56,074 bases of DNA from Actinomycetota bacterium (lineage in GTDB: Bacteria; Actinomycetota; Coriobacteriia; Anaerosomatales; JAUXNU01). The notes beneath the pieces were generated by a model that searched no databases, had not been told where the DNA came from, and saw only the letters and a program-made list of their open reading frames with translations. Of this stretch, positions 1-56,074 are shown one piece after another; within the stretch, counting starts at the first letter, position 1, and the number at the start of each line of letters is the position of its first letter. The position numbers were made by a program, and so were the translations under genes. The DNA lies in contig JAUXNU010000173.1 in assembly GCA_030682655.1 (NCBI GenBank), forward strand, positions 1 through 56,074, given 5' to 3'.

Positions 1-15
1 GCTTGAATAGACTGC

Positions 16-609
16 TTGTGCGCACGTCGTCCTCCGTGGCTCGGTTTCCTGACTCTCAGACAAGCCAGTATCCCAAGCTCAGGGGCGACGTGCGTAACTC
101 ATTCAGGGCGGATTCTCACCCACACATGTGTCACAAGATCCTTTCAATCGGCCGAGACCGGGTTCGGTGCGGGACCATCCGAGGCAGCACGGTGGCCATA
201 CGCAGTAGGGCTGCTGGGTGTTCTCCTGGGTCTGGTCGGTTTCGTGCTCGCGCCGATCGCCGGCGTGGTCTACCTGGCGGGTCCTGCAGTGGGCTATGCG
301 ACATACCGGTCGACACGTGCGCAGTCGCCCTTTCGCCACGGGCTCATCGTGGCGAGCGGACTGTTCCTGGCCGGAGCGCTCGTCTTTGGTGCCGGGGCTG
401 CAGTCTCGCTATGGGCATTCGGCAATGGGCGGTTCGCAGCCCAGGAGCTGGGGTCCGGACTAGCGTTCTTCGGCTTGCTGATCGTGCCGTTCGGAGGACT
501 GCTCGTGGGCGGGGTCTCGCTCATCGGGGCGCTTGTTCGCCCGGGAGTTGGAAAGCCCGTTCGTCCGCAGCCGGTCGGGGGGCTTGAGGATCCGGAGCCG
601 TCGAGCTAG
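16..609 (+). CDS. Predicted three-helix membrane protein, start uncertain
   Basis: I do not recognise the family. Three hydrophobic segments are visible (about residues 61-88, 107-133 and 145-172 if the TTG at 16 is used), ending in a short Pro/Arg-rich tail, so an inner-membrane location is likely. The first 55 residues look non-coding and contain no ATG or GTG in frame. The open frame also runs through a 35-bp element at 107-141 that recurs inverted near 26.4 kb, so the 5' end may have been altered or truncated. The C-terminal two thirds are the credible part. Confidence 0.5.
   Translation: MCARRPPWLGFLTLRQASIPSSGATCVTHSGRILTHTCVTRSFQSAETGFGAGPSEAARWPYAVGLLGVLLGLVGFVLAPIAGVVYLAGPAVGYATYRSTRAQSPFRHGLIVASGLFLAGALVFGAGAAVSLWAFGNGRFAAQELGSGLAFFGLLIVPFGGLLVGGVSLIGALVRPGVGKPVRPQPVGGLEDPEPSS
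107..141. repeat. 35-bp dispersed repeat, copy 1 (inverted relative to copy 2)
   Basis: Reading 107-141 matches the reverse complement of 26401-26435 at 34 of 35 positions. The core is the palindrome ACACATGTGT (122-131), followed by CACAAGATCC. It could be a regulator site, a REP-like element or a mobile-element end; I cannot tell which. Confidence 0.6.
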
Positions 610-624
610 CAGCCGTGCGTCCTC

Positions 625-1062
625 CTATGCGCAGAAGACGCGGATGTTGTCTCCGTCTCCGGACTGGACGTTGACTTCCATCTCACGGAGGCTCTCGATG
701 ATGTCTTCGATGTCTTCGGGCTTGAAGTTGTTGAAGTCGATCGACATGCCGTGGTCGCTCATCGACTCGTTGATCTGGTCCATCGCCTGCGGCGGAATGA
801 GCGACGTGAGCTTGAGGCCCGCGCGCAGCAACCCGAGGGGAACCTTCACGTCGACGGTGTCCTTGCCGGTGACTTTCACGTACATGAACTTGGGCGTGCC
901 CGAGGGCGCGGGCCCGGTGGGCCAGTCCGCCGACGCGGAGGTCGAGGAAGCAGCGGTCTCCTCGGCCGGTGTCTGAAGGGCGTCGAGCAGTGTCTCGGCT
1001 TCGACTGCCGTGATCTTGCCCTCGGCGAGCATGCCGAGGATGCGGGTCCGATCTTCACTCAT
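625..1062 (-). CDS. SHOCT-like domain protein (YvlB/LiaX N-terminal type)
   Basis: This is a 145-residue soluble protein. The N-terminus, MSEDRTRILGMLAEGKITA followed by EAETLLDAL, is the short helical SHOCT-like motif found at the N-terminus of YvlB/LiaX-type envelope-stress proteins. A proline-rich linker (about 33-52) leads to a conserved region containing FMYVKVTG and a C-terminal acidic helix ending in IRVFCA. The ATG at 1062 is preceded by AAAGGGAG, which fixes the start; the open frame upstream is not needed. It is the last gene of a three-gene minus-strand operon with a small membrane protein and a DUF2089 regulator. By family analogy it may sense or modulate envelope state (inference). 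Confidence 0.8.
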   Translation of the reverse strand: MSEDRTRILGMLAEGKITAVEAETLLDALQTPAEETAASSTSASADWPTGPAPSGTPKFMYVKVTGKDTVDVKVPLGLLRAGLKLTSLIPPQAMDQINESMSDHGMSIDFNNFKPEDIEDIIESLREMEVNVQSGDGDNIRVFCA

Positions 1063-1079
1063 GATGTCCAACTCCCTTT

Positions 1080-1361
1080 CTAGATGATTCTGATATTGAC
1101 GCGGTCGGAACCGTCGACGTCCACGCACGTGCCGCGGCACTCGCCAAGCAGCGACGTGAGGCGCAAGATGAGTTCGGTGTAGCGGTGGAAGCGCGCACCC
1201 GCGAGCCACGTGACGATGTCGACGAACACCGTCGCGCAGAGCGCGAGGGCCACGAGCACGAGCAGCAGTGGCCACAACAGGAACAGCGGCAGCCAGAACC
1301 ACCAGCCCTTCTTGTCGGCCTCCTTCACGCTCACGTAGATGATTGCTGGAGGAAGAATCAT
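1080..1361 (-). CDS. Small membrane protein of the DUF2089 operon
   Basis: This 93-residue protein has one long hydrophobic stretch (about 20-52: GWWFWLPLFLLWPLLLVLV and onward) that could form one or two transmembrane helices, then a soluble tail ending in VNIRII. Its start codon overlaps the upstream DUF2089 stop in an ATGA, so the two are translationally coupled. I do not recognise a named family. The position between DUF2089 and a SHOCT-like protein suggests an envelope-sensing unit (inference). Confidence 0.75.
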   Translation of the reverse strand: MILPPAIIYVSVKEADKKGWWFWLPLFLLWPLLLVLVALALCATVFVDIVTWLAGARFHRYTELILRLTSLLGECRGTCVDVDGSDRVNIRII

Positions 1362-1732
1362 CGCCCTCGCCTGAGCCTTTCCGCCGCCTCAGTCGCCGTG
1401 AGTTCGCCGCGATCGAGCTGGCCGAGGACGTCCTCGCTGTCCAACGTCGGCTCGATCTCGATCTGCACGAGTTGGAGCTGGGTCGCGACGCGGTTGAGCC
1501 GGTTCTTGATGGTCGGGTAGCTTACGCCGAACGCTTTCTCCATATGTTTGATCGATCCGTGGCAGCGGACGAACTCGCCAACGAAGACCTGATCCTCGTA
1601 GCGCAATCCCGCCAGAGGCGGCAGCTCGAACTCGCCTTCGATGGTCACGCCGGAGTCGTGCAGGCGAACGCCGGTTACGGCGAACTTGCGGTCTCCGGTC
1701 AGATCGGTCAACTCGTGCCATTCGTGTGCCAT
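1358..1732 (-). CDS. DUF2089 family DNA-binding protein
   Basis: This 124-residue protein fits DUF2089. The N-terminal half carries LPPLAGLRYEDQVFVGEFV, then a helix-turn-helix-like stretch (about 60-85: IKHMEKAFGVSYPTIKNRLN) and a C-terminal SHOCT-like tail (LDRGELTATEAAERLRRG). It probably acts as a transcription factor for its own operon. Directly upstream lie two copies of a 12-bp repeat spaced exactly 21 bp, next to a -35-like TTGACT. It overlaps the downstream membrane-protein gene by 4 bp. Confidence 0.85.
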   Translation of the reverse strand: MAHEWHELTDLTGDRKFAVTGVRLHDSGVTIEGEFELPPLAGLRYEDQVFVGEFVRCHGSIKHMEKAFGVSYPTIKNRLNRVATQLQLVQIEIEPTLDSEDVLGQLDRGELTATEAAERLRRGR

Positions 1733-1761
1733 GAGGGGCCTTTCGTTGAGTTCCTGCGGTC

Positions 1762-1812
1762 ATAGTGTACCCAGGAATCAAGAAAGTCAAGCGAGAACTT
1801 AAGAAAATCAAG
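1762..1812 (-). promoter_or_regulatory. Promoter of the DUF2089 operon with two tandem 12-bp repeats
   Basis: On the minus strand CTTGATTTTCTT (1801-1812) and CTTGACTTTCTT (1780-1791) are direct repeats 21 bp apart, that is two helical turns. The second contains TTGACT (1785-1790), a plausible -35 box, with a -10-like CACTAT/TACACT at 1762-1769. A protein bound to both repeats would lie on one face of the helix and cover the -35 box, as expected for autoregulation. Confidence 0.5.
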
Positions 1813-1879
1813 TTCAGGCGGCAAACACGGGATTGCGCCCGAATGGCCTAGGGCACGCCGGACGGGGTATCGTGGGGGC

Positions 1880-2206
1880 ATGGAGAATCAACCCCCCGTC
1901 ACGGTTCGCATGTTCGGTCTGCTGCACTCCGCCCGGAGCGCCGCCGGCTTGCCGTCGCTCGTGGAGGTCGAGGTCCCGGCCGACGGCACAACCGCACGCG
2001 AGATAGCGGTCAACCTCGAGCTCGATCTCGATATCATCGAGGGCGTGTTCGTGAACCGGACCGTCTACGATATCGGGCACATCGTGCGTCCTGGCGACCG
2101 GATAGCGTTCGTGCCACAGGGCACGCCAGGCCCTCATCGCGTCTACCTCGGGCTGTATCGCGCTGGCCAAGAAACGCATAATGATTCTGGCGATACGGCA
2201 GACTGA
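1880..2206 (+). CDS. MoaD/ThiS-like ubiquitin-fold protein without C-terminal GG
   Basis: The 108-residue protein has a ubiquitin-like core with the hallmarks of MoaD/ThiS (VTVRMFGLLHSARSAAGL at the N-terminus; EGVFVNRTVYDIGHIVRPGD and RIAFVP near the end). Instead of the terminal Gly-Gly needed for adenylation and thiolation it continues through GTPGPHRVYLGLYRAG to a polar tail. It lies 92 bp upstream of the aldehyde ferredoxin oxidoreductase gene, so it is probably an accessory or structural partner for that enzyme or its pyranopterin cofactor rather than a sulfur carrier (inference). A TATCGT box only 7 bp before the ATG hints at a very short leader. Confidence 0.8.
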   Translation: MENQPPVTVRMFGLLHSARSAAGLPSLVEVEVPADGTTAREIAVNLELDLDIIEGVFVNRTVYDIGHIVRPGDRIAFVPQGTPGPHRVYLGLYRAGQETHNDSGDTAD

Positions 2207-2297
2207 CTCCTCTGCCATGGGGAATACAGAATGAAACTCGAATGTCTGGGCGCCGCTTGAGCGTGTCGACGGCGCGTGTGTATGGAGGAGGAATCGT

Positions 2298-4073
2298 ATG
2301 AGGTACATCTTGCGTGTCAACATGTCGGACCTCTCGATCACGAAGGAGGATCTGCCTGCTTCGCGGGCACGCTACGGAGGTCGAGTTCTGACTTCCGCGA
2401 TCGTGTTCGATGAAGTGCCGCCTACGGCCGACCCGTTGGGGCCGGACAACGTACTCGTGTTCGCACCGGGTCTCCTTGGCGGGACGAGCACGCCGAACGG
2501 CGGGCGCTTGTCGGTCGGGGCGAAGAGCCCGTTGACCGGCGGCATCAAGGAGTCGAACTCCGGCGGTCAGGCGGCCAACGCGCTCGGGCGTCTGGGCATC
2601 GCGGCGATCGTCGTCACCGGCAAGCCAGCCGATCCCTCGGCACGCTACCAGCTCACGATCGAGGCGGACGGGGAGGCTTCGCTCTCACGCATCGACCAGT
2701 GGGCCGGGGCCGGCAACTATGCCGTCGCGGATGCGATCAAGGGAACACGTCCCGAGGGCGATCGCTACTCGACCATCACGAACGGGCCAGCCGGCGAGGC
2801 TGGTATGAGGGCTGCGGGCATCGCTATCTCGGACATGAAGGGCTACCCGAACCGCTTTGCTGGCCGTGGCGGCCTGGGTGCGGTGATGGGCTCCAAGGGG
2901 CTCAAGGCCATCGTCATCTCGGACAAGGGGCTCGGCACGCCCGAGCACGCCGACAAGGAGGCCTTCAGCGCCGCCATCAAGACGTTCTCGGCCGCGCTCA
3001 AGGAACATCCGGTCTCCGGCCAGGCTCTGCCGACGTACGGCACGAACGTACTCACGAACATCCTCTCTGAAGCGGGCGGACTTCCGACCCGGAACTTCTC
3101 ATCCGGCACGTTCGAGGGCGCGGAGGCGACGAGCGGTGAGCGTCAGCGAGAGGTCATCCTCGAGCGTGGCGGCGACGTGCAGCACGGCTGCCATACGGGT
3201 TGCGTCATCCAGTGCTCGCGCTACTGGGTCGACAAGGACGGCCACTACAAGACGAAGGGACCGGAGTACGAGACGGTTTGGTCGTTCGGCGCTGACTGTG
3301 GGATAGACGACCTCGACGATATCGCCGAGCTCGACCGCGCGTGCGGTGACTTCGGCCTCGACACCATCGAGATGGGCGCCACCATGGCGGTCTACATGGC
3401 TTCCGGCGCGCTGGAGTTCGGCGACGGCAAGGGTGCCCTGGCCGCGCTCAAGAGCGTGTTCGAGGGCGGGGAGCCCGGCCGCGTTCTCGGTGATGGCGCC
3501 GAGGCGACCGGCAAGAAGTTCGGTGTAAAGAACATCCCTGTCGTTAAGCACCAGGCACTGCCCGCCTACGACCCGCGTTCCGTCATGGGCATCGGCGTCA
3601 CCTACGCGACCTCCACGATGGGCGCGGATCACACCGCAGGCTACGCGGTCGCCACGAACATCCTGAAGGTCGGCGGCGATGTCGACCCCTTGAAGCCCGA
3701 GGGCCAGGTCGAGCTCTCTCGCAATCTGCAGATCGCGACCGCGATGCTCGATTCGTTCGGGCTGTGCATTTTCGTCGCGTTCCCGGTTCTCGATATCCCT
3801 GAGGCGTTCACAGCGATCCACGAGATGGCCCAGGCGCACACAGGCCAGGAGTGGGATGTCGATGCGCTCCTGCAGCTTGGCAAGGAAACGCTCGTGTACG
3901 AGCGGCTCTTCAACGAGCGTGCCGGCATGGGTACTGCCGACGATCGCCTGCCCGAGTTCTTCATCACCGAGGAGCTTCCGCCGCACAACGTCACGTTCAC
4001 GGTGACCGATGCAGATCTCGACACGGTGTTCGACTTCGTGCCCGAGGTGGCCAAGGGGATGGGCCTCGCCTAG
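2298..4073 (+). CDS. aor: Aldehyde ferredoxin oxidoreductase, tungsten-dependent
   Basis: This 591-residue enzyme of the AOR family should oxidise aldehydes to carboxylic acids with ferredoxin as acceptor, using a tungsten bis-pyranopterin cofactor and one [4Fe-4S] cluster. The N-terminal AOR domain shows the family's TPNGGRLSVGAKSPLTGG and SNSGG motifs. Cluster cysteines are visible at C298, C302 and C306 (CHTGCVIQC) with a fourth at about C490 in DSFGLC. Length matches the family. The ATG at 2298 follows GGAGGA with ideal spacing. It is flanked by two MoaD/ThiS-like genes and a ThiF-type E1 enzyme, consistent with cofactor supply. A strong terminator follows at 4101-4135. Confidence 0.93.
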   Translation: MRYILRVNMSDLSITKEDLPASRARYGGRVLTSAIVFDEVPPTADPLGPDNVLVFAPGLLGGTSTPNGGRLSVGAKSPLTGGIKESNSGGQAANALGRLGIAAIVVTGKPADPSARYQLTIEADGEASLSRIDQWAGAGNYAVADAIKGTRPEGDRYSTITNGPAGEAGMRAAGIAISDMKGYPNRFAGRGGLGAVMGSKGLKAIVISDKGLGTPEHADKEAFSAAIKTFSAALKEHPVSGQALPTYGTNVLTNILSEAGGLPTRNFSSGTFEGAEATSGERQREVILERGGDVQHGCHTGCVIQCSRYWVDKDGHYKTKGPEYETVWSFGADCGIDDLDDIAELDRACGDFGLDTIEMGATMAVYMASGALEFGDGKGALAALKSVFEGGEPGRVLGDGAEATGKKFGVKNIPVVKHQALPAYDPRSVMGIGVTYATSTMGADHTAGYAVATNILKVGGDVDPLKPEGQVELSRNLQIATAMLDSFGLCIFVAFPVLDIPEAFTAIHEMAQAHTGQEWDVDALLQLGKETLVYERLFNERAGMGTADDRLPEFFITEELPPHNVTFTVTDADLDTVFDFVPEVAKGMGLA

Positions 4074-4100
4074 AACGGCAGCTCGTATTCGTCACTGGTC

Positions 4101-4135
4101 GTGTACCCCCGCTGAGTTACTCGGCGGGGGTACAC
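4101..4135 (+). terminator. Rho-independent terminator after aor
   Basis: GTGTACCCCCGC (4101-4112) pairs perfectly with GCGGGGGTACAC (4124-4135), and the stem can extend by four more pairs (one G-T wobble) around a TTA loop. It is followed by TTGTT. It separates aor from the second MoaD/ThiS gene. Confidence 0.85.
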
Positions 4136-4220
4136 TTGTTGCAGGGCGGGGATTCCCCACGGGCGGCCGTCTGGCCGCGTCGCCGGGCATCGGATCTATG
4201 AGGAACGAGGTGAGTCGCGC

Positions 4221-4457
4221 ATGAAGGTCGACGTCGCGCTGTTCGCGTCGCTTTCAGGGTTCCATGTCGCGCCCGGCGAAGACCGCACGCGCGCATACGA
4301 TCTCGCGTCCGGTGCGACCATCGCAGACGTGATCGCCACCCTTGGCCTGCCTGATCAGCCGCGCATCGTCTTCGTCAACGGTCGCCACGCCGAGGAGACC
4401 GCTGAGCTGCATGCCGGCGAGCGGCTCGCGATCTTCCCGCCGGTAGCGGGAGGGTAG
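4221..4457 (+). CDS. MoaD/ThiS family sulfur-carrier-like protein ending in Gly-Gly
   Basis: A 78-residue ubiquitin-fold protein ending in LAIFPPVAGG, the canonical C-terminus that is adenylated and thiocarboxylated in MoaD and ThiS. Core features are FASLSGF, a TIADVIATLGLP helix and RIVFVNGRHA. The ATG at 4221 is used. The gene for its presumed activating enzyme (ThiF/MoeB type) begins 6 bp downstream, so the pair probably forms a sulfur-transfer module for the pterin-dithiolene cofactor used by the aldehyde oxidoreductase (inference from context). Confidence 0.85.
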   Translation: MKVDVALFASLSGFHVAPGEDRTRAYDLASGATIADVIATLGLPDQPRIVFVNGRHAEETAELHAGERLAIFPPVAGG

Positions 4458-4463
4458 GGATTG

Positions 4464-5096
4464 ATGATTGCGCCTGACGGATCCAATAGCACAGATACGC
4501 GCATTCCCGAACCCGAGTTGCGCGCCCGTTTGCGCGCGTCCTCGGTGGCGATTCTGGGTTGCGGTGGGCTGGGCAGCAATGTAGCCGCGATGCTGCTGCG
4601 CTCCGGAGTCCGGACGCTGGCGCTCGTCGACGTCGATCGGGTCGAAGTCGACAACCTGAACCGCCAGCTGTTCTTTCGCGATCAGATCGGGATGCTGAAG
4701 GTCGAAGCGCTTGCCGAGACGCTCGACCGCATCGACCCGGACGCCCGACTGACGCTCGTGGACGGTTTCATCGACGCCGCCAGCCTGCCGAGGATCGTTG
4801 CCGGCGCCGACGTGATTGTCGAAGCCGTCGACGGCGTGGAGACCAAGACACTCATCGCGGACGTGTGTGGGCGCGAGCTCCCGGACGTTCCGCTCGTGAG
4901 CGCGTCGGGGCTCGCGGGCTACGACAGCGCGAACCGCATCGAGACCGTGAGGGTCGCCGACAACCTGTGGGTCGCCGGTGACCTGGAGTCCGACGTCCGC
5001 GAGGGCCACGCCCTGCTGGCGTCCCGCGTGATGGTCGCTGCCGCTCACCAGGCGCATGCGGTGATTCGTCTGCTGATAGGACTCGATGGGGAGTAG
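4464..5096 (+). CDS. ThiF/MoeB/HesA family E1-like adenylyltransferase
   Basis: This 210-residue protein is a single ThiF-type Rossmann domain: nucleotide-binding ILGCGGLGSNVAAMLLRSG, the acidic DVDRVEVDNLNRQLFF segment and an EAVDGVETKT helix. It lacks the rhodanese extension of some MoeB homologues. It would activate the C-terminal GG of the adjacent small protein with ATP. The reading frame also permits a TTG start at 4461; the ATG at 4464 fits the upstream GGGAGGG better. Which carrier protein it serves (molybdopterin, thiamine or another) cannot be read from sequence. Confidence 0.85.
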   Translation: MIAPDGSNSTDTRIPEPELRARLRASSVAILGCGGLGSNVAAMLLRSGVRTLALVDVDRVEVDNLNRQLFFRDQIGMLKVEALAETLDRIDPDARLTLVDGFIDAASLPRIVAGADVIVEAVDGVETKTLIADVCGRELPDVPLVSASGLAGYDSANRIETVRVADNLWVAGDLESDVREGHALLASRVMVAAAHQAHAVIRLLIGLDGE

Positions 5097-5194
5097 TGGC
5101 ACAGCAACATTGCCCGGATCGTCGAGTGCTACACCCCTTGGCGGCACCGCCAGAATGTCGGGTAACCGGTCCAGCATGAGTGAAGGCGGACGTG

Positions 5195-5935
5195 ATGAAG
5201 AAGATCAACTGGCGAGTGAAGCTCGGCCTGGGACTCGTCGCGGCTTCGGCAGTCCTGATGGTTGTGCACTACCTGATCTTTCGCGACCTGCACCACCTCG
5301 CGATCTACGGGTTCCACGAGATTGCGATGATGCCGATCGAAGTGTTGTTCGTGACGATGATCCTGCACTCGCTGCTCGAGCGTCGCGCCCGTCAGGAGAT
5401 GCTGCAGAAGCTCAACATGGTCATCGGTGCGTTCTTCAGCGAGGTCGGGTCGGGCCTGCTGCATCGGATCTCAGCACTGGACGAGACGGTCGAGGTCCGC
5501 GAGCACTTTCTCGTGAGCGCCGCGTGGGACGCGCGCCGGTACGAGACCGCCAGGAAGGCAGCAGCCGCGTACGACTACGACGTGCAGGCCACGCCGGAGG
5601 ATCTGCGCGAGCTGCGAACCTTCATCGTTGAGAAGCGGGCGTTTCTCCTTGGCCTGCTACAGAACCCCAACCTGCTCGAGCACAAGAGCTTCACCGATGC
5701 GCTGTGGGCGATCTTTCACCTGTCCGAGGAGCTCGAACATCGCAGTGACTTCGCGGGAATGCCCGAGAGCGATCGGCTGCATCTGACCGGTGACATCAAG
5801 CGCGCGTACGCGGCGCTGGCCGGGGAGTGGCTCGACTACGCGCAGCACCTGCAGACGGCGTATCCGTATCTGTTCTCATTGGCGGTGCGGACCAATCCGC
5901 TCGATTCGAACGCGACGGTGACCGTCAGCTCGTAG
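5195..5935 (+). CDS. Two-helix membrane protein with cytoplasmic helical domain
   Basis: I do not recognise the family. From the ATG at 5195 (246 residues) two hydrophobic helices span about 9-29 and 36-60, with a short positively charged loop between. An approximately 180-residue helical, charged domain follows, with a coiled-coil-like start (LLERRARQEMLQKLNMV). The open frame reaches back to a GTG at 5180, but AAGGCGGA at 5183-5190 sits at the right distance for 5195. It lies about 100 bp after the ThiF-type gene and converges with the DUF454 gene. Confidence 0.65.
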   Translation: MKKINWRVKLGLGLVAASAVLMVVHYLIFRDLHHLAIYGFHEIAMMPIEVLFVTMILHSLLERRARQEMLQKLNMVIGAFFSEVGSGLLHRISALDETVEVREHFLVSAAWDARRYETARKAAAAYDYDVQATPEDLRELRTFIVEKRAFLLGLLQNPNLLEHKSFTDALWAIFHLSEELEHRSDFAGMPESDRLHLTGDIKRAYAALAGEWLDYAQHLQTAYPYLFSLAVRTNPLDSNATVTVSS

Positions 5936-5957
5936 GGAGCGAAACGCCGCAGCTGGT

Positions 5958-6326
5958 TCACGACGCCGGGGCTGTTGGTAGGCGCAAGAGGTAGATCGTA
6001 ACGCCCGCGGCTGTGAGAAGCATCGCCACATCGCCGACAAGTAACGGAACGAACAGAACAGCAGACGCAATCATGCTCGCCCACAAGGTGAGGACAGCCA
6101 CGAACTTGGTCCTTCGTCTCAGTCCCTTGCCTTCCAAGTAGTCGGCAATCTGGGGGCCAAAGACCGGATGACCGACCAGCCAGGCATGCAGCCTCTCCGA
6201 ACTGCGAAGGAAGCAAGCCGCAGCCAGGAGAACGAACGGCGTGGTTGGGAGCACGGGCAGCGCCATGCCGAGCGCGCCGAGCCCGAGGAAGAACCACCCG
6301 AATGCCATCAGTGTGTACCTACGCAC
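5958..6326 (-). CDS. DUF454 (YbaN) family inner-membrane protein
   Basis: This 122-residue protein has the DUF454 signature: LGALGMALPVLPTTPFVLLA, CFLRSSERLHAWLVGHPVFG, and two C-terminal membrane helices. The function of the family is unknown. It starts with GTG at 6326 (GGTAGGAC upstream); an in-frame ATG at 6308 is possible. The first bases overlap the 3' end of the upstream aminotransferase gene by 8 bp, so the two are probably co-transcribed. Confidence 0.85.
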   Translation of the reverse strand: MRRYTLMAFGWFFLGLGALGMALPVLPTTPFVLLAAACFLRSSERLHAWLVGHPVFGPQIADYLEGKGLRRRTKFVAVLTLWASMIASAVLFVPLLVGDVAMLLTAAGVTIYLLRLPTAPAS

Positions 6327-7161
6327 GTTGTCCTACCGCTTCCGAATAGGCCTCCATAACCTGGCGTGTGATAGGTCCGACCGTGCCGTCTGCGATCACG
6401 CGGTCATCGATCCGGACGATCGGAACCACACCGCGCACCGTCGAGGTGAGGAACGACTCGTCGGCGTCGAGTACCTCTTCCAGCGTGACGTCCCGGTAGA
6501 CAATCTCAATCTGATCCTTCACGACGTCCAGCGCGAATGCCTTGATCGTCCCCGGCAGCACACCCTTGCCGGGTGCGTGGATCTGCCCGTTCTTGACAAC
6601 CATGAAGCTGGCGGTCGCCGCCTCGGATATGAGCCCGCCGCTGTGGAAGAGCATATCGATGGCGCCGGCCTCATCGATTCGGTCGTGGTTGCTCAGCCAC
6701 GTCAGGTAGCTCGTGGTCTTCGCAAGAGGGAACTCGCGTTGGTGTTCGTGCAGGACAAGCTTGCCGCCGTCCGTGTAGACCTCGGCGGGTAGCCGAAAGC
6801 TGTCGTGGGTGAGGATGAAGAAGGTAGGCGTAGCGGGGTCGTATCTCATCCCATCGGGAGACACGCCGCCCGAGAGTACGAGCCGGATGGTCGCTTCATC
6901 CTCGTGCGCGTTCAGCCCCAGCAGCTCGTCGATTGCAGCTGCGATCACTTCGTCTGTGTACGGGACAGCGAGGCCGATCTGAGCTGCCGAAGCGCGTAGC
7001 CTCTCCAGGTGCTCTGCGAGCAGGAACGGTCGTCCTTTCACAGTCTCTAGTAGGTCAAAGACGGCGAAGCCGCGCAGGATGCCGACATCGAATGGGGAGA
7101 CGGTGGCATCCTCGGCGGGCAGGATCCGGCCGTTCAGGTACACGTGTTGCGTGGTCGGCAT
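6319..7161 (-). CDS. Class IV PLP aminotransferase (branched-chain / D-amino-acid type)
   Basis: The 280-residue length is typical of fold-type IV aminotransferases such as IlvE, D-alanine aminotransferase or aminodeoxychorismate lyase. Visible features are VYLNGRILPAEDATVSPFD and GFAVFDLLETVKGRPF at the N-terminus, an AKTTSYLTWL segment carrying the PLP-lysine, and the phosphate-binding ISEAATASFMVVKNG with a later STVRGVVPI. The substrate cannot be fixed from sequence alone. ATG at 7161 with GAGGAG upstream. Confidence 0.85.
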   Translation of the reverse strand: MPTTQHVYLNGRILPAEDATVSPFDVGILRGFAVFDLLETVKGRPFLLAEHLERLRASAAQIGLAVPYTDEVIAAAIDELLGLNAHEDEATIRLVLSGGVSPDGMRYDPATPTFFILTHDSFRLPAEVYTDGGKLVLHEHQREFPLAKTTSYLTWLSNHDRIDEAGAIDMLFHSGGLISEAATASFMVVKNGQIHAPGKGVLPGTIKAFALDVVKDQIEIVYRDVTLEEVLDADESFLTSTVRGVVPIVRIDDRVIADGTVGPITRQVMEAYSEAVGQRA

Positions 7162-7306
7162 GGCGCTCCTCGGGATACTCGTCGTTTCCGGCGTGCACTA
7201 CGGGTTGTTCCCGTACATCCTATCCGACAGGCTAGCGGTTCGCCGAGGGGTGAGCGGGATGGCCGCGCGGGCATGCTGGCGGCTCGATGGGTTTGGCAGG
7301 ACGGGG

Positions 7307-7312
7307 TACAAT
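7307..7312 (+). promoter_or_regulatory. Possible -10 box before the CWB2 fragment
   Basis: TACAAT at 7307-7312 lies 24 bp before the GTG at 7336. No convincing -35 box is visible at the usual distance. Confidence 0.3.
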
Positions 7313-7335
7313 CTCCACATCCCACGGGGGTTGGG

Positions 7336-7860
7336 GTGTCCGAGGTGTCCGTCGTGCCCGACCCTGCCAAGTTCTTCGACGCGCTCGCGCTCTCGCCGAT
7401 CGCGGCCGCACAACACTATCCGATCCTGCTCGTCAGCAAGGACGCGATCCCGGCGGCCACGCAGAGCGTCATCGACCAGTTCGACCCCGAGACCGTGGTC
7501 GGCGGCGGCGGCCCCATGACGGTCTCCGCTACCGTGAAGAACTCGCTCGGCGCGCTGCGCTGGTACGGGAGCTCGCGCTACACGACGGCGATCACCGTTG
7601 CGAACAATGCGATCAGCCGGGGCTGGCTATCGGATTCCGCGGTGGGCATTGCGGCGAAGCTGCCGGATGCGCTCACCGGTGGTGGCGTGATCGGCCGAAT
7701 GGGCGGGGTGCTCTTGCTCACGAACGGCGACACGCTCACGACCGAGACCGGCAACTGGATTGCCGCGCACAAGGGCAACATCACGAACTGCTACATCTTC
7801 GGCGGGCCTAACTCGGTGAAATCGGGCGTCGTGAGCGCGGTGAAGGCCAAGCTACAATAG
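7336..7860 (+). CDS. Headless cell-wall-binding repeat 2 (CWB2) protein, probable remnant
   Basis: About 1.7 CWB2 repeats are visible. The first starts abruptly inside the repeat (FFDALALSPIAAAQHYPILL, then VIDQFDPETVV and GGGGPM). A complete second repeat follows (RWYGSSRYTTAITVANNAIS to CYIFGGPNSVKSGVVSAVK). CWB2 domains anchor surface proteins to the wall of clostridia and many actinobacteria. Here no signal peptide or effector region precedes them, although the frame stays open upstream to 7144 in non-conserved sequence. I infer an N-terminally truncated relic; a GTG start at 7336 is the best available. It converges with the multiheme cytochrome gene. Confidence 0.6.
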   Translation: MSEVSVVPDPAKFFDALALSPIAAAQHYPILLVSKDAIPAATQSVIDQFDPETVVGGGGPMTVSATVKNSLGALRWYGSSRYTTAITVANNAISRGWLSDSAVGIAAKLPDALTGGGVIGRMGGVLLLTNGDTLTTETGNWIAAHKGNITNCYIFGGPNSVKSGVVSAVKAKLQ

Positions 7861-7878
7861 GGGAGTCCCCGGCCTCGC

Positions 7879-9100
7879 CTACTGCTGGTGACCGACCCCA
7901 GGGTGACAGCGCATGCACACCGCGTCGAGAGAGTCGGCACTCAGGGCCACGGTCGACCACGTGGACTCCTCCGCGTCGTCGAAAGTGAACGCCTAGAAGC
8001 TTCATGTCGCCGGGTGGTCCCGAGTGCGGGAAGTCCGAGCGGACATCTGCCAAGGAGGACCGGTCGAGGGCGTAGTCCTCGGAGCCGTAGTGGCACCGCA
8101 CACAGGGGTCGCTGCTTGATGCCGGAGCGAGCCCCGATCGGTGACACGTATAGCACTGGCCGGGGCCGCCCCCTGCATCGGGGAGAGGGCACGGGTGCGT
8201 GCGCTCGGCGTGCACGGTGCCGCCGAGCTCCGCTGGGGCTTCCTGCGCGCCTCCCAGCATAAGGTCGTGGCAGTCGGCGCACCACCACGACAGGGTGGAG
8301 GTGTCCACGCGTGTTCGGTCTTGCGCGAAGTCCTGCACCACCCAGCGCGGCCGGGTGGTGGCGACGCCGTTTGCCGTGTAGGTGCCATCAAACGAGCTCG
8401 TCGTGCTGAAGTTGACGCCTGCGCGCGCCGTGTTCTCGATTGCGTTCACGGGAGCTTGCTCGGGGTACGTGCCATCGGAGCGCGGAGCCTGCCCGACTGC
8501 GCCAGAGGGGCTGCGCCTCAGGAGCTTGTAGCCTGCCCCATCAGAGGATGCGTCGCCCGGTTGCCACAGCATCCGGGAGTTTCCATGGGGCTCGTGGCAG
8601 TTCACACACCGGAGCGAGACGGGGCCCACACGCAGCCAGCCGTCGCCGTCCTTGGCGGGAACGAGGCGGTACATCTGCGCGGGCTGCGGGTCGTAGCGGC
8701 GCACGACGATGGCGGAGCGCGTGATGCGCCCACGAGCATCCACGGTTTCGAGCCACACGGTTTCAGCATGCTGGGACGCGGATGAGCCGGGGATCTCCGG
8801 CGCGGCGCCCAGTGTGTGACCCGATGCGGCCATAATGCCTGCGGAATCAGCGTCGTAGACGGAGGTGCCGGAGTGCGTGGACTCAACGTGGCAGTAGATG
8901 CATGCGTCATCGGCGTAGTCCGGGCGCACGAGATCGTAGCCGCCGGCGACGGCGGCATGGCAAACGTCGCAGCGCCCCGACGTGGAGTAGCCTCCGTGTG
9001 GAGATATCGTTTGCAGCTCTTCGGCTGATGCTTGAAGCGGGCTGGATAGGAATGCTGCGAGTGCCACAAGGCAAGCGAGAGCGCGTAGCCCTCCGGTCAT
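7879..9100 (-). CDS. Secreted multiheme c-type cytochrome with C-terminal frameshift
   Basis: A signal peptide (GLRALACLVALAAFLSSP, cleavage near QASAEE) precedes six CxxCH heme-binding motifs in frame: CDVCH, CIYCH, CVNCH, CADCH, CYTCH and CVRCH. After GDMKLLG (about 7993-8008) the frame becomes low-complexity arginine-rich and runs on to a stop at 7808, inside the convergent CWB2 gene. In the neighbouring frame the same DNA encodes DSLDAVCMRCHPGVGHQQ and stops at 7879, giving a seventh CxxCH (7903-7917). A single-base indel near 7985-7996 therefore separates the last heme site. The likely role is extracytoplasmic electron transfer. No partner oxidoreductase is adjacent. Confidence 0.75.
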
Positions 9101-9395
9101 GCCGGAAACCGGTCCCCCTGCTCACGGTGAAATACCGCGAATCTCGTGCCCGTCGGCTCCCCCGAGTCGTCGGACCCCCTCATGTGTGTGAGCGCATACT
9201 AGCGCAGGACGGGGCTGCGTGGGGCGAGTCTGAACAAGGCTGAGGTGGAGAGAGTGCGGCTGTGCCGCTCCTTCGGCGCTACTCGTTCGGGGCCTCCGAC
9301 GCCGCGAGAATCCTGTCAGCCGTGCTCCGGGAAGTCTGACCGAGGAGGCGGGTGTCCGGGCGCTCTACGCGCCGATATGGGTCCCGAGCACGGTT

Positions 9396-9611
9396 CTACG
9401 CAAGTGTTCTGCGTATGTACTCCAGCTCCGCGTCGCCCTCAGGCTCGAGTTCGAAGTCGAGCTGCCCGATCTCGACGATGGCACCCGTACGCTCGTTGTG
9501 GATCCAGATCATCGTTTCGTTGGCGATGAGCTCCACACGGTAGGCGGGCTCCGGGAACAGATCTGCCAGCCGCTCGGCCCGATGCTCCATGTCTGCGTTC
9601 ACTGTCGTCAC
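9396..9611 (-). CDS. Small hypothetical acidic protein
   Basis: A 71-residue acidic protein (MEHRAERLADLFPEPAYRVE, then WIHNERTGAIVEIGQLDFEL and an acidic end) of no family I recognise. Two GTG starts are possible, 9611 and 9602. AAGAAGG sits 8 bp before the GTG at 9602, favouring that one (68 residues). It stands alone between the cytochrome and tetR. The 295 bp on its downstream side (9101-9395) show no gene or clear signal. Confidence 0.5.
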   Translation of the reverse strand: MTTVNADMEHRAERLADLFPEPAYRVELIANETMIWIHNERTGAIVEIGQLDFELEPEGDAELEYIRRTLA

Positions 9612-9740
9612 CTTCTTTCGACATGCGAAGACAGGGAATACGGTGTACGTGCCCGCCGCACTGGGACCTAAACTTCTACGAGGTCAATCGCATGGGGAGG
9701 ATCGATTCGCAGCTTCTACCGATAACACGATGTGAATGCG

Positions 9741-9764
9741 GTCACGAGTGCAACCGCTCGTGAC
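9741..9764. repeat. Perfect 8-bp inverted repeat (hairpin) upstream of tetR
   Basis: GTCACGAG (9741-9748) and CTCGTGAC (9757-9764) are perfect inverted arms around an 8-nt loop. There is no T-run, so it is not a classical terminator. It could be an operator or an mRNA structure. Confidence 0.35.
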
Positions 9765-9829
9765 ACAAGATCTGTCCGTGGGGAGGGTCCGCTCCGCTCG
9801 CCCCATGATCGCTCGGTGGGCGCGTGCGC

Positions 9830-9874
9830 TTGTCCAAGACTGAACAACTGTTTAGACTACTGAACATGAGTTCA
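9830..9874 (+). promoter_or_regulatory. tetR promoter with two operator palindromes covering -10 and start codon
   Basis: TTGTCC (9830-9835), a 17-bp spacer and TAGACT (9853-9858) make a good promoter, with transcription expected to begin at about 9865-9866, on the ATG itself. The imperfect palindrome CTGAACA-AC-TGTTTAG (9840-9855) covers the -10 region. The perfect TGAAC-ATGA-GTTCA (9861-9874) covers the start. ACTGAACA recurs at 9839 and 9859, exactly 20 bp apart. This predicts TetR autoregulation and a leaderless mRNA. Confidence 0.65.
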
Positions 9875-10543
9875 ACCAAGACTGACGACCGCACAACCAA
9901 GGCACGCATCCGGGATGCGGCGATCACCTGTGTCGCCGAGCACGGTGTTGCGGCCATGACGGCGCGCAATGTGGCCAAGACCGCCGGAGTGTCTCCCGGG
10001 CTCGTGATTCACCACTTCGGGTCGATGGAGGATCTTCGCGCGGCGTGCGATGAGAGTGTTGCCGCACGCATCCGGCGAATCAAGGAGGATGCGGCGGCAG
10101 CAGGCGTGGCCATGGATCCGATGGAGGCACTCAAGCAGCAGTCCGAGGGTCCCTCGTTGACCAGGTACCTCGCACAAGTTCTCACAGACAGTTCTCCTCG
10201 TGTCGATGCGCTCGTCGACGAACTGGTCGCTGACGCCGTCGACTACTCGGAGCAGATGGTGGAGTCGGGCTTGATGAAGCCCACCGCGTACCCACAGGGC
10301 CGCGCGGCGATCCTGGTTATGTGGTCGCTCGGCAACCTGGTGCTCGGTCGCCACCTGGAGCGGCTGCTCGGTGTCGACGTCACAGAGACACCCGAGGATC
10401 CGACCACGGCGAGCGCCTATCTGGCCCCGACCCTGGAGTTGATGCACGACGGAGTGATGACGGATGCTTCATTCGAGCTGATGCGAGATGCCTTCGTCAC
10501 GGGCGAAGCAATCTCTGACGAGGGGAAGGGAGCGGCTTCATGA
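9866..10543 (+). CDS. TetR family transcriptional regulator of the ABC exporter operon
   Basis: The 225-residue protein has an N-terminal TetR DNA-binding domain (RIRDAAITCVAEHGVAAMTA, ARNVAKTAGVSPGLVIHHFG) and a C-terminal helical ligand-binding domain. The ATG at 9866 is chosen because the promoter places transcription start there and the domain begins shortly after; the open frame further upstream lies in the promoter. The last codons overlap the ABC ATPase gene (ATGA), so regulator and transporter form one operon that it most likely represses until a toxic or signal molecule binds. Confidence 0.88.
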   Translation: MSSTKTDDRTTKARIRDAAITCVAEHGVAAMTARNVAKTAGVSPGLVIHHFGSMEDLRAACDESVAARIRRIKEDAAAAGVAMDPMEALKQQSEGPSLTRYLAQVLTDSSPRVDALVDELVADAVDYSEQMVESGLMKPTAYPQGRAAILVMWSLGNLVLGRHLERLLGVDVTETPEDPTTASAYLAPTLELMHDGVMTDASFELMRDAFVTGEAISDEGKGAAS

Positions 10544-11445
10544 GCAGTGTCACCATCAAGACCGAGGGCCTCACCAAGCACTACGGAAAGGTCGAGGCTC
10601 TGGTTGGTCTGAATCTCGAAATCGCGGGGGGTGAGATCTTCGGGTTCCTTGGCCCTAACGGGGCGGGCAAGACGACCACGATCCGCACGATGATGGACGA
10701 GATCAGGCCGACCTCCGGCAAGGCCTCGATTCTGGGGATGGACACGCACGAGAAGTCCGTTGAGATCCGCACGCACATCGGCTATCTGCCAGGCGATCTG
10801 GCGATGTACCCGAACCTCACCGGCATGGACACGATCACCTACTTCGCCAATCTGCGCGGGGGCGTCGACTACAAGCACGTTGATGGGCTTGCCGAGAGGC
10901 TGGACGCGGACCTCTCAAAGAAGGTGGGGGACCTCTCCTCGGGAAACCGCCAGAAGGTCGGTCTCATCCAGGCATTCATGAGCAAGCCCGAGGTCCTTAT
11001 CATGGACGAGCCCAGCTCAGGCCTCGATCCGCTCGTGCAGCGCGAACTCCAGAAGATGATGCGCGAGGTGGCCGATGGGGGATGCACCGTGTTCCTGTCG
11101 AGCCACACGCTCTCCGAGGTCCAGCGTGTCGCTGACCGGGTCGGCATCATTCGCCACGGACATCTCGTTGCGCTTGAGGCTGTCCACGAGCTGCGGGCGA
11201 AGGCGATGCGCCAGGTCGAGCTCGAGCTCGATGCGCCGGCAGACGTGTCGGTGTTCGAAGCAGTTGAGGGCGTGCGTGACGTGAGGGCTCAGGGCAACCA
11301 CGCGCTCATGACCTTCGGTGGCGACATGGGCGCGCTCCTCAAGGCGATCGAGGGGCGATACACCATCGTCGATATCAGCACTCAGTCCGCGGACCTCGAA
11401 GAGATCTTCCTCACCTACTACCAGGATGAGGAGGTGTCCTCCTGA
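10540..11445 (+). CDS. ABC transporter ATP-binding protein (drug/antibiotic exporter type)
   Basis: A 301-residue CcmA-type ATPase: Walker A GPNGAGKTTT (about residue 39), signature LSSGNRQKVGL, Walker B VLIMDEPSSGLDP and the H-loop SSHTL. A C-terminal extension of about 80 residues (from VELELDAPADVSVFEAVEG) is typical of ATPases paired with ABC-2 permeases in multidrug or antibiotic export. It is coupled by overlap to tetR upstream and to the permease downstream (TGATG). Confidence 0.9.
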   Translation: MSSVTIKTEGLTKHYGKVEALVGLNLEIAGGEIFGFLGPNGAGKTTTIRTMMDEIRPTSGKASILGMDTHEKSVEIRTHIGYLPGDLAMYPNLTGMDTITYFANLRGGVDYKHVDGLAERLDADLSKKVGDLSSGNRQKVGLIQAFMSKPEVLIMDEPSSGLDPLVQRELQKMMREVADGGCTVFLSSHTLSEVQRVADRVGIIRHGHLVALEAVHELRAKAMRQVELELDAPADVSVFEAVEGVRDVRAQGNHALMTFGGDMGALLKAIEGRYTIVDISTQSADLEEIFLTYYQDEEVSS

Positions 11446-13103
11446 TGCTCACGAGCGTCTTTCTCAAGACCATGAGGGATCGCTGGAGGGGCTGGACGAT
11501 CGCCCTTCTCAGCATGGTGGCGATGGGCGCAATGGCGATGGCGGCCTACCAGAACATCAACCCCGCGGTCTTTGCCAGCATGCCCGAGGCCTACCTCTCC
11601 CTCCTCGGGCTTCAGGGCGAGATGGACGTCGGTGCGCTCTCCATCAGCGTCGTCATGGGCAGCTACGGCGCCATGGTGATTGCTTCAATGGCGTTCACCA
11701 TGGGTGCGGCCGCGATCGCGGGTGAGGAGCGCGATGGAACTCTCGGCCTGCTGCTCGGCAACCCCAAGAGTCGCAGCCATGTGCTGGTAGCCAAGGCGCT
11801 GTCGATGATCCTGTTCACCGCGGTGACCGTGGCGCTGCTCGCGGGTGCAACGCTGCTTCTTGCGAGCGTGCTCAACGTCTCGATCGGGGATATGGATGTA
11901 GCCGCCCTGGGCGTGCATCTGTTGGCGAACTGCTTGTTCTACGGGTTCCTCGCGCTGCTCATTGGCTCGTGGATCGGCAATCGTGGGGCTGCGCTTGGCA
12001 TAGCCATCGGCGTCATGGTCGTGTCTTTCCTCGGCGTAGGGCTTCTGCCTCTTCTCGAAGGCGGCAAGGACTGGGTGAAGATTCTCCCGGGGTACTACTT
12101 CGACGGCAGCGGTCCTTTGTACAACGGCATCAAGTGGAGCGACGTCGGAGTACTGCTCGGTGTGTCGACGTTCTTCGGTGCGGGTGCGATCGTTGGTGTG
12201 AATCGGCGGGACCTCAAAGGTCAGTCCACCGACGTCACAATCATGGATCGGATCCGGGCCAATCCGCTGACCGACAAGATCATCGGTCGGCTCGCGGGAG
12301 CAGCTCGCGTCTCGTCGGTCTGGTTCAAGACGGCGTCCGAGTATCAGACGACGTTGTTGGTGTCGGCGGCATACATGTTCCTGATCCAGGGCTTCATGCT
12401 TGGGCCGTTCTACTCGGTGATTCCTGAGGAGACCCGTGCTATGGGTGACCAGCTTCCCGAGCAGATGATCGCCATCTTCGGAGGTGGCGATCTGAGCACC
12501 CCGCAGGGTTGGTATCAGATCGAGACGTTCGGGATGATGGCTCCCGTTGTCATCATGATCGCGACCATCGCAATCGGCGCGGGCGCCATTGCGGGCGAAG
12601 AGTCCAAACGGACGATGGGCCTTCTGCTGGCCAATCCGATCAGCCGCGCGCGCATCATCGCCGAGAAGACGTTCACCATGCTGCTCTTCGGTTCCCTCGT
12701 GGGTCTGGCGACCTTCGGGGGCGTTGCGCTCGGCTCCATCGTCGGAGACCTAGGAATCGATGTCGGGTACATTGCCGCAACGTGCGTGCTGGCGACCCTC
12801 GTGGGCATGTTGTTCGGTGCCTTGGCGCTGGCGGTCGGGGCGGGGACGGGGCGCAAGAAGGTGGCGATGTGGGTGGCCATAGGCGCAGCCACCCTGACGC
12901 ACGTACTCAACTCGCTCGGCGAGATCAACAGCAACCTCGCGGGCATTCAGAAGCTGTCGCCGTTCTACTACTACTTGGGCAGCGATCCGCTCAACAACGG
13001 CATGGACTGGGTCGGGGCGGTGGTGCTCGCAGCGACAACGGTGGTACTCATTGCGGCGTCATTCGTGCTCTTCCAGAGGCGGGATATCCGACAGAGGGAC
13101 TAG
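11445..13103 (+). CDS. ABC-2 type permease, internally duplicated
   Basis: A 552-residue polytopic protein made of two homologous halves. Each half has roughly six membrane helices and a matching cytoplasmic segment: GEERDGTLGLLLGNPKSRSH in the first and GEESKRTMGLLLANPISRAR in the second, each followed by a similar helix (VLVAKALSM / IIAEKTFTM). The duplication would let one chain supply both halves of the pore for the upstream ATPase. Such permeases occur with TetR-linked exporters in actinobacteria. The substrate is unknown. Confidence 0.88.
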   Translation: MLTSVFLKTMRDRWRGWTIALLSMVAMGAMAMAAYQNINPAVFASMPEAYLSLLGLQGEMDVGALSISVVMGSYGAMVIASMAFTMGAAAIAGEERDGTLGLLLGNPKSRSHVLVAKALSMILFTAVTVALLAGATLLLASVLNVSIGDMDVAALGVHLLANCLFYGFLALLIGSWIGNRGAALGIAIGVMVVSFLGVGLLPLLEGGKDWVKILPGYYFDGSGPLYNGIKWSDVGVLLGVSTFFGAGAIVGVNRRDLKGQSTDVTIMDRIRANPLTDKIIGRLAGAARVSSVWFKTASEYQTTLLVSAAYMFLIQGFMLGPFYSVIPEETRAMGDQLPEQMIAIFGGGDLSTPQGWYQIETFGMMAPVVIMIATIAIGAGAIAGEESKRTMGLLLANPISRARIIAEKTFTMLLFGSLVGLATFGGVALGSIVGDLGIDVGYIAATCVLATLVGMLFGALALAVGAGTGRKKVAMWVAIGAATLTHVLNSLGEINSNLAGIQKLSPFYYYLGSDPLNNGMDWVGAVVLAATTVVLIAASFVLFQRRDIRQRD

Positions 13104-13133
13104 CGCTCCGGGAGTGTGTTCGCTCGCAACGAC

Positions 13134-13163
13134 GGAGGCTCCGGCCGTGATGGCGGGGCCTCC
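13134..13163 (+). terminator. Terminator of the TetR-ABC operon
   Basis: GGAGGCTCCG (13134-13143) pairs with CGGGGCCTCC (13154-13163), one T-G pair, followed by TTG. It lies 31 bp after the permease stop and just before the tRNA promoter. Confidence 0.6.
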
Positions 13164-13171
13164 TTGACCCG

Positions 13172-13200
13172 TTGCCCCTCTTCCGCCCCCTCGGTATACT
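13172..13200 (+). promoter_or_regulatory. Promoter of tRNA-Ser
   Basis: TTGCCC (13172-13177), exactly 17 bp, then TATACT (13195-13200). Transcription would begin near 13207, about 37 bp before the mature tRNA 5' end. Confidence 0.7.
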
Positions 13201-13243
13201 CGCCTTTGCGCTCTGAGCGGCCTCGGGCTGCTCGCGCCATCGC

Positions 13244-13336
13244 GGAGAGGTGGCAGAGTGGTTGAATGCGGCGGTCTCGAAAACCGTTAGGCGGGTATCC
13301 CCCGTCTCGGGGGTTCGAATCCCCCCCTCTCCGCCA
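13244..13336 (+). tRNA. tRNA-Ser (anticodon CGA), CCA encoded
   Basis: The acceptor stem GGAGAGG (13244-13250) pairs with CCTCTCC (13326-13332). It is followed by discriminator G and CCA at 13334-13336. The anticodon stem CGGT/ACCG encloses the loop CTCGAAA, giving anticodon CGA. A long variable arm (GGCGGGTATCCCCCGTC) is typical of serine tRNA, and the T-arm is GGGGG-TTCGAAT-CCCCC. The 3' part from 13276 is the left copy of a long direct repeat repeated at 20142, marking it as an integration site. Confidence 0.95.
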
Positions 13337-13344
13337 GGAAGAAC
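13276..13344 (+). repeat. Left direct repeat (att-like) inside the tRNA-Ser 3' part
   Basis: From the anticodon loop through CCA and about 8 bp beyond, this sequence recurs at 20142-20209 with two differences: one C fewer in the right copy and one substitution after the CCA. Its length and position match attachment sites of tRNA-targeting integrative elements. Confidence 0.85.
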
Positions 13345-13347
13345 TGA

Positions 13348-13382
13348 AGACGCCCGCTCCTCGTGATGAGGGGCGGGCGTCT
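13348..13382 (+). terminator. Terminator downstream of tRNA-Ser
   Basis: AGACGCCCGC (13348-13357) pairs with GCGGGCGTCT (13373-13382), followed by GCTTTG. It can also serve the convergent minus-strand NACHT gene, whose stop is at 13420. Confidence 0.7.
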
Positions 13383-13419
13383 GCTTTGTAGCGGGCTACT
13401 GCTCGCTCTCGCTCGCGTT

Positions 13420-16119
13420 CTAGTTCAAGTCGACTCTCGTGTGCCCTTTCGTCCAGTGGACCTTCGCGAGGTCGTCCATCAGCCACTGGTAGCAGATCTC
13501 TGTGATCGGTCGCTTGCCGAAGACATCCAGAACCGTCATCGTCACGTCGCCGAGCGCGACATTCGCAAGGTCTGGTCGGTCCTCCGCAGCCTGGCGAGCC
13601 TCGGCGGCGAGATCCTCGAACGCAGGCACTTCGTCAACGATACTGACGGTCACTCGGTTTTCGCTCTCGGTGGGAATGGGGAGGAGATGCCACGTCCCGC
13701 CCGGACCAGGCCAGCCACCTTCGGAGGTCCGCAGGAAGAACCGGAGATCGACCGGGAAGAGCGTGGCCTTCCGTAGGTGCGGCGAGAGAGGTGCAAGAAG
13801 CCCCGTGCTCAACTGCTCGTATGACGACAGCGCACCCGAGTACACGGACTCGACGCGGAGACGCAACTGCTCGTGCGTGAAGAAGCTCCAGACCCAAGAG
13901 GGGGAGCCAGCCGGTCTGGCATCCGGAAGCGGCCACGGCGCCTGGAGGAACTCCTCGCCCGCCTCGGTAAGCGCCGCAAGGTGGGGTATCAGGGCGAGCA
14001 GAGGCTGCTTCAGCCCGGCCGTGGGGCCCACGAAATGGCAGTCCTCTGGCAGGTTGAGTCGCTCGATTGTACGCGTGAGCTCTGCAACGCTGACCGGCTC
14101 ACCGGTCCAGTCTCGACCAAGCACAGTCCTGGCGGCGAGCCAGGCGGCCTCTCTCGCGATTGGGCCTTCGGCAGCGAGAGGTAACCCTTCTCTGAGCAGG
14201 GCGGTCAGCTCATCGCGAATCTCCCCGTGTGCCCAAGACCACGGCCATGCGGGGCTGGGGCTCGGCGCTGCGCTGCGCATGTGTATCCACGGCAAACGAC
14301 GGGGTGCGCCCCACCCGATGTCCTCCTTGGCGAGGGCCACCACTCGGGGCTGGTCAGGAGAGCTCCGGAGCCAGGCGACAGTGAGCATTGGCTCGTCCAC
14401 GTAGGTGCCAACGGCCGCCACATCTCCGCTAGCGTCCACCGGAACAATGAGGTCGCCGAGCTGTCCCAGCGATCCGTGGAAGGCGACCATGGCTTCACGA
14501 ACGAAGAGACCGGCCTCTTCGGAACTCGGGAGCGGAGGTCTTGCGGCCCCTGTCGCGAACTGAGGCGTTCCGGACTCGACAAGATCGCCAACAAGGCCCG
14601 GGTCCACGGCTACGATTGCGCACAAGACGTCGTGGATGAACCTGGTCGGAGCCATGCTCAGCAGAGCGCGCAAAGCTCCGCGCCAGCGGGAGAGACAGTC
14701 GCGGTCCCCAAGGAGTTCCTCCACGGAGACCACGCCCTCGAGTAACGCACGCGCTGCGAACCATTCCTGTAGCAGCATCAATACGAACTGCACGCTGCCG
14801 TTGTCGGCAATGACCAGGCCCGACTCCAGCAGTGGCGTGAGGTCGCCGGTGTGAGGAAGGTCGCGAATCGCCGCAGGTCCGCTCCGCTTGGTCGATTCAA
14901 CAGCCATTACCATCAGCCATCGTTGTGCCTCATCGTACGATCGCAAGCCGTCCCTGAGTGCTCGGACCACTAGATGTTCAACCAGTTCTCCGGTCGTGGT
15001 GGGTGCGTGCGGATTCGTTCTGAGCCAGAGGCCGATCAGCAGCGCAAACAAGGGTAGCGTCGCTGCTTCACGGATGCTTTCGGGCCAGCGAGCAAGGTCC
15101 CACTCACGAAGAGGCCGTCCGGCGCCGACCGAGGCCAGAGACAGGGCCTTTTCAGCAGATAGAGGCTGGAGGCTCACCGACTCGCCCTGGCGGATCTCCA
15201 GCGAAGTCGCCCTGGTTGTCAGGAGCACGGCTGCCTGCATCCTCGCGGCGAGTGCCCTCGATTCGTCGAGAATGCGTCCAGCACTCCCAAGATCTAGTTC
15301 GTCGAGCCCGTCGACTATCAAGGTCAATGCGGGTGAAGGCGGGTTCCCGATAGCGACAACTCGTTTGCGCACTTGGTCAAGTAGATCGGCTTGCGCCAGG
15401 GTGCGCGAATCGAGCCATACCGGTACGGCCTTCGCCTCCGACATGGCAGCGCGGACGGCCCGCTGAAAGACGCTTTCCGCAAGAATCGACTTGCCGGCAC
15501 CGAGTGGGGCAACTAGAACGCCTACGTGACCGGGGCCGAGTGTGCCCTCAGGCAGTGACCGCTGCACAGGCAGAACATCCGAGAGTCGCGCCGCGTCTTC
15601 GGGGGCTACGCCCGCGGCAATCAGCCGCGTGGCAACTCGGTGCTGGGAGCCCGAGAGGAGGCCCTCAAGTAGCGATTGTCGTGTTGGCTCACGGCCGAGC
15701 GTCCGCTCCACCGTTGAAGCCGTCTGCTTGGCAGCAATGAGGGTGCTCATGACCGCGTCTCGCGAGAGAGACTCACGGAAGGCGTTCAGAAACGCGATGG
15801 CAAGAGACTCGTCGTCTGGGTCGCGGCCGTCGAACCGCGACAGCTCAAGCTCGCTCGGCATTGTTGGCTCCCGAATGCCTAGAGCCTCTTCCACCAGGAG
15901 CCGCCAATTCGCCTCACGGGCGAGAAACGACTCGTCGACTGGCGCGATGAGCCCCCAACTAGCATTCGACTCATTGAGCGATGCCAATGCCAAGTCGTAG
16001 GCGGAACGCATGCGTCGTTCAGTCTCCTCGCCAGGATTCGGCCCGCCAAGCAACGGGATCGCGGACACCGCTGAGAGAGCCAGGCCAATTGCCTCGACGA
16101 CTGTCACCCGAGCCCCCAT
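13420..16119 (-). CDS. NACHT-type STAND NTPase, candidate immune sensor
   Basis: About 899 residues. The numbering here counts from the TTG at 16125, which adds two residues. A P-loop module occupies roughly 195-330: Walker A APLGAGKS (206-213), Walker B TLIVDGLDEL (268-277, the NACHT-style GLDEL form) and a sensor-1-like AVLLTTRAT. An N-terminal 190-residue helical region begins with a hydrophobic stretch (about 10-27), and an NTPase-associated winged-helix-like region follows. The C-terminal 500 residues match nothing I know and would be the sensor. Bacterial NACHT proteins are established antiphage sensors, which with the island setting suggests a defence role (inference). The start is either ATG 16119 or TTG 16125; no strong Shine-Dalgarno decides. 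Confidence 0.75.
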   Translation of the reverse strand: MGARVTVVEAIGLALSAVSAIPLLGGPNPGEETERRMRSAYDLALASLNESNASWGLIAPVDESFLAREANWRLLVEEALGIREPTMPSELELSRFDGRDPDDESLAIAFLNAFRESLSRDAVMSTLIAAKQTASTVERTLGREPTRQSLLEGLLSGSQHRVATRLIAAGVAPEDAARLSDVLPVQRSLPEGTLGPGHVGVLVAPLGAGKSILAESVFQRAVRAAMSEAKAVPVWLDSRTLAQADLLDQVRKRVVAIGNPPSPALTLIVDGLDELDLGSAGRILDESRALAARMQAAVLLTTRATSLEIRQGESVSLQPLSAEKALSLASVGAGRPLREWDLARWPESIREAATLPLFALLIGLWLRTNPHAPTTTGELVEHLVVRALRDGLRSYDEAQRWLMVMAVESTKRSGPAAIRDLPHTGDLTPLLESGLVIADNGSVQFVLMLLQEWFAARALLEGVVSVEELLGDRDCLSRWRGALRALLSMAPTRFIHDVLCAIVAVDPGLVGDLVESGTPQFATGAARPPLPSSEEAGLFVREAMVAFHGSLGQLGDLIVPVDASGDVAAVGTYVDEPMLTVAWLRSSPDQPRVVALAKEDIGWGAPRRLPWIHMRSAAPSPSPAWPWSWAHGEIRDELTALLREGLPLAAEGPIAREAAWLAARTVLGRDWTGEPVSVAELTRTIERLNLPEDCHFVGPTAGLKQPLLALIPHLAALTEAGEEFLQAPWPLPDARPAGSPSWVWSFFTHEQLRLRVESVYSGALSSYEQLSTGLLAPLSPHLRKATLFPVDLRFFLRTSEGGWPGPGGTWHLLPIPTESENRVTVSIVDEVPAFEDLAAEARQAAEDRPDLANVALGDVTMTVLDVFGKRPITEICYQWLMDDLAKVHWTKGHTRVDLN

Positions 16120-16125
16120 CACCAA

Positions 16126-16406
16126 TGACGATCAAGACATCGCCGAGGACAAGTCACCAGTCGATTGTAGCGTCTAGCGCCGACGGTGGGTGCCGTGTTT
16201 CCAGCATCTCTCGGCCTCAATCTACTAGGCCCTCCCGATTCACTTCGAATACCTTGACCTCGCTGTTTCGCGTTCTGTTGCTCTCGACTCTAGCGCGGCG
16301 GAGCGCACAACCTTTGGAGGTTTCCCGCAAGAGTGAATAGGGGTATGCTATTGATGTAGATGGCGAAATATTTCGTATGATATCGACTAATTAGGAACGG
16401 AATCAA
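16126..16406. other. Divergent intergenic region of the island
   Basis: No gene is seen in these 281 bp between the divergent NACHT and HTH genes. The right third is AT-rich and holds the HTH promoter and palindrome. A minus-strand promoter for the NACHT gene must lie in the left part, but I could not assign it. Confidence 0.5.
16351..16381 (+). promoter_or_regulatory. HTH gene promoter with perfect 12-bp palindrome in the spacer
   Basis: TTGATG (16351-16356) and TATGAT (16376-16381) are separated by 19 bp. The perfect palindrome CGAAATATTTCG (16364-16375) fills the spacer up to the -10 box. This is the expected geometry for repression by the adjacent small HTH protein. Confidence 0.6.
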
Positions 16407-16409
16407 TTG

Positions 16410-16595
16410 ATGACCAGCAAGGTGAGAGATCTCCGAAAAGGCCTGCGCATCAGCCGAAACGAGCTTGCACGCAGAGCCGGTCTTACCGCCCAGACAGTAG
16501 CTAGGGCAGAGAAGGGCGAGCCGGTGAGTGAGCTGACCCAGGAGAAGTTGTCCGCTGTGTTCGAGCTTCCTGTCGAGAGTGTCTTCCCTGACTAG
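16410..16595 (+). CDS. Small XRE/Cro-type HTH regulator of the island
   Basis: The 61-residue protein is essentially one XRE helix-turn-helix: VRDLRKGLRISRNELARRAG, LTAQTVARAEKGEPVS, then LSAVFELPVESVFPD. ATG 16410 is used, though the in-frame TTG just before (16407) is possible; AGGAACGG lies upstream. It probably binds the palindrome in its own promoter and so sets expression of the rest of the plus-strand genes, and perhaps of the divergent NACHT gene. Single-domain XRE proteins of this type commonly govern toxin-antitoxin and defence loci. Confidence 0.82.
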   Translation: MTSKVRDLRKGLRISRNELARRAGLTAQTVARAEKGEPVSELTQEKLSAVFELPVESVFPD

Positions 16596-16642
16596 TCGGC
16601 CATGGTATAGTACTCGATTGTCGCAGCATTCAGGAGGAGAGT

Positions 16643-16870
16643 GTGGGAAACATGAGGCTTCGCGTGATACGCAGGGCCAAGTGGACGGTCGCCGACCTCA
16701 GTACACAGGAGGTGCGTGGTGATCGCGCTGGTGCGACCGTACCGAGTGGCGGTGACGGGTCGTGCTTCGATGATTCGCGCGCTCTTGAGCATGCGGCGAA
16801 TTCGGCGATGCAGAACCGGACGGCACTTAGCGAGTCGCTAGATCTAGCGCGACGCCTGCTGCACGGCTGA
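16643..16870 (+). CDS. 75-residue island orphan
   Basis: No family recognised. It starts with GTG at 16643, five bases after AGGAGG, which is a strong ribosome site and the best evidence that it is real. The N-terminus is basic (MRLRVIRRAKWTVADLS), the middle is Gly/Ser-rich, and the last 25 residues form a helix (ALEHAANSAM to LARRLLHG). A TATAGT at 16605-16610 could give it a separate promoter. It sits between the HTH regulator and the metallopeptidase-like gene, so it may be an immunity or adaptor protein (speculative). Confidence 0.5.
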   Translation: MGNMRLRVIRRAKWTVADLSTQEVRGDRAGATVPSGGDGSCFDDSRALEHAANSAMQNRTALSESLDLARRLLHG

Positions 16871-16947
16871 GCCAGCCTCACGTTGGGGTTTGCGCTGTCG
16901 GAGTCGGGGCTTGCCTCGGCTCCTTGCCTTGGGGGTCAGGGGATGAA

Positions 16948-19071
16948 ATGCGGCTTCTCGTTCCGGGATACCACATCGGTTTGTACCGCATCAGGCCCGG
17001 GCACGAGCCTGATGCGGAAGCGCGGCTGCTAGAGGCAGGAGTCCTGTGTTTCCGAGCCCTCGGGACCTTCGATCTCGTGGCATTCAGGCCGCTTGGTCTG
17101 CTGGACGAACGCTTTGACCTGATTCTGCCGAGTGACCTGCTTGGCTGGTGGGACATCAGGTGCTTCCAGTCGGATCTGGATCCCGAGCCTCTGATTGACT
17201 GGCTCGCCGCACAACCGTGCCTGACACTCACCCTCGCGAAACTTCGCCCCCATAAGGGCACAGTCGTGCAGCTCTCCGACGAGATGGAAACCGTTGAGTC
17301 AGTGGTAGGGGGGTACGCAAGTCGAGTCCTCCATACCTTGGGTTGGCATGAGCTTGCAGTTCTGGGCGGCGGTCGGGATCTTGGTGCGTTGCTTGGTGAG
17401 GTCACCGACTTGCGACAGACGCTTTCGTCGAACCTGAGCGCGACTATTACCATTCCGCTCTTCTCGACCGCGGATACTCTCCTAGCTCAATGCGAGGGTG
17501 ATCTTTCGTGTGTGGTCGGGGTTCGTTCTCGTCCAGCCGCGGAAGCAACAGTGGCGGACTACTGGTCATCACGGGGCGAGCTATCGAACGTCTACGGTGA
17601 CCGCGATGTCCTTGTGCGGAGAGATGGGGTTTCGGCAGAGCAATTGATGGGAGAGATTTCTGACTTCCGGAAGCAGTTCGCTGACAGCGGCCTGGTGGAT
17701 ACGTCGACCGAGGTCGTAAGCCCTCTTGCGCAAGGGGCGAGCAGTCCGCCGATCGCCACGGAGTCGCTCTTGTCGGCTGCGGCTGAAGCGCTTGCCGATG
17801 AACTGGCGGCGATTCCATGCACGGACGTGGAGACAGCCAACGCAGCCGTTTCTATGGGCTCGACCCTGGCGGTTCTATCCAGGGATTTCGGGCTCGGCTC
17901 GCTTGGGGTTGAGCAGGTGGCGTCCTTCCAGCTCCTCCTTGAGGAGATTCAGGCCGAGGATCCGGGCGCAGTGCCCGGTAGACGCGTCGGCTTCCGCATC
18001 AGGCTCCTGCGCGCCCTGCGCAACCTTGAGCTATCGCTAGTCCAACGGTCTGGCCAGTCGGACGATAGCAGCATCACTGGCAGTGGTCTGCTCGGACCAT
18101 TCTCTCTGACGGGCGCTGACGCGAGGTTGGCGGCTGCCGCCGCGGCTTGTCCCTTCGAGCTACTGCTCGCGCTCAAGGAGGACGGCCGACCGACGGTACC
18201 CAGGTTCAACGTGGTGTTCGGAGGCTCGTATTCGCCGGCGTACCTTGATGGGACAATCTCCTATCCGCAGACGGTCTGCTATCGTCCGGGCGAGGAGTGG
18301 TGGCGTATCGGGCACGAGGTTGCACACGCATGGTACGGCTTGTCTGACTTCAAGAACCTCCACCGTGCGACATTCGAGGATCTTGAAGACCATATGCGCG
18401 AGTGCCTTGGGGACTTCATGACGGTGTACCCACTCCATTTCGACACCTGGATGGAAGAGCTGTACGCCCAGTGGTTCGACTACAACATCTGCTTCCAGCG
18501 CAACAGAGACCTGTATCTTCGGGCAATCTGGACCGCCTGGATCAAGGTTCCCCGTGTGTGGGACCGCGGTACGGAATACCTGCTCCGGTCACTGTGTATG
18601 TTCTGCTACGACTGTCTTGAAGAGTGGGACGCGACCGCGACCGACGAGACCCGCTACATATCTTGGTTGGAAGGCAAATTCCAGGAGATGACTGAGCTAG
18701 TTCGTGGGACGGTGCCAGGGTTCAACGAGCTCCTCAAGAATGCGCGTCACCACGTGAACCAGATTCTTACTCTCGCAGCAGTGTACGGACTTCCTACCCT
18801 TGCATTCTTCAGTTCGCAAGAGGTGCAGCTTAGGGCACTGTTCGAGCCCCCCAAAATGGCGGCAATCCTTTCGCAGGTGGACATCCTCGCGGACGGTGGC
18901 CTGCTCGAAACCATGCAAGACATACCTCAGACTCTTGTGGAGGTGTATCGGCGCACCGCGGATGGCGCTTGGTGTGGCACTGCTGACGCAGCGCTGGTGC
19001 TCTCCCTCTGGAACTACGTGAACGTGGTCGAAGGCTCGATTGCCTCGTCGCTTGACGACTACAAGGAGTAG
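16948..19071 (+). CDS. HExxH metallopeptidase-like protein with N-terminal sensor-like repeats
   Basis: A 707-residue protein of no named family I recognise. The zinc-peptidase motif is HEVAH (H456, E457, H460) in the context EEWWRIGHEVAHAWYGL. About 43 residues on lies EELYAQWFDY (E503/E504), a plausible third-ligand helix as in gluzincin- or ImmA-type peptidases. The first 260 residues contain segments that look like repeated ferredoxin-like/RAM (AsnC-type) units, for example GWHELAVLGGGRDLGALLG and YGDRDVLVRRDGVSAEQLMG followed by GLVDTSTEVV. This is inference from pattern only. There is no signal peptide, so it is cytoplasmic. ATG 16948 follows AGGGGAT; an upstream TTG frame is less likely. 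The alarmone synthetase starts 5 bp after its stop. Confidence 0.72.
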   Translation: MRLLVPGYHIGLYRIRPGHEPDAEARLLEAGVLCFRALGTFDLVAFRPLGLLDERFDLILPSDLLGWWDIRCFQSDLDPEPLIDWLAAQPCLTLTLAKLRPHKGTVVQLSDEMETVESVVGGYASRVLHTLGWHELAVLGGGRDLGALLGEVTDLRQTLSSNLSATITIPLFSTADTLLAQCEGDLSCVVGVRSRPAAEATVADYWSSRGELSNVYGDRDVLVRRDGVSAEQLMGEISDFRKQFADSGLVDTSTEVVSPLAQGASSPPIATESLLSAAAEALADELAAIPCTDVETANAAVSMGSTLAVLSRDFGLGSLGVEQVASFQLLLEEIQAEDPGAVPGRRVGFRIRLLRALRNLELSLVQRSGQSDDSSITGSGLLGPFSLTGADARLAAAAAACPFELLLALKEDGRPTVPRFNVVFGGSYSPAYLDGTISYPQTVCYRPGEEWWRIGHEVAHAWYGLSDFKNLHRATFEDLEDHMRECLGDFMTVYPLHFDTWMEELYAQWFDYNICFQRNRDLYLRAIWTAWIKVPRVWDRGTEYLLRSLCMFCYDCLEEWDATATDETRYISWLEGKFQEMTELVRGTVPGFNELLKNARHHVNQILTLAAVYGLPTLAFFSSQEVQLRALFEPPKMAAILSQVDILADGGLLETMQDIPQTLVEVYRRTADGAWCGTADAALVLSLWNYVNVVEGSIASSLDDYKE

Positions 19072-19076
19072 CGGCA

Positions 19077-20066
19077 GTGAACGTGCAGCCGAGGAGGATA
19101 CGAACTGACTACGAGAAGCGACTACCGCTGCTAGAGGGGTTTCGTGAGTCGACAGTGTTCGTAGTGGCCAGGGAGTTGCGGCTCTCCAGAGTGGAGTACC
19201 TTCGCGTCGAGTCCCGGGTCAAGGAGTTGAAGTCCATCATCGAGAAGGCCGAGAGGAAGGGTGTGAGCGACCCCCTCGATGCCTTTGATGACATCGTTGG
19301 ACTCAGGGTGGTCACATACCTGAAGCGCGACATCGAGACCGTCAAGGCCGCCATGGCTTCATGCCTCGACGTCATAAAGATCGACGACAAAGTCAACGAG
19401 CTGCCCACACCCGAGAACTTCGACTACCAAGCCATCCACCTGACATTTCGGTTGCGCGATCACTACAAGGGACCTCACTACGACGATTTCAAAGGCATGG
19501 TCGGAGAACTCCAAATCCGGTCCGCGGCCATGGATGCCTGGGCCGTCGTCGCACACGGGCTCGCGTACAGGTCCGACCAGGAGTTGCCCCCCGAACTCCG
19601 GCGCAAGCTCGCAGCCGTCAGCGCCGGGTACTACATGGCAGACGAAGCCTTGGACGATGTGGCGAACGCCAGCGATGCTTTGCGGGAAGACTGGGAGCGG
19701 GCAATCGCCGAGGCGGACCTCGCGGCGGTTGGGGTCAACACACTCTCGCTCACCGAGTACTTGTCGCTTCGGCTCTCCGCCCGCAGGGTGACCGACGCCG
19801 CGATTGTTGCAGGTATTGCCTCTGAGCTCGCCTGTCACGGATACGCCACGATGGACCAAGTGGAGGCGTCTCTTGGCTTCGGGCTGAAGGCAGCCGAAGC
19901 CCTGGAGAGTGATCGGTTGGCCCGAGAGGAAAGGACAGCGCCCTACTCTGCTGGTCCTTTCTTGCTGCTGGCCGTCAACCTAGCTGACGTTGAGTTCGCT
20001 TCGAGGCACGGGGAAGACGTGCTCGTGCGCGAGAGAGATCAGTTTGCCCACCTTGTGAAGGACTGA
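19077..20066 (+). CDS. RelA/SpoT-domain nucleotide pyrophosphokinase, candidate toxSAS-like effector
   Basis: A 329-residue protein with a RelA/SpoT synthetase domain and no HD hydrolase domain. Visible motifs are SRVKELKSIIEKAERKG (46-62), DDIVGLRVV (71-79, catalytic Asp), FDYQAIHLTF (116-125), ELQIRS (144-149, catalytic Glu) and AWAVVAHGLAYR (154-165). The catalytic residues look intact. A roughly 150-residue C-terminal region is unassigned. Such small alarmone synthetases make (p)ppGpp-type nucleotides, or in toxSAS/CapRel relatives modify other RNA or nucleotide targets. It has a GTG start directly after the metallopeptidase stop, so the pair is an operon; it would be a natural growth-arrest effector. 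Confidence 0.85.
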   Translation: MNVQPRRIRTDYEKRLPLLEGFRESTVFVVARELRLSRVEYLRVESRVKELKSIIEKAERKGVSDPLDAFDDIVGLRVVTYLKRDIETVKAAMASCLDVIKIDDKVNELPTPENFDYQAIHLTFRLRDHYKGPHYDDFKGMVGELQIRSAAMDAWAVVAHGLAYRSDQELPPELRRKLAAVSAGYYMADEALDDVANASDALREDWERAIAEADLAAVGVNTLSLTEYLSLRLSARRVTDAAIVAGIASELACHGYATMDQVEASLGFGLKAAEALESDRLAREERTAPYSAGPFLLLAVNLADVEFASRHGEDVLVRERDQFAHLVKD

Positions 20067-20141
20067 AGTTGGGCTCTTGGCATTTCGCTCGTGCAGCTTG
20101 GCTCAACCGAGCAGATGTGTGAATCCGTACCGACGATCCCC

Positions 20142-20209
20142 CTCGAAAACCGTTAGGCGGGTATCCCCCGTCTCGGGGGTTCGAATCCCCCCTCTCCGCC
20201 AGGACGAAC
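20142..20209 (+). repeat. Right direct repeat: orphan 3' fragment of tRNA-Ser
   Basis: It repeats 13276-13344 from the anticodon loop to beyond CCA. It has six instead of seven C residues at the T-stem/acceptor junction and no 5' half, so it cannot fold as a tRNA. It is interpreted as the far attachment site of the island. Confidence 0.85.
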
Positions 20210-20210
20210 G

Positions 20211-20245
20211 CAACGGGCCAGCACTCCTGGAGTGCCGGCCCGTTG
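20211..20245. terminator. Strong hairpin, bidirectional terminator candidate
   Basis: CAACGGGCC (20211-20219) pairs with GGCCCGTTG (20237-20245), and the inner GCACTC pairs with GAGTGC. It is followed by TCTTG. It lies next to the island's right edge and 13 bp from the subtilase stop on the other strand. It may have been the original tRNA terminator or serve the protease gene. Confidence 0.6.
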
Positions 20246-20257
20246 TCTTGTCGCAGA

Positions 20258-21424
20258 CTACTGCAGGACCGCGTCCGCGGCCTGGACGAGGCCATAACCG
20301 TACAAGACGTCTTTGTCGGCCGAGCCCAGATCGAGCGCGCTGGACTGCAGATGCGAGACGATCTCGTCCGGGTCCCAGCCGTCCGTATCGGCCTTGATCA
20401 CGAGGGCTGCGACGCCGGCCACGTGCGGCGCGGCCATCGACGTGCCGGACATCGTCGCGTACCTGTCGCCCTTGTATGTCGAGTAGATGTTCACGCCCGG
20501 CGCCACCAGATCCACGTGGGGGCCGTACGTGCTGAAGGATGCTATCGCGTTGACGGAATCCACTGCGCCGACTCCGACGACACCGGCGTAGGCAGCAGGG
20601 TAGAAGCTCTGCAGTGTCCCGGTGTTGCCGGCTGCCGCCACGATGACCGTTCCACTCTCATAGAGGGTCGTGCATGCGTCCTGGAAAGACTGCACGTACA
20701 CCGAGGAGCCAAGGCTCATGTTGACGACGTCTATGTCGTTGTTGTTGCACCATTCGAGCCCCGCAATGATGTCGGAGGTGTAGCCAGACCCCTTGCGGTT
20801 CAGTACCTTCACGGCGTACAGGTCGATGTCGGACCCGACGCCGACCACGCCGATGGTGTTGTCGAGCGCGGCCACGATTCCGGCCACGTGCGTTCCGTGA
20901 CCGTTGTCGTCCGCGTAACTACCCGTGTAGACGACCTCGCTTACGCCCCCGGCGACAGTGAGATCGGAGTGCTTGACGTCGATCCCGGTGTCGACGATGG
21001 CGACCTTGACCCCGTCACCGGTGTTCTCGTCCCACACCTGGTCGGCCTCGATCTGGTACATGTTGGCCGGCACGATCTCCGCGGCAGGTGCGGGCGTCGG
21101 CTTCTTGACTGCGTAGACGAGGGCGTCACGCTCGACGTACTCAACACCTGTCAGCCCTCGAACCGCACGCTCGGCCGCCACCTCGGGCAGCATGAACACT
21201 GCGCCGTTCACGAGTGGCAACGACCTCAGCTTCACGCCACCGAGTCGCCCGATCGCCTCCCCGGCAGGCGCGTTCGCGCCCGGCTTGAACACAACGATGC
21301 TGCGGACCCCCCCACGATCCGCGAGTGTCGCGCCGGCAGAAACAGCCGTCAGGCTCGTGAGCAGGAGGGCCAGCACGACGATGATGCCTAGCGTCTTGCG
21401 CTTCACGCCAATCACCGTCCTCAT
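20258..21424 (-). CDS. Secreted subtilisin-like serine protease (S8 family) with I9 propeptide
   Basis: A 388-residue prepro-protein. The signal peptide (LGIIVVLALLLTSLTAVSAG) is followed by an inhibitor-I9-type propeptide (about 40-110, RSIVVFKPGANAPAGEAI) and a peptidase S8 domain with the complete catalytic set: Asp in VAIVDTGID, His in NGHGTHVAGI, oxyanion Asn in VAAAGN and Ser in SGTSMAAPHVAG. No C-terminal anchor is present, so it should be released. The ATG at 21424 (GGAAGTG upstream) is preferred over the longer frame to 21454. Confidence 0.92.
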   Translation of the reverse strand: MRTVIGVKRKTLGIIVVLALLLTSLTAVSAGATLADRGGVRSIVVFKPGANAPAGEAIGRLGGVKLRSLPLVNGAVFMLPEVAAERAVRGLTGVEYVERDALVYAVKKPTPAPAAEIVPANMYQIEADQVWDENTGDGVKVAIVDTGIDVKHSDLTVAGGVSEVVYTGSYADDNGHGTHVAGIVAALDNTIGVVGVGSDIDLYAVKVLNRKGSGYTSDIIAGLEWCNNNDIDVVNMSLGSSVYVQSFQDACTTLYESGTVIVAAAGNTGTLQSFYPAAYAGVVGVGAVDSVNAIASFSTYGPHVDLVAPGVNIYSTYKGDRYATMSGTSMAAPHVAGVAALVIKADTDGWDPDEIVSHLQSSALDLGSADKDVLYGYGLVQAADAVLQ

Positions 21425-21623
21425 CGTCACTTCCAGGGTGTGCCAGAACTGCACTCGTACACACCAAGCATACCCACGCCGCGCACGCCCACTATCCGCC
21501 GAACGGATGAATCTCGACGGTGTTTGTGAGATCGATGTGCATGCGTTGTGTGGGGGTGCTACGGCGGATGAGCACGGACGACTCGTTCCGAAAGCGCCTG
21601 GTAGGCACGCCCGGGAGCTTCTG

Positions 21624-21632
21624 TGCTATCTT
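21624..21632 (+). promoter_or_regulatory. Extended -10 element of glnS
   Basis: TG-C-TATCTT ends 7 bp before the ATG at 21640, which would give a leaderless or nearly leaderless mRNA. No -35 box is visible. Confidence 0.35.
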
Positions 21633-21639
21633 CGCCCCC

Positions 21640-23340
21640 ATGGACAACGAGACTGCATCATCACCCGAGCGCAGCGATTTCGTCCGCGAGATCGTCGGCG
21701 CTGACCTGCGTGAAGGCCGGATCGAGAGCGTCGTCACACGCTTCCCTCCGGAGCCCAACGGCTACCTCCACATCGGCCACGCGAAGTCGATCTGCCTGAA
21801 CTTCGGTATCGCAGCCGAGTTCGGCGGGCGCTGCCACCTGCGCTTCGACGACACGAACCCGGTGAAGGAAGAGCAGGAGTACATCGACTCCATCGAGACC
21901 GACGTCCGCTGGCTCGGGTTCGACTGGGGCGAGCACCTGTACTTCGCCTCGGACTACTTCGAGCAGCTCTACGAGTGGGCCATCCACCTCATTCGCGAGG
22001 GAAAGGCCTACGTCGACGACCTCTCCGCCGATGAGATCCGCCAGCACCGCGGCACGCTCACCGAGCCCGGCACGGACAGCCCCTGGCGAGATCGACCTGC
22101 CGAGGAGAGCCTCGACCTCTTCGAGCGCATGCGTGCCGGTGAGTTCCCGGATGGGTCGCGCGTGCTGCGTGCGAAGATCGACATGTCCTCGGGCAACATC
22201 AACTTCCGCGACCCGGTGATGTACCGGATCGTGCACGCCGCGCACCCACGCACCGGCGATGCGTGGTGCATCTACCCGTCGTACGACTTCGCACATGGTC
22301 AGTCCGACGCCATCGAGGGCATCACGCACTCCGTCTGCACCCTCGAGTTCCAGGACCACCGGCCGCTCTACGACTGGTTCGTCGAGAACCTGCCCGTGCC
22401 CTCGCGGCCGCACCAGTACGAGTTCGCGCGCCTCAATCTCACGCACACGGTGCTCTCCAAGCGCGTGCTGCTGCGGCTCGTCAACGAGGCGCACGTACGC
22501 GGATGGGACGACCCGCGGATGCCGACGCTCTCGGGCATTCGCCGCCGCGGATTCCCTGCCGAGGGCATGCGCGACTTCGCCGACATGATCGGCGTGGCGA
22601 GGTCCGACAGCGTGGTCGAGGTCCAGATGCTCGAACACGCAGCACGGAACGTACTCAACCGCACGTCGCTGCGTCGCTTCGCCGTCCTCGATCCCCTGAA
22701 GGTCGTCATCGAGAACTACCCCGAGGGGCAGACCGAGGAGATGGAGGTCGTCAACAACCCGGAGGACCCCGCCGCCGGCACGCGGCAGGTGCCCTTCTCG
22801 CGGGAGCTGTGGATCGAGCGCGACGACTTCATGGAAGACCCGCCAAAGAAGTTCTTCCGCCTTGCTCCGGGCCGTGAGGTGCGGCTGCGCTCGGCGTATT
22901 TCGTCACCTGCAACGATGTCGTGAAGGACGCAGACGGCAACGTCATCGAGCTGCGGTGCACGTACGATCCGGCCACCCGTGGTGGCGCAGCGCCTGACGG
23001 CCGCAAGGTGAAGGCCACCCTGCACTGGGTGTCGGCCTCTCACGTAGTGCCCGCAGAGGTTCGTCTCTACGATCACCTCTTCAGCAGCGCCTATCCGGGG
23101 ACCGACGGTCGCGAACTCTTCGACGACCTGAACCCCGAGTCGGAGACCGTGCTGCGCGGTTGCTGGGTCGAGTCCGTGCTGGCCGATGTTGCCGTTGGCG
23201 AGACCGTGCAGTTCGAGCGGCTCGGCTACTTCTGTGCCGACCCCGATTCAGCGGCTGGCGCGTTGGTGTTCAACCGAACGCTCACGCTCAAGGACACCTG
23301 GGCGAAACTGCAGGCGCAGGGACGCCAAGACACGGCCTGA
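21640..23340 (+). CDS. glnS: Glutaminyl-tRNA synthetase
   Basis: This 566-residue class I synthetase charges tRNA-Gln with glutamine. The catalytic core begins with [18 protein letters not shown], containing the class I HIGH motif; [21 protein letters not shown] and the KMSKS-equivalent VLSKR follow. The C-terminal anticodon-binding beta-barrels ([13 protein letters not shown], then [20 protein letters not shown]) identify GlnRS rather than GluRS. The ATG at 21640 is chosen over the longer frame because homology begins there. Many actinobacteria lack GlnRS and use GatCAB transamidation, so its presence is a taxonomic hint. Confidence 0.95.
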
Positions 23341-23405
23341 CCGCTTCGGCGGGGTCGCCCTCGAGCACGAATCTCTCCTTCTGCGCCTCGGAGAGTAAAA
23401 AATAC

Positions 23406-23434
23406 TTGACACCATGTCTGAAGCGCTTTACAGT
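23406..23434 (+). promoter_or_regulatory. Strong promoter of the membrane protein / HTH operon
   Basis: TTGACA (23406-23411), exactly 17 bp, then TACAGT (23429-23434). Transcription should begin near 23441, inside the adjacent inverted repeat. Confidence 0.75.
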
Positions 23435-23464
23435 CCTAGATGTCGAACATTCCTGACATCTAGG
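23435..23464 (+). promoter_or_regulatory. Perfect 10-bp inverted repeat operator at the transcription start
   Basis: CCTAGATGTC (23435-23444) and GACATCTAGG (23455-23464) are perfect inverted arms around a 10-nt spacer. The repeat starts right after the -10 box and ends in the ribosome site TAGGAGG. It is probably the operator of the HTH protein encoded two genes on. As RNA the 3' arm could also mask the ribosome site. Confidence 0.7.
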
Positions 23465-23472
23465 AGGCAGCA

Positions 23473-23925
23473 ATGTCATTCGAAGAGAAGACAACATGGG
23501 TGTACGCGGTGATTGCGGCCGTCGTTCCCGCAGTCTACTTCACAGTCATTCTTGAGCGGTTGGATCACGCGCCCATCGCTGATATCGCATACCAGCGGCC
23601 ACTGCTCATCGCCATCGGCGCGTCGATCGTCCTGTCAATCATCGGCGCAATCCTGATGGCGATCGGTACCAGTATCATGGCCGAAATCACCGGAAGCGGC
23701 TCGATCGACGAGATCGACAAGAAGGACGAGCGGGATGTCCACATCAACCAGCGCGGCGAACTCGTCGGCTACTACGTCACGTCCGCGGGTGTGGTCGGGG
23801 TGCTGGCGCTGACAATGCTGGAATACGAGCACTTCTGGATCGCGAACGCGCTGTATCTGACGTTCGCTGTTGCGGCGGTCGTTTCCTCGGCGGTCAAGCT
23901 TGTCGCCTACCGGAGAGGCTTCTAG
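23473..23925 (+). CDS. Four-helix membrane protein paired with an HTH repressor
   Basis: A 150-residue protein with hydrophobic helices at about 8-26, 44-68, 98-113 and 118-142. The conserved-looking acidic-basic loop [17 protein letters not shown] lies before the third helix. The layout (small integral protein followed directly by a YozG-like HTH gene) matches the DUF2178-type pairs seen in many Gram-positives; the family name is tentative. ATG 23473 follows TAGGAGG. It begins the operon with the HTH gene and an NAD(P)-binding protein. Confidence 0.7.
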
Positions 23926-23927
23926 CC

Positions 23928-24152
23928 ATGGTGAAGCCGACGAAGGTGACCAACAGCATTCGGGCGCTCAGGTTCGCTGCCGAGGAGATGACTCAGGCGG
24001 AGCTCGCTGACCGTACCGGTGTGACGCGGCAGACCATCATCGCGATCGAGCAGGGCCGCTATTCGCCGTCGCTCGAGATGGCGTTTCAGATCGCTCACGT
24101 GTTCGGCGTACCGCTGGACCAAGTGTTTCATTACCCGGGGGAGGAATCATGA
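23928..24152 (+). CDS. XRE-family HTH regulator (YozG-like)
   Basis: A 74-residue single-domain [43 protein letters not shown], then [17 protein letters not shown]. It begins 2 bp after the membrane-protein stop and overlaps the next gene by 4 bp. It likely binds the perfect inverted repeat at 23435-23464 and represses its own operon. Confidence 0.88.
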
Positions 24153-24871
24153 CGACAGTACTTCTCGTTGGCGGCACCGGACGTACCGGAGGGCGTGTCT
24201 TGCAGCAGCTTCTGGACCGTGGCGTCGGTGTCCGAGCCATCGTGCGATCCGCCGACAGGCTTCCGGAAGGCACGGCAGCCGATCCTCGCCTGACGGTGGT
24301 CGAGGCGGACCTGCTGGCCTTGAGCGACGAGGCGCTGCAGAGCCATATCAGCGGCTGCGACGCGGTCATCTCGTGCCTCGGCCATGTCGTAAGTCTCAAG
24401 GGCGTGTTCGGCCCGCCGCGAGACCTGGTCACGCGCGCCGCGGCGCGGCTGTGCCGAGCCATCGAAGCCGTGCAGCCCGCTGAGCCGGTCAAGTTCATCC
24501 TCATGAGTAGTGTCTCGGTCAATCGCCCGGGGGGTCTCGACACACGTCGCGGGATGTTCGAGAAGGCGTTCTTGTGGGCGATCCGTACCCTGGTCCCTCC
24601 GGCCAAGGACAACCAGCATGCTGCGGACTTCCTCCTTCGTGACATCGGGACCGCCAGTCCGGTCGTCCAGTGGGTGGCGGTCCGTCCAGACACGCTGTTG
24701 GAGGGCGACGTATCGGAGTACACGCTGCACGAGGGGCTGGTGGATAGCCTCTTCAAGCCGGGCAACACCAACATGGCCAACGTCGCGCGCTTCATGTGCG
24801 AGTTGGCTTCGAACCCGAAGACGTGGGACGACTGGAAGGGCAAGTTGCCGGTGATCGTGAACGCCGGCTAG
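24149..24871 (+). CDS. NAD(P)H-binding atypical SDR (NmrA/NAD-epimerase-like)
   Basis: A 240-residue Rossmann protein with the N-terminal nucleotide motif [22 protein letters not shown], acidic [20 protein letters not shown] and [10 protein letters not shown]. It resembles NAD(P)-binding proteins of the atypical SDR group, used as oxidoreductases or redox sensors. The substrate is unknown. It is translationally coupled to the HTH gene (ATGA overlap), so it belongs to that regulated operon. Confidence 0.8.
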
Positions 24872-24955
24872 GCGATGATCAAGCAGTAGACGTCATTCAG
24901 CGACGCTCGCTAGGAGTGTGATCGCTCGGTGCTTCGCCAGATCAGCGCGTGGCCA

Positions 24956-25420
24956 CTAGCCCGTCGCCGGTGTCAGAGGCGTGGCGGCATCCCCGCGTGC
25001 CCGGAACAGGTCGCGCGTCAGCAGTGAGCCCTCAACGATGAGGGCGACCTGACCGAGCAGGGAGACCGCGCCCAAGGCGATCGTCAGCGCGTATCTCCAC
25101 GTCTCGAGCTGTTCTTCCGAGTTGGCGATTCCGGTGACCTGCGCGGCGACGCCGGCGAGAACCAGCCCGCCCAACATGACGGCGATGGCGATACCCACCG
25201 CCCCCTTGCGTGCACGTGCCCGGAACGACGCCCACACGAGCAAAGCCATGCCAACGATCGTGACGGGGTAGACCTCGAACGGCATCAGGTAGTCCAACCG
25301 AAAGCCCCCGGGACGGCCCATCACGATCAGGCCCAGCGCAAACGGCGCGATCAGCGGCAGCACCACCAGTACCGTGCCGAGGATCGCCAGAGTCCTGGCG
25401 AGCACATCATGCTCCTTCAT
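24956..25420 (-). CDS. Four-helix membrane protein, family not recognised
   Basis: A 154-residue hydrophobic protein with segments near LAILGTVLVVLPLIAPFALG, YPVTIVGMALLVWASF, GAVGIAIAVMLGGLVLAGVA and ALTIALGAVSLLGQVALIV. The ATG at 25420 follows GGAGGTGGAGG and is preferred to the frame start at 25456. It is monocistronic and divergent from msrA. Confidence 0.65.
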   Translation of the reverse strand: MKEHDVLARTLAILGTVLVVLPLIAPFALGLIVMGRPGGFRLDYLMPFEVYPVTIVGMALLVWASFRARARKGAVGIAIAVMLGGLVLAGVAAQVTGIANSEEQLETWRYALTIALGAVSLLGQVALIVEGSLLTRDLFRARGDAATPLTPATG

Positions 25421-25511
25421 GGCCTCCACCTCCCATGAGTACGTTCCCGCATACACGTTCCTTTCACGCCCTCTGGCGGTTTGCTCGTCTGCACGGCATT
25501 TGCTTCCATGT

Positions 25512-25528
25512 CCGAGGAGTCTCCTCGG
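25512..25528. repeat. Short perfect hairpin ahead of msrA
   Basis: CCGAGGA-GTC-TCCTCGG lies 15 bp before the proposed GTG start and immediately before its ribosome site. It could be an operator or an mRNA hairpin. Confidence 0.3.
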
Positions 25529-25543
25529 AAAGGGCGTGGTGCT

Positions 25544-26242
25544 GTGAGCCGTCTGTGGCGCTCGGCTGCATGTGTGCTTGCCTTGGCGGTGCTGCTGCTC
25601 GCGCTGCCGCTCTCGGGGTGCTCGTCGCTGGGTACCATCGATACTGAAGAGCGAAGTGTAGACGCGAGCACATCATCGACCACGGCGGGAGGCGAGGGTA
25701 TGGCCACGATCTATCTTGCGGGCGGCTGCTTCTGGGGCGTGGAGAAGCTCATGGCTTCCGTTCACGGTGTCGTCAACGCTGAGTCCGGCTATGCCAACGG
25801 CACCATCGACTCGCCTACGTATCGGGACGTGACCACGGGCCAAACCGGCTTCGCCGAGACCGTGCGCGTAGACTACGAACCGGCGGTAGCGCCGCTCCCG
25901 TTCCTGCTCGATCTCTTCTACGAGGCCATTGATCCGACCACGCTCAACCGGCAAGGCAACGACGTGGGCACGCAGTACCGCAGCGGCATCTACTACTCTG
26001 ACCCTGCGGACCAGCCCATCATCGAGCGCTCGCTCACCCAGCTCCAAGAGCGATACGACCGGCCGATCGCCGTCGAGGCGGGACCCCTCACGAGCTACAC
26101 CCCTGCCGAGGGGTACCACCAGGACTACCTCGACAAGAATCCGGGCGGGTACTGCCACATAGACCTGGGGCTGTTCGAGAAGGCGGCCAAGGCGGTGCCG
26201 GATCCGTCCCAGTTCCCCGATTCACCTGGCGTCGAGCAGTAG
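25544..26242 (+). CDS. msrA: Lipoprotein peptide-methionine (S)-S-oxide reductase
   Basis: From the GTG at 25544 (232 residues) the protein has a lipoprotein signal (ACVLALAVLLLALPLSGC, lipobox LSGC), a Ser/Thr linker and a full MsrA domain: catalytic GGCFWGVEKLM, SGYANGTIDSPTYRDV, VDYEP, NDVGTQYRSGIYY and GYHQDYLDKNPGGYCHIDLG. It reduces methionine-S-sulfoxide on envelope proteins outside the membrane, which suits an anaerobe meeting oxidants. The frame extends upstream to 25481, but the signal peptide and GGAAAGGGCG favour 25544. Confidence 0.9.
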   Translation: MSRLWRSAACVLALAVLLLALPLSGCSSLGTIDTEERSVDASTSSTTAGGEGMATIYLAGGCFWGVEKLMASVHGVVNAESGYANGTIDSPTYRDVTTGQTGFAETVRVDYEPAVAPLPFLLDLFYEAIDPTTLNRQGNDVGTQYRSGIYYSDPADQPIIERSLTQLQERYDRPIAVEAGPLTSYTPAEGYHQDYLDKNPGGYCHIDLGLFEKAAKAVPDPSQFPDSPGVEQ

Positions 26243-26400
26243 GTCTCTGCACCCGAGCCACGCCGGGGCCAAACTGAACCCGCGGTCTCCCGCGCCTCGG
26301 AGTCACCCAGCTTCTGAGTCGAATCCCTCTTCGCGCGCGCGACCTTGTCGGCCGCTGCGTCTGTGCACGCGCCACCTCGCCGGGCCGGGTGGAGAAGAAG

Positions 26401-26435
26401 GGATCTTGTGACACATGTGTGGGTGTGAATCCGCC
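26401..26435. repeat. 35-bp dispersed repeat, copy 2
   Basis: The reverse complement of 107-141 with a single mismatch. It ends 8 bp before the ATG of the lipoprotein gene at 26444, a position suited to regulation. Confidence 0.6.
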
Positions 26436-26443
26436 AAGAAATT

Positions 26444-26848
26444 ATGCGGCGCGCGCTTTCGCCCACCTTGCTTGCACTGCTGCTTGCACTTGCGCTCACG
26501 CTCGTCGGCTGTGGACCGACATCCTGCAGCAGGGATGGCGGCGGCACCACGGAAGGTGGCGGCACCGCGGCGACCAGCGCCGAGGTCGAGTTGCGCGTCG
26601 GCACACCTGTCGACTTCGACTACGCGGGCGAGACGCACACGGCCGACTTGCTCTCGGTCACCGGGTCCTCGGCCACCATCGTTGTATCGTCTTCACCCAC
26701 TACCTACCAGCTGACCGAGGGACAGCCCGCCGAGGCGGACCTGGACACCGATTCGGTGCCCGAGACGACACTCTCGGTCAGCGCGATCACAGACAAGGGC
26801 GCAACGCTCGCGGTCAGCGCGATCTGTACCCAGACGCTACGCCGGTGA
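26444..26848 (+). CDS. Lipoprotein, possibly frameshifted at the 3' end
   Basis: The 134-residue product has a signal peptide with lipobox LVGC (LLALLLALALTLVGC), a Gly/Thr linker and a beta-rich domain (VELRVGTPVDFDYAGETH, LLSVTGSSATIVVSS). The frame closes at 26848 soon after GATLAVSAI. From about 26825 another frame continues as LYPDATPVTVVAGETTTVDL and stops at 26964; that phrase is typical of carboxypeptidase-regulatory-like beta domains. Either an indel has split one gene or the tail is an unrelated remnant. The function is unknown. Confidence 0.55.
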   Translation: MRRALSPTLLALLLALALTLVGCGPTSCSRDGGGTTEGGGTAATSAEVELRVGTPVDFDYAGETHTADLLSVTGSSATIVVSSSPTTYQLTEGQPAEADLDTDSVPETTLSVSAITDKGATLAVSAICTQTLRR

Positions 26849-28330
26849 CAGTTGTGGCAGGAGAAACGACGACAGTCGATCTCCTTCTGTACAAGACGAA
26901 AGCGAAACGCTTCTTCCGGAGCTACAAGCGTTTTCACAGCGAGCACTGGTCTCGCGTCTTCTGAGCGGACGTTGCTCTGTGGCTCGGAGGCCCATGAGGT
27001 CTCCGGGCCGCGGTGCGCCGAGCGTGCCGTGAGCCTGACCGCACGACAGCCATCCGCCGCGGAACCCTGCCCGACTCAATCCGTCGACAACGTATGGGCA
27101 CCGCTTCATCAGATCCCAGAACCAGCCGGTGAGGTGATTCTCGATCATCAGCACGATCGGTCCTTGGTCGAGACCGTAGTAGCCCCTCGAGATCCAGCCA
27201 CGTCCGTCCTCGGCAGCCTCGAACGTGGGGTTGAAGCTGCACGTGAAGCCGTAGACGCTCTCCATGTCGGGGTACCGCTCCTGGAAAGATTCGATCGCCG
27301 GCACCACGATCTCGGGGGCGAACGGGAGCGACGCGATGGCCGCCCATGGGGCGATCGTGCCGTCGTCGGGCCCCCAGGGGACTCCCCGTGCGCGATAGTC
27401 GAGGAAGCGTCGCTTCCGACCGTCCACCCGTTGGGTCGCGGGTCCGGGTCCGTCGCTCGCGGTGATGCCCCAGATGTCTTCGCTGTAGCCCTTGAACCCC
27501 TTCGGATTCCTGATCGCATAGCCGCGCTGAACGTAGGTTGCCCGTCGGCTGTTCTCGAAGTAGTCGATGCCGCGCTCGCGCATGTATGCGTCCCGGATAC
27601 CGCGGAAGTCCACCCACGCGTGCGAGAGCTGGTGGACGAAGAGCGGGCCGCCGTACACGAACTCCTGTCCGTAGAGCTTCTTCCACAGATAGGTGCTCAG
27701 CCACGCGTCGTAGCTCGACTCCGGAAGAGGATGGGTCGGAGATCCAAGACCGAGGACGTAGAGCAGGAGGGCTTCGTTGTACCCGGTCCAATGGAATCGC
27801 AGAAACCCCGTTTCGGGCTTCCAGCCGTGTGTCACTGCCGTGCTGCCGTTGCGCGCCCAGTTCCAGTCAACGCGTCGGTACAGGTCTTCCGCGATGTCGC
27901 GGATCTCTCGTTCCCTCGCGATGTCGCGATCGAAGAAAGTGGCGCAGGAGAGCACGCCCGCGATGAGAAACGTGGTGTCGACAGTGGACAGCTCCGACTT
28001 CCACGCCCGGCGGCCACTGTCCATGAGGAGGAAGTGATAGTAGAAGCCTTTGTAGCCCGTCGCATCGCGCTCAGGACTGTGTGGCGCATCGCGGAAGAAG
28101 CGCAGGGTGGTGAGCACGCGCTTTGCCGCCTCGGACCGGCTGACATAGCCGCGTTCGGCCCCGACGGTGTATGCCGCGAGCCCCAGTCCTACTGCGGCGA
28201 TGCTGGAGTGGGAGCCGGGGCGCGTCGTGTCGCGAACGAGCCCGTTGTTCGGGTTCGCCTCGGCGACGAAGTACCCGAACGTGTCGCGCTGAAGCTTGCG
28301 GAGACGAGTCTCCGAGTGCGTGTTGCTCAT
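26837..28330 (-). CDS. Glycoamylase-like / GH144-type glucanase family protein
   Basis: A 497-residue alpha/alpha-barrel enzyme of the glycoamylase-like family (PF10091 type): RDTFGYFVAEANPNNGLVRD, SSIAAVGLGLAAYTVGAERG, WTGYNEALLLYVLGLGSPTH, HQLSHAWVDFRGIRDAYMRE and EDIWGITASDGPG. No signal peptide is seen, so it is probably cytoplasmic. Homologues act on beta-1,2-glucans or remain uncharacterised. The domain ends near GLSRAGFRGGWL (about 27055). The remaining 72 residues are compositionally odd and run into the convergent lipoprotein gene, so the natural stop may have been lost. Confidence 0.8.
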   Translation of the reverse strand: MSNTHSETRLRKLQRDTFGYFVAEANPNNGLVRDTTRPGSHSSIAAVGLGLAAYTVGAERGYVSRSEAAKRVLTTLRFFRDAPHSPERDATGYKGFYYHFLLMDSGRRAWKSELSTVDTTFLIAGVLSCATFFDRDIAREREIRDIAEDLYRRVDWNWARNGSTAVTHGWKPETGFLRFHWTGYNEALLLYVLGLGSPTHPLPESSYDAWLSTYLWKKLYGQEFVYGGPLFVHQLSHAWVDFRGIRDAYMRERGIDYFENSRRATYVQRGYAIRNPKGFKGYSEDIWGITASDGPGPATQRVDGRKRRFLDYRARGVPWGPDDGTIAPWAAIASLPFAPEIVVPAIESFQERYPDMESVYGFTCSFNPTFEAAEDGRGWISRGYYGLDQGPIVLMIENHLTGWFWDLMKRCPYVVDGLSRAGFRGGWLSCGQAHGTLGAPRPGDLMGLRATEQRPLRRRETSARCENACSSGRSVSLSSCTEGDRLSSFLLPQLSPA

Positions 28331-28449
28331 GAAGCGGGACTCCCTATGCTTGAACCTCAACAGTCCTTGCAGACAGGATGCGCCGCCCCACTCAGCGACC
28401 TGTCAAGACCCGTACGGGAGAGCAACTCGTCAGGCCGAGCGGCCGTCAC

Positions 28450-29181
28450 CTACTTCCGGTGCGTGCGGATCTTGGCGATCTCCTCCACGTGTCCGTAGAT
28501 GTGCAGCCCCTTGGACACGCCGATCAGGCTCCCGGAACCGACGCCGATCTCCTCGGCCATGTACTGCTTGAGCAGCTCGAAGCCGGCCATGTTGACCGGG
28601 AAGCCGCCCCAGGCGTCCCAGCTGCGGAAGTAGACCACGAGGTGAAGCTTTCCGTAGCGCACCCGGCAATCGATGAGCCGCATGCAGGGCGGGTCGTAGG
28701 CGGTCCCAGTGTTGTCGTGGACGGTGATGTCTTCCGGGCGGCCGATCTCGATCGTGGCTTGATTGGTGTTGCCACCAGAGTCCCGGAGCATCTTGATGGC
28801 CCACTCGACCTGCGGGAGTGTCAGGCCAAGGAGGTCGTCCGTCACCGGCCACATGATCCTCTGACCGTAGGTGTACTCCTCGTTGGATTGAAGCTTGTCG
28901 CTCATGAGGTAGCCCGGGAAGTACTCGCACTTCACGTAGTCCTCGTCGGCAAGGGGAGGGATGCCGAGACCTTCCGGGATGATCGGCAGCAGCGGACCGC
29001 CTCCCGGGTCCTTCACGTACACCGTTGCGAAGTCCAGCTCGATCCGATCCGTCCCCTCGTAGCTTCCGCGTTCGACTTCGTAGCGGTAGCCGTGGGTCAT
29101 GATGGCATCGATGACCTGGAACCATGCGTCATCGAGGTCCCGGGCGACGATCGAGACCGGCAGAAGCTCGTTCCTTTCCAT
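28450..29181 (-). CDS. Thymidylate synthase-family protein
   Basis: The 243-residue protein resembles the archaeal-type ThyA branch. It has EEYTYGQRIMWPV, an NTNQATIEIGRPED region, PPCMRLIDCRVRYGKLHLV with the candidate catalytic Cys, FRSWDAWGGFPVNMAGFELL and GLHIYGHVEE. It would methylate dUMP or another pyrimidine using a folate. Divergence around the usual RSNDxFLGxPFN motif makes the exact substrate uncertain. ATG 29181 follows TAGGAGAC; the frame extends upstream to 29211 but with no ribosome site. Confidence 0.75.
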   Translation of the reverse strand: MERNELLPVSIVARDLDDAWFQVIDAIMTHGYRYEVERGSYEGTDRIELDFATVYVKDPGGGPLLPIIPEGLGIPPLADEDYVKCEYFPGYLMSDKLQSNEEYTYGQRIMWPVTDDLLGLTLPQVEWAIKMLRDSGGNTNQATIEIGRPEDITVHDNTGTAYDPPCMRLIDCRVRYGKLHLVVYFRSWDAWGGFPVNMAGFELLKQYMAEEIGVGSGSLIGVSKGLHIYGHVEEIAKIRTHRK

Positions 29182-29231
29182 GTCTCCTACTTCTTTCCAC
29201 GGCGCGGACATGACACGGTTTCGCGGCGCTC

Positions 29232-30152
29232 CTACTGCGAGATGATGCGGTACCGGACTTCGTGCACGCCACTGAAGTTGAGGACCCGAACCACGCCGGG
29301 GCCAAGGTCGAACTCCCGGTCTTCTGCGTGCGGGCCGCGGTCGGCGACGCGGGCGACTGCCCGCCGTCCTTCGTACTCGAACTCGATGAGCGTGCCGAAT
29401 GGCAGCGTTCTGTGCGCGACTATCATCGAGTAGGGGCCGATCTCCTCGCCGCTCGCTCCACGTCCCGAGAAGTCGCGTCCGTAATGCGATGCGACGGCGG
29501 TCTGCCAGGCGCCGGAGCCGCTGAGCTTCTGCGTCGGGTCTTCGGCAGCGGGCTTGGGGGCAGTCGCAGCGGGTGCCGCGGCGCTTGCGGCCGTTCTCGC
29601 CTCGTACTCTCGGAGCGCGGCCTGACTCGAGGCTAGCTTCTTCTTCGCGCGCGCGACCTCGTCGGCCATCGCATCGAGTGCACGGGCTTCCTCGGACTGA
29701 AGGTCGATCAGCTGCTCCGCCGATCGCTCCGCTTCGGCGCGTGCGGCCTTCAGGGTTCGAAGATTCACAGCGTCCTGTCTGGCTATCCTTGCCAACAGGT
29801 CCCAGCGCGCTGCGAAGTCCTGGACCGTCGAGGCACCCAGCAGCACCGAGATGAAGTCGGCGTCGCCGGAACGGTACATCGTCAGCACCCGTGAGCGGAG
29901 CGCGTTTCGGGCCTGTTTCTCCTCCGCGACGGCGCCGTCGAGATCTGCGGAAGTCTCTGCGATGCGAGCGTCGACTCGCGCTGATCGCGTCTTCGCCGCC
30001 TCGTACTGCTTCACGGCCCGCTCAACGGCCGCGCGGTCCGCCGACGTTTGGGCAGCCGAGGGCGCGGCCATCGCCGCCATTGCGCCCAGGCCCACGAGGC
30101 ACGCCGCGATCGCGATGATGCGAACCAGGTCGATTGTTCGCCGATGAGACAT
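29232..30152 (-). CDS. Secreted RlpA-like double-psi beta-barrel protein with coiled coil
   Basis: A 306-residue exported protein. The signal peptide ([20 protein letters not shown]) is followed by a long coiled coil (about 35-190) like those of PcsB/CwlO-type wall hydrolases and an Ala/Pro-rich linker. The C-terminal RlpA/DPBB domain begins [20 protein letters not shown] and continues [20 protein letters not shown] and [15 protein letters not shown]. RlpA homologues are lytic transglycosylases acting on denuded glycan. ATG 30152 gives the signal peptide; the longer frame to 30494 covers the divergent VF530 gene. Confidence 0.85.
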
Positions 30153-30312
30153 GCCGACTAGTGTACCAACCGGAGCCGCTTGGCAGCGTGTCGTTCGCGT
30201 TCGTCCTACTCGGACTAGCGCTCGGCCGAAGATGCGAGTCCGTGCGCGCGCGGCGGGTACAATCGGCGACACGACCCGAAGTACGACTCGAACACGAAGG
30301 AGCGGAAGAGCC

Positions 30313-30753
30313 ATGGCGGACATGCCGTCGAACGACCCGCTCCACGGCGTCACGCTCGAGATGATCCTGCGCAAGCTGGTCAACAAGTACGGATGGCCCG
30401 GGCTCGCCAAGCGCATCAACGTCAACTGCTTCAAGTGCGACCCGAGTATCAACTCGTCGCTGAAGTTCCTTCGCAAGACGCCCTGGGCGCGCACGGAAGT
30501 CGAAGACCTCTTCGTGAACTCGAAGTTCTGGACGCGCGACTGTGTTTGCGCGGGCCGCGGTCAGTCGGCTCCGCCGCCTCCGCCTCCGCCCCCGCCGTCG
30601 GAGAAGCCACCCCCGCTGCCGATGTCGCTCGACATGTCCGAATCGGCCACCGAGGTAGCCGTCGCGAAGCTGGATGTCAGCGCGTCGAAGGTGGACGACA
30701 ACGCATCGCTCGGCGAGCTGTTGTCCCGGCCGGCGCTCTCCAACCACCAGTAG
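30313..30753 (+). CDS. VF530 (DUF2132) family DNA-binding protein with run-on C-terminus
   Basis: The first 75 residues match VF530 closely: [33 protein letters not shown] and [20 protein letters not shown], a small helical fold described as DNA-binding. Family members normally end about here. This frame continues another 70 residues through a Pro-run (ten prolines) that is the mirror image of the Gly-rich tail of the convergent DUF2207 gene. The extension is therefore probably not functional, and the two genes overlap by 193 bp on opposite strands. ATG 30313 is used. Confidence 0.8.
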
Positions 30754-32450
30754 GTGAGTGCGAAGTCGGGGTCTTGCAGGATGTGAGGCATCGTCGTCTT
30801 CAGCTGCTTGATGACCTCCTTGGCGATGCCGAAGACCACGGCCAGTACGAGGAACTTGTTCCAGAGAATCACTGACGCCGGTGGTGCCTCGTGTAGCCGC
30901 GAGAAGTCCCTCAGGAACCTCTCGAGCGCCTTGTACTTCGCATGGAGTTCGGCTCCCTCGGCGGAGAGGCGTCCCATCTTGGGTGCCAAGAACACGAGTG
31001 TTCCGGCTCCTGCGAGGGCGGGAACCATGAGGAGGATGTTGAACGCCACGAGGCTGCAGACGACGCCAACACCCGTCGAGACGAAGGCGACCAGGTACAT
31101 TCCGATAATCCACCCGGTAGCACGTGTCTCGAACCAGCCACGCTTCTCGGCGCGTGTGCTCGTCACGTCGTACCAATCGCGGAGGCCGGTGCCATAGCCG
31201 ACAGGGTCGGATTCGGCACGCGCCTTGAGTTCCAGCAGTGTGATCGAGTCGCCCGTGGCGAAGATGAAGCGGGAGAGCATGGCGGCAACATCGTTCGCGC
31301 TGCCAGCCTTCTCTCGGTTCAGGGTCATCCGGTACGTCTGCTCATCACGGGCGCCAGCACCTGCGGGTCCGGCCACCTGTTGCGTGACCGGCTCGAGTGT
31401 GATGATGCCGTCGTCCGCCATCCCCAGGAGTGTCGCGCTCAGGTCCGCGCGCGTGACCATTCCCCAGCGCATCAGGGCTCCTACCATTGCGGGTGGTAGG
31501 TCTGAAGGGATGTCGCGGAAGTATTCGCCCTTGAACTCGATCTTGTGATCGCGTCCGTGCCGAAGGTAGGCCCAAATCGCCCAGGCGATGGAGAACACGC
31601 CTGCGAGCAGTGCCACCGCCCACGAACCGCCGACCAGCAAGCGGGCCGTGCTTCGCTTCGCGTTCGCCTCGTCGGCCCAGGCCTTCTCCTCGCCCAGGAT
31701 GATGGGGAGGTTGTTGGTCCGCTCGATCGGAGCCTGTTCGAGCGCGGCCTCTGGGAATGCTGCCCGCAGCTCGACGAAGGTGCGCGCGGGGACGTCTTTC
31801 ACGTCCGCCACGATCTTGGCCGAAGTCGCCGACGCTGCGGCATCCGCGTCGCCCGGTTCTATGCCCACCGAGCCGTTGAGAGGACCGTGCGCCCAGACCT
31901 TGAGTGTGTCGGTGGTGACGCCGGGCGGCATGAGGACCTCTGCGTGCACCGAGCGCGCGCCCTCTTCCCACCCACTTCCGACAAACTGCCAGTACAGTTC
32001 GCCGGTGTCGGCCCAACGTGTGGCAGCGCCCATGACAACGTAGTCCAGCTTGAATGTGAGCTTGCCGGCGCCCTGGAAGAACACGTCGACATGCGCGTTG
32101 CTCGAGCCTGGTGACACGTCGTACATGCCGGGTGGCCGGTCCGCAGCCGTGAATGGTGGCCCCACTCGCTTGTAGGCGGTCTCGTGCGGAGGGCCGGCGA
32201 CGGCGAGGATCTCAAGCTCCTGCTCGGGCTTCTTCTTGAGATCCCAGTACACGCGGCTGAAGTCGCCCTTGAAGTTGAACGTGCGCGTCTCGGAAACGCG
32301 CATCGAGCCGTCCGAGAGCACCGTGGCGCGGATATCGACCTCGTCGATAGCGAATGACTTGGCAAGGGCGGGGGGCGCGGTGAGTGAGATCACCGCTGCT
32401 GCCAGCAGAAATCCTGCGATCAGCCGTGCAAGCAGTCGTTCGAGTCTCAT
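30561..32450 (-). CDS. DUF2207 predicted membrane protein
   Basis: The 629-residue protein has a signal peptide ([21 protein letters not shown]) and an extracytoplasmic beta-rich domain of about 220 residues ([28 protein letters not shown]). Membrane helices near 260-285 and about 430-490 flank a cytoplasmic domain ([23 protein letters not shown]), and the tail is low-complexity [17 protein letters not shown]. This is the classical DUF2207 layout, including the glycine tail. Function unknown. ATG 32450 with GGGAG upstream; it overlaps the VF530 open frame. Confidence 0.88.
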
Positions 32451-32621
32451 GTACGGGCTCCCTCTCGAACACTCCGTCACGCGCAAAAACAGTGTACGAC
32501 ACGCACTCGCATGTCCTTGGCTAATACGTCTTGCATGCTATTACGTATTGCGTAATACTTAGGCAACGGCACCGATCAGGCGCCACATGCACACGCTGTT
32601 TGATCCGAGGGGGCGGTACAG

Positions 32622-32966
32622 ATGGCGGACTTCGATCCCATGAAGTTCTTCGCGTTGTGGATGTTCACACACGACCAGGCCGACGACCTGATGGTGCAGT
32701 CGGTCGAGCGGGGCAAGGCGGTCGCCGGCGAGGGCATGTCGGGTGGCCCCGATGCCTTCACCGACGGGTTCATGGCCATGGTCGCCGAGGAGAAAGCGCG
32801 CCTCAAGGAGCAGATCGCCTCGGGTCGAGCCGACGAAGCCGCCAGCCCGCAGGACGAGCGTCTCGACGAGGTTCGCTTCGAGGTTGCCGAGTTGCGCGGG
32901 CGCATCGACCAGATGCAGGCGACGCTCGATGCGATCGCCTCACACGTCGGCGCCAAGGGGGCGTGA
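32622..32966 (+). CDS. Small coiled-coil protein upstream of ABC1 kinase
   Basis: A 114-residue soluble protein. The N-terminal helix MADFDPMKFFALWMFTHDQA leads into a C-terminal coiled coil (DEVRFEVAELRGRIDQMQAT). I recognise no named family. Its stop overlaps the GTG start of the ABC1/UbiB kinase by 4 bp, so it is translationally coupled and may be a partner of that kinase. Confidence 0.7.
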   Translation: MADFDPMKFFALWMFTHDQADDLMVQSVERGKAVAGEGMSGGPDAFTDGFMAMVAEEKARLKEQIASGRADEAASPQDERLDEVRFEVAELRGRIDQMQATLDAIASHVGAKGA

Positions 32967-34327
32967 TCCCCGTGTCCGCGCGTTCGATCCGCATCACGCG
33001 GACGCTGCTCGCCGCCGCGGTACGCGGCACCGTCCGCTCGCGTCTCGGCCTCGTGTCCGCGCCCGCGCGGCGAGCGATCTTTGCCGCCGAGTGGCGTCGT
33101 GCCTTCGAGGAGCTGGGCGGTGCGTTCATCAAGCTCGGTCAGATGATCTCCGTGCGGCCCGACGAGTTCGGCGATGAGCTTGCGGGGGAGATGGAGCGGC
33201 TGCGGGACCGTGTGGCCCCCGTCCCGTTCTCCGACCTCGCACCCGTCATCGAGGCGAGCCTTGGTGCGCCGGTGTCCGCGCTCTACGCGTCGATCGAAGA
33301 GACGCCGCTCGCGACCGCGTCCGTGGCGCAGGTGCACGCAGCCACGCTTGCCGAGGCATACCGTCCCGTATGGGGCGACGAACTCCCGGCAGGCTCCGAG
33401 ATCGTCGTCAAGGTCATCCGTCCAGGAGCGGCGGATGCGCTGCGTGGAGACATCGTCGAGGCCCGACGTCTCGCCGCAACGGCGCTCGTGCGGAGGCTCC
33501 TGCGCGGCGTCGACCTCGGCGCGCTGCTCGACGAGTTCGCGTCGTCCGTCGAACGCGAGCTCGACCTGCGCGTGGAAGGCCGTGTCGCCGACCGGTTCGC
33601 GTTCGACTTCCGTCCCGACCCCAAGATCGTCGTGCCACGCATCGTGTGGATGCGTACCGCTCCCCAGGTGCTGACGATGGAACGCATGTACGGATGGCGG
33701 CTGTCGGAACTCAGCGAGGCCGAGTTGGCGGGAGTGGACGCGCACGGTCTGGCCGTGCACGGCGCGACCGCCTTCATGCGACAGGTGATGCTCTACGGGC
33801 GCTACCACGCCGACCTGCATCCATCGAATCTCTTCGTGACTCCCGACAGCCGCATCGCCTACCTCGACTTCGGCATCGTGGGACACCTCACGGACGCCGA
33901 GCGAGGTGACATCGCGCAGGTGCTCGCCGGCTTCGTCTACCGCGATGCCGACCGCGCGCTGCGCTACTCGGCGAACCTCGGTGTCGTCGTCCCGCCGCAG
34001 AAGGTCGCGACGGTGCGCCGCGAGCTTGGCGAGCTGCTCGACCGGACCATGGGAGGCGGGAGCACCGACTTCCGCCATTTCGGATTCGGATTCCTCGGCC
34101 TGCTTAGGCGCAACGGGATTGCGATCCCGGGAGGCTACGGGCTGCTCGTGAAGTCACTCGCGACCGTCGAAGGTGTCGCGCGGCGTCTCTATCCGGACAT
34201 CGACATCATGGAGGTCGCGCGCCCGTTCGTGACGAGGATGATCGGCGAGAGCATCGGGCGCCCGGAGCTGTTGCAGGAACGGCTTCCGAGGGTGTGGCGA
34301 GCGGCGATGCGAGAGCTTCTGGCGTAG
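32963..34327 (+). CDS. ABC1/UbiB atypical kinase family protein
   Basis: A 454-residue atypical protein-kinase-like ATPase: the family KxGQ motif (GGAFIKLGQMISVRPDEFGD), Ala-rich nucleotide loop and lysine (ATASVAQVHAA, EIVVKVIRPG), catalytic YHADLHPSNLFV and metal-binding YLDFGIVGHLT. Homologues support quinone or other isoprenoid-lipid biosynthesis. It lacks obvious C-terminal membrane helices. The GTG at 32963 overlaps the upstream stop (GTGA); the frame open back to 32531 is a run-on. Confidence 0.88.
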   Translation: MIPVSARSIRITRTLLAAAVRGTVRSRLGLVSAPARRAIFAAEWRRAFEELGGAFIKLGQMISVRPDEFGDELAGEMERLRDRVAPVPFSDLAPVIEASLGAPVSALYASIEETPLATASVAQVHAATLAEAYRPVWGDELPAGSEIVVKVIRPGAADALRGDIVEARRLAATALVRRLLRGVDLGALLDEFASSVERELDLRVEGRVADRFAFDFRPDPKIVVPRIVWMRTAPQVLTMERMYGWRLSELSEAELAGVDAHGLAVHGATAFMRQVMLYGRYHADLHPSNLFVTPDSRIAYLDFGIVGHLTDAERGDIAQVLAGFVYRDADRALRYSANLGVVVPPQKVATVRRELGELLDRTMGGGSTDFRHFGFGFLGLLRRNGIAIPGGYGLLVKSLATVEGVARRLYPDIDIMEVARPFVTRMIGESIGRPELLQERLPRVWRAAMRELLA

Positions 34328-34386
34328 TGGATCTGAGCGAGACGCGCGTGCGCGTGCGCACACACGCTGGAGACGAGGGGGACGTC

Positions 34387-34806
34387 ATGTCGGAGACGAA
34401 GGGTCGGTCGGAACTGCAGGGCTTGTACGGCGCGCTGCTCGGGGGGCTGATGGCGTCGTTCGTCGCCTCGGCGGTCTTCTGGGCGCTCATGGAGCCCAGT
34501 GGCGAAATCGGAACGTTCGCCCCGCTCATCGCGGTACTCGTTGGAATCGGGGCTGCGATCGCGTTCATGGTGGGCGGTCTGTACGCGACCGAGCGGCTGC
34601 CGTGGCTCGGGAGTGCGCTGCTCTTCGCGAGCGGGTTCACGACGCTGTGGAGTATCCCCGTGTCCTTCGGCGCACAACCGCGGTGGGCGGCGTTGGCGGC
34701 TCTGGGCGTGGCCATCGCGACGGGTATCGCGATCGGCTGGCGTCGCTTCGGACGCGAGCCCATGGAGATGGCCCCCGGCGGGGACGAGGCCGCGTGGACC
34801 CACTAG
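34387..34806 (+). CDS. Four-helix membrane protein
   Basis: A 139-residue protein with helices near LYGALLGGLMASFVASAVFW, FAPLIAVLVGIGAAIAFMVG, LGSALLFASGFTTLWSIPVS and AALAALGVAIATGIAIGW. No family recognised. ATG 34387 follows GACGAGGGGG. It overlaps the PadR gene by 13 bp and probably belongs to that operon. Confidence 0.7.
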   Translation: MSETKGRSELQGLYGALLGGLMASFVASAVFWALMEPSGEIGTFAPLIAVLVGIGAAIAFMVGGLYATERLPWLGSALLFASGFTTLWSIPVSFGAQPRWAALAALGVAIATGIAIGWRRFGREPMEMAPGGDEAAWTH

Positions 34807-35135
34807 CCGCCTGGCTCGCGCAGACGCGCAAGGGCATCGTCGAGCTGTTCGTTCTCGAGCTGCTGAGCAGTCGTGGTCGCCTGCACGGCTACGGGATCGT
34901 GCAGGAGCTCGACAAGCTTGGCGATCTTGTGGCGGGGCTCAGCACGGTCTATCCGGTGCTCAAGCGGCTCGAGACCGACGGTCTCGTGGCGGCAGCGTGG
35001 GAGACGGACGCCCCGGGCAACCCGCGCAAGTACTACGAACTCACGTCCGATGGCGCCGAATTCCTGACTCGGGCCCAGGTTGAGTGGCAGCGCATTGGCG
35101 AGGCTATGGAGACCCTCAAGGGGGAGAACGCATGA
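34794..35135 (+). CDS. PadR family transcriptional regulator
   Basis: A 113-residue winged-helix protein: RKGIVELFVLELLSSRGRLH, GYGIVQEL, STVYPVLKRLETDGLVAA, NPRKYYELTSDGAEFL. This is the minimal PadR form without the long C-terminal helix. GTG 34794, preceded by GGGGACGAGG, is within the 3' end of the upstream membrane-protein gene. Its stop overlaps the downstream DUF1700-like gene (ATGA), the usual PadR/membrane-protein arrangement. Confidence 0.87.
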   Translation: MDPLAAWLAQTRKGIVELFVLELLSSRGRLHGYGIVQELDKLGDLVAGLSTVYPVLKRLETDGLVAAAWETDAPGNPRKYYELTSDGAEFLTRAQVEWQRIGEAMETLKGENA

Positions 35136-36205
35136 CACGCTCGGTATCCGAGATTGTTGAGAGCTACCTATCCAGGTTGCGAGTGGAACTTTCTGCGGCC
35201 GGTGCCGAGGACACGGACGACCTGGTCGCAGAGATTCGCTCGCTTCTGACCGAGGCGGCGGGGGATGACGCGGAGGTCGCCGCGATCGAGGCCGGACGCC
35301 TTGGCGAGCCGGCGGAACTCGCGCGCGGCATCCTGGCAGAGCGGGGGCTCGACGCTGCGGCGGGGATGTCGACGGGCGTGTGGTGGCGTCTCGGTCTCGC
35401 CGCTCCCATCGACATGGCGATTGGGCTTGCGCTCCCGGCCGTCGTGGCTGTACCGCTCTACGTCGCTGCATGGTTCGGTCAGCCGCGCGCGGCGAGTATC
35501 GTTGTCGCCATCGCGCTGGCTTTGGTCGCGCTGGCCTGGCCGTTCTTCATCTGGCGACCGTGGAGGCGAGGCGGACGCACGCTCAGCCCGGGGATGACGC
35601 TCACGGGCTTGGCGGTCGTTCGCGCCCCGGGATTCTGGCGGCTTGCGCGCATCGAGGAGCTCGGGGCGATGGGACTCGCTCCGCGACGTCGCATCACGGC
35701 AGCGCTCGTCGTCGCGCTCGTCGCGGTCGCTCTCATCGTCGGTGCGGCGTCAGTCGGCCTCGACGTCGGAGGCTCCTGGCTTGCGTCCGCAGCGATCGAG
35801 GCCGAGTTCTCGGGCAAGACGGCCGGGGGTGGGGTGCCGCTTGAGGACCAACTCCAAAGCGTCGCCGAGCAGGTCTACATCGGACTGGCGGGTGCGCCCG
35901 GTCCCGACATGAGCACGGCACTGCCGTTCGTCGCGCCCGATGCCTCGCCGGAGCTGCAGCCTCTCTGGGAGTGGATCGCCAAGGAGAACATCCGCAACGT
36001 CTCCATCGGCACACCAGTGCAGATCAAACCGGGCGTCTACCGGTTCGAGGTGAGCGAGTTGCGCGCACCGGGTCCATCCGGCTCGGACCAGGTCGGTTCA
36101 TCCACGTTCACCGTGGGGCGGAGGCAGTGGCTGCGGGAGGACGGCGTCGGCACCGACTGGGCCGTGGTCGATATCGAGGTGGGGGTCCAGCCCGACGTGA
36201 AGTGA
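35132..36205 (+). CDS. DUF1700-like membrane protein paired with PadR
   Basis: A 357-residue protein. The N-terminal 80 residues (VSEIVESYLSRLRVELSAAG, DLVAEIRSLLTEAA, EPAELARGIL) are the HAAS-like helical domain commonly found downstream of PadR genes. Three membrane helices follow (about 90-115, 125-147 and 189-211), then a C-terminal extracytoplasmic domain (ALPFVAPDASPELQPLWEW, SSTFTVGRRQWLRE). It probably responds to envelope conditions with PadR (inference). The gene ends 50 bp before an IS1380 element. Confidence 0.75.
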   Translation: MTRSVSEIVESYLSRLRVELSAAGAEDTDDLVAEIRSLLTEAAGDDAEVAAIEAGRLGEPAELARGILAERGLDAAAGMSTGVWWRLGLAAPIDMAIGLALPAVVAVPLYVAAWFGQPRAASIVVAIALALVALAWPFFIWRPWRRGGRTLSPGMTLTGLAVVRAPGFWRLARIEELGAMGLAPRRRITAALVVALVAVALIVGAASVGLDVGGSWLASAAIEAEFSGKTAGGGVPLEDQLQSVAEQVYIGLAGAPGPDMSTALPFVAPDASPELQPLWEWIAKENIRNVSIGTPVQIKPGVYRFEVSELRAPGPSGSDQVGSSTFTVGRRQWLREDGVGTDWAVVDIEVGVQPDVK

Positions 36206-36259
36206 TGCGTGCGCTGCGAGATGGGCCGAGCTCCTCCTCCTCGCGGCGCCTCGGCTTAG

Positions 36260-37914
36260 CCTCGATATTTCACGAAGGTCTCCAGGTTGGTCCCGAAGTC
36301 CAGAATCGGGTCCCTTGCCACGATATCGCATGCGCCTGAAGGCCGCTCTGGCCGTACTCGGGCCGCCGGGGCCACCGAGGGGGTCTTCTTCGTCGATGTA
36401 TGCCTGTTCCAGAGCGTGATTCAGCGAACCTTGGTGATTCGCTCTGCATCCTGATGTGCGAAAGGGGCTCGCTCAGCCCGAGGGAAGCGCCCTGAGTCTC
36501 TCGAACGCGATCACGAGCGTCCGTGCCCACGGCCAGGAACGCGGAAGACGCAGACGTACCCCACGCGCATGGGAGACGATCCTGCCCGCGACGTGCAGCA
36601 ACCGGTACCGCAGGCGCTTGGGCTCGGCTTTCGCCAGATCGGTGCCGGACAGCAGCAGCGTCCGCATGAAGGACAGCAGGTCACATCCCAGGAGCACGAG
36701 CTCGAGCCACGCCGCGTTCATCGCGTACGAGCGGAAGGGCAGGTTGCGAAGCCCGCTCGCCTTGGCGCACCGTATCGAGTCCTCGATCGCGGCGCGCTGA
36801 CGGTGTATCTGCTCGAGGCGCGCGATACGCGAGCCCTTCTGGTTCGTGAGGAACACCTGGAAGCGGTGTCCGTCGTCGTCTGAGAAGGTGAGCTGCGCCC
36901 CGGGTGCGGACGCTCGCGGCGACAGATCGCGCGAGTGCCTTTCGGCCAGGTCGAAAGATCCAGGTCGAGCTCTGCCACCCACGCGCCCTCGCGTGTCTCG
37001 CGGTCCGAGCCGAGCGCGGACCTCCACGCCTTGTCCGGCACCGCCAGACACGCCTCGCGCACGCGCTCCGTGAGGTCGAACCCCACAGAGAACGACAACC
37101 CCAGCTCCACCACCCTGGAAAGGAAACGGTGGGTCGCTCCCGCCGAGTCGCATCTCACGAGCGTACCCGGACCACTCGCGCCTCGCGGCAGCTGGGCGAG
37201 TGCGAGATCGAGGACGGCGATGTGGTCGCTCGCGGTGTTGGACCCGGCGTTGCCCGGACGCAGGATACCGGCGAGTCCCTCTCCCGTGGAGGCCTCGAAG
37301 CACGTGAGCGGGTGGAAGCCGTAGCCGCGCTTGTAAGTGCCAGCCGCACCCTGCTTCTCGGAGTGCGCGGTCAGAAGAGTGGCGTCGATGTCGAGGATCA
37401 CGCGCTCCGGCGCGCCTGCGATGCCCCAGACGCGCGCGCGGGCACCGGCGCGCGCGTCTCGCAGCCGGGAGAGCATGCCCTCGTTGAGACGCTCGACGCA
37501 GCGGTACGCGGTGGCGTCGGAGGCCACCTCGCCGAAGAGCACGCCCTGGTCGCGTAGCGCGCCCAGATCGGTCAGGGCGTCCCCGCCGTCGGCGAGCATC
37601 ACCGCGATGTCGCGCACGATGCGGCCGGGTTCGTGACGGACGCTTCTGGAGTGGACGGAGAGCGCGCCGACGAGGCCGGCGGTAAGACCGATCGCGTCAC
37701 AAAGACCGGTGAGCAGGGCGGTGCCGGCACGAGAGGTCAGACCCTCCATGTCACAGGTGACTTCAAAGCGGGCGTCGGTAGTGGTAGCGTTCACCAAGAC
37801 GGTGTTCCTTTCTTGCGGGGTTCAGGGCGTCTCGCAACTCCCATTATCCCAGCTCAAAGGGCCACCGTCGCCTGTTTCAGGCGTGAATGTCAGGTGCTTC
37901 GTGAAATATCGAGG
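36260..37914 (-). mobile_element. IS1380-family element, copy 1 (1655 bp)
   Basis: Perfect 18-bp terminal inverted repeats CCTCGATATTTCACGAAG (36260-36277) and its complement (37897-37914) are flanked by the 4-bp target duplication TTAG (36256-36259 and 37915-37918). It encloses one transposase on the minus strand, broken by a 1-bp deletion. Subterminal DNA (CGATATCGCATGCG near 36322-36335) also resembles copy 2 at 44769-46421. Confidence 0.93.
36473..37797 (-). pseudogene. IS1380-family transposase, single-base frameshift
   Basis: The N-terminal two thirds lie in one frame (LTSRAGTALLTGLCDAIGLT, VILDIDATLLTAHSEKQG, GYGFHPLTCFE, LVRCDSAGATHRFLSRVVE, up to RRERPHPG). The rest is in another (AQLTFSDDDGHRFQVFLTNQ, KGSRIARLEQIHRQRAAIED, AWLELVLLGCDLLSF). 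Alignment with copy 2 shows one base missing near 36895-36905. DDE acidic residues survive in the first part (DID, CDS). The start is the TTG/GTG pair at 37797/37794. It is probably inactive unless frameshifting restores it. Confidence 0.9.
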
Positions 37915-38229
37915 TTAGTGAGCGAACATCGCCACGCCGATGAGGGTGGCTCCATTGAGAATCACCCAGACCGCGCTGGTCGCCCATACGACCAACTGCT
38001 TGCTCAGTGCGCCATACGCCACCCAGAGGAGTGACATCACGAGCGCGGCAGCGATGGTGATAAGGCTGAGCCCCGCCACATGCTTGAGGGCGAAGATGTT
38101 GTAGATCTGGGGCAGGGCCAGCATCGGGTTGAGGAAGCCGAATCCGAAGACGGCCTGCTCCACCCGGGGCTTGATTGACTCGACATCGACCCTCGTAGGG
38201 CGGCGTCGTTTGATGGTATCTCTCGGCAT
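37915..38229 (-). CDS. SemiSWEET/PQ-loop family small transporter
   Basis: A 104-residue three-helix protein: QAVFGFGFLNPMLALPQIYN (first helix with the PQ motif), VAGLSLITIAAALVMSLLWV and VVWATSAVWVILNGATLIG. SemiSWEETs work as dimers moving sugars; the substrate here is unknown. The TAA stop is formed in the TTAG target duplication of IS copy 1, so the element inserted exactly at the gene's end without changing the protein. ATG 38229; the frame running on to 38940 overlaps the ABC gene and is not coding. Confidence 0.8.
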   Translation of the reverse strand: MPRDTIKRRRPTRVDVESIKPRVEQAVFGFGFLNPMLALPQIYNIFALKHVAGLSLITIAAALVMSLLWVAYGALSKQLVVWATSAVWVILNGATLIGVAMFAH

Positions 38230-38417
38230 GTTCTGCGTGCTCTCTGATTGCTGGTGGCGTACGTCGAAGCCGGAGTCTGCGCGCCAAGGCAACCCAACGC
38301 AACCTCCCGTAACCATCGCGTTGCTTATGGAGTTGTGGAGTGTCTGTGACGCCCGCTCCTCGAGTGCGGGGGGGGGGCGCCTTGCGGGTGTTTCGTGTGC
38401 GTCGGGAGGCGGCCTTT

Positions 38418-39104
38418 CTAGCGGATCGCTTCTTCGTCGACCACGCGCCCGTCCTTCAAGAAGACGATCCGGTCCGCGTACCCGGCCATCCGGGAGTCGT
38501 GCGTGACCATCACGACGATCTGACCGTCGGAGCGCAGCTTCTTGAGCAGCACCATGATCTCCTCGGCACTGACGGAGTCGAGGTTTCCAGTCGGCTCGTC
38601 GGCCAGAACCACGGTCGGGTTCTTCACGAGTGCCCGGGCGACGGCTACGCGCTGCTGCTCGCCACCGGACAGCTCGGCGGCGAGCTGGTCGATCTGGTCG
38701 CCGAGACCCACCGCCTCGAGCACCTCGACCGAGCGCTGTCGGCGCTCTGCGCGCGGCATGCCGGCGTACTCGGCGGCCAGCATCACGTTCTCGAGGGCGG
38801 TGCGCGTGGGGATGAGGCTGTATCCCTGGAAGACGAAGCCGATCTCCTTGGCGCGTATCTTGTCGAGCTCGCCGACCTTGAGCTTCGTGAGGTCTCGTCC
38901 GTCGATCTGGACGTGGCCGGCGGTCGGTCGCGCGAGACACCCCATCACGTTCAGAAGCGTCGTCTTGCCCGATCCGGAAGGTCCCATCACCGCGACGAAC
39001 TCGCCGTCGCCGACCTCTAGCGTGGTCCCCCTGAGCGCGTGGACGACGTTGCGCTTGCCCATGTGGAACAGCTGCTCGACATCACGAACCGAGATTGTTG
39101 ACAT
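38418..39104 (-). CDS. MacB/LolD-type ABC transporter ATPase
   Basis: A 228-residue ATPase: Walker A MGPSGSGKTTLLNVMG, signature ELSGGEQQRVAVARAL, Walker B VVLADEPTGNLDS and H-loop MVTHDSRMA. The GEFVAVMGPSGSGK context is characteristic of the MacB/LolD/YtrE class that pairs with FtsX-fold permeases. ATG 39104; the permease gene lies 11 bp upstream in the same operon, led by a PadR regulator. Confidence 0.92.
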   Translation of the reverse strand: MSTISVRDVEQLFHMGKRNVVHALRGTTLEVGDGEFVAVMGPSGSGKTTLLNVMGCLARPTAGHVQIDGRDLTKLKVGELDKIRAKEIGFVFQGYSLIPTRTALENVMLAAEYAGMPRAERRQRSVEVLEAVGLGDQIDQLAAELSGGEQQRVAVARALVKNPTVVLADEPTGNLDSVSAEEIMVLLKKLRSDGQIVVMVTHDSRMAGYADRIVFLKDGRVVDEEAIR

Positions 39105-39115
39105 CCGTCTTCCCC

Positions 39116-40282
39116 CTACTCGTAGGCGAGCGCGGTCGCAGGCTCCAGGCGTGATGCGTAGCGCGCGGGATAGAGACCACCGATCGTGCCGAGGACCACC
39201 GCGAAGACGACCGCGCCGACGGCGAGGCGTCCTGTCAGCACGAGCGCGGTCGTGCCGGTTGCCGCGATCATGGCCGAGTTCAACGCAAGCACCGTGAGCC
39301 CGCCCACCGCCAGCCCGCCAAGCCCGCCAAGCCCGCCGATGACTGCCGATTCGGAGAGAACGTCTCGGGCTATCCGCCATCGCGATGCACCGAGCGCGCG
39401 CTTCACGCCGATCTCACGCGTCCGCTCCGAGACCGACATCGTCATCGTGTTGACGATGGACAACCCGCCGACGATCAGAGCGATCGCCGAAATGGTCCAG
39501 ACGAACGTGTTGAACAGCGCGATGATGTTGTTGACCGTCTTCATCATCTCGTCAGGGCCGGTCGCATGTATTCCCTCGATGTCGCGTTGGAGTTCCTCGG
39601 CGATGGCGTCGGTGTCCTCGCCGGGCTCCACGTACACGTTCATCTGCAGGACCATGTCCTCCGGCTTGACGCCCGCCTGGAATGCTTCCGGCAGCGAAGC
39701 GAAGTAGAGCTGCTGCGCATCGGCCAGGGGGACGTAGGCGGCGGAGTCGACGAGGTTGACGTAGGTTCGGTCCATGACGCCCACAACGTCGAACTCCTCG
39801 TCGCGAATGTCGGTCGTGTCGCCCACTGCGACTTCCAGTTGCTTGGCGATATCGGATCCCCGGATGGCGACGCCGCGCTCGCCTTCCTTGAGTCCGCGGC
39901 CCTCGGCCAGCGCGAAGCTCGCGTAGTCCTCACCACCCGCCTCCATGCTCAGAACCATCGGCGGAATCGCGGACATGTACTCGCTCTCGAGGAGCAGATT
40001 GACCTGTCGGCTGACTGTGCGGACCCCCGGGTACGCGCGTATCTCGTCAACAGCCGCCACGGACACCGGGCGGTTGCCGTTCGTCATGCCCCACAGGTTC
40101 GCATCGTTCTTCTCCACGACGACGATCACGTCGTCGTAGTAGCCCGTCAGGTTCTTGACGTACACGTTCGAGTTTTCCGCTGCCGCGCCAAGGACGACCA
40201 ATGCGAAGACCCCCACGCCGATCCCCGTGATGGTGAGGATCGATCGTGCCTTGCGCCGGAAGATGTCTCTGAGCACGCTCAT
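39116..40282 (-). CDS. MacB/FtsX-type ABC permease
   Basis: A 388-residue permease: an N-terminal helix (ILTITGIGVGVFALVVLGAA), an extracytoplasmic MacB-type periplasmic-core-like domain (about 45-250), then three C-terminal helices with the FtsX signature around SERTREIGVKRALGASRWRI. These mechanotransmission systems export peptides, antibiotics or lipoproteins, or transmit signals across the envelope. Its start overlaps the PadR stop by 4 bp. Confidence 0.9.
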   Translation of the reverse strand: MSVLRDIFRRKARSILTITGIGVGVFALVVLGAAAENSNVYVKNLTGYYDDVIVVVEKNDANLWGMTNGNRPVSVAAVDEIRAYPGVRTVSRQVNLLLESEYMSAIPPMVLSMEAGGEDYASFALAEGRGLKEGERGVAIRGSDIAKQLEVAVGDTTDIRDEEFDVVGVMDRTYVNLVDSAAYVPLADAQQLYFASLPEAFQAGVKPEDMVLQMNVYVEPGEDTDAIAEELQRDIEGIHATGPDEMMKTVNNIIALFNTFVWTISAIALIVGGLSIVNTMTMSVSERTREIGVKRALGASRWRIARDVLSESAVIGGLGGLGGLAVGGLTVLALNSAMIAATGTTALVLTGRLAVGAVVFAVVLGTIGGLYPARYASRLEPATALAYE

Positions 40283-40902
40283 CTGCGGCCCCTCTCCTTG
40301 GCGTCCGATGGGGTGGCTGCATCACGCCGCGGTGTGAGCGCGCGGGTGGCGTCGTTCTTGAGGCCGCTCGCCTGGCTCGCCACCGCCGCGCGTATCTTCG
40401 ACTCCGCCGAGTCCAGCCATTGGATGACCGCGTCGGTCTTCATGATCGACATGTCGAGCTGGAGGACGGCGGCGAGGTCGAGGTCGGGATTTAGGCGCTC
40501 CTTGGCCTCGGTCAGCTGCCCGATGCGGCGCAGTTGTGCCTTGCGCTCGACGTGGATGACGTCGTCGATATCGATCTCCGCGGTCAGGCCGAGGAGGATC
40601 TTCGCGTACAGCTCATCTCGGCCGACACCGACCCCCTCGATCGGGGCGAGGAACCACCGGCGCAGCTCGGCCCGTCCGGCGGGCGTCACGGTGTAGAGCT
40701 TGCGGTCGGGAGCCTCTGCGGTCGAGACGGTCTCCGACTGCACGACGAACCCGTCGCGCGCGAGGCGCTCGAGTGTGGTGTAGACCTGGCCGTAGTTGAC
40801 GGCCCAGGACGGGCCGAGTTCGTCCTCGAGTTCGCGGCCCAGCTCGTAGCCGTGCATCGAGCGTCTGTTCAGCATCGCCAGCAGTCCGTGCTTCACACTC
40901 AT
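40279..40902 (-). CDS. PadR family regulator of the MacB-type exporter
   Basis: The 207-residue PadR protein has an N-terminal winged helix (VKHGLLAMLNRRSMHGYELG, NYGQVYTTLERLARDGFVVQ, DRKLYTVTPAGRAELR) and a C-terminal helical Vir_act_alpha_C-like dimerisation part. ATG 40902 with AGGGGG upstream. A consensus promoter with TATATA repeats and CTATAT/ATATAG inverted arms lies upstream, fitting autorepression lifted by exporter substrates. Confidence 0.88.
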   Translation of the reverse strand: MSVKHGLLAMLNRRSMHGYELGRELEDELGPSWAVNYGQVYTTLERLARDGFVVQSETVSTAEAPDRKLYTVTPAGRAELRRWFLAPIEGVGVGRDELYAKILLGLTAEIDIDDVIHVERKAQLRRIGQLTEAKERLNPDLDLAAVLQLDMSIMKTDAVIQWLDSAESKIRAAVASQASGLKNDATRALTPRRDAATPSDAKERGRR

Positions 40903-40914
40903 GAGCAGCCCCCT

Positions 40915-40969
40915 ATATGCGGAGTATCTAGCTACCGAGTATATAGACACGACAAGAGCATGGTGTCAA
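40915..40969 (-). promoter_or_regulatory. Promoter/operator of the PadR-MacB operon
   Basis: On the minus strand TTGACA (complement at 40964-40969), 18 bp, then TATATA (40940-40945). From the -10 region inward runs an interrupted inverted repeat with outer arms CTATAT and ATATAG and inner ACTC repeats (CTATATACTCGG ... GATACTCCGCATATAG, roughly 40913-40946), a likely PadR operator. Confidence 0.6.
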
Positions 40970-40992
40970 CGCCTGTCTGTCGTGCATTCGCG

Positions 40993-41020
40993 TTGACAGG
41001 TTATCCTTGGCGCCTAGTGT
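40993..41020 (+). promoter_or_regulatory. arcC promoter
   Basis: TTGACA (40993-40998), 16 bp, TAGTGT (41015-41020); start expected near 41027, 39 bp before the ATG. It is divergent from the PadR promoter. Confidence 0.55.
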
Positions 41021-41065
41021 GGATACGTCCGACCGTCGCGCTTCAGCAAGCGAAGGTGATGCAGC

Positions 41066-41998
41066 ATGGGCAAGATGACGATCGTGGTGGCACTCGGCGG
41101 GAACGCGCTGCTCAAGCGCTCCGAGCCGATGACGGCACACGCTCAGCGCGCGAACATTCGCACCGCGGTGAAATCTCTCGCGCCCCTCGTCGGTCAGCAC
41201 GATCTCGTGCTCGCTCACGGCAACGGGCCGCAGGTCGGGCTTCTTGCCCTCCAAGCGGCAGCGTACGACGCGACGGACCCGTATCCGCTCGATGTCCTGG
41301 GAGCCCAGACCGAGGGCATGATCGGCTACATGATCGAGCAGGAGCTCGGCAACATCCTGCCCTTCGAGAAGCCGCTGGCGACAATGCTCACGATGGTGGA
41401 AGTCGATCCGCACGACCCGGCGTTCGACAACCCCACGAAGTTCGTCGGCCCGCAGTACTGCCGAGAGGATGCCGACCGCCTCGAGTCCGAGAAGGGCTGG
41501 ACGTTCAAGATGGACGGGGACTTGTGGCGCCGCGTGGTCGCGTCTCCCGAGCCTAAGCTGATCTTCGAACTCAATCCCATCAAATGGCTCATCGAGAAGG
41601 GGACCGTCGTCATTTGTGCAGGGGGTGGTGGGATCCCGACGGCCTACCTGCCGGACGGGACGCGCACCCTCGTGGGTGCGGAGGCCGTGATCGACAAGGA
41701 CCTCGCGTCCGGCCTACTCGCCAAGGATCTCGGCGCGGACCTCCTCGTGATGGCGACCGATGCCGAAGGCGTGTATGCGGATTGGGGTACGCCGCATCAG
41801 CGCCTTCTTCGGCATGTCACTCCCGAGGAACTCGAGCGCCACGAGTTCGCGGCGGGCTCCATGGGGCCCAAGGTAGAGGCGGCCATCCGGTTCGTGAGAG
41901 AGACGGGCAAGCCGGCCGCGATCGGCAGTCTCGACGACATCGAGAGGATTGTCGCAGGCGAGGCTGGCACGTGTGTGTCTCTCACGGGGGAGTGCTAG
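41066..41998 (+). CDS. arcC: Carbamate kinase
   Basis: A 310-residue amino-acid-kinase fold enzyme that makes ATP from carbamoyl phosphate and ADP (final step of arginine deiminase or related fermentations). Motifs: [83 protein letters not shown] and [16 protein letters not shown]. Length is normal. No arginine deiminase or ornithine transcarbamylase gene is adjacent, so the carbamoyl-phosphate source lies elsewhere. AAGGTGATG upstream of ATG 41066. Confidence 0.95.
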
Positions 41999-42025
41999 GC
42001 GGGCTCTTCACGCGACGGCGTCGCG

Positions 42026-42382
42026 TCACATCCGCTCATAGATTAAGTAATCGTCGATGACGAGACGATCGTCTGTCAGCTCGTAGTGGGTTGTGAGGTG
42101 CGTCTGTAGCGAGCCCCCGTCGCCGATCGTGAGTGAGATGTTGCCGTCACTCGTGATGGACCAGCGAGCTTCACCACCGAGGTAGTCGGCGGTTCCGTCG
42201 TCGCGGAACTCGATAGTCTGGGCGTCATCTTGCGTGACCGGCTGCTCGGAGCCATCGACGATCTCCGCCGTCTGAACCCATCGACCTACGAGCGCAATCG
42301 TATCGGGCTGTGAGCTGCAGGCGACAGTCGCCAGGAACAGTAGCGTTCCGACTATGAGTCCGATCGTTCTTCGCGTGTGCAT
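42026..42382 (-). CDS. Small lipoprotein
   Basis: A 118-residue lipoprotein: signal and lipobox TIGLIVGTLLFLATVAC, then a compact lipocalin-like beta region (LVGRWVQTAEIVDG, IEFRDDGTADYLGGEARWSI, ELTDDRLVIDDYLIYERM). Short GxW-type barrels like this are found in many secreted lipoproteins of unknown role. It converges with arcC. Confidence 0.7.
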   Translation of the reverse strand: MHTRRTIGLIVGTLLFLATVACSSQPDTIALVGRWVQTAEIVDGSEQPVTQDDAQTIEFRDDGTADYLGGEARWSITSDGNISLTIGDGGSLQTHLTTHYELTDDRLVIDDYLIYERM

Positions 42383-42490
42383 CGCGACTCCGTTCCACTC
42401 CGGTCGGTTCCGTCACCCAAGCGACACCGCGCCTGGAGAAGCGGAATGCAGAGGGCTTGGGGCGTGGTCCAGTTCGTCATCACATGTCGA

Positions 42491-42530
42491 GACCCGCTCC
42501 GTCCGCACTGTATTGCGCACGGAGCGGGTC
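42491..42530 (-). terminator. Terminator-like hairpin after the secreted-protein operon
   Basis: GACCCGCTCCGT (42491-42502) and ACGGAGCGGGTC (42519-42530) form a perfect 12-bp stem just downstream of the stop at 42546 on the minus strand. No T-run follows. Confidence 0.6.
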
Positions 42531-42545
42531 GGACAAGCGCGTCTA

Positions 42546-43106
42546 TCACTCAGCCGTGCCTTCCACCGGCACGATGTCCGGTGGTTCCTTCAATCCTTCT
42601 GAGACATCTTCAACGAGTTGGTTCGTGACCCCGTCGATGTAGCCACTCTGGAAGAGCGCGGCCATGCCGAAGGGACGGTCCGCCTCACCTTCCATGCGGT
42701 CCACGTGCTCGACACCGTCCCACGCGTACACCGTTGTGTGTGCAGTGCCGTCTTCATGGGCTGCTGCAACAAGCACGTTCACCGGACCGGTGCTTTGCTC
42801 ATGGGCTGCGGCGAACAACTTGAATACATCCAGCACGGCAAGCTCACGGCCATCCAACACCTCGATGCCGATGCTCGTCGTTGCGGACTGTGGGTCCACT
42901 TCCGCTCGCACGAGCTGTGTGCCGGGTGCCATCGGCAAGCAAGCGAATCGAGCGGTCGCGCTTGCTTCCGCTGTCGCGATGTTGTCCGATGTCGCCTGTT
43001 GCACGGGAAGCCCGTTCTCCGCCGCGCTCGATCGTGTGGTGCATCCGGATGCACCAAGGAGAACAAGCAGGGCCAGTCCAACATGTCGCAAGCGTCGAGG
43101 CGTCAT
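42546..43106 (-). CDS. Lipoprotein, last gene of a secreted-protein operon
   Basis: A 186-residue lipoprotein with lipobox LGASGC (VGLALLVLLGASGC) and a soluble domain resembling a stress/anti-sigma-associated beta fold (LDGRELAVLDVFKLFAAAHE, VNVLVAAAHEDGTAHTTVY). I recognise no named family. Its ATG overlaps the preceding stop (TGATG), so it is co-translated with the PepSY-like protein. Confidence 0.65.
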   Translation of the reverse strand: MTPRRLRHVGLALLVLLGASGCTTRSSAAENGLPVQQATSDNIATAEASATARFACLPMAPGTQLVRAEVDPQSATTSIGIEVLDGRELAVLDVFKLFAAAHEQSTGPVNVLVAAAHEDGTAHTTVYAWDGVEHVDRMEGEADRPFGMAALFQSGYIDGVTNQLVEDVSEGLKEPPDIVPVEGTAE

Positions 43107-43897
43107 CACTGACAGAGTTCTACGATCGATCCGTCGTGCGCATCGACGATGCCGACATAGGATCCACCGAAGTCCGCGTTGCCGGTCTGGAGTCTCACGG
43201 CCCAGCACAGTCTCTGAGCGCCGTCGAGCGAGCGGGTCACCGTGAGCTCGCAGTTCTCATCGGACCAGATCTTCAGCTTGAAGGCGTCGGCAACCTTCTT
43301 GAGTGCTTCCGACTCGGAGACTGTGGGCTTGAGATCAGCCTCGACCTCGAAGTCCTGGACGCTGGTCGAGAGAAGGATCCCGTCCGGTGTGAACGTCATG
43401 CAGGCGTAGTTGAACGTCCGGACAGGTCCGATGTACTCGCGGTACTGCACGAGATAGGAGACCTCGTTGCCTCCGTCCATCCTCTCCACGTCAATCGTGC
43501 CTCGAGTGGCGCGCAAGTGGCCGAGGTTGTTGTCCATGTACCCTCGCGCCTTGGCTCCGATCGCCTTCTCGCCGAGGTCATCGACCGAGTCGACATCGCG
43601 TTTTGCGGCCATTTCGTAGGCTGCCGTGTTTGCGTATCGGCGCACCTGGCCCGTGGACTCCTCGGCCCAGAACTCGTCGCCGGAATCCTTGTCAACGAAG
43701 CCGTTCATAGGCTCTCCCGACTCGAAGACCGGTATCGAAGGGCGAACGAGGCTCATGCTCCCCCTTCCGGAGAGGTTTCGAGCTTGGACCATGGTTTCGG
43801 CCGAAAACTCGGGGCGGGCCTGCAGCGCGGACACGCATCCGATGACAGCAGCAAGGCACAGGGCTGCCACGGTGACTACTCTCAAGGAAATCTTCAT
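43106..43897 (-). CDS. Secreted/lipid-anchored PepSY-like protein
   Basis: A 263-residue exported protein. The signal VVTVAALCLAAVIGC may be a lipobox. The body contains a PepSY-like half-repeat (KPTVSESEALKKVADAF and later AVRLQTGNADFGGSYVGIVD), as in propeptides and peptidase inhibitors. It lies between a predicted clan CD-like secreted protein and a lipoprotein, so an inhibitor or chaperone role for the first gene's product is conceivable (inference). Confidence 0.65.
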   Translation of the reverse strand: MKISLRVVTVAALCLAAVIGCVSALQARPEFSAETMVQARNLSGRGSMSLVRPSIPVFESGEPMNGFVDKDSGDEFWAEESTGQVRRYANTAAYEMAAKRDVDSVDDLGEKAIGAKARGYMDNNLGHLRATRGTIDVERMDGGNEVSYLVQYREYIGPVRTFNYACMTFTPDGILLSTSVQDFEVEADLKPTVSESEALKKVADAFKLKIWSDENCELTVTRSLDGAQRLCWAVRLQTGNADFGGSYVGIVDAHDGSIVELCQ

Positions 43898-43907
43898 GCC
43901 CGGCCTC

Positions 43908-44669
43908 CTATATCTTTCCGTTTATGCCGTAGGCCCGATGGTACTGGTAGCCGTAGTAGCTCCCGTTGTACAGGAGTACCTGGTCTCTGCCATCATCCAT
44001 CGCTTCGCTGTTGTAGCCGCCCTCGTACAGTGTCTTCCAGTAGCGCGCAGCGAAGTTGTACTGGATCGACTTGCCGTTCGTCCCCACTCCACCGAAGTAG
44101 ATCGTGTCGTAGAACCCCACCGTGGTGTCCACACCCTCTGCGCAGCACACACTAGCGATGTTCGTCGTGCCGTAGGCTGTGTCGCATCCTTGGAGGACCA
44201 TCCACTTCACGTAGGGGACGCTGGACAGCGTGTTCACCCGCATGTAGCCCCCGCACGTCTCGTAGCGGACTCCGATGCTGTGTCCATGAACGCCCCAGTC
44301 ATAGCTCGACTGATATAGGCAGCTCATCTTGAAGGCGTAGTCGTCCTTTGGCCGAGCAGCGAGACCGAAATAGCCGCCATGGCTGATCACGTTGATGATG
44401 TCGTAGTTGTAGGCGTCGATCCCGGCCAGCTTGGTGTAGATATTGAGACCTAGACCTCGGTCCCGGTCCATCGTCGTGTAGCCCTTGAGCTGCTGGTAGT
44501 AGGCCGAACGTGCTGCGGCGTCGTACATGTCGACGTTGTAGTAGGGCCACACTTGCCAGTCGTAGCCGTAGTTTGTCGCCCGCTTGGCCAGCGCCACACT
44601 CGGTGACAGCATTGCCGCAAGAATGAAGCAGACCGAGATTGCGAGCAGGAATCGTGACTTTCTCTGCAT
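43908..44669 (-). CDS. Secreted protein with caspase-fold-like His/Cys motifs
   Basis: A 253-residue protein with signal peptide FLLAISVCFILAAMLSPSVA and cleavage after ALA. The body holds IINVISHGGYFGL and, about 60 residues later, VKWMVLQGCDTAYG. This His-Gly then hydrophobic-xx-Cys order is that of clan CD cysteine peptidases (gingipain, clostripain, caspase). Tyr- and Gly-rich segments surround it. The assignment is by pattern only. ATG 44669 with GGAGGAG upstream. First gene of the three-gene operon; IS copy 2 lies 100 bp upstream. Confidence 0.65.
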   Translation of the reverse strand: MQRKSRFLLAISVCFILAAMLSPSVALAKRATNYGYDWQVWPYYNVDMYDAAARSAYYQQLKGYTTMDRDRGLGLNIYTKLAGIDAYNYDIINVISHGGYFGLAARPKDDYAFKMSCLYQSSYDWGVHGHSIGVRYETCGGYMRVNTLSSVPYVKWMVLQGCDTAYGTTNIASVCCAEGVDTTVGFYDTIYFGGVGTNGKSIQYNFAARYWKTLYEGGYNSEAMDDGRDQVLLYNGSYYGYQYHRAYGINGKI

Positions 44670-44768
44670 AGCACGTACTCCTCCCCGTTCGTGGTGCATG
44701 GACATTCCCCCGGAGGGAGCGTATCCTCGCCGCCAGCGTATGTCCAGGACCGATACTTGAGTGCTTAG

Positions 44769-46421
44769 CCTCGACCCCACGAAGCAATCGGGATTTCTGC
44801 TTGAAGTAGAAGACGGTGACCTCTGAGCTGGGATAATGGTAGTCACGACACAGCCAAAGTCCCCACAAGAAAGGTCACCGTACAAGTGAAAGCTACCACG
44901 GTTCGCATCCCTGTTGAAGTCACCTGCGACGCTGAGGGCCTCACGTCTCGCGCCGGCACCGCTCTGCTCACCGGTCTTTGTGATCGCATCGGCCTGACCG
45001 CCAGCCTCGTCTCAGGCCTTCGCGTGCATTCCCGGAATGTCGCCCACGAGCCCGGGCGCATAGTGCGAGACATCGCCGTCATGCTCGCCGGCGGTGGGGA
45101 CCGCCTCACCGATCTGGGCGCGCTCCGGGACCAGGAGGGCTCTTCGGACCGGTGGCCTCAGACACGACGGCCCGACGTTGCATCGAGCGCATGGACGAGA
45201 CGATGCTCATGCGCGTGTGCGATGCGCGGGCCGCTTCGCGTGCCCGTGTGTGGAGGCTGGCCGGTGCTCCCGGGCGCGTGATCCTCGACATAGACGCCAC
45301 GATCGTCACCTCGCACTCGGACAAGGGGTACGCCGCGGGCACCTACAAGGGCGGATACGGCTTCCACCCTCTGCTGTGCTTCGGGGCCGCCACGGGAGAA
45401 GCTCTCGCAGGGATACTGCGGCCGGGTAACGCCGGAGCCAACACCGCGGCAGACCACATCGAGGTGCTTGACGCGGCACTCGCCCAGCTGCCCGCGGGCT
45501 TCGCGCGTCCCGGTACGCTCGTGCGCTGCGACTCGGCCGGCGCCACGCACGCCTTCCTCTCCGCCGTGGTGGAGAGAGGGCCTCTCTTCACGGTGGGGTG
45601 CGATCTGTCAGGCCGTGTGCGTGACGCGATACTCGCACCGCCCGAGAGCGCCTGGATCCCCGCGCTCGACGCCGCCGGCGTTCCTCGCGGCGGTGCATGG
45701 GCCGCTGGACTCTCCATCGGCCTGCCGGGCTGGCCACAGGGCACGCGTGCGATCTGCAGACGTGAGATCCCGCACCCCGGTGCTCAGCTCAGCCTCACCG
45801 ATCACGACGGTCACCGCTTCCAGGTCACGCTCACCGATCAGAAGGGCTCGCGTATCGCACGCCTCGAGCAGCCGCACCGCAGCCGGGCGGCGATCGAGGA
45901 CTCGATCAGGTGCGCCAAGGCGAGCGGGCTGCGCAACATGCCCTTCCACAGCTTCCCCAAGAACGAGGCGTGGCTACAGCTCGCGCTCATGGGACGCGAT
46001 CTCGTGGCCCGGACCAAGATGCTCCTGCTCGAAGGAGCCTCCCTGGCCACTGCCGGACCCGAGACTCTGAGATACCGCCTGTTCCACGTCGCAGGACGGA
46101 TCCGCACGGGGTCCCGGCGACTCAAGCTCAGACTCCAGCGAGGGTGGGAGTGGGGGCCGGCGATCATCGGCGCGTTCGCGCGACTCAGAGCGCTGCCCAC
46201 GGGCTGAGCATCCCGGTCAGCGACCCCGACACGAAGCGCCACCCAGCAGGGGCGCGTCTTGTCGCGCCCGGAGACAGGCGGAAGTCACCCGGGAAGACCC
46301 CCCGGGGCACTCTGGGGTCGCCACCACGCTCCAGGCGACGCTCAGACGGATGCGATATCGTGACACTGGGTCGGATTCTGGACTTCAGGACCGGATCGGA
46401 GTCCTTCGTGGGGAATCGAGG
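44769..46421 (+). mobile_element. IS1380-family element, copy 2 (1653 bp)
   Basis: Terminal repeats are CCTCGA--CCCCACGAAG (44769-44784) and the complement of CCTCGATTCCCCACGAAG (46404-46421), differing by a 2-bp gap. The flanks are TTAG (44765-44768) and CTAG (46422-46425), so the target duplication has probably mutated once. It encodes a plus-strand transposase broken by a 1-bp deletion. A GGGATAAT -10-like element (44831-44838) before the gene is shared with copy 1. The protein is clearly diverged from copy 1, so these are two IS species or subgroups. Confidence 0.9.
44886..46207 (+). pseudogene. IS1380-family transposase, single-base frameshift near the N-terminus
   Basis: The GTG start at 44886 opens a frame (LTSRAGTALLTGLCDRIGLT, VAHEPGRIVRDIAVMLAGGG, TDLGALRDQ) that fails at about 45135. 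The rest continues in the frame from 45152 (VASDTTARRCIERMD by alignment, VILDIDATIVTSHSDKG, CDSAGATHAFLSAVVERG, KGSRIARLEQPHRSRAAIED) to 46207. Copy 1 has six bases between the CAG and CTCTTC codons where this copy has five. The broken site differs from that in copy 1. Confidence 0.9.
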
Positions 46422-46435
46422 CTAGGGGAGGGGTA

Positions 46436-47770
46436 GTGGGAGGGTCTTCATCGACCGTTCGCGCGCGCCGTGAAGAGCGGGGCGGTGGATCGGTGCTCGG
46501 GGTGGCGATGGTAGTCCTCGGACTGCTGTCGCTCGCGGCCCTGCAGTACGTGATGCCCATCTCGTCGCGCTATCCGGGCTCGATCAACCCGCCCGGGGCA
46601 CGGCAGTGGGCACAGTGGCTGGGCGGTGGATTCCCGATGCCGATGAGCGTCGAGACGTTCCTGTGGTCGTTTCGAGCAATCGTTGTGGTTGTTTGGATCG
46701 GCTACGCGCTCGTTGTGTACTCAGGGCTGCGGCGCGGTATCACCCGGCCGATGAGGATCCTGGCGGTGGCGGCTGCTCTCGCGGTCGTGCTTGCCTTCCT
46801 GTTCCCGCCTTCGCTATCGCACGACCTGTACGCGTACCTCGGGTACGCCCGGATGGGTGCGCTGTACGATCTCAATCCGTACGTCCACTCACTCCAGGAG
46901 ATTGCGCGACAGGGAGATGTTGCTGCAGTCCACTACCCCACTCCGCTCCCAAGCGTCTATGGCCCGGTGTGGACGCTTCTTTCCTCGGGCATCGCGTGGC
47001 TCCTGAGCAGCGCAGCGCTTCCCGCGCAGCTTGTGGCGCTCAAGCTGGTCGAGGTCGCCGCTCTCATTGGAGGGGCCGTGTCAGCCCGCGCGATTGCTCG
47101 CGTATGGGACCCCCGTCACGCCGACCTTGCGCTCGTAGCGTTCGCGCTCAATCCGCTGCTCCTACTCGAGGGCCCGGGCAACGGGCACAACGACGTGCTC
47201 ATGGTTGCACTGATGCTTGCGGGGATTGCGCTGGTGTTGCGCTCTTCATGGAAACTCGGCTTCCTGGTTCTGGGCGTATCAGTCGGCGTGAAGTTCGTGA
47301 GTCTGGCGATCGTGCCCTGGCTGGTCCTTGAGATGGTCAGGCGGATGTCGTGGAGAAGGGCGGCGGGACGAACTGCCGTGTCCGGGGTGCTCGTTCTTGC
47401 CCCCGTACTCTTGGCGCTTCTGCCCTTCTGGACAGGGCCCGGGACACTCTGGGGCCTGGGCGCCATGTACAACACGCGATCGTCGGGAGACACCACCATG
47501 CGTGCCGGCGTCGTGTTCGTGGTGTTCCTCTATGCAGTGCTGACAGTCTGGGTCTGGCGGGGAAGGGGCGAGCGTCTGGCGCCGGCCTGGACCCTGTGGT
47601 CGACCGCGGGCATTCTGTTCGCCATACCGGGGATCCTGCCCTGGTACCTGTCGTGGCCGACAAGCGTCACACTCACGCGGTGGGACCGTCGGCAGGCGGT
47701 CATATCAGTGGCATGCATGGTCCTTGGCGTGCGTTGGATGCTGTACTACACGGCGCTCAGGGGCGGTTGA
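46436..47770 (+). CDS. GT-C polyprenyl-phosphate-mannose-type glycosyltransferase (MptB-like)
   Basis: A 444-residue polytopic membrane protein with about 11-12 helices. The first extracytoplasmic loop after a membrane helix carries SHDLYAYLGYARMGALYDLN, the acidic motif typical of actinobacterial mannosyltransferases of the MptA/MptB/DUF2029 kind, and LNPLLLLEGPGNGHNDVLMV follows. It would add sugars from a lipid-linked donor to wall polysaccharide or lipoglycan. GTG 46436 follows GGGGAGGGG, only 15 bp from the end of IS copy 2, so its original promoter may have been displaced. Confidence 0.8.
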   Translation: MGGSSSTVRARREERGGGSVLGVAMVVLGLLSLAALQYVMPISSRYPGSINPPGARQWAQWLGGGFPMPMSVETFLWSFRAIVVVVWIGYALVVYSGLRRGITRPMRILAVAAALAVVLAFLFPPSLSHDLYAYLGYARMGALYDLNPYVHSLQEIARQGDVAAVHYPTPLPSVYGPVWTLLSSGIAWLLSSAALPAQLVALKLVEVAALIGGAVSARAIARVWDPRHADLALVAFALNPLLLLEGPGNGHNDVLMVALMLAGIALVLRSSWKLGFLVLGVSVGVKFVSLAIVPWLVLEMVRRMSWRRAAGRTAVSGVLVLAPVLLALLPFWTGPGTLWGLGAMYNTRSSGDTTMRAGVVFVVFLYAVLTVWVWRGRGERLAPAWTLWSTAGILFAIPGILPWYLSWPTSVTLTRWDRRQAVISVACMVLGVRWMLYYTALRGG

Positions 47771-48389
47771 TTGCAGCCGGGTGCTCTCGCGGAACAGGCG
47801 GCTGCCTGGTGAGGAGCGACGTCAGCCACGAGCCCAGAATCGCACATCCGTCCGTGGTCAGATGGTGCGAGGCCGTTGAGTCGAAGAGCAGCTCCGCCCG
47901 GGTGCCGAACTCATCGTCGGCATCCCACCACAGCAGCGCCACGGGTACCCTCGGAAGCGCCGGGATGCGCCACGCGCGATCGGCGAGCCCTGGGAGGCTC
48001 TCAGCCCCGAGGCGTTCGGCGGCGGCGGCGAGCTGCTCTGGCTGCGGTGCGAACCGGCGGACGATCTGCGCGCTTGTGTAGCCACGGAACGCCGTGACAT
48101 AGAAGGACGCGTCCGGCAGGTCTGCGAAGGAGATCCACGTCCCGCTGGGCGTCGAGCCGTCCGACAATGCCAGGTAGTACACGAGAAGCGCGGCGACGTG
48201 CGGAGGGGAGGGAGCCTCGCCGAGGAAGACCTCGAAGGCCGGATAGGCTACCGACGCCAGCGTGCCGAAGAACGGCAGCCTGAACGCGAGCCCCGCCGCG
48301 TCCCATTCGGCCCCGATTCGGGCAGCGGCAGCAGCCGGCTCCAGCCCGGCGGCCTTCTCCCGTGCGACCTTCAATGCGTCGTCACCCAT
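47757..48389 (-). CDS. DUF3786 domain protein
   Basis: A 210-residue soluble protein matching DUF3786: LVYYLALSDGSTPSGTWISF, ADLPDASFYVTAFRGYTSAQ, PVALLWWDADDEFGTRAELL and LFDSTASHHLTTDGCAILGS. The family occurs in strict anaerobes, often near corrinoid or metal-cofactor enzymes; its function is unknown. ATG 48389 with GGAGGC upstream; the open frame running further to 48782 belongs to a decayed CWB2 gene. It overlaps the convergent GT-C gene by 14 bp. Confidence 0.8.
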   Translation of the reverse strand: MGDDALKVAREKAAGLEPAAAAARIGAEWDAAGLAFRLPFFGTLASVAYPAFEVFLGEAPSPPHVAALLVYYLALSDGSTPSGTWISFADLPDASFYVTAFRGYTSAQIVRRFAPQPEQLAAAAERLGAESLPGLADRAWRIPALPRVPVALLWWDADDEFGTRAELLFDSTASHHLTTDGCAILGSWLTSLLTRQPPVPREHPAAINRP

Positions 48390-48448
48390 AGGCGAAGCCT
48401 CCAGCCAGCCGCACGTGCACGTGTGATGTTGCCCATCGCATGCGTCGT

Positions 48449-48782
48449 CTACGGTACCAGGGCGGCGTTGATGTCGCCTAGTGTTTCCGCGTCGATGCTG
48501 GCGACACCGCCGAAGACGAACGCCCTGCCGGTCGCTGTCGTGTGCTCTCTCAGGAAGGTTCCGCTCGGAGCCGGAAGCGACGTCGGCCGGGTCAACACGA
48601 GGCAACCCTTGTTGACCGGCGAGAAGGTAGATGCGGTGTACCATGTTCGGCTTGGCCGCGCTCAGGGTGTCGGTGCCCCCGCTCGTGAACGGCTTGCCGG
48701 GGATGACCTCGTCGTCGAGATCGAGCACGGCGGCAGGAGCGGTGAGCTGCACGAGGATTGAGCACATCAAGACCACGAGCAT
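48449..48782 (-). pseudogene. Decayed CWB2 surface-protein gene (N- and C-terminal ends fused out of frame)
   Basis: From 48782 one frame reads as a signal peptide (VVLMCSILVQLTAPAAV) and the start of a CWB2-type mature protein (LDDEVIPGKPFTSGGTDTLS, MVHRIYLLAGQQG), to about 48606. From about 48602 another frame reads LTRPTSLPAPSGTFLREHTT then GRAFVFGGVASIDAETLG and stops at 48449-48451, the end of a CWB2 repeat. The middle of the gene, normally hundreds of codons, is missing. Confidence 0.65.
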
Positions 48783-48928
48783 GCCGATAAGAACAGCCTT
48801 CGAGACGCGCCCCTAACACGCAACTCCCACGAATGCTCACCCCTCAGCGAACGAGACCAAGACGCCCTCCTGCGGAGCGTGTACCCAACACCCACGGCCC
48901 CGTGCGGTCGCCAATCAGCCGCGAAGGC

Positions 48929-50059
48929 CTAGGATTCGCACTCCTTGGCGACGGCACGGAGCACCTTTGGCACGGCACGGAACGGCACAGCGCCAGCAGC
49001 CGCGTTATCGACTGCTCCGCACGTGTAAATGTCGAGTTCGGGGCAGTAGAAGAGCCAGCAGCCTGTCGACCCGGTGTGACCAACAACCGCGGGCACCGCA
49101 CCGAAGGGTGTCAGCCACCTCGGCAAAGCGAAGCGCATCGTGCCCAGTCCGTAGGCGATCGGCCAGCCCGGCAGTCGGGGCGTACCCGGGTCGAACCCGA
49201 AGGTGTTCCAGTGCTGTTGCATGAGTGTGGCAGTGGCCGGGTCGTCGAACGCCATGCCGCTCAGTAGCGCCCGCATGAAAGCGAACTGGTCAGCCACGGT
49301 GCTGTACATGTCGCCCAGGGACTTGAGCAGCCGAGGAAGCTCGAGCATCTCCCCGCCGGCCCAGAGCGCGGATGGCGCGGTCGGCGTCCCGGGCGGTTCG
49401 ACTCCTGCCGCCCATGTGCGCAGTAGGCCGAGGGGTTCGAGCAGTTCCGTCGCGAGTGCTTCGTGCCAGGCGTGCCCGGAGACCGCCTCGATGATCGCGA
49501 TGGCAAGTGCGAAGTTGGTGTCCGAGTAGCGCGCCCGCACGCTCTGTTCGGTGAGCAAAGGCTGCGGTGGAAAGTGCGGCGTGAGGTCATCTCTTACGGT
49601 GCGGCAGATCTCGTCGATTTCTAAGTCGCGGTCACCTTCGGCAAGGATGCGGTCGATCAGCCGCGGTCCGGTCCTCGGCTTGTCCTCCAGGTAGTCAGGA
49701 AGGCCGGACGTGTGACTCAGCAAGTGGCGCACGGTGATTGCGCCGGTGTGGTCGGCACCGTCAAACACATGTAGCCGGTTTGCCAGTCCACTAGGCAGGT
49801 AGGCGGCGAACGGCTCATCCAGTCCCACCTCATCGCGTTCGACCAGCCGCAGCACCACCGCTGCGATGTAGAGCTTGGTGACGCTCGCAACGAAGTACGG
49901 GGTGTCGGCTGTCATCGGACGACCGGTGTTGTCCGCATCACCTGTCGCGCCAGCCCAAGCGAAGGCTCCATCGCCGCTCTCGACCGCAAGCACGGCATGG
50001 TGGACTCCGGGCTTCTTAGCGAGTCCCGAAAGCAGGGACTCAAGCGCAGGTGAAATCAC
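48929..50059 (-). CDS. Beta-lactamase-fold serine hydrolase (class C / DD-peptidase-like)
   Basis: The 376-residue protein has the three motifs of the serine beta-lactamase-like family: SxxK in FVASVTKLYIAAVVL (about residue 59), YxN in ARYSDTNFALAIAI and the HTG triad VVGHTGSTGCWLFY. HLLSHTSGLPDY is also typical. No signal peptide is evident, so it is probably a cytoplasmic esterase or peptidase rather than a wall enzyme. ATG 50059. Confidence 0.87.
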   Translation of the reverse strand: MISPALESLLSGLAKKPGVHHAVLAVESGDGAFAWAGATGDADNTGRPMTADTPYFVASVTKLYIAAVVLRLVERDEVGLDEPFAAYLPSGLANRLHVFDGADHTGAITVRHLLSHTSGLPDYLEDKPRTGPRLIDRILAEGDRDLEIDEICRTVRDDLTPHFPPQPLLTEQSVRARYSDTNFALAIAIIEAVSGHAWHEALATELLEPLGLLRTWAAGVEPPGTPTAPSALWAGGEMLELPRLLKSLGDMYSTVADQFAFMRALLSGMAFDDPATATLMQQHWNTFGFDPGTPRLPGWPIAYGLGTMRFALPRWLTPFGAVPAVVGHTGSTGCWLFYCPELDIYTCGAVDNAAAGAVPFRAVPKVLRAVAKECES

Positions 50060-50272
50060 GGGGCGCTCCTCGGAATCGGCGTCATGTCAGGCGCCTGGCG
50101 CCGAGCACTCATCGGCGTCCGCGTGCAATCGCGCCACCCGTATCGTGAAAGCGGAGCCAGATGAGAATTGTCTGTGCTGTGGGACGCGAGACGCCCGAGT
50201 ACATTGTAGCGGAGGGTAGAATCCCCACGGAGTCGCTTCCCGAGCGGCACCGACCCTTCCTAGCGCGCCGCG

Positions 50273-50281
50273 TGCTATATT
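50273..50281 (+). promoter_or_regulatory. Extended -10 promoter of the CoA-dehydratase-type operon
   Basis: TG-C-TATATT with TATATT at 50276-50281, and no clear -35 box. The transcript would start near 50288, 40 bp before the GTG. The region 50060-50270 shows no gene. Confidence 0.5.
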
Positions 50282-50327
50282 CTCCCCCACGCCGCACTCG
50301 ACGGTTGGGTGCCGAGAGGGGTTTCGC

Positions 50328-51305
50328 GTGGCCGACGCGATCCGCATAGGACTCCCACGATCGATGCTCTACCACAAGTACCACGTGCTCTGGTCGACGT
50401 TCTTCGAGGAACTCGGCTGCGAGACCGTGGTGAGTCCGCCCACCAACAAGTGGCTGCTCGAGCGCGGGGCCTCGCTCGCGGTGGACGAGTCCTGCTTGTC
50501 CATGAAGATCTTCCTCGGGCATGTCGAGGCTTTGCGCGGCCGTGCGGACTACGTGCTTGTGCCCGCGATCGCCTCCCTGTACCCGCGCGAGGATGCATGC
50601 GTGAAACTCATGGGTGCGTACGACATTGCGCGCCATTCGGTCGAGGGCGTGTCCCTCATCACGTACGTCGTAGATGAGCAGCGGGGCATCTCGGAGAAGC
50701 GTGAGATGTTGCGGTTGGGACGGAAGTTCTGCCGAAACCCCCTCCGGGTGCGTGCGGCGTACCATCGCGCGAGACTCAACCTCCGGGCCCACGAGCGCGA
50801 GTTGGCGCGCGAACAGCAGTCGCTCGTCGACGCACCACGGGACCGTCTGCGTATTCTCATCGTCGGACACGCCTACAACCTGGCCGACGAGTTCATCGGC
50901 GCTCCCATCAAGCGGTACCTGGAGTCCCTGGACGTGACAGTACTCGACTCCGAAGCGCTCGACCACGAGGTGGCTCGTAGCCTGTACGCGCACATCTCCA
51001 CGGACGTCAAGTGGACTTACAACAAGCAGCTCCTTGGCGCGGTGGAGTACTACCGCGACAAGGTCGACGGGATGATCTTCCTGGTGGCCTTTCCGTGTGG
51101 GCCGGACTCGCTCATGGTCGAGCTTTGCCAGCGCAGGGTGAAAGACGTTCCGATTGCCATCCTGGTGCTGGACGAGTTGTCCAGTGAGACCGGGCTGCGT
51201 ACGCGCATGGAGAGTTTCGTGGATATCCTGATGATGGGCAGGGCCGCTGATGGTCGCAGCGCGGCCCCGCAAGGAGAGCCGGAGGCGATCCGTGGAACCG
51301 CCTAG
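50328..51305 (+). CDS. 2-hydroxyacyl-CoA-dehydratase-related protein, DUF2229/COG3580 type (first)
   Basis: A 325-residue protein of the group that accompanies or is fused to acyl-CoA dehydratase activases: IRIGLPRSMLYHKYHVLWST, CETVVSPPTNKWLLERG, DESCLSMKIFLGHVEAL, GHAYNLADEFIGAPIKRYLE and VAFPCGPDSLMVELC. Conserved cysteines in these contexts could bind an iron-sulfur cluster. It forms an operon with the next two genes (overlap of 14 bp, then 8 bp). GTG 50328 with GAGAGGGG upstream. The metabolic role of these triads is not established. Confidence 0.82.
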   Translation: MADAIRIGLPRSMLYHKYHVLWSTFFEELGCETVVSPPTNKWLLERGASLAVDESCLSMKIFLGHVEALRGRADYVLVPAIASLYPREDACVKLMGAYDIARHSVEGVSLITYVVDEQRGISEKREMLRLGRKFCRNPLRVRAAYHRARLNLRAHERELAREQQSLVDAPRDRLRILIVGHAYNLADEFIGAPIKRYLESLDVTVLDSEALDHEVARSLYAHISTDVKWTYNKQLLGAVEYYRDKVDGMIFLVAFPCGPDSLMVELCQRRVKDVPIAILVLDELSSETGLRTRMESFVDILMMGRAADGRSAAPQGEPEAIRGTA

Positions 51306-52374
51306 GATCACGTTCCCTCACATGGGCGATTACTGGATCGGTTTCAAGGCTCTCGCCGAGCGCCTCGAGTGCGAGACCGTGGTCCCGCCCAAGATGACCG
51401 CGCGCACCCTGGAACTCGGCACCCGGCACAGTCCTGAGTTCGTGTGCGTTCCATTCAAGTACAACATCGGCAACTTCATCGAGGCCATCGAGATGGGCGC
51501 AAACACCATCATCCAGGCCGTCGGTGGGTGCCGCTTCGGCTACTACGGCGAGGTGCAGGCGGCGATTCTGCACGACCTGGGCTACGACGTGCGGTTCATT
51601 CGCGTCGACGCCGGGAACAACGCCCTCGATTTCATCCGCGACTTCCGTAACAAGACGTGTCCGCAACTGTCGCTCCGCCGGGTGAAAGATGCCTTCGTGT
51701 TCGCCCATCGAATAGGCGTGGCCATAGACTCGGTGCAGGATTTCGTGCGCAAGAACGTCGGGTTCCAGGCTCGCGAAGGCGAAATCGAACATGCCGAGGC
51801 GCGTTTCCTCTCCCGACTGCAGGATGCCGACACGGTCCGCGAGATCGATGCGTTGCGCGACGAAACGCTCGAAGAGATGCGCTCGATTCCACTGGAGCGT
51901 CCGGACGACCCGCTTCGCGTGGGCGTGGTCGGAGAGCTATATGTTGTGATGGAGCCCTTTTCGAACCACGACGTTGAGCGTCAGCTTGCGATTCGTGGGG
52001 TCGAGGTGCATCGTCACATGACGATCACCGCAGTCCTCCAGCACTCGATCCAGGGGTATGGGCACGTCGATGACCTCATCGCGCACTCCGGAGATTGGGT
52101 GCGTCACCACATAGGAGCGCACGGAACGGAGTCGGTGTCCCTGACGCACGGGTTCATAGAGAGCGGGTTCGATGGCGTCGTACACTTGAAGCCCTTCGGT
52201 TGCATGCCGGAGGTGAACGCGATGGCGGTGATGCAGAAGATGTCCCGGGAGCACACGTTCCCGATCCTGTTCCTCAGCTACGACTCGCAGACCGCCGAGA
52301 CCGGTGTCCGCACTCGGATCGAGGCGTTCTGCGACATGCTGGAGATGCGCAAGAGGAGGATCGTCCGTGTCTAA
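51292..52374 (+). CDS. 2-hydroxyacyl-CoA-dehydratase-related protein, COG3581-like (second)
   Basis: A 360-residue paralogue-like partner: ITFPHMGDYWIGFKALAERL, CETVVPPKMTARTLELGTRH, EFVCVPFKYNIGNFIEAIEM, IIQAVGGCRFGYYGEVQA and GFDGVVHLKPFGCMPEVNAM. Cysteines align with cluster ligands of the HgdB/BcrB family. The GTG at 51292 (GGAG upstream) is preferred; the frame also offers an ATG at 51250. It ends with a stop overlapping the activase start. Confidence 0.82.
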   Translation: MEPPRITFPHMGDYWIGFKALAERLECETVVPPKMTARTLELGTRHSPEFVCVPFKYNIGNFIEAIEMGANTIIQAVGGCRFGYYGEVQAAILHDLGYDVRFIRVDAGNNALDFIRDFRNKTCPQLSLRRVKDAFVFAHRIGVAIDSVQDFVRKNVGFQAREGEIEHAEARFLSRLQDADTVREIDALRDETLEEMRSIPLERPDDPLRVGVVGELYVVMEPFSNHDVERQLAIRGVEVHRHMTITAVLQHSIQGYGHVDDLIAHSGDWVRHHIGAHGTESVSLTHGFIESGFDGVVHLKPFGCMPEVNAMAVMQKMSREHTFPILFLSYDSQTAETGVRTRIEAFCDMLEMRKRRIVRV

Positions 52375-53344
52375 GGGTTACCTTGGCGTCGACATAGGCT
52401 CGATCTCGACGAAGGGCGTCGTGCTTGCCGAGGACGGTCAGATCCTCGCGAGCACCTATCTGTGGACTGAGGGCAACCCCGTCGACGCGGTCAAACGCAT
52501 GCTTGAGGACCTGGAACTGGGCCTGGGCGATTCGGACGCTGAAGTCGTCTCGGTCGGGACGACCGGCTCGGCGCGCGAACTTATCGGCGCGATTCTTGGC
52601 GCGCACGTGGTCAAGAACGAGATCACGGCACACGCCATGGGGACGCTCTCGCTGCACCCCGACGTTCGCACGATCTTCGAGATCGGCGGCCAGGACAGCA
52701 AGATCATCATCCTGCGCGACGGCGTGCCCGTGGACTATGCGATGAACACGCTCTGTGCAGCGGGCACGGGCTCGTTCCTGACCGCGCAGGCGCGACGGCT
52801 CGGCATTCCCGTGGAACTCTTTGGCGAGTATGCGCTTCGAAGCGAGCGCGCAACGAAGATCGCGGGCAGGTGCACTGTGTTCGCGGAATCGGACCTCGTG
52901 CACAAGGCGCAGATGGGCTATGCGGTAGAGGACATCATCGCGGGACTATGCAATGCGATAGTGAGCAACTACCTCAACAACGTGGGTAAGGGTAAGCGGA
53001 TCGAACCGCCCATCGTGTTCCAGGGCGGAGTGAGCAAAAACGTCGGCGTGGTGGAAGCATTCCGTCGTGCCATGGGCCATGACATCCTGGTCGATGAGTG
53101 CGGGCATCTCACCGGTGCGCTGGGCATCGCGCTTCTGGCCAAGGCATCCGGTGCCGAGGAGCGCTTTGACTTTGCGGTTCGCAACGTCTCGTTCAAGACC
53201 ACCGGTCTCGAGTGCGGCGGCTGTCCGAACAACTGCGAGGTCGTCTACGTGCTGCGCGACGGCGAGCTCCTCGAGGTGTGGGGGAACCGCTGCGACGCCG
53301 GGGTCGAGCGCGTGCGCAGCGCTCGTGAGACGCAACAGGCGTGA
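52367..53344 (+). CDS. BadF/BadG/BcrA/BcrD-type ATPase (acyl-CoA dehydratase activase)
   Basis: A 325-residue ASKHA-fold ATPase: the N-terminal phosphate loop YLGVDIGSISTKGVVLAEDG, TIFEIGGQDSKIIILRDG, MNTLCAAGTGSFLTAQARRL (cluster-ligand Cys), AGRCTVFAESDLVHKAQMGY and IVFQGGVSKNVGV. These proteins carry a bridging [4Fe-4S] cluster between two subunits and drive an ATP-dependent low-potential electron to a dehydratase or reductase. A C-terminal extension with CGGCPNNCEVVYV and WGNRCDAG adds extra Cys. GTG 52367. Confidence 0.9.
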   Translation: MSKGYLGVDIGSISTKGVVLAEDGQILASTYLWTEGNPVDAVKRMLEDLELGLGDSDAEVVSVGTTGSARELIGAILGAHVVKNEITAHAMGTLSLHPDVRTIFEIGGQDSKIIILRDGVPVDYAMNTLCAAGTGSFLTAQARRLGIPVELFGEYALRSERATKIAGRCTVFAESDLVHKAQMGYAVEDIIAGLCNAIVSNYLNNVGKGKRIEPPIVFQGGVSKNVGVVEAFRRAMGHDILVDECGHLTGALGIALLAKASGAEERFDFAVRNVSFKTTGLECGGCPNNCEVVYVLRDGELLEVWGNRCDAGVERVRSARETQQA

Positions 53345-53444
53345 CGAACCCCCAGTCATCTCGCTCCTCGCGCGACCTCGCGCGGGGCACCCATCCGTGG
53401 CATCCTGGTGGGGACCGCGACGCGAGAAGGAGCGGATCGAGAAG

Positions 53445-53516
53445 ATGAACCTCGAGAACATCGGTCGGCAGAGTGCTCTCTCTACGATCAGTCTGCGGCG
53501 CAGTTCCTTCGAGTAG
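53445..53516 (+). CDS. Possible 23-residue microprotein
   Basis: MNLENIGRQSALSTISLRRS and three more residues to the stop. A purine-rich AAGGAGCGG precedes it, but with long spacing. No further support. Confidence 0.2.
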   Translation: MNLENIGRQSALSTISLRRSSFE

Positions 53517-53797
53517 CCAACCTGCCATCTGACGCGCGCCGCCGCCGCTACGCTCTCGCGTGGGCGGGTTGCGCGTAGTGTCCGGTCAAGCAGCGGTGCG
53601 GAGGCCGTTCAGCCCCCTCCTGCCGCCGGACCGGCTGTTCGATGACACCTTCATGTCCGACGCGTCCTGCGTTGGATGTACCGGTTTTCCACCTTTTGGC
53701 GGATTGTGGCTCATACCGTTCGGAGAGTAGTCTCGTTCCACCTCCAGGGGGGGGAGGGTTCCGCCAACCAGCGAAACGTCACTTGGCGAAGGTCGGA

Positions 53798-53818
53798 GTG
53801 TCCGCGTATCGCGGACAC
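53798..53818 (+). promoter_or_regulatory. Perfect 9-bp hairpin in the leader of the surface-protein gene
   Basis: GTGTCCGCG-TAT-CGCGGACAC, ending 8 bp before the ribosome site CGGAGG. It is probably an operator or 5'-UTR structure; there is no T-run for termination. Confidence 0.5.
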
Positions 53819-53836
53819 CGTAAATCGGAGGTAGTC

Positions 53837-56074
53837 ATGCGCGCTTCGTCCGCGTGGCGTTTGCGTCGAACGCTGCTTCACCGCGTCCTGTCCGCTGTTC
53901 TCGCGCTGCTCATCTCGAGCGTCCCGAATACCGTAGCAGCCGTGGCGTTCGCTGCCGAGGTCGTCTCGGTGGAGGTGGTCGCGGGAACCGAGCATGGCGT
54001 CATCCGCATCGGGGCAGGCGCTTCGACCGCATTTCCTATCAAGGTCAGTGCAATCGGCAAGCTCACCAAGAGCTTCACTGAGAGTGTGCCGGCCAAGGTC
54101 ACGATTCCGACCGTCTACTCGCTGAGTGCGGCCGGTGCAGCTTCTTCGAGCACCCCGAGTGGATTGCTTAACTTCTGGGGCGACAACAGCAATGACGTGA
54201 CGTGGGTGGGCTTCCCGACGCCCTACACGGTCGGAGCCACGCTGAACGTGGCCGCTGGCTGTCCGGCCGGGACATACACTCTCGTCATCACGCCGACCAT
54301 CACGCCTGCTCAGCCGACCGGTAATCCTCTCGAGAACGCAGTCGTCGACTCGATCACGGTCGTCGTCGGCGATACCACGCCGCCTGTCACGACGGCTTCC
54401 GTGAGTGGCACACTCGGCAGTTCAGGCTGGTACACGAGCAACGTGTCGATCGCCCTGAGCGCCACCGACAACTCCGGCGGCACAGGCGTCGACTACACCG
54501 AGTACAGCCTCGATGCCGGTGTTTCGTGGACACGGGGGAACTCGGTCAGCTTGACTCAGGAGGGCGTACGCACGATCTACTACCGCTCTGTGGACAAGGC
54601 GGTTCCGGCCAATGTCGAGAGTCCCGCAAAGCAATTGACGATCAAGATCGACAAGACCGCGCCGAGCATCTCGTTCACGAACTTGACCTCGGGCGACTGC
54701 GTGAGGTCAGTCGCTCCCGAAGTCAGCTACAGCGACACCATTTCGAGCATCGAGGTGGGCACGTTTGCGATGATACTCGACGGCTTGCCCTACTTTGGCG
54801 GAACCATCGTCGAGGAAGGGCTACACACGCTGACGGCGAGCGTTTCGGACCAGGCAGGCAACAAGGCTAGCCGCTCGGTCTCCTTCCGTGTCGACTCTAC
54901 GGATCCGATCGTGACGATCACGAATCCTTCAGACGACGGAAAGTACAAATCTGCACAATCGTTCGAGTTCAGCGTCGTAGACGCCGATCCTGGCGTGATC
55001 GTGACGTCGAATCCTGCGCTTCCCCACATCTGGACGACCGAGGGATTCCACACAGCGATGGCTTCGGCGACTGACGGAGCGGGCAACACCGGCTCTGACG
55101 CAGTCAGCTTCATGATCGATATGACCGCTCCCGACACCGGAGCGGATCTTTCCGGTTTGTTTGGCGAGTCCGGCTGGTTCGTCGGGCCCGTGACCGTGAG
55201 TCTGAATGCGGACGACCCGGAGTCTGGCGGTGTCTTCTCGGGTGTGGCGGAGACGTGGATCAAAGTGGACTCCGGGGACTTCGTTCCGTACGACTTCGAC
55301 TCGCCGGTCACCGTGAGTGGCGAGGGCGAGCACACGGTCTCCTTCTACAGCGTTGATGCCGCAGGAAACGAAGAGCCCGCGGACAGCACGACGTTCAGCA
55401 TCGACACCGTCAAGCCGACCGCCGGCATCACGCTGACCGGCACACCAGGCCTGGACGGTTGGTACACCTCTACGGTGCTCGCCGAGCTGAGCGGCGGCGA
55501 CGACACGTCGAAGCTCGACCACATCGAGTACAACCTCAACGGTCACGGCTGGCTGGACTACGAGGAAGCCCTCACGCTTTCCGACGGCAAGCACACGCTG
55601 CAAGCCCGCTCATTCGACATCGCAGGCAACGAGAGCGACACTGCGGAGCAGACCGTTTTGGTCGACACCGTCAAGCCGACAGCCGGCATCACGCTGACCG
55701 GCACACCAGGCCTGGACGGTTGGTACACCTCTACGGTGCTCGCCGAGCTGAGCGGCTTGGACGGCACCTCGGGTCTCGACCGTGTCGAGTACGACCTTGG
55801 CAGCGGTTGGCTGGACTACGAGGAAGCCCTCACGCTTCCTGACGGCGAGCACACACTGAGCGCCCGCTCGGTCGACGAGGCCGGCAACATCGGTGCTGTG
55901 GTGACCGAGACGGTCAACGTCGACACCGTCGCACCGGTCACGACGTGCGCTGCCGATCGCGTGCCGGGCCACAACGGCTGGTACACCGATCCCGTGACCC
56001 TGACGCTCGGTGCCACCGACAGCGGCTCCGGTGTCGCGAAGACCTTCTACAGCTTCACCGGACCGGATGATTGG
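53837..56074 (+). CDS. Large secreted Ig-like repeat surface protein, 3' end outside the window
   Basis: The frame is open for 746 codons to the last base. A Sec signal peptide (LLHRVLSAVLALLISSVPNT then VAAVAFAAE) follows the ATG at 53837 (CGGAGG upstream). After an N-terminal domain of about 140 residues with WVGFPTPYTVGATLNV come successive Ig-like beta-sandwich units of roughly 85-100 residues. Each starts near DTVKPTAGITLTGTPGLDGW or TTPPVTTASVSGTLGSSGW and ends with HTLxARSxDxAGN-type strands (OmpL47/Big-like repeats). It is probably a wall-associated adhesin or stalk; CWB2 or another anchor would be expected in the missing C-terminus. Confidence 0.85.
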   Translation, partial: MRASSAWRLRRTLLHRVLSAVLALLISSVPNTVAAVAFAAEVVSVEVVAGTEHGVIRIGAGASTAFPIKVSAIGKLTKSFTESVPAKVTIPTVYSLSAAGAASSSTPSGLLNFWGDNSNDVTWVGFPTPYTVGATLNVAAGCPAGTYTLVITPTITPAQPTGNPLENAVVDSITVVVGDTTPPVTTASVSGTLGSSGWYTSNVSIALSATDNSGGTGVDYTEYSLDAGVSWTRGNSVSLTQEGVRTIYYRSVDKAVPANVESPAKQLTIKIDKTAPSISFTNLTSGDCVRSVAPEVSYSDTISSIEVGTFAMILDGLPYFGGTIVEEGLHTLTASVSDQAGNKASRSVSFRVDSTDPIVTITNPSDDGKYKSAQSFEFSVVDADPGVIVTSNPALPHIWTTEGFHTAMASATDGAGNTGSDAVSFMIDMTAPDTGADLSGLFGESGWFVGPVTVSLNADDPESGGVFSGVAETWIKVDSGDFVPYDFDSPVTVSGEGEHTVSFYSVDAAGNEEPADSTTFSIDTVKPTAGITLTGTPGLDGWYTSTVLAELSGGDDTSKLDHIEYNLNGHGWLDYEEALTLSDGKHTLQARSFDIAGNESDTAEQTVLVDTVKPTAGITLTGTPGLDGWYTSTVLAELSGLDGTSGLDRVEYDLGSGWLDYEEALTLPDGEHTLSARSVDEAGNIGAVVTETVNVDTVAPVTTCAADRVPGHNGWYTDPVTLTLGATDSGSGVAKTFYSFTGPDDW
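55401..55495 (+). repeat. 95-bp near-identical intragenic repeat, unit A
   Basis: Nearly identical (one substitution seen) to 55662-55756. It encodes the start of an Ig-like unit, DTVKPTAGITLTGTPGLDGW then YTSTVLAELSG. Confidence 0.85.
55662..55756 (+). repeat. 95-bp near-identical intragenic repeat, unit B
   Basis: The second copy lies exactly 261 bp (87 codons) downstream of unit A. It implies recent duplication or gene conversion between adjacent Ig-like units. Confidence 0.85.

Follow-up and report, generated by a model that had tools for sequence, protein, structure and literature searches.

Avs proteins follow a three-part plan in which an N-terminal effector, a central STAND NTPase and a C-terminal sensor are joined in one chain (PMC12931631). 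Bacterial NACHT (bNACHT) proteins fall into many clades that differ at the C-terminus; examples are SNaCT, which is found in clade 14, and NCH1, which occurs with a PD-(D/E)XK nuclease in clade 6 (PMC12169576). EAD-coupled STAND conflict systems have also been reported (PMC7159879, PMC8195603), and the described EAD10 system has TPR, GreA/B-C and PIN modules (PMC8195603). We analyzed a 56,074-nucleotide stretch of DNA (the window; contig JAUXNU010000173.1) from a bacterium of the Actinomycetota, in which the gene at 13420-16119 on the minus strand encodes a STAND (NACHT-type) NTPase of about 900 aa. Going by its sequence and by analogy with studied systems, this gene probably encodes an NLR-like immune receptor, a switch of the type on which immune receptors of animals and plants rely, in which the C-terminus would sense, the NTPase would switch, and the N-terminus would execute.

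Like Avs (AVAST) systems such as Avs5, the window family shows a tripartite plan and one receptor plan with different effectors. Unlike Avs, its NTPase and C-terminus have no PADLOC or PDB Avs match, and its C-terminus forms no recognized TPR array; P0001 gave no PADLOC model, the matches to ten members included no Avs model, and no PDB Avs chain appeared up to E 10. The bNACHT proteins likewise combine a NACHT-like NTPase with an effector at the N-terminus and a separate domain at the C-terminus (PMC12169576); the window family differs from them by a 436-aa C-terminus without a library match and by an NTPase that lies below the Pfam NACHT cut-off. The outcome that the earlier note had named as refuting its reading, membership of a characterized bNACHT clade sharing this C-terminus, did not turn up in searches of Pfam, NCBIfam, PADLOC and PDB, and it is against these libraries that the family stands apart. 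Measured on the literature side against openly licensed papers, this is a new, unnamed clade of putative STAND receptors of the NACHT type whose presumed sensor region is uncatalogued, a reading with good comparative evidence behind it.

The reading frame, taken from the ORF list, starts at an ATG at 16119 (alternative TTG at 16125) and stops at 13420-13422. Within the same order, a full-length homologue was found in only 2 of 60 relatives, genomes G039 and G024; because these homologues (56% and 46% identical, respectively) have no internal stops, the gene is not a chance ORF. The protein consists of a helical N-terminus (residues 1-169; 15619-16125), a NACHT-type NTPase with helical and winged-helix parts (residues 170-465; 14731-15618) and an unrecognized C-terminal region (residues 466-901; 13423-14730), all encoded on the minus strand.

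The earlier note had called the ATPase core clear. Its two motifs, APLGAGKS and IVDGLDEL, are indeed present and conserved in relatives, whereas the match to the Pfam NACHT family is sub-threshold. In the motif table and alignment, Walker A (PLGAGKS, residues 207-213; 15487-15507, minus strand) fits GxxGxGK[ST], the GxGK[ST] part of which is kept in every member covering that region. Walker B (IVDGLDEL, residues 270-277; 15295-15318, minus strand) extends to LIVDGLDEL and fits hhhhDGhDE; it is altered in some relatives, to INATDEN in Nostoc and to DGAEE or DGLEE in members from three actinobacterial genomes of one family, which we call Rubrobacter-like as a label only. A sensor-1 Arg stands at residue 305 and a conserved Pro at residue 358, and the motif table places the winged-helix motif FVLMLLQEWFAA at residues 447-458 (14752-14787, minus strand), where it fits the F..(Q)E[WF]FAA-like ending that is a hallmark of NACHT. 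Walker A and B, the sensor-1 Arg, the conserved Pro and the winged-helix motif are all expected in the NACHT branch of STAND NTPases, and Walker A, a DG.DE Walker B, the Arg, the Pro and an EWFAA winged helix recur across the family. The window NTPase scored 14.8 bits against a gathering score of 26.7 bits for Pfam NACHT (PF05729), a cut-off that none of the members scanned passed (best relative, 20.3 bits). The label NACHT is thus based on the motifs together with the sub-threshold Pfam match.

The C-terminal region, described in the earlier note as 500 residues of no recognized family, is real as an unrecognized region but shorter, with about 436 residues (466-901) past the winged helix. The lack of WD40, TPR and LRR patterns was borne out at the level of Pfam, which is blank over this region in all members scanned and gives no repeat family, such as the TPR-like one of Avs1-5 sensors, in any of them. 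The region had no library match in Pfam (members scanned), NCBIfam (three members) or PHROGs (window protein), no PADLOC match, and no match to PDB by sequence. It is nonetheless homologous across 14 proteins of three phyla (Actinomycetota, Bacillota and Cyanobacteriota), always behind the NTPase (alignment A2). When each protein was searched with a profile of the remaining C-termini, all 14 members were recovered at E values between 5e-32 and 2e-126, whereas shuffled copies reached at most 6.8 bits. Recurring motifs are PWPxPD and, near the end, (P)xTxxxYxWLxxDLK. Structure prediction, which the earlier note had proposed with a view to beta-sandwich or helical sensor folds, was carried out and gave no usable fold: with an input alignment of three sequences, the mean AlphaFold2 pLDDT was 45 for the full protein and 48 for the C-terminus, and at this low confidence both models suggest a mixed alpha/beta C-terminus. 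A sensor role is assigned to the region because of its position and by elimination.

The NTPase and C-terminus were found together in Nostoc, Priestia, Niallia, Clostridium, Gordonia, Microbacterium and Rhodococcus by plasmid search and genome scans, and in four further actinobacterial genomes, three of them from one family. Occurrence is patchy (5 of 396 genomes), these distribution figures being drawn from samples of genomes. Some relatives are plasmid-borne, and an annotated SduA occurs among the neighborhoods. Neither phage records nor viral contigs yielded a relative. A match in Roseibium (L008) was dropped, as it aligned only over query residues 209-398, within the NTPase core, and had a different architecture of its own. 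On a Rhodococcus pseudokoreensis plasmid (L021:4184-5579), a TIR/SEFIR gene is followed by an NTPase fragment of the same family, apparently a decayed copy.

The N-terminal slot varies among these relatives. In Clostridium, a SEFIR/TIR domain matching PADLOC bSEFIR (9e-47) lies on the ORF directly upstream, with a frame break before the NTPase. The N-terminus of the Rhodococcus p52 member is an HNH endonuclease matching CBASS effectors (9.9e-28), that of the Priestia member an alpha/beta hydrolase matching LmuA (1.5e-17), and that of the Nostoc member an EAD10 domain (1.6e-22). The slot in relatives holds the effector domains of bSEFIR, CBASS HNH effectors and Lamassu LmuA (in Clostridium, in the neighboring frame-broken ORF), coupled to the STAND module instead of SAVED or Lamassu partners; none of these domains occurs in the window protein. 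As in the EAD-coupled STAND conflict systems (PMC7159879, PMC8195603), the Nostoc relative has EAD10 and lies beside an EAD10-caspase gene and an EAD10-CHAT gene, the caspase matching EAD10 weakly at its C-terminus and the CHAT protein matching it at the N-terminus (4.7e-33); the EAD10 system of PMC8195603 lacks the NTPase and C-terminus of the window family. The Nostoc plasmid region (L013:3256-10788), in which a caspase, a CHAT and a STAND gene all bear EAD10, is a putative EAD10-wired death module. In Clostridium cibarium, a defence cluster (L007:5901-15401) holds an ATPase/HNH pair (PDC-M62A/B) adjoining the frame-broken SEFIR-STAND homologue, along with a protein of 1019 aa that PADLOC left unmatched.

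The window protein opens with the hydrophobic stretch that the earlier note had pointed out: its highest 19-residue Kyte-Doolittle mean, 1.93, falls at residue 7, and the N-terminal values for G039 and G024 are 1.65 and 1.72. In the window protein, G039, G024, L027, L028 and Microbacterium, N-terminal hydrophobicity peaks right at the start. The helical N-terminus itself, blank in Pfam and without a library match, is shared only by the window protein, G039 and G024; the Microbacterium and two Rubrobacter-like members also open hydrophobically, with no detectable homology to it. Leave-one-out searches with the N-termini gave only two small clusters, the remaining N-termini being mutually unrelated. 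The idea of a single domain for all helical N-termini found no support, as the window and Rubrobacter-like clusters did not match each other (hhalign probability 0.6%). A constant C-terminus with swapped effectors follows an Avs-like logic, and for this reason we read the protein as a putative abortive-infection STAND receptor.

The receptor gene is carried on an island of 6.87 kb, at each end of which stands one copy of an exact 51-bp repeat matching the 3′ portion of tRNA-Ser(CGA). The tRNA gene, the integration target, is at 13244-13336 on the plus strand; the left, attL-like repeat spans 13276-13326 and is identical at 51 of 51 positions to the right, attR-like repeat at 20142-20192, beyond which similarity extends to about 20208 (both plus strand). 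The conserved right-end sequence of the island is GTGAATCCGTACCGACGATCCCCCTCGAAAAC (20119-20150, plus strand); GTGAATCCGTACCGAYRATCCCC, just outside the repeat, is common to the window and G039 islands. Together with the tRNA core, the right-end sequence turned up in 9 of the 69 genomes of the order (≤3 mismatches; reversed control, 0), so that eight genomes besides that of the window carry it, with different cargo where read. By inspection, no integrase-like ORF was found between the island repeats, and the window's genome has eight recombinase matches, all of them on other contigs. Direct repeats of a tRNA 3′ part also flank the integrase-less cargo of cis-mobilizable elements, a name used here by analogy for a putatively mobile arrangement.

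The G039 homologue occupies the same position, directly beside tRNA-Ser(CGA), within a 25.2-kb element that carries two integrase-family genes, a Prim-Pol/DUF3987 protein, a PLD-helicase and an Abi_2 gene. Other islands carry AbiEi/AbiEii (G054, 3.3 kb), Fic (G058, 1.5 kb) or, in an 18-kb island, genes that by eye resemble a type I restriction system (G004), and G013 holds tandem island copies. The tRNA-Ser(CGA) islands (that of the window, L048, L050, L051, L052, L038) form an order-wide family of 1.5 to 25 kb, some with defence or toxin-antitoxin cargo. Several, that of the window included, have no recognizable integrase. Because island ends are shared, cargo varies, and a recognizable integrase is often lacking, we regard the receptor gene as cargo of a mobile-looking hotspot.

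The remaining cargo of the window island is encoded on the plus strand: an Xre/Cro-type HTH gene (16410-16595; PF01381, 1.5e-07), a small ORF of 75 aa without a match (16643-16870), a 715-aa protein with a zincin-like HEVAH motif and no Pfam family (16924-19071), and a 329-aa RelA/SpoT-domain protein (19077-20066; PF04607, 4.2e-18) that resembles small alarmone synthetases and has YjbM-type relatives in PDB. With the Xre-type HTH gene and the HEVAH gene leading to the RelA/SpoT gene 5 bp later, 16410-20066 looks like a toxin-antitoxin-like alarmone synthetase operon. Near the island, at 7808-9100, the window also holds a gene with CxxCH motifs, as in multiheme cytochromes.

Since all four genes sit on one 6.87-kb island, the NTPase, the HTH protein, the HEVAH protein and the RelA/SpoT protein might form one multi-gene defence system. 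This is very improbable: the NTPase is transcribed away from the other three, the 715-aa gene is missing where the NTPase recurs in G039 and G024, and the search for plasmid homologues of the 715-aa product gave none. A single system of NTPase, HEVAH and RelA/SpoT proteins was rejected for want of co-occurrence, and as the HTH, HEVAH and RelA/SpoT genes do not travel with the NTPase in relatives, they are probably separate cargo. Many bacterial STAND proteins are regulators, and a transcriptional or developmental switch of the MalT or AfsR type would be a precedent for the NTPase outside defence. Yet no DNA-binding domain was found in any member scanned, the recognized N-termini are bSEFIR, an HNH nuclease, an LmuA-like hydrolase and EAD10, and the genes sit on plasmids and islands, which leaves a regulatory role with very little probability.

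A stronger competitor, though still an unlikely one, is placement in a STAND clade already on record (bNACHT, Avs or another) with a described C-terminal domain that the libraries searched lack. Bacterial NACHT proteins are already divided into many clades with assorted C-termini (PMC12169576), and STAND systems with exchangeable N-termini have been surveyed (PMC8195603). However, the PADLOC matches assigned to a protein were N-terminal effectors only, with none in the NTPase or C-terminus, NCBIfam and PDB gave no match, and because all members fall below the Pfam NACHT cut-off, Pfam-based surveys and collections could miss the clade.

The tripartite architecture, the conserved C-terminus, the swapped N-termini and the mobile-island setting were observed directly; from them we infer ligand binding, oligomerization, membrane action and phage defence for an NLR-like receptor whose tail probably detects viruses. 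By analogy with studied STAND proteins, the 436-residue C-terminal region would bind an invader-derived molecule or sense a disturbance, and the NTPase would then swap nucleotide and oligomerize through its helical and winged-helix parts. Clustering would switch on the N-terminal domain and stop the infected cell. In relatives, the output of this slot would be a SEFIR/TIR, HNH nuclease, hydrolase or caspase-recruiting EAD10 module. In the window protein, clustered N-terminal helices may insert into the membrane and disrupt it, a guess from hydropathy made because the first N-terminal segment has the hydrophobicity needed for membrane entry. Taken to its full extent, the reading would make this a new receptor clade with a C-terminal fold unseen in other immune sensors that recognizes an undescribed invader component, the window form killing through its N-terminal hydrophobic helices by an oligomeric membrane funnel, much as CC-NLR resistosomes of plants have a funnel's counterpart in bacteria; this picture is speculative and rather unlikely.

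The suggestion in the earlier note of a new sensor/effector pairing is therefore resolved by half. A new sensor is well supported by a C-terminus that is conserved, uncatalogued, present in three phyla and coupled to exchangeable defence effectors; the effector half is not, because the window N-terminal domain matches nothing and its activity is inferred. As the same sensor occurs with known effectors (SEFIR, HNH, LmuA-like and EAD10), the sensed molecule could be sought in a tractable member with the effector of the window protein unsolved. With this family, bacterial NLR-like immunity would gain a receptor clade whose sensor region spans phyla and has no model. The finding also draws attention to tRNA-Ser(CGA) as a hotspot, in an actinobacterial order that has been little studied, for small islands that often lack an integrase.

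Follow-up and report, generated by a model that had tools for sequence, protein, structure and literature searches.

A palindrome in the promoter region of a small XRE regulator as a plausible operator in a tRNA-Ser island of an Actinomycetota bacterium

Described systems closest to the island

According to PMC12565409, most XRE regulators are autoregulatory and bind palindromes, and nine of ten tested predictions were bound. ImmR, DdrO and the other autorepressing regulators covered there resemble the protein considered here in that a small HTH_3 protein, with a Cro/CI-like fold (predicted in our case), has a palindrome in its own promoter region. Unlike the ImmR/DdrO type, the island protein consists of the HTH domain only (61 aa), and its operator is putative and was not found in the relatives examined. 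RptR is encoded by the first ORF of a phage defence island and acts as a repressor of its own promoter, where it binds palindromes that overlap the -10 box (PMC12255303). The gene studied here is also the first of a (putative) defence cluster, but RptR binds three 6-bp TAGCTA sites, whereas the island has a single 12-bp palindrome.

Two other types of regulator are close in layout. CapH and CapP (PMC13373217) are encoded as an HTH repressor and an HExxH protein in one putative immune operon, a layout that the island shares. The difference is that the 61-aa protein has little beyond its HTH domain and that none of the peptidase families searched is matched by the 707-aa HExxH protein. The controllers of restriction-modification systems, C.AhdI and C.BclI, are similar in size, in predicted fold and in being encoded by the first gene of an operon, but the five island proteins match no restriction-modification family and the island has no second operator. 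Last, toxSAS (PMC11782079) and bacterial NACHT systems name possible roles for the island genes, whose toxicity and defence function are putative.

The island and its genes

The stretch of DNA that was analysed (the window) is 56,074 nucleotides long and covers positions 1 to 56,074 of contig JAUXNU010000173.1 (assembly GCA_030682655.1), from an Actinomycetota bacterium of the order Anaerosomatales. The features discussed below are collected in Table 1.

Table 1. Features of the island and of the promoter region of its HTH gene (positions in the window)
Feature	Position	Strand	Remarks
tRNA-Ser(CGA)	13244..13336	+	attachment site of the island
Left direct repeat	13276..13344	+	spans the tRNA-Ser from the anticodon loop onward and ends shortly after its 3' end
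NACHT-like STAND ATPase, 895 aa	13420..16107	-	from GTG 16107; ORF open from TTG 16125
GCTACAATCGACT	16159..16171	-	13-bp block common to the NACHT upstream regions of the window and of L072; longest shared word
-35-like TTGATG of the HTH gene	16351..16356	+	4/6 to consensus; best-scoring pair with TATGAT
Perfect palindrome CGAAATATTTCG	16364..16375	.	12 bp, 0 mismatches; proposed operator
-10-like TATGAT	16376..16381	+	19 nt after the -35-like box
Promoter-like TTGATT-18-TATCAT	16377..16406	-	consensus scan, 1 found vs 0.2 expected; overlaps the HTH promoter
HTH regulator (XRE, Cro/CI type), 61 aa	16410..16595	+	from ATG 16410; Pfam HTH_3
Small ORF, 72 aa	16652..16870	+	from ATG 16652 (75 aa from GTG 16643); translation
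HExxH protein, 707 aa	16948..19071	+	from ATG 16948 (ORF open from TTG 16924); metallopeptidase-like by motif only
RelA/SpoT-domain alarmone synthetase, 329 aa	19077..20066	+	Pfam RelA_SpoT, 66.1 bits
Right direct repeat	20142..20209	+	island end; 97% identical to the left repeat; 68-69 bp

Flanked by direct repeats, the island has the look of a 6.9-kb element inserted into a tRNA-Ser gene and lacking a tyrosine recombinase of its own: scans of its five proteins against four libraries gave no match to an integrase family, and none of the 8 matches to Phage_integrase (PF00589) in the genome lies on this contig. Other genomes of the order also carry the half-tRNA-Ser repeat (L074 in G441:C12, L075 in G477:C247, L076 in G415:C7, L078 and L079), and copies lie a few kb apart in L074 (1277, 2747 and 6515) and in L075 (336 and 3291), which suggests a hotspot where integration recurs and cassettes follow one another in series. 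A half-tRNA-Ser-like copy is also seen at G000:C137:35684-35752 (84%, query 33-101), and a partial integrase match at C137:30108-30299 lies about 5.4 kb from it.

The regulator matches Pfam HTH_3 with 31.8 bits, against a curated cut-off of 23, which makes it a member of the XRE family. Its predicted structure has five helices (mean pLDDT 74) and is matched by Foldseek, with probability 1.00 and E values of at least 0.02, to SinR, the 434 repressor and Cro, C.AhdI and DdrO; C.BclI and the N-terminal domain of CapH (7t5u) are also among the matches. A sequence-only search of PDB chains returned none at E 0.01. The CapH repressor carries a C-terminal dimerisation and cleavage region beyond its HTH domain. 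The island protein ends at residue 61, with a last predicted helix (55-58) of low confidence, and lacks a region of this kind.

The four plus-strand genes of the island, which code for the regulator, the 72-aa ORF, the HExxH protein and the synthetase, likely form an operon and would then be read as a single transcript. The 72-aa ORF has no family match in the libraries scanned, Pfam among them, and is a candidate antitoxin by its position only. A second perfect palindrome, CGCTAGATCTAGCG (14 bp, 16836-16849), lies within it and is probably due to chance, since the window has four palindromes of exactly this length.

The 707-aa protein has the motif HEVAH at 18313-18327 (residues 464-468 of the 715-aa ORF), followed by ECLGD 29 residues further on. 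A Pfam search relaxed to E 10 gave no match to it, the model of its HExxH segment is too poor for use (mean pLDDT 41), and no relatives were confirmed in plasmids, phages, genome_contigs or viral_contigs. The protein was found in one of 396 phylum genomes (its own) and in two of 396 class genomes, the second being a weak match (E 9.2e-4, 120 residues, one internal stop); it also has a 29-residue match to phrog_1999 (function not assigned; E 6.2e-4). The ORF of the synthetase begins 5 bases after the end of that of the HExxH protein. Its synthetase domain, found by Pfam and by matches to YjbM and related PDB entries, is the domain expected of a toxSAS, although toxicity is only putative; it also matches phrog_9640 (E 1.3e-28). 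By annotation, the RelA/SpoT relatives in plasmids and phages and three of their neighbourhoods do not show the layout HTH-HExxH-synthetase.

The gene on the other strand codes for a protein with a Walker A motif (APLGAGKS, 15487-15510) and the sequence LIVDGLDELD (15292-15321). We call it NACHT-like only, because its Pfam NACHT score is below the cut-off (14.8 bits vs 26.7; E 0.025) even though these motifs are visible. Homologues are present in 3 of the 69 genomes of the order, including its own.

The palindrome, its promoter and the relatives of the regulator

The palindrome occupies the last 12 of the 19 nucleotides between TTGATG and TATGAT and abuts the -10-like box. The preliminary description had placed a perfect palindrome between the -35 and -10 boxes, filling the spacer up to the -10 box, in the only AT-rich stretch of the island. 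The observation is confirmed: the palindrome is exact, and the AT-richest 40 bp of 13300-21600 start at 16369 (70% AT, vs 57.5% for the next separate stretches), but the boxes are consensus-like only and the 19-nt spacer is long. A consensus promoter scan with spacers of 16-18 nt returned no plus-strand promoter at this pair. A transcribed hairpin was considered and rejected, since the palindrome is upstream of the -10 box, and so was regulation of the MerR type through a 19-bp spacer, since the protein has no MerR family match and the palindrome is off-centre in the spacer.

With up to 2 mismatches allowed, the window contains a single copy of CGAAATATTTCG (in 47 of 100 shuffles, one or more matches of this kind occur). 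The genome (2,940,109 bases, 2.94 Mb) likewise has a single copy at 0 or 1 mismatch, which means that there is no genome-wide regulon with this sequence.

The search for orthologues of the regulator, whose reach is limited to close relatives, confirmed none in genome_contigs (a collection of 84,980 species, 357 pattern-matching stretches) or in viral_contigs (44 stretches). Distant relatives are present in 59 of 296 class genomes (E 0.001) and in 8 of 396 phylum genomes (2e-5), including the own genome in both cases. Forty relatives were compared, namely 29 non-own loci among the class matches listed, 5 new phylum loci and 6 of the 12 plasmid and phage hits. This sample is uneven, with 15 members of one family and one locus (L032) that looks LacI-like, and the DNA "upstream" of several relatives may be coding, since the matches sit in long reading frames. 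The search for the same palindrome before homologous HTH genes was negative in these distant relatives: CGAAATATTTCG is upstream of none of the 40 relatives, and a lone half-site is upstream of two (L018 and L045).

What is seen instead in 15 of the 40 relatives (L007, L010-L014, L016, L017, L019-L024 and L029) is at least three copies of TGCAAAG or TGTAAAG, on either strand, within 130 bp upstream. These TGYAAAG repeats mostly surround promoters of the type TTGTCA-17-TATGCT or TTGACA-17-TATACT, and in the loci read by eye (L007, L017, L020, L023 and L029) one copy lies inside the spacer; they are predicted to be clean operators. The small XRE regulators of this type (L007, L010, L012, L020, L029 and others) are thus similar to the island regulator in having operator-like repeats over the -35 and -10 boxes of their own promoters, one of them in the spacer. 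They differ in the number of half-sites (at least three, vs one palindrome with no second copy), in the repeat itself and in the recognition helix (TRQTI or TRQTV, vs TAQTV in the island protein), and the operators are predicted on both sides. The class thus shows repeatedly a regulator whose own promoter has an operator-like repeat in its spacer, but the sequence of the repeat is not kept. Since the recognition helix differs, a different repeat sequence is expected, and the comparison neither confirms nor refutes CGAAATATTTCG as an operator.

In viral contigs, the pattern CGAAATATTTCGTATNAT was found in no contig. Two looser patterns, with the palindrome in promoter-like surroundings, gave 18 and 45 stretches (61 different loci), none followed by the start of an XRE HTH gene within 250 bp, where chance placement would give about 0.1. 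This test has low power: in those loci, no more than 4 HTH domains were detected by the home-made HMM.

The nearest homologue of the NACHT-like protein (L072, 1213-4094; 56% identical) belongs to another genus, and its gene is within 70 bp of the same tRNA-Ser. The cargo behind it differs and includes ORFs that, judged by eye, are recombinase-like. Neither an HTH gene nor the palindrome adjoins the NACHT gene, and the ORF next to it on the upstream side bears no similarity to the HTH protein. There is an HTH protein in L072 (94 aa, 35% identical over 34 residues), encoded 2.6 kb from the NACHT gene and near the recombinase-like ORFs. The best match to CGAAATATTTCG in the first 9,600 bp of L072 is CGGCATACTTCG (6716-6727, 3 mismatches, not itself palindromic), far from the NACHT gene and 20 bp before the open frame of this 94-aa protein. 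This is a weak hint toward CGAAATATTTCG being an operator, and it may be a matter of chance, since there is one such match in 9,600 bp.

The upstream regions of the two NACHT genes have GCTACAATCGACT in common, which begins 64 bp from the start codon in the window and 68 bp in L072; a shared word of this length occurs in 2 of 1000 mononucleotide shuffles. The TACAAT that it contains (16164-16169, minus strand) is the probable -10 box of the NACHT gene, for which no good -35 partner was seen. In the alignment with a second homologue (L073, 46%), the TACAAT block is absent, which counts against the block being general. On balance, the NACHT gene appears to have a promoter of its own, at a distance of about 190 bp from the palindrome, and the minus-strand element at 16406-16377 is a possible second one.

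Readings of the palindrome

It may be that the palindrome arose by chance in an AT-rich promoter and that the HTH protein has its binding site elsewhere, or serves as an antitoxin- or excisionase-like partner. The counts lend themselves to this explanation: gapless palindromes of at least 12 bp are no more frequent in the window (20) than in 30 dinucleotide shuffles (24.3 +/- 5.5), and at least one is present in 8.1% of 2000 shuffles of the 284-bp intergenic region (16126-16409) and in 2.7% of 5000 shuffles of the 80-bp promoter stretch (16330-16409), before counting the places looked at. Scored as an 18-bp dyad, the site pairs at 6 of 9 positions, an unremarkable value that is reached in 84% of the shuffles of the promoter stretch (P = 0.84). 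The absence of the sequence from the relatives and, at low power, the lack of HTH co-occurrence in viral contigs go the same way. On the other side, the palindrome exactly abuts the -10-like box, and class relatives show a matching architecture. The palindrome is weakly above chance and draws its support from its location, not from its rarity; we consider a chance origin rather unlikely.

The resemblance of GAAAT-ATTTC to half-sites of the LexA, IclR or LacI families raises the question of whether a host regulator, rather than the island protein, binds the site. A site that is single in the genome at up to 1 mismatch is no regulon consensus. In Gram-positive bacteria, the LexA box is CGAACNNNNGTTCG, with the spacing GAAC-N4-GTTC; the site reads GAA-N4-TTC, its half-sites being two bp closer, and a LexA box was rejected on this spacing. 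Binding by a host regulator is very improbable in our view. A bidirectional switch, in which the HTH protein would repress both its own operon and the minus-strand promoter feeding the NACHT gene, is a little easier to defend and is still improbable: that promoter overlaps the HTH promoter region and is found where 0.2 is expected, and the alignment with L073 does not show the TACAAT block, but the NACHT leader would be about 260 nt long, and the nearer TACAAT block is common to the window and to L072. The suggestion that the palindrome might also be the switch for the divergent NACHT gene was not upheld, given that the L072 homologue has no adjoining HTH gene or palindrome and yet shares this block.

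The reading that we prefer, and hold to be probable with some reserve, is that CGAAATATTTCG is the operator at which a dimer of the 61-aa XRE protein represses its own operon. That the palindrome is the operator of this protein had been proposed from the start; the proposal stands as plausible on the position of the site, on the habit of XRE regulators and on the architecture of the class relatives, while the distant relatives do not share the palindrome. If TTGATG and TATGAT are used, the dimer would bind CGAAATATTTCG against the -10 box and block RNA polymerase; repression of its own promoter would extend to the downstream 72-aa ORF, the HExxH protein and the RelA/SpoT synthetase, and loss or titration of the dimer would turn the operon on. 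The NACHT gene would be a separate module, served by its own promoter.

A bolder proposal is that a minimal, HTH-only repressor acts on a single palindrome and that the orphan 707-aa HExxH protein relieves repression, by cleavage or otherwise, and so releases the alarmone synthetase. This would be a self-contained, damage- or phage-triggered suicide switch of new layout, and it would travel together with a NACHT-like gene on an element at tRNA-Ser without its own tyrosine integrase; we regard it as a long shot.

The palindrome alone changes little, because autorepression by a small HTH protein heading a defence-like operon is well known; by analogy, the arrangement would be ordinary in kind and one more member of the known XRE autorepressors. 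More interesting than the palindrome is the element at the tRNA-Ser gene, which carries the orphan HExxH/alarmone-synthetase operon. If the NACHT promoter is separate from that of the HTH operon, the island is modular rather than one regulon, and if CGAAATATTTCG is the operator, it would provide a single-site handle for switching on the orphan operon and probing its role.
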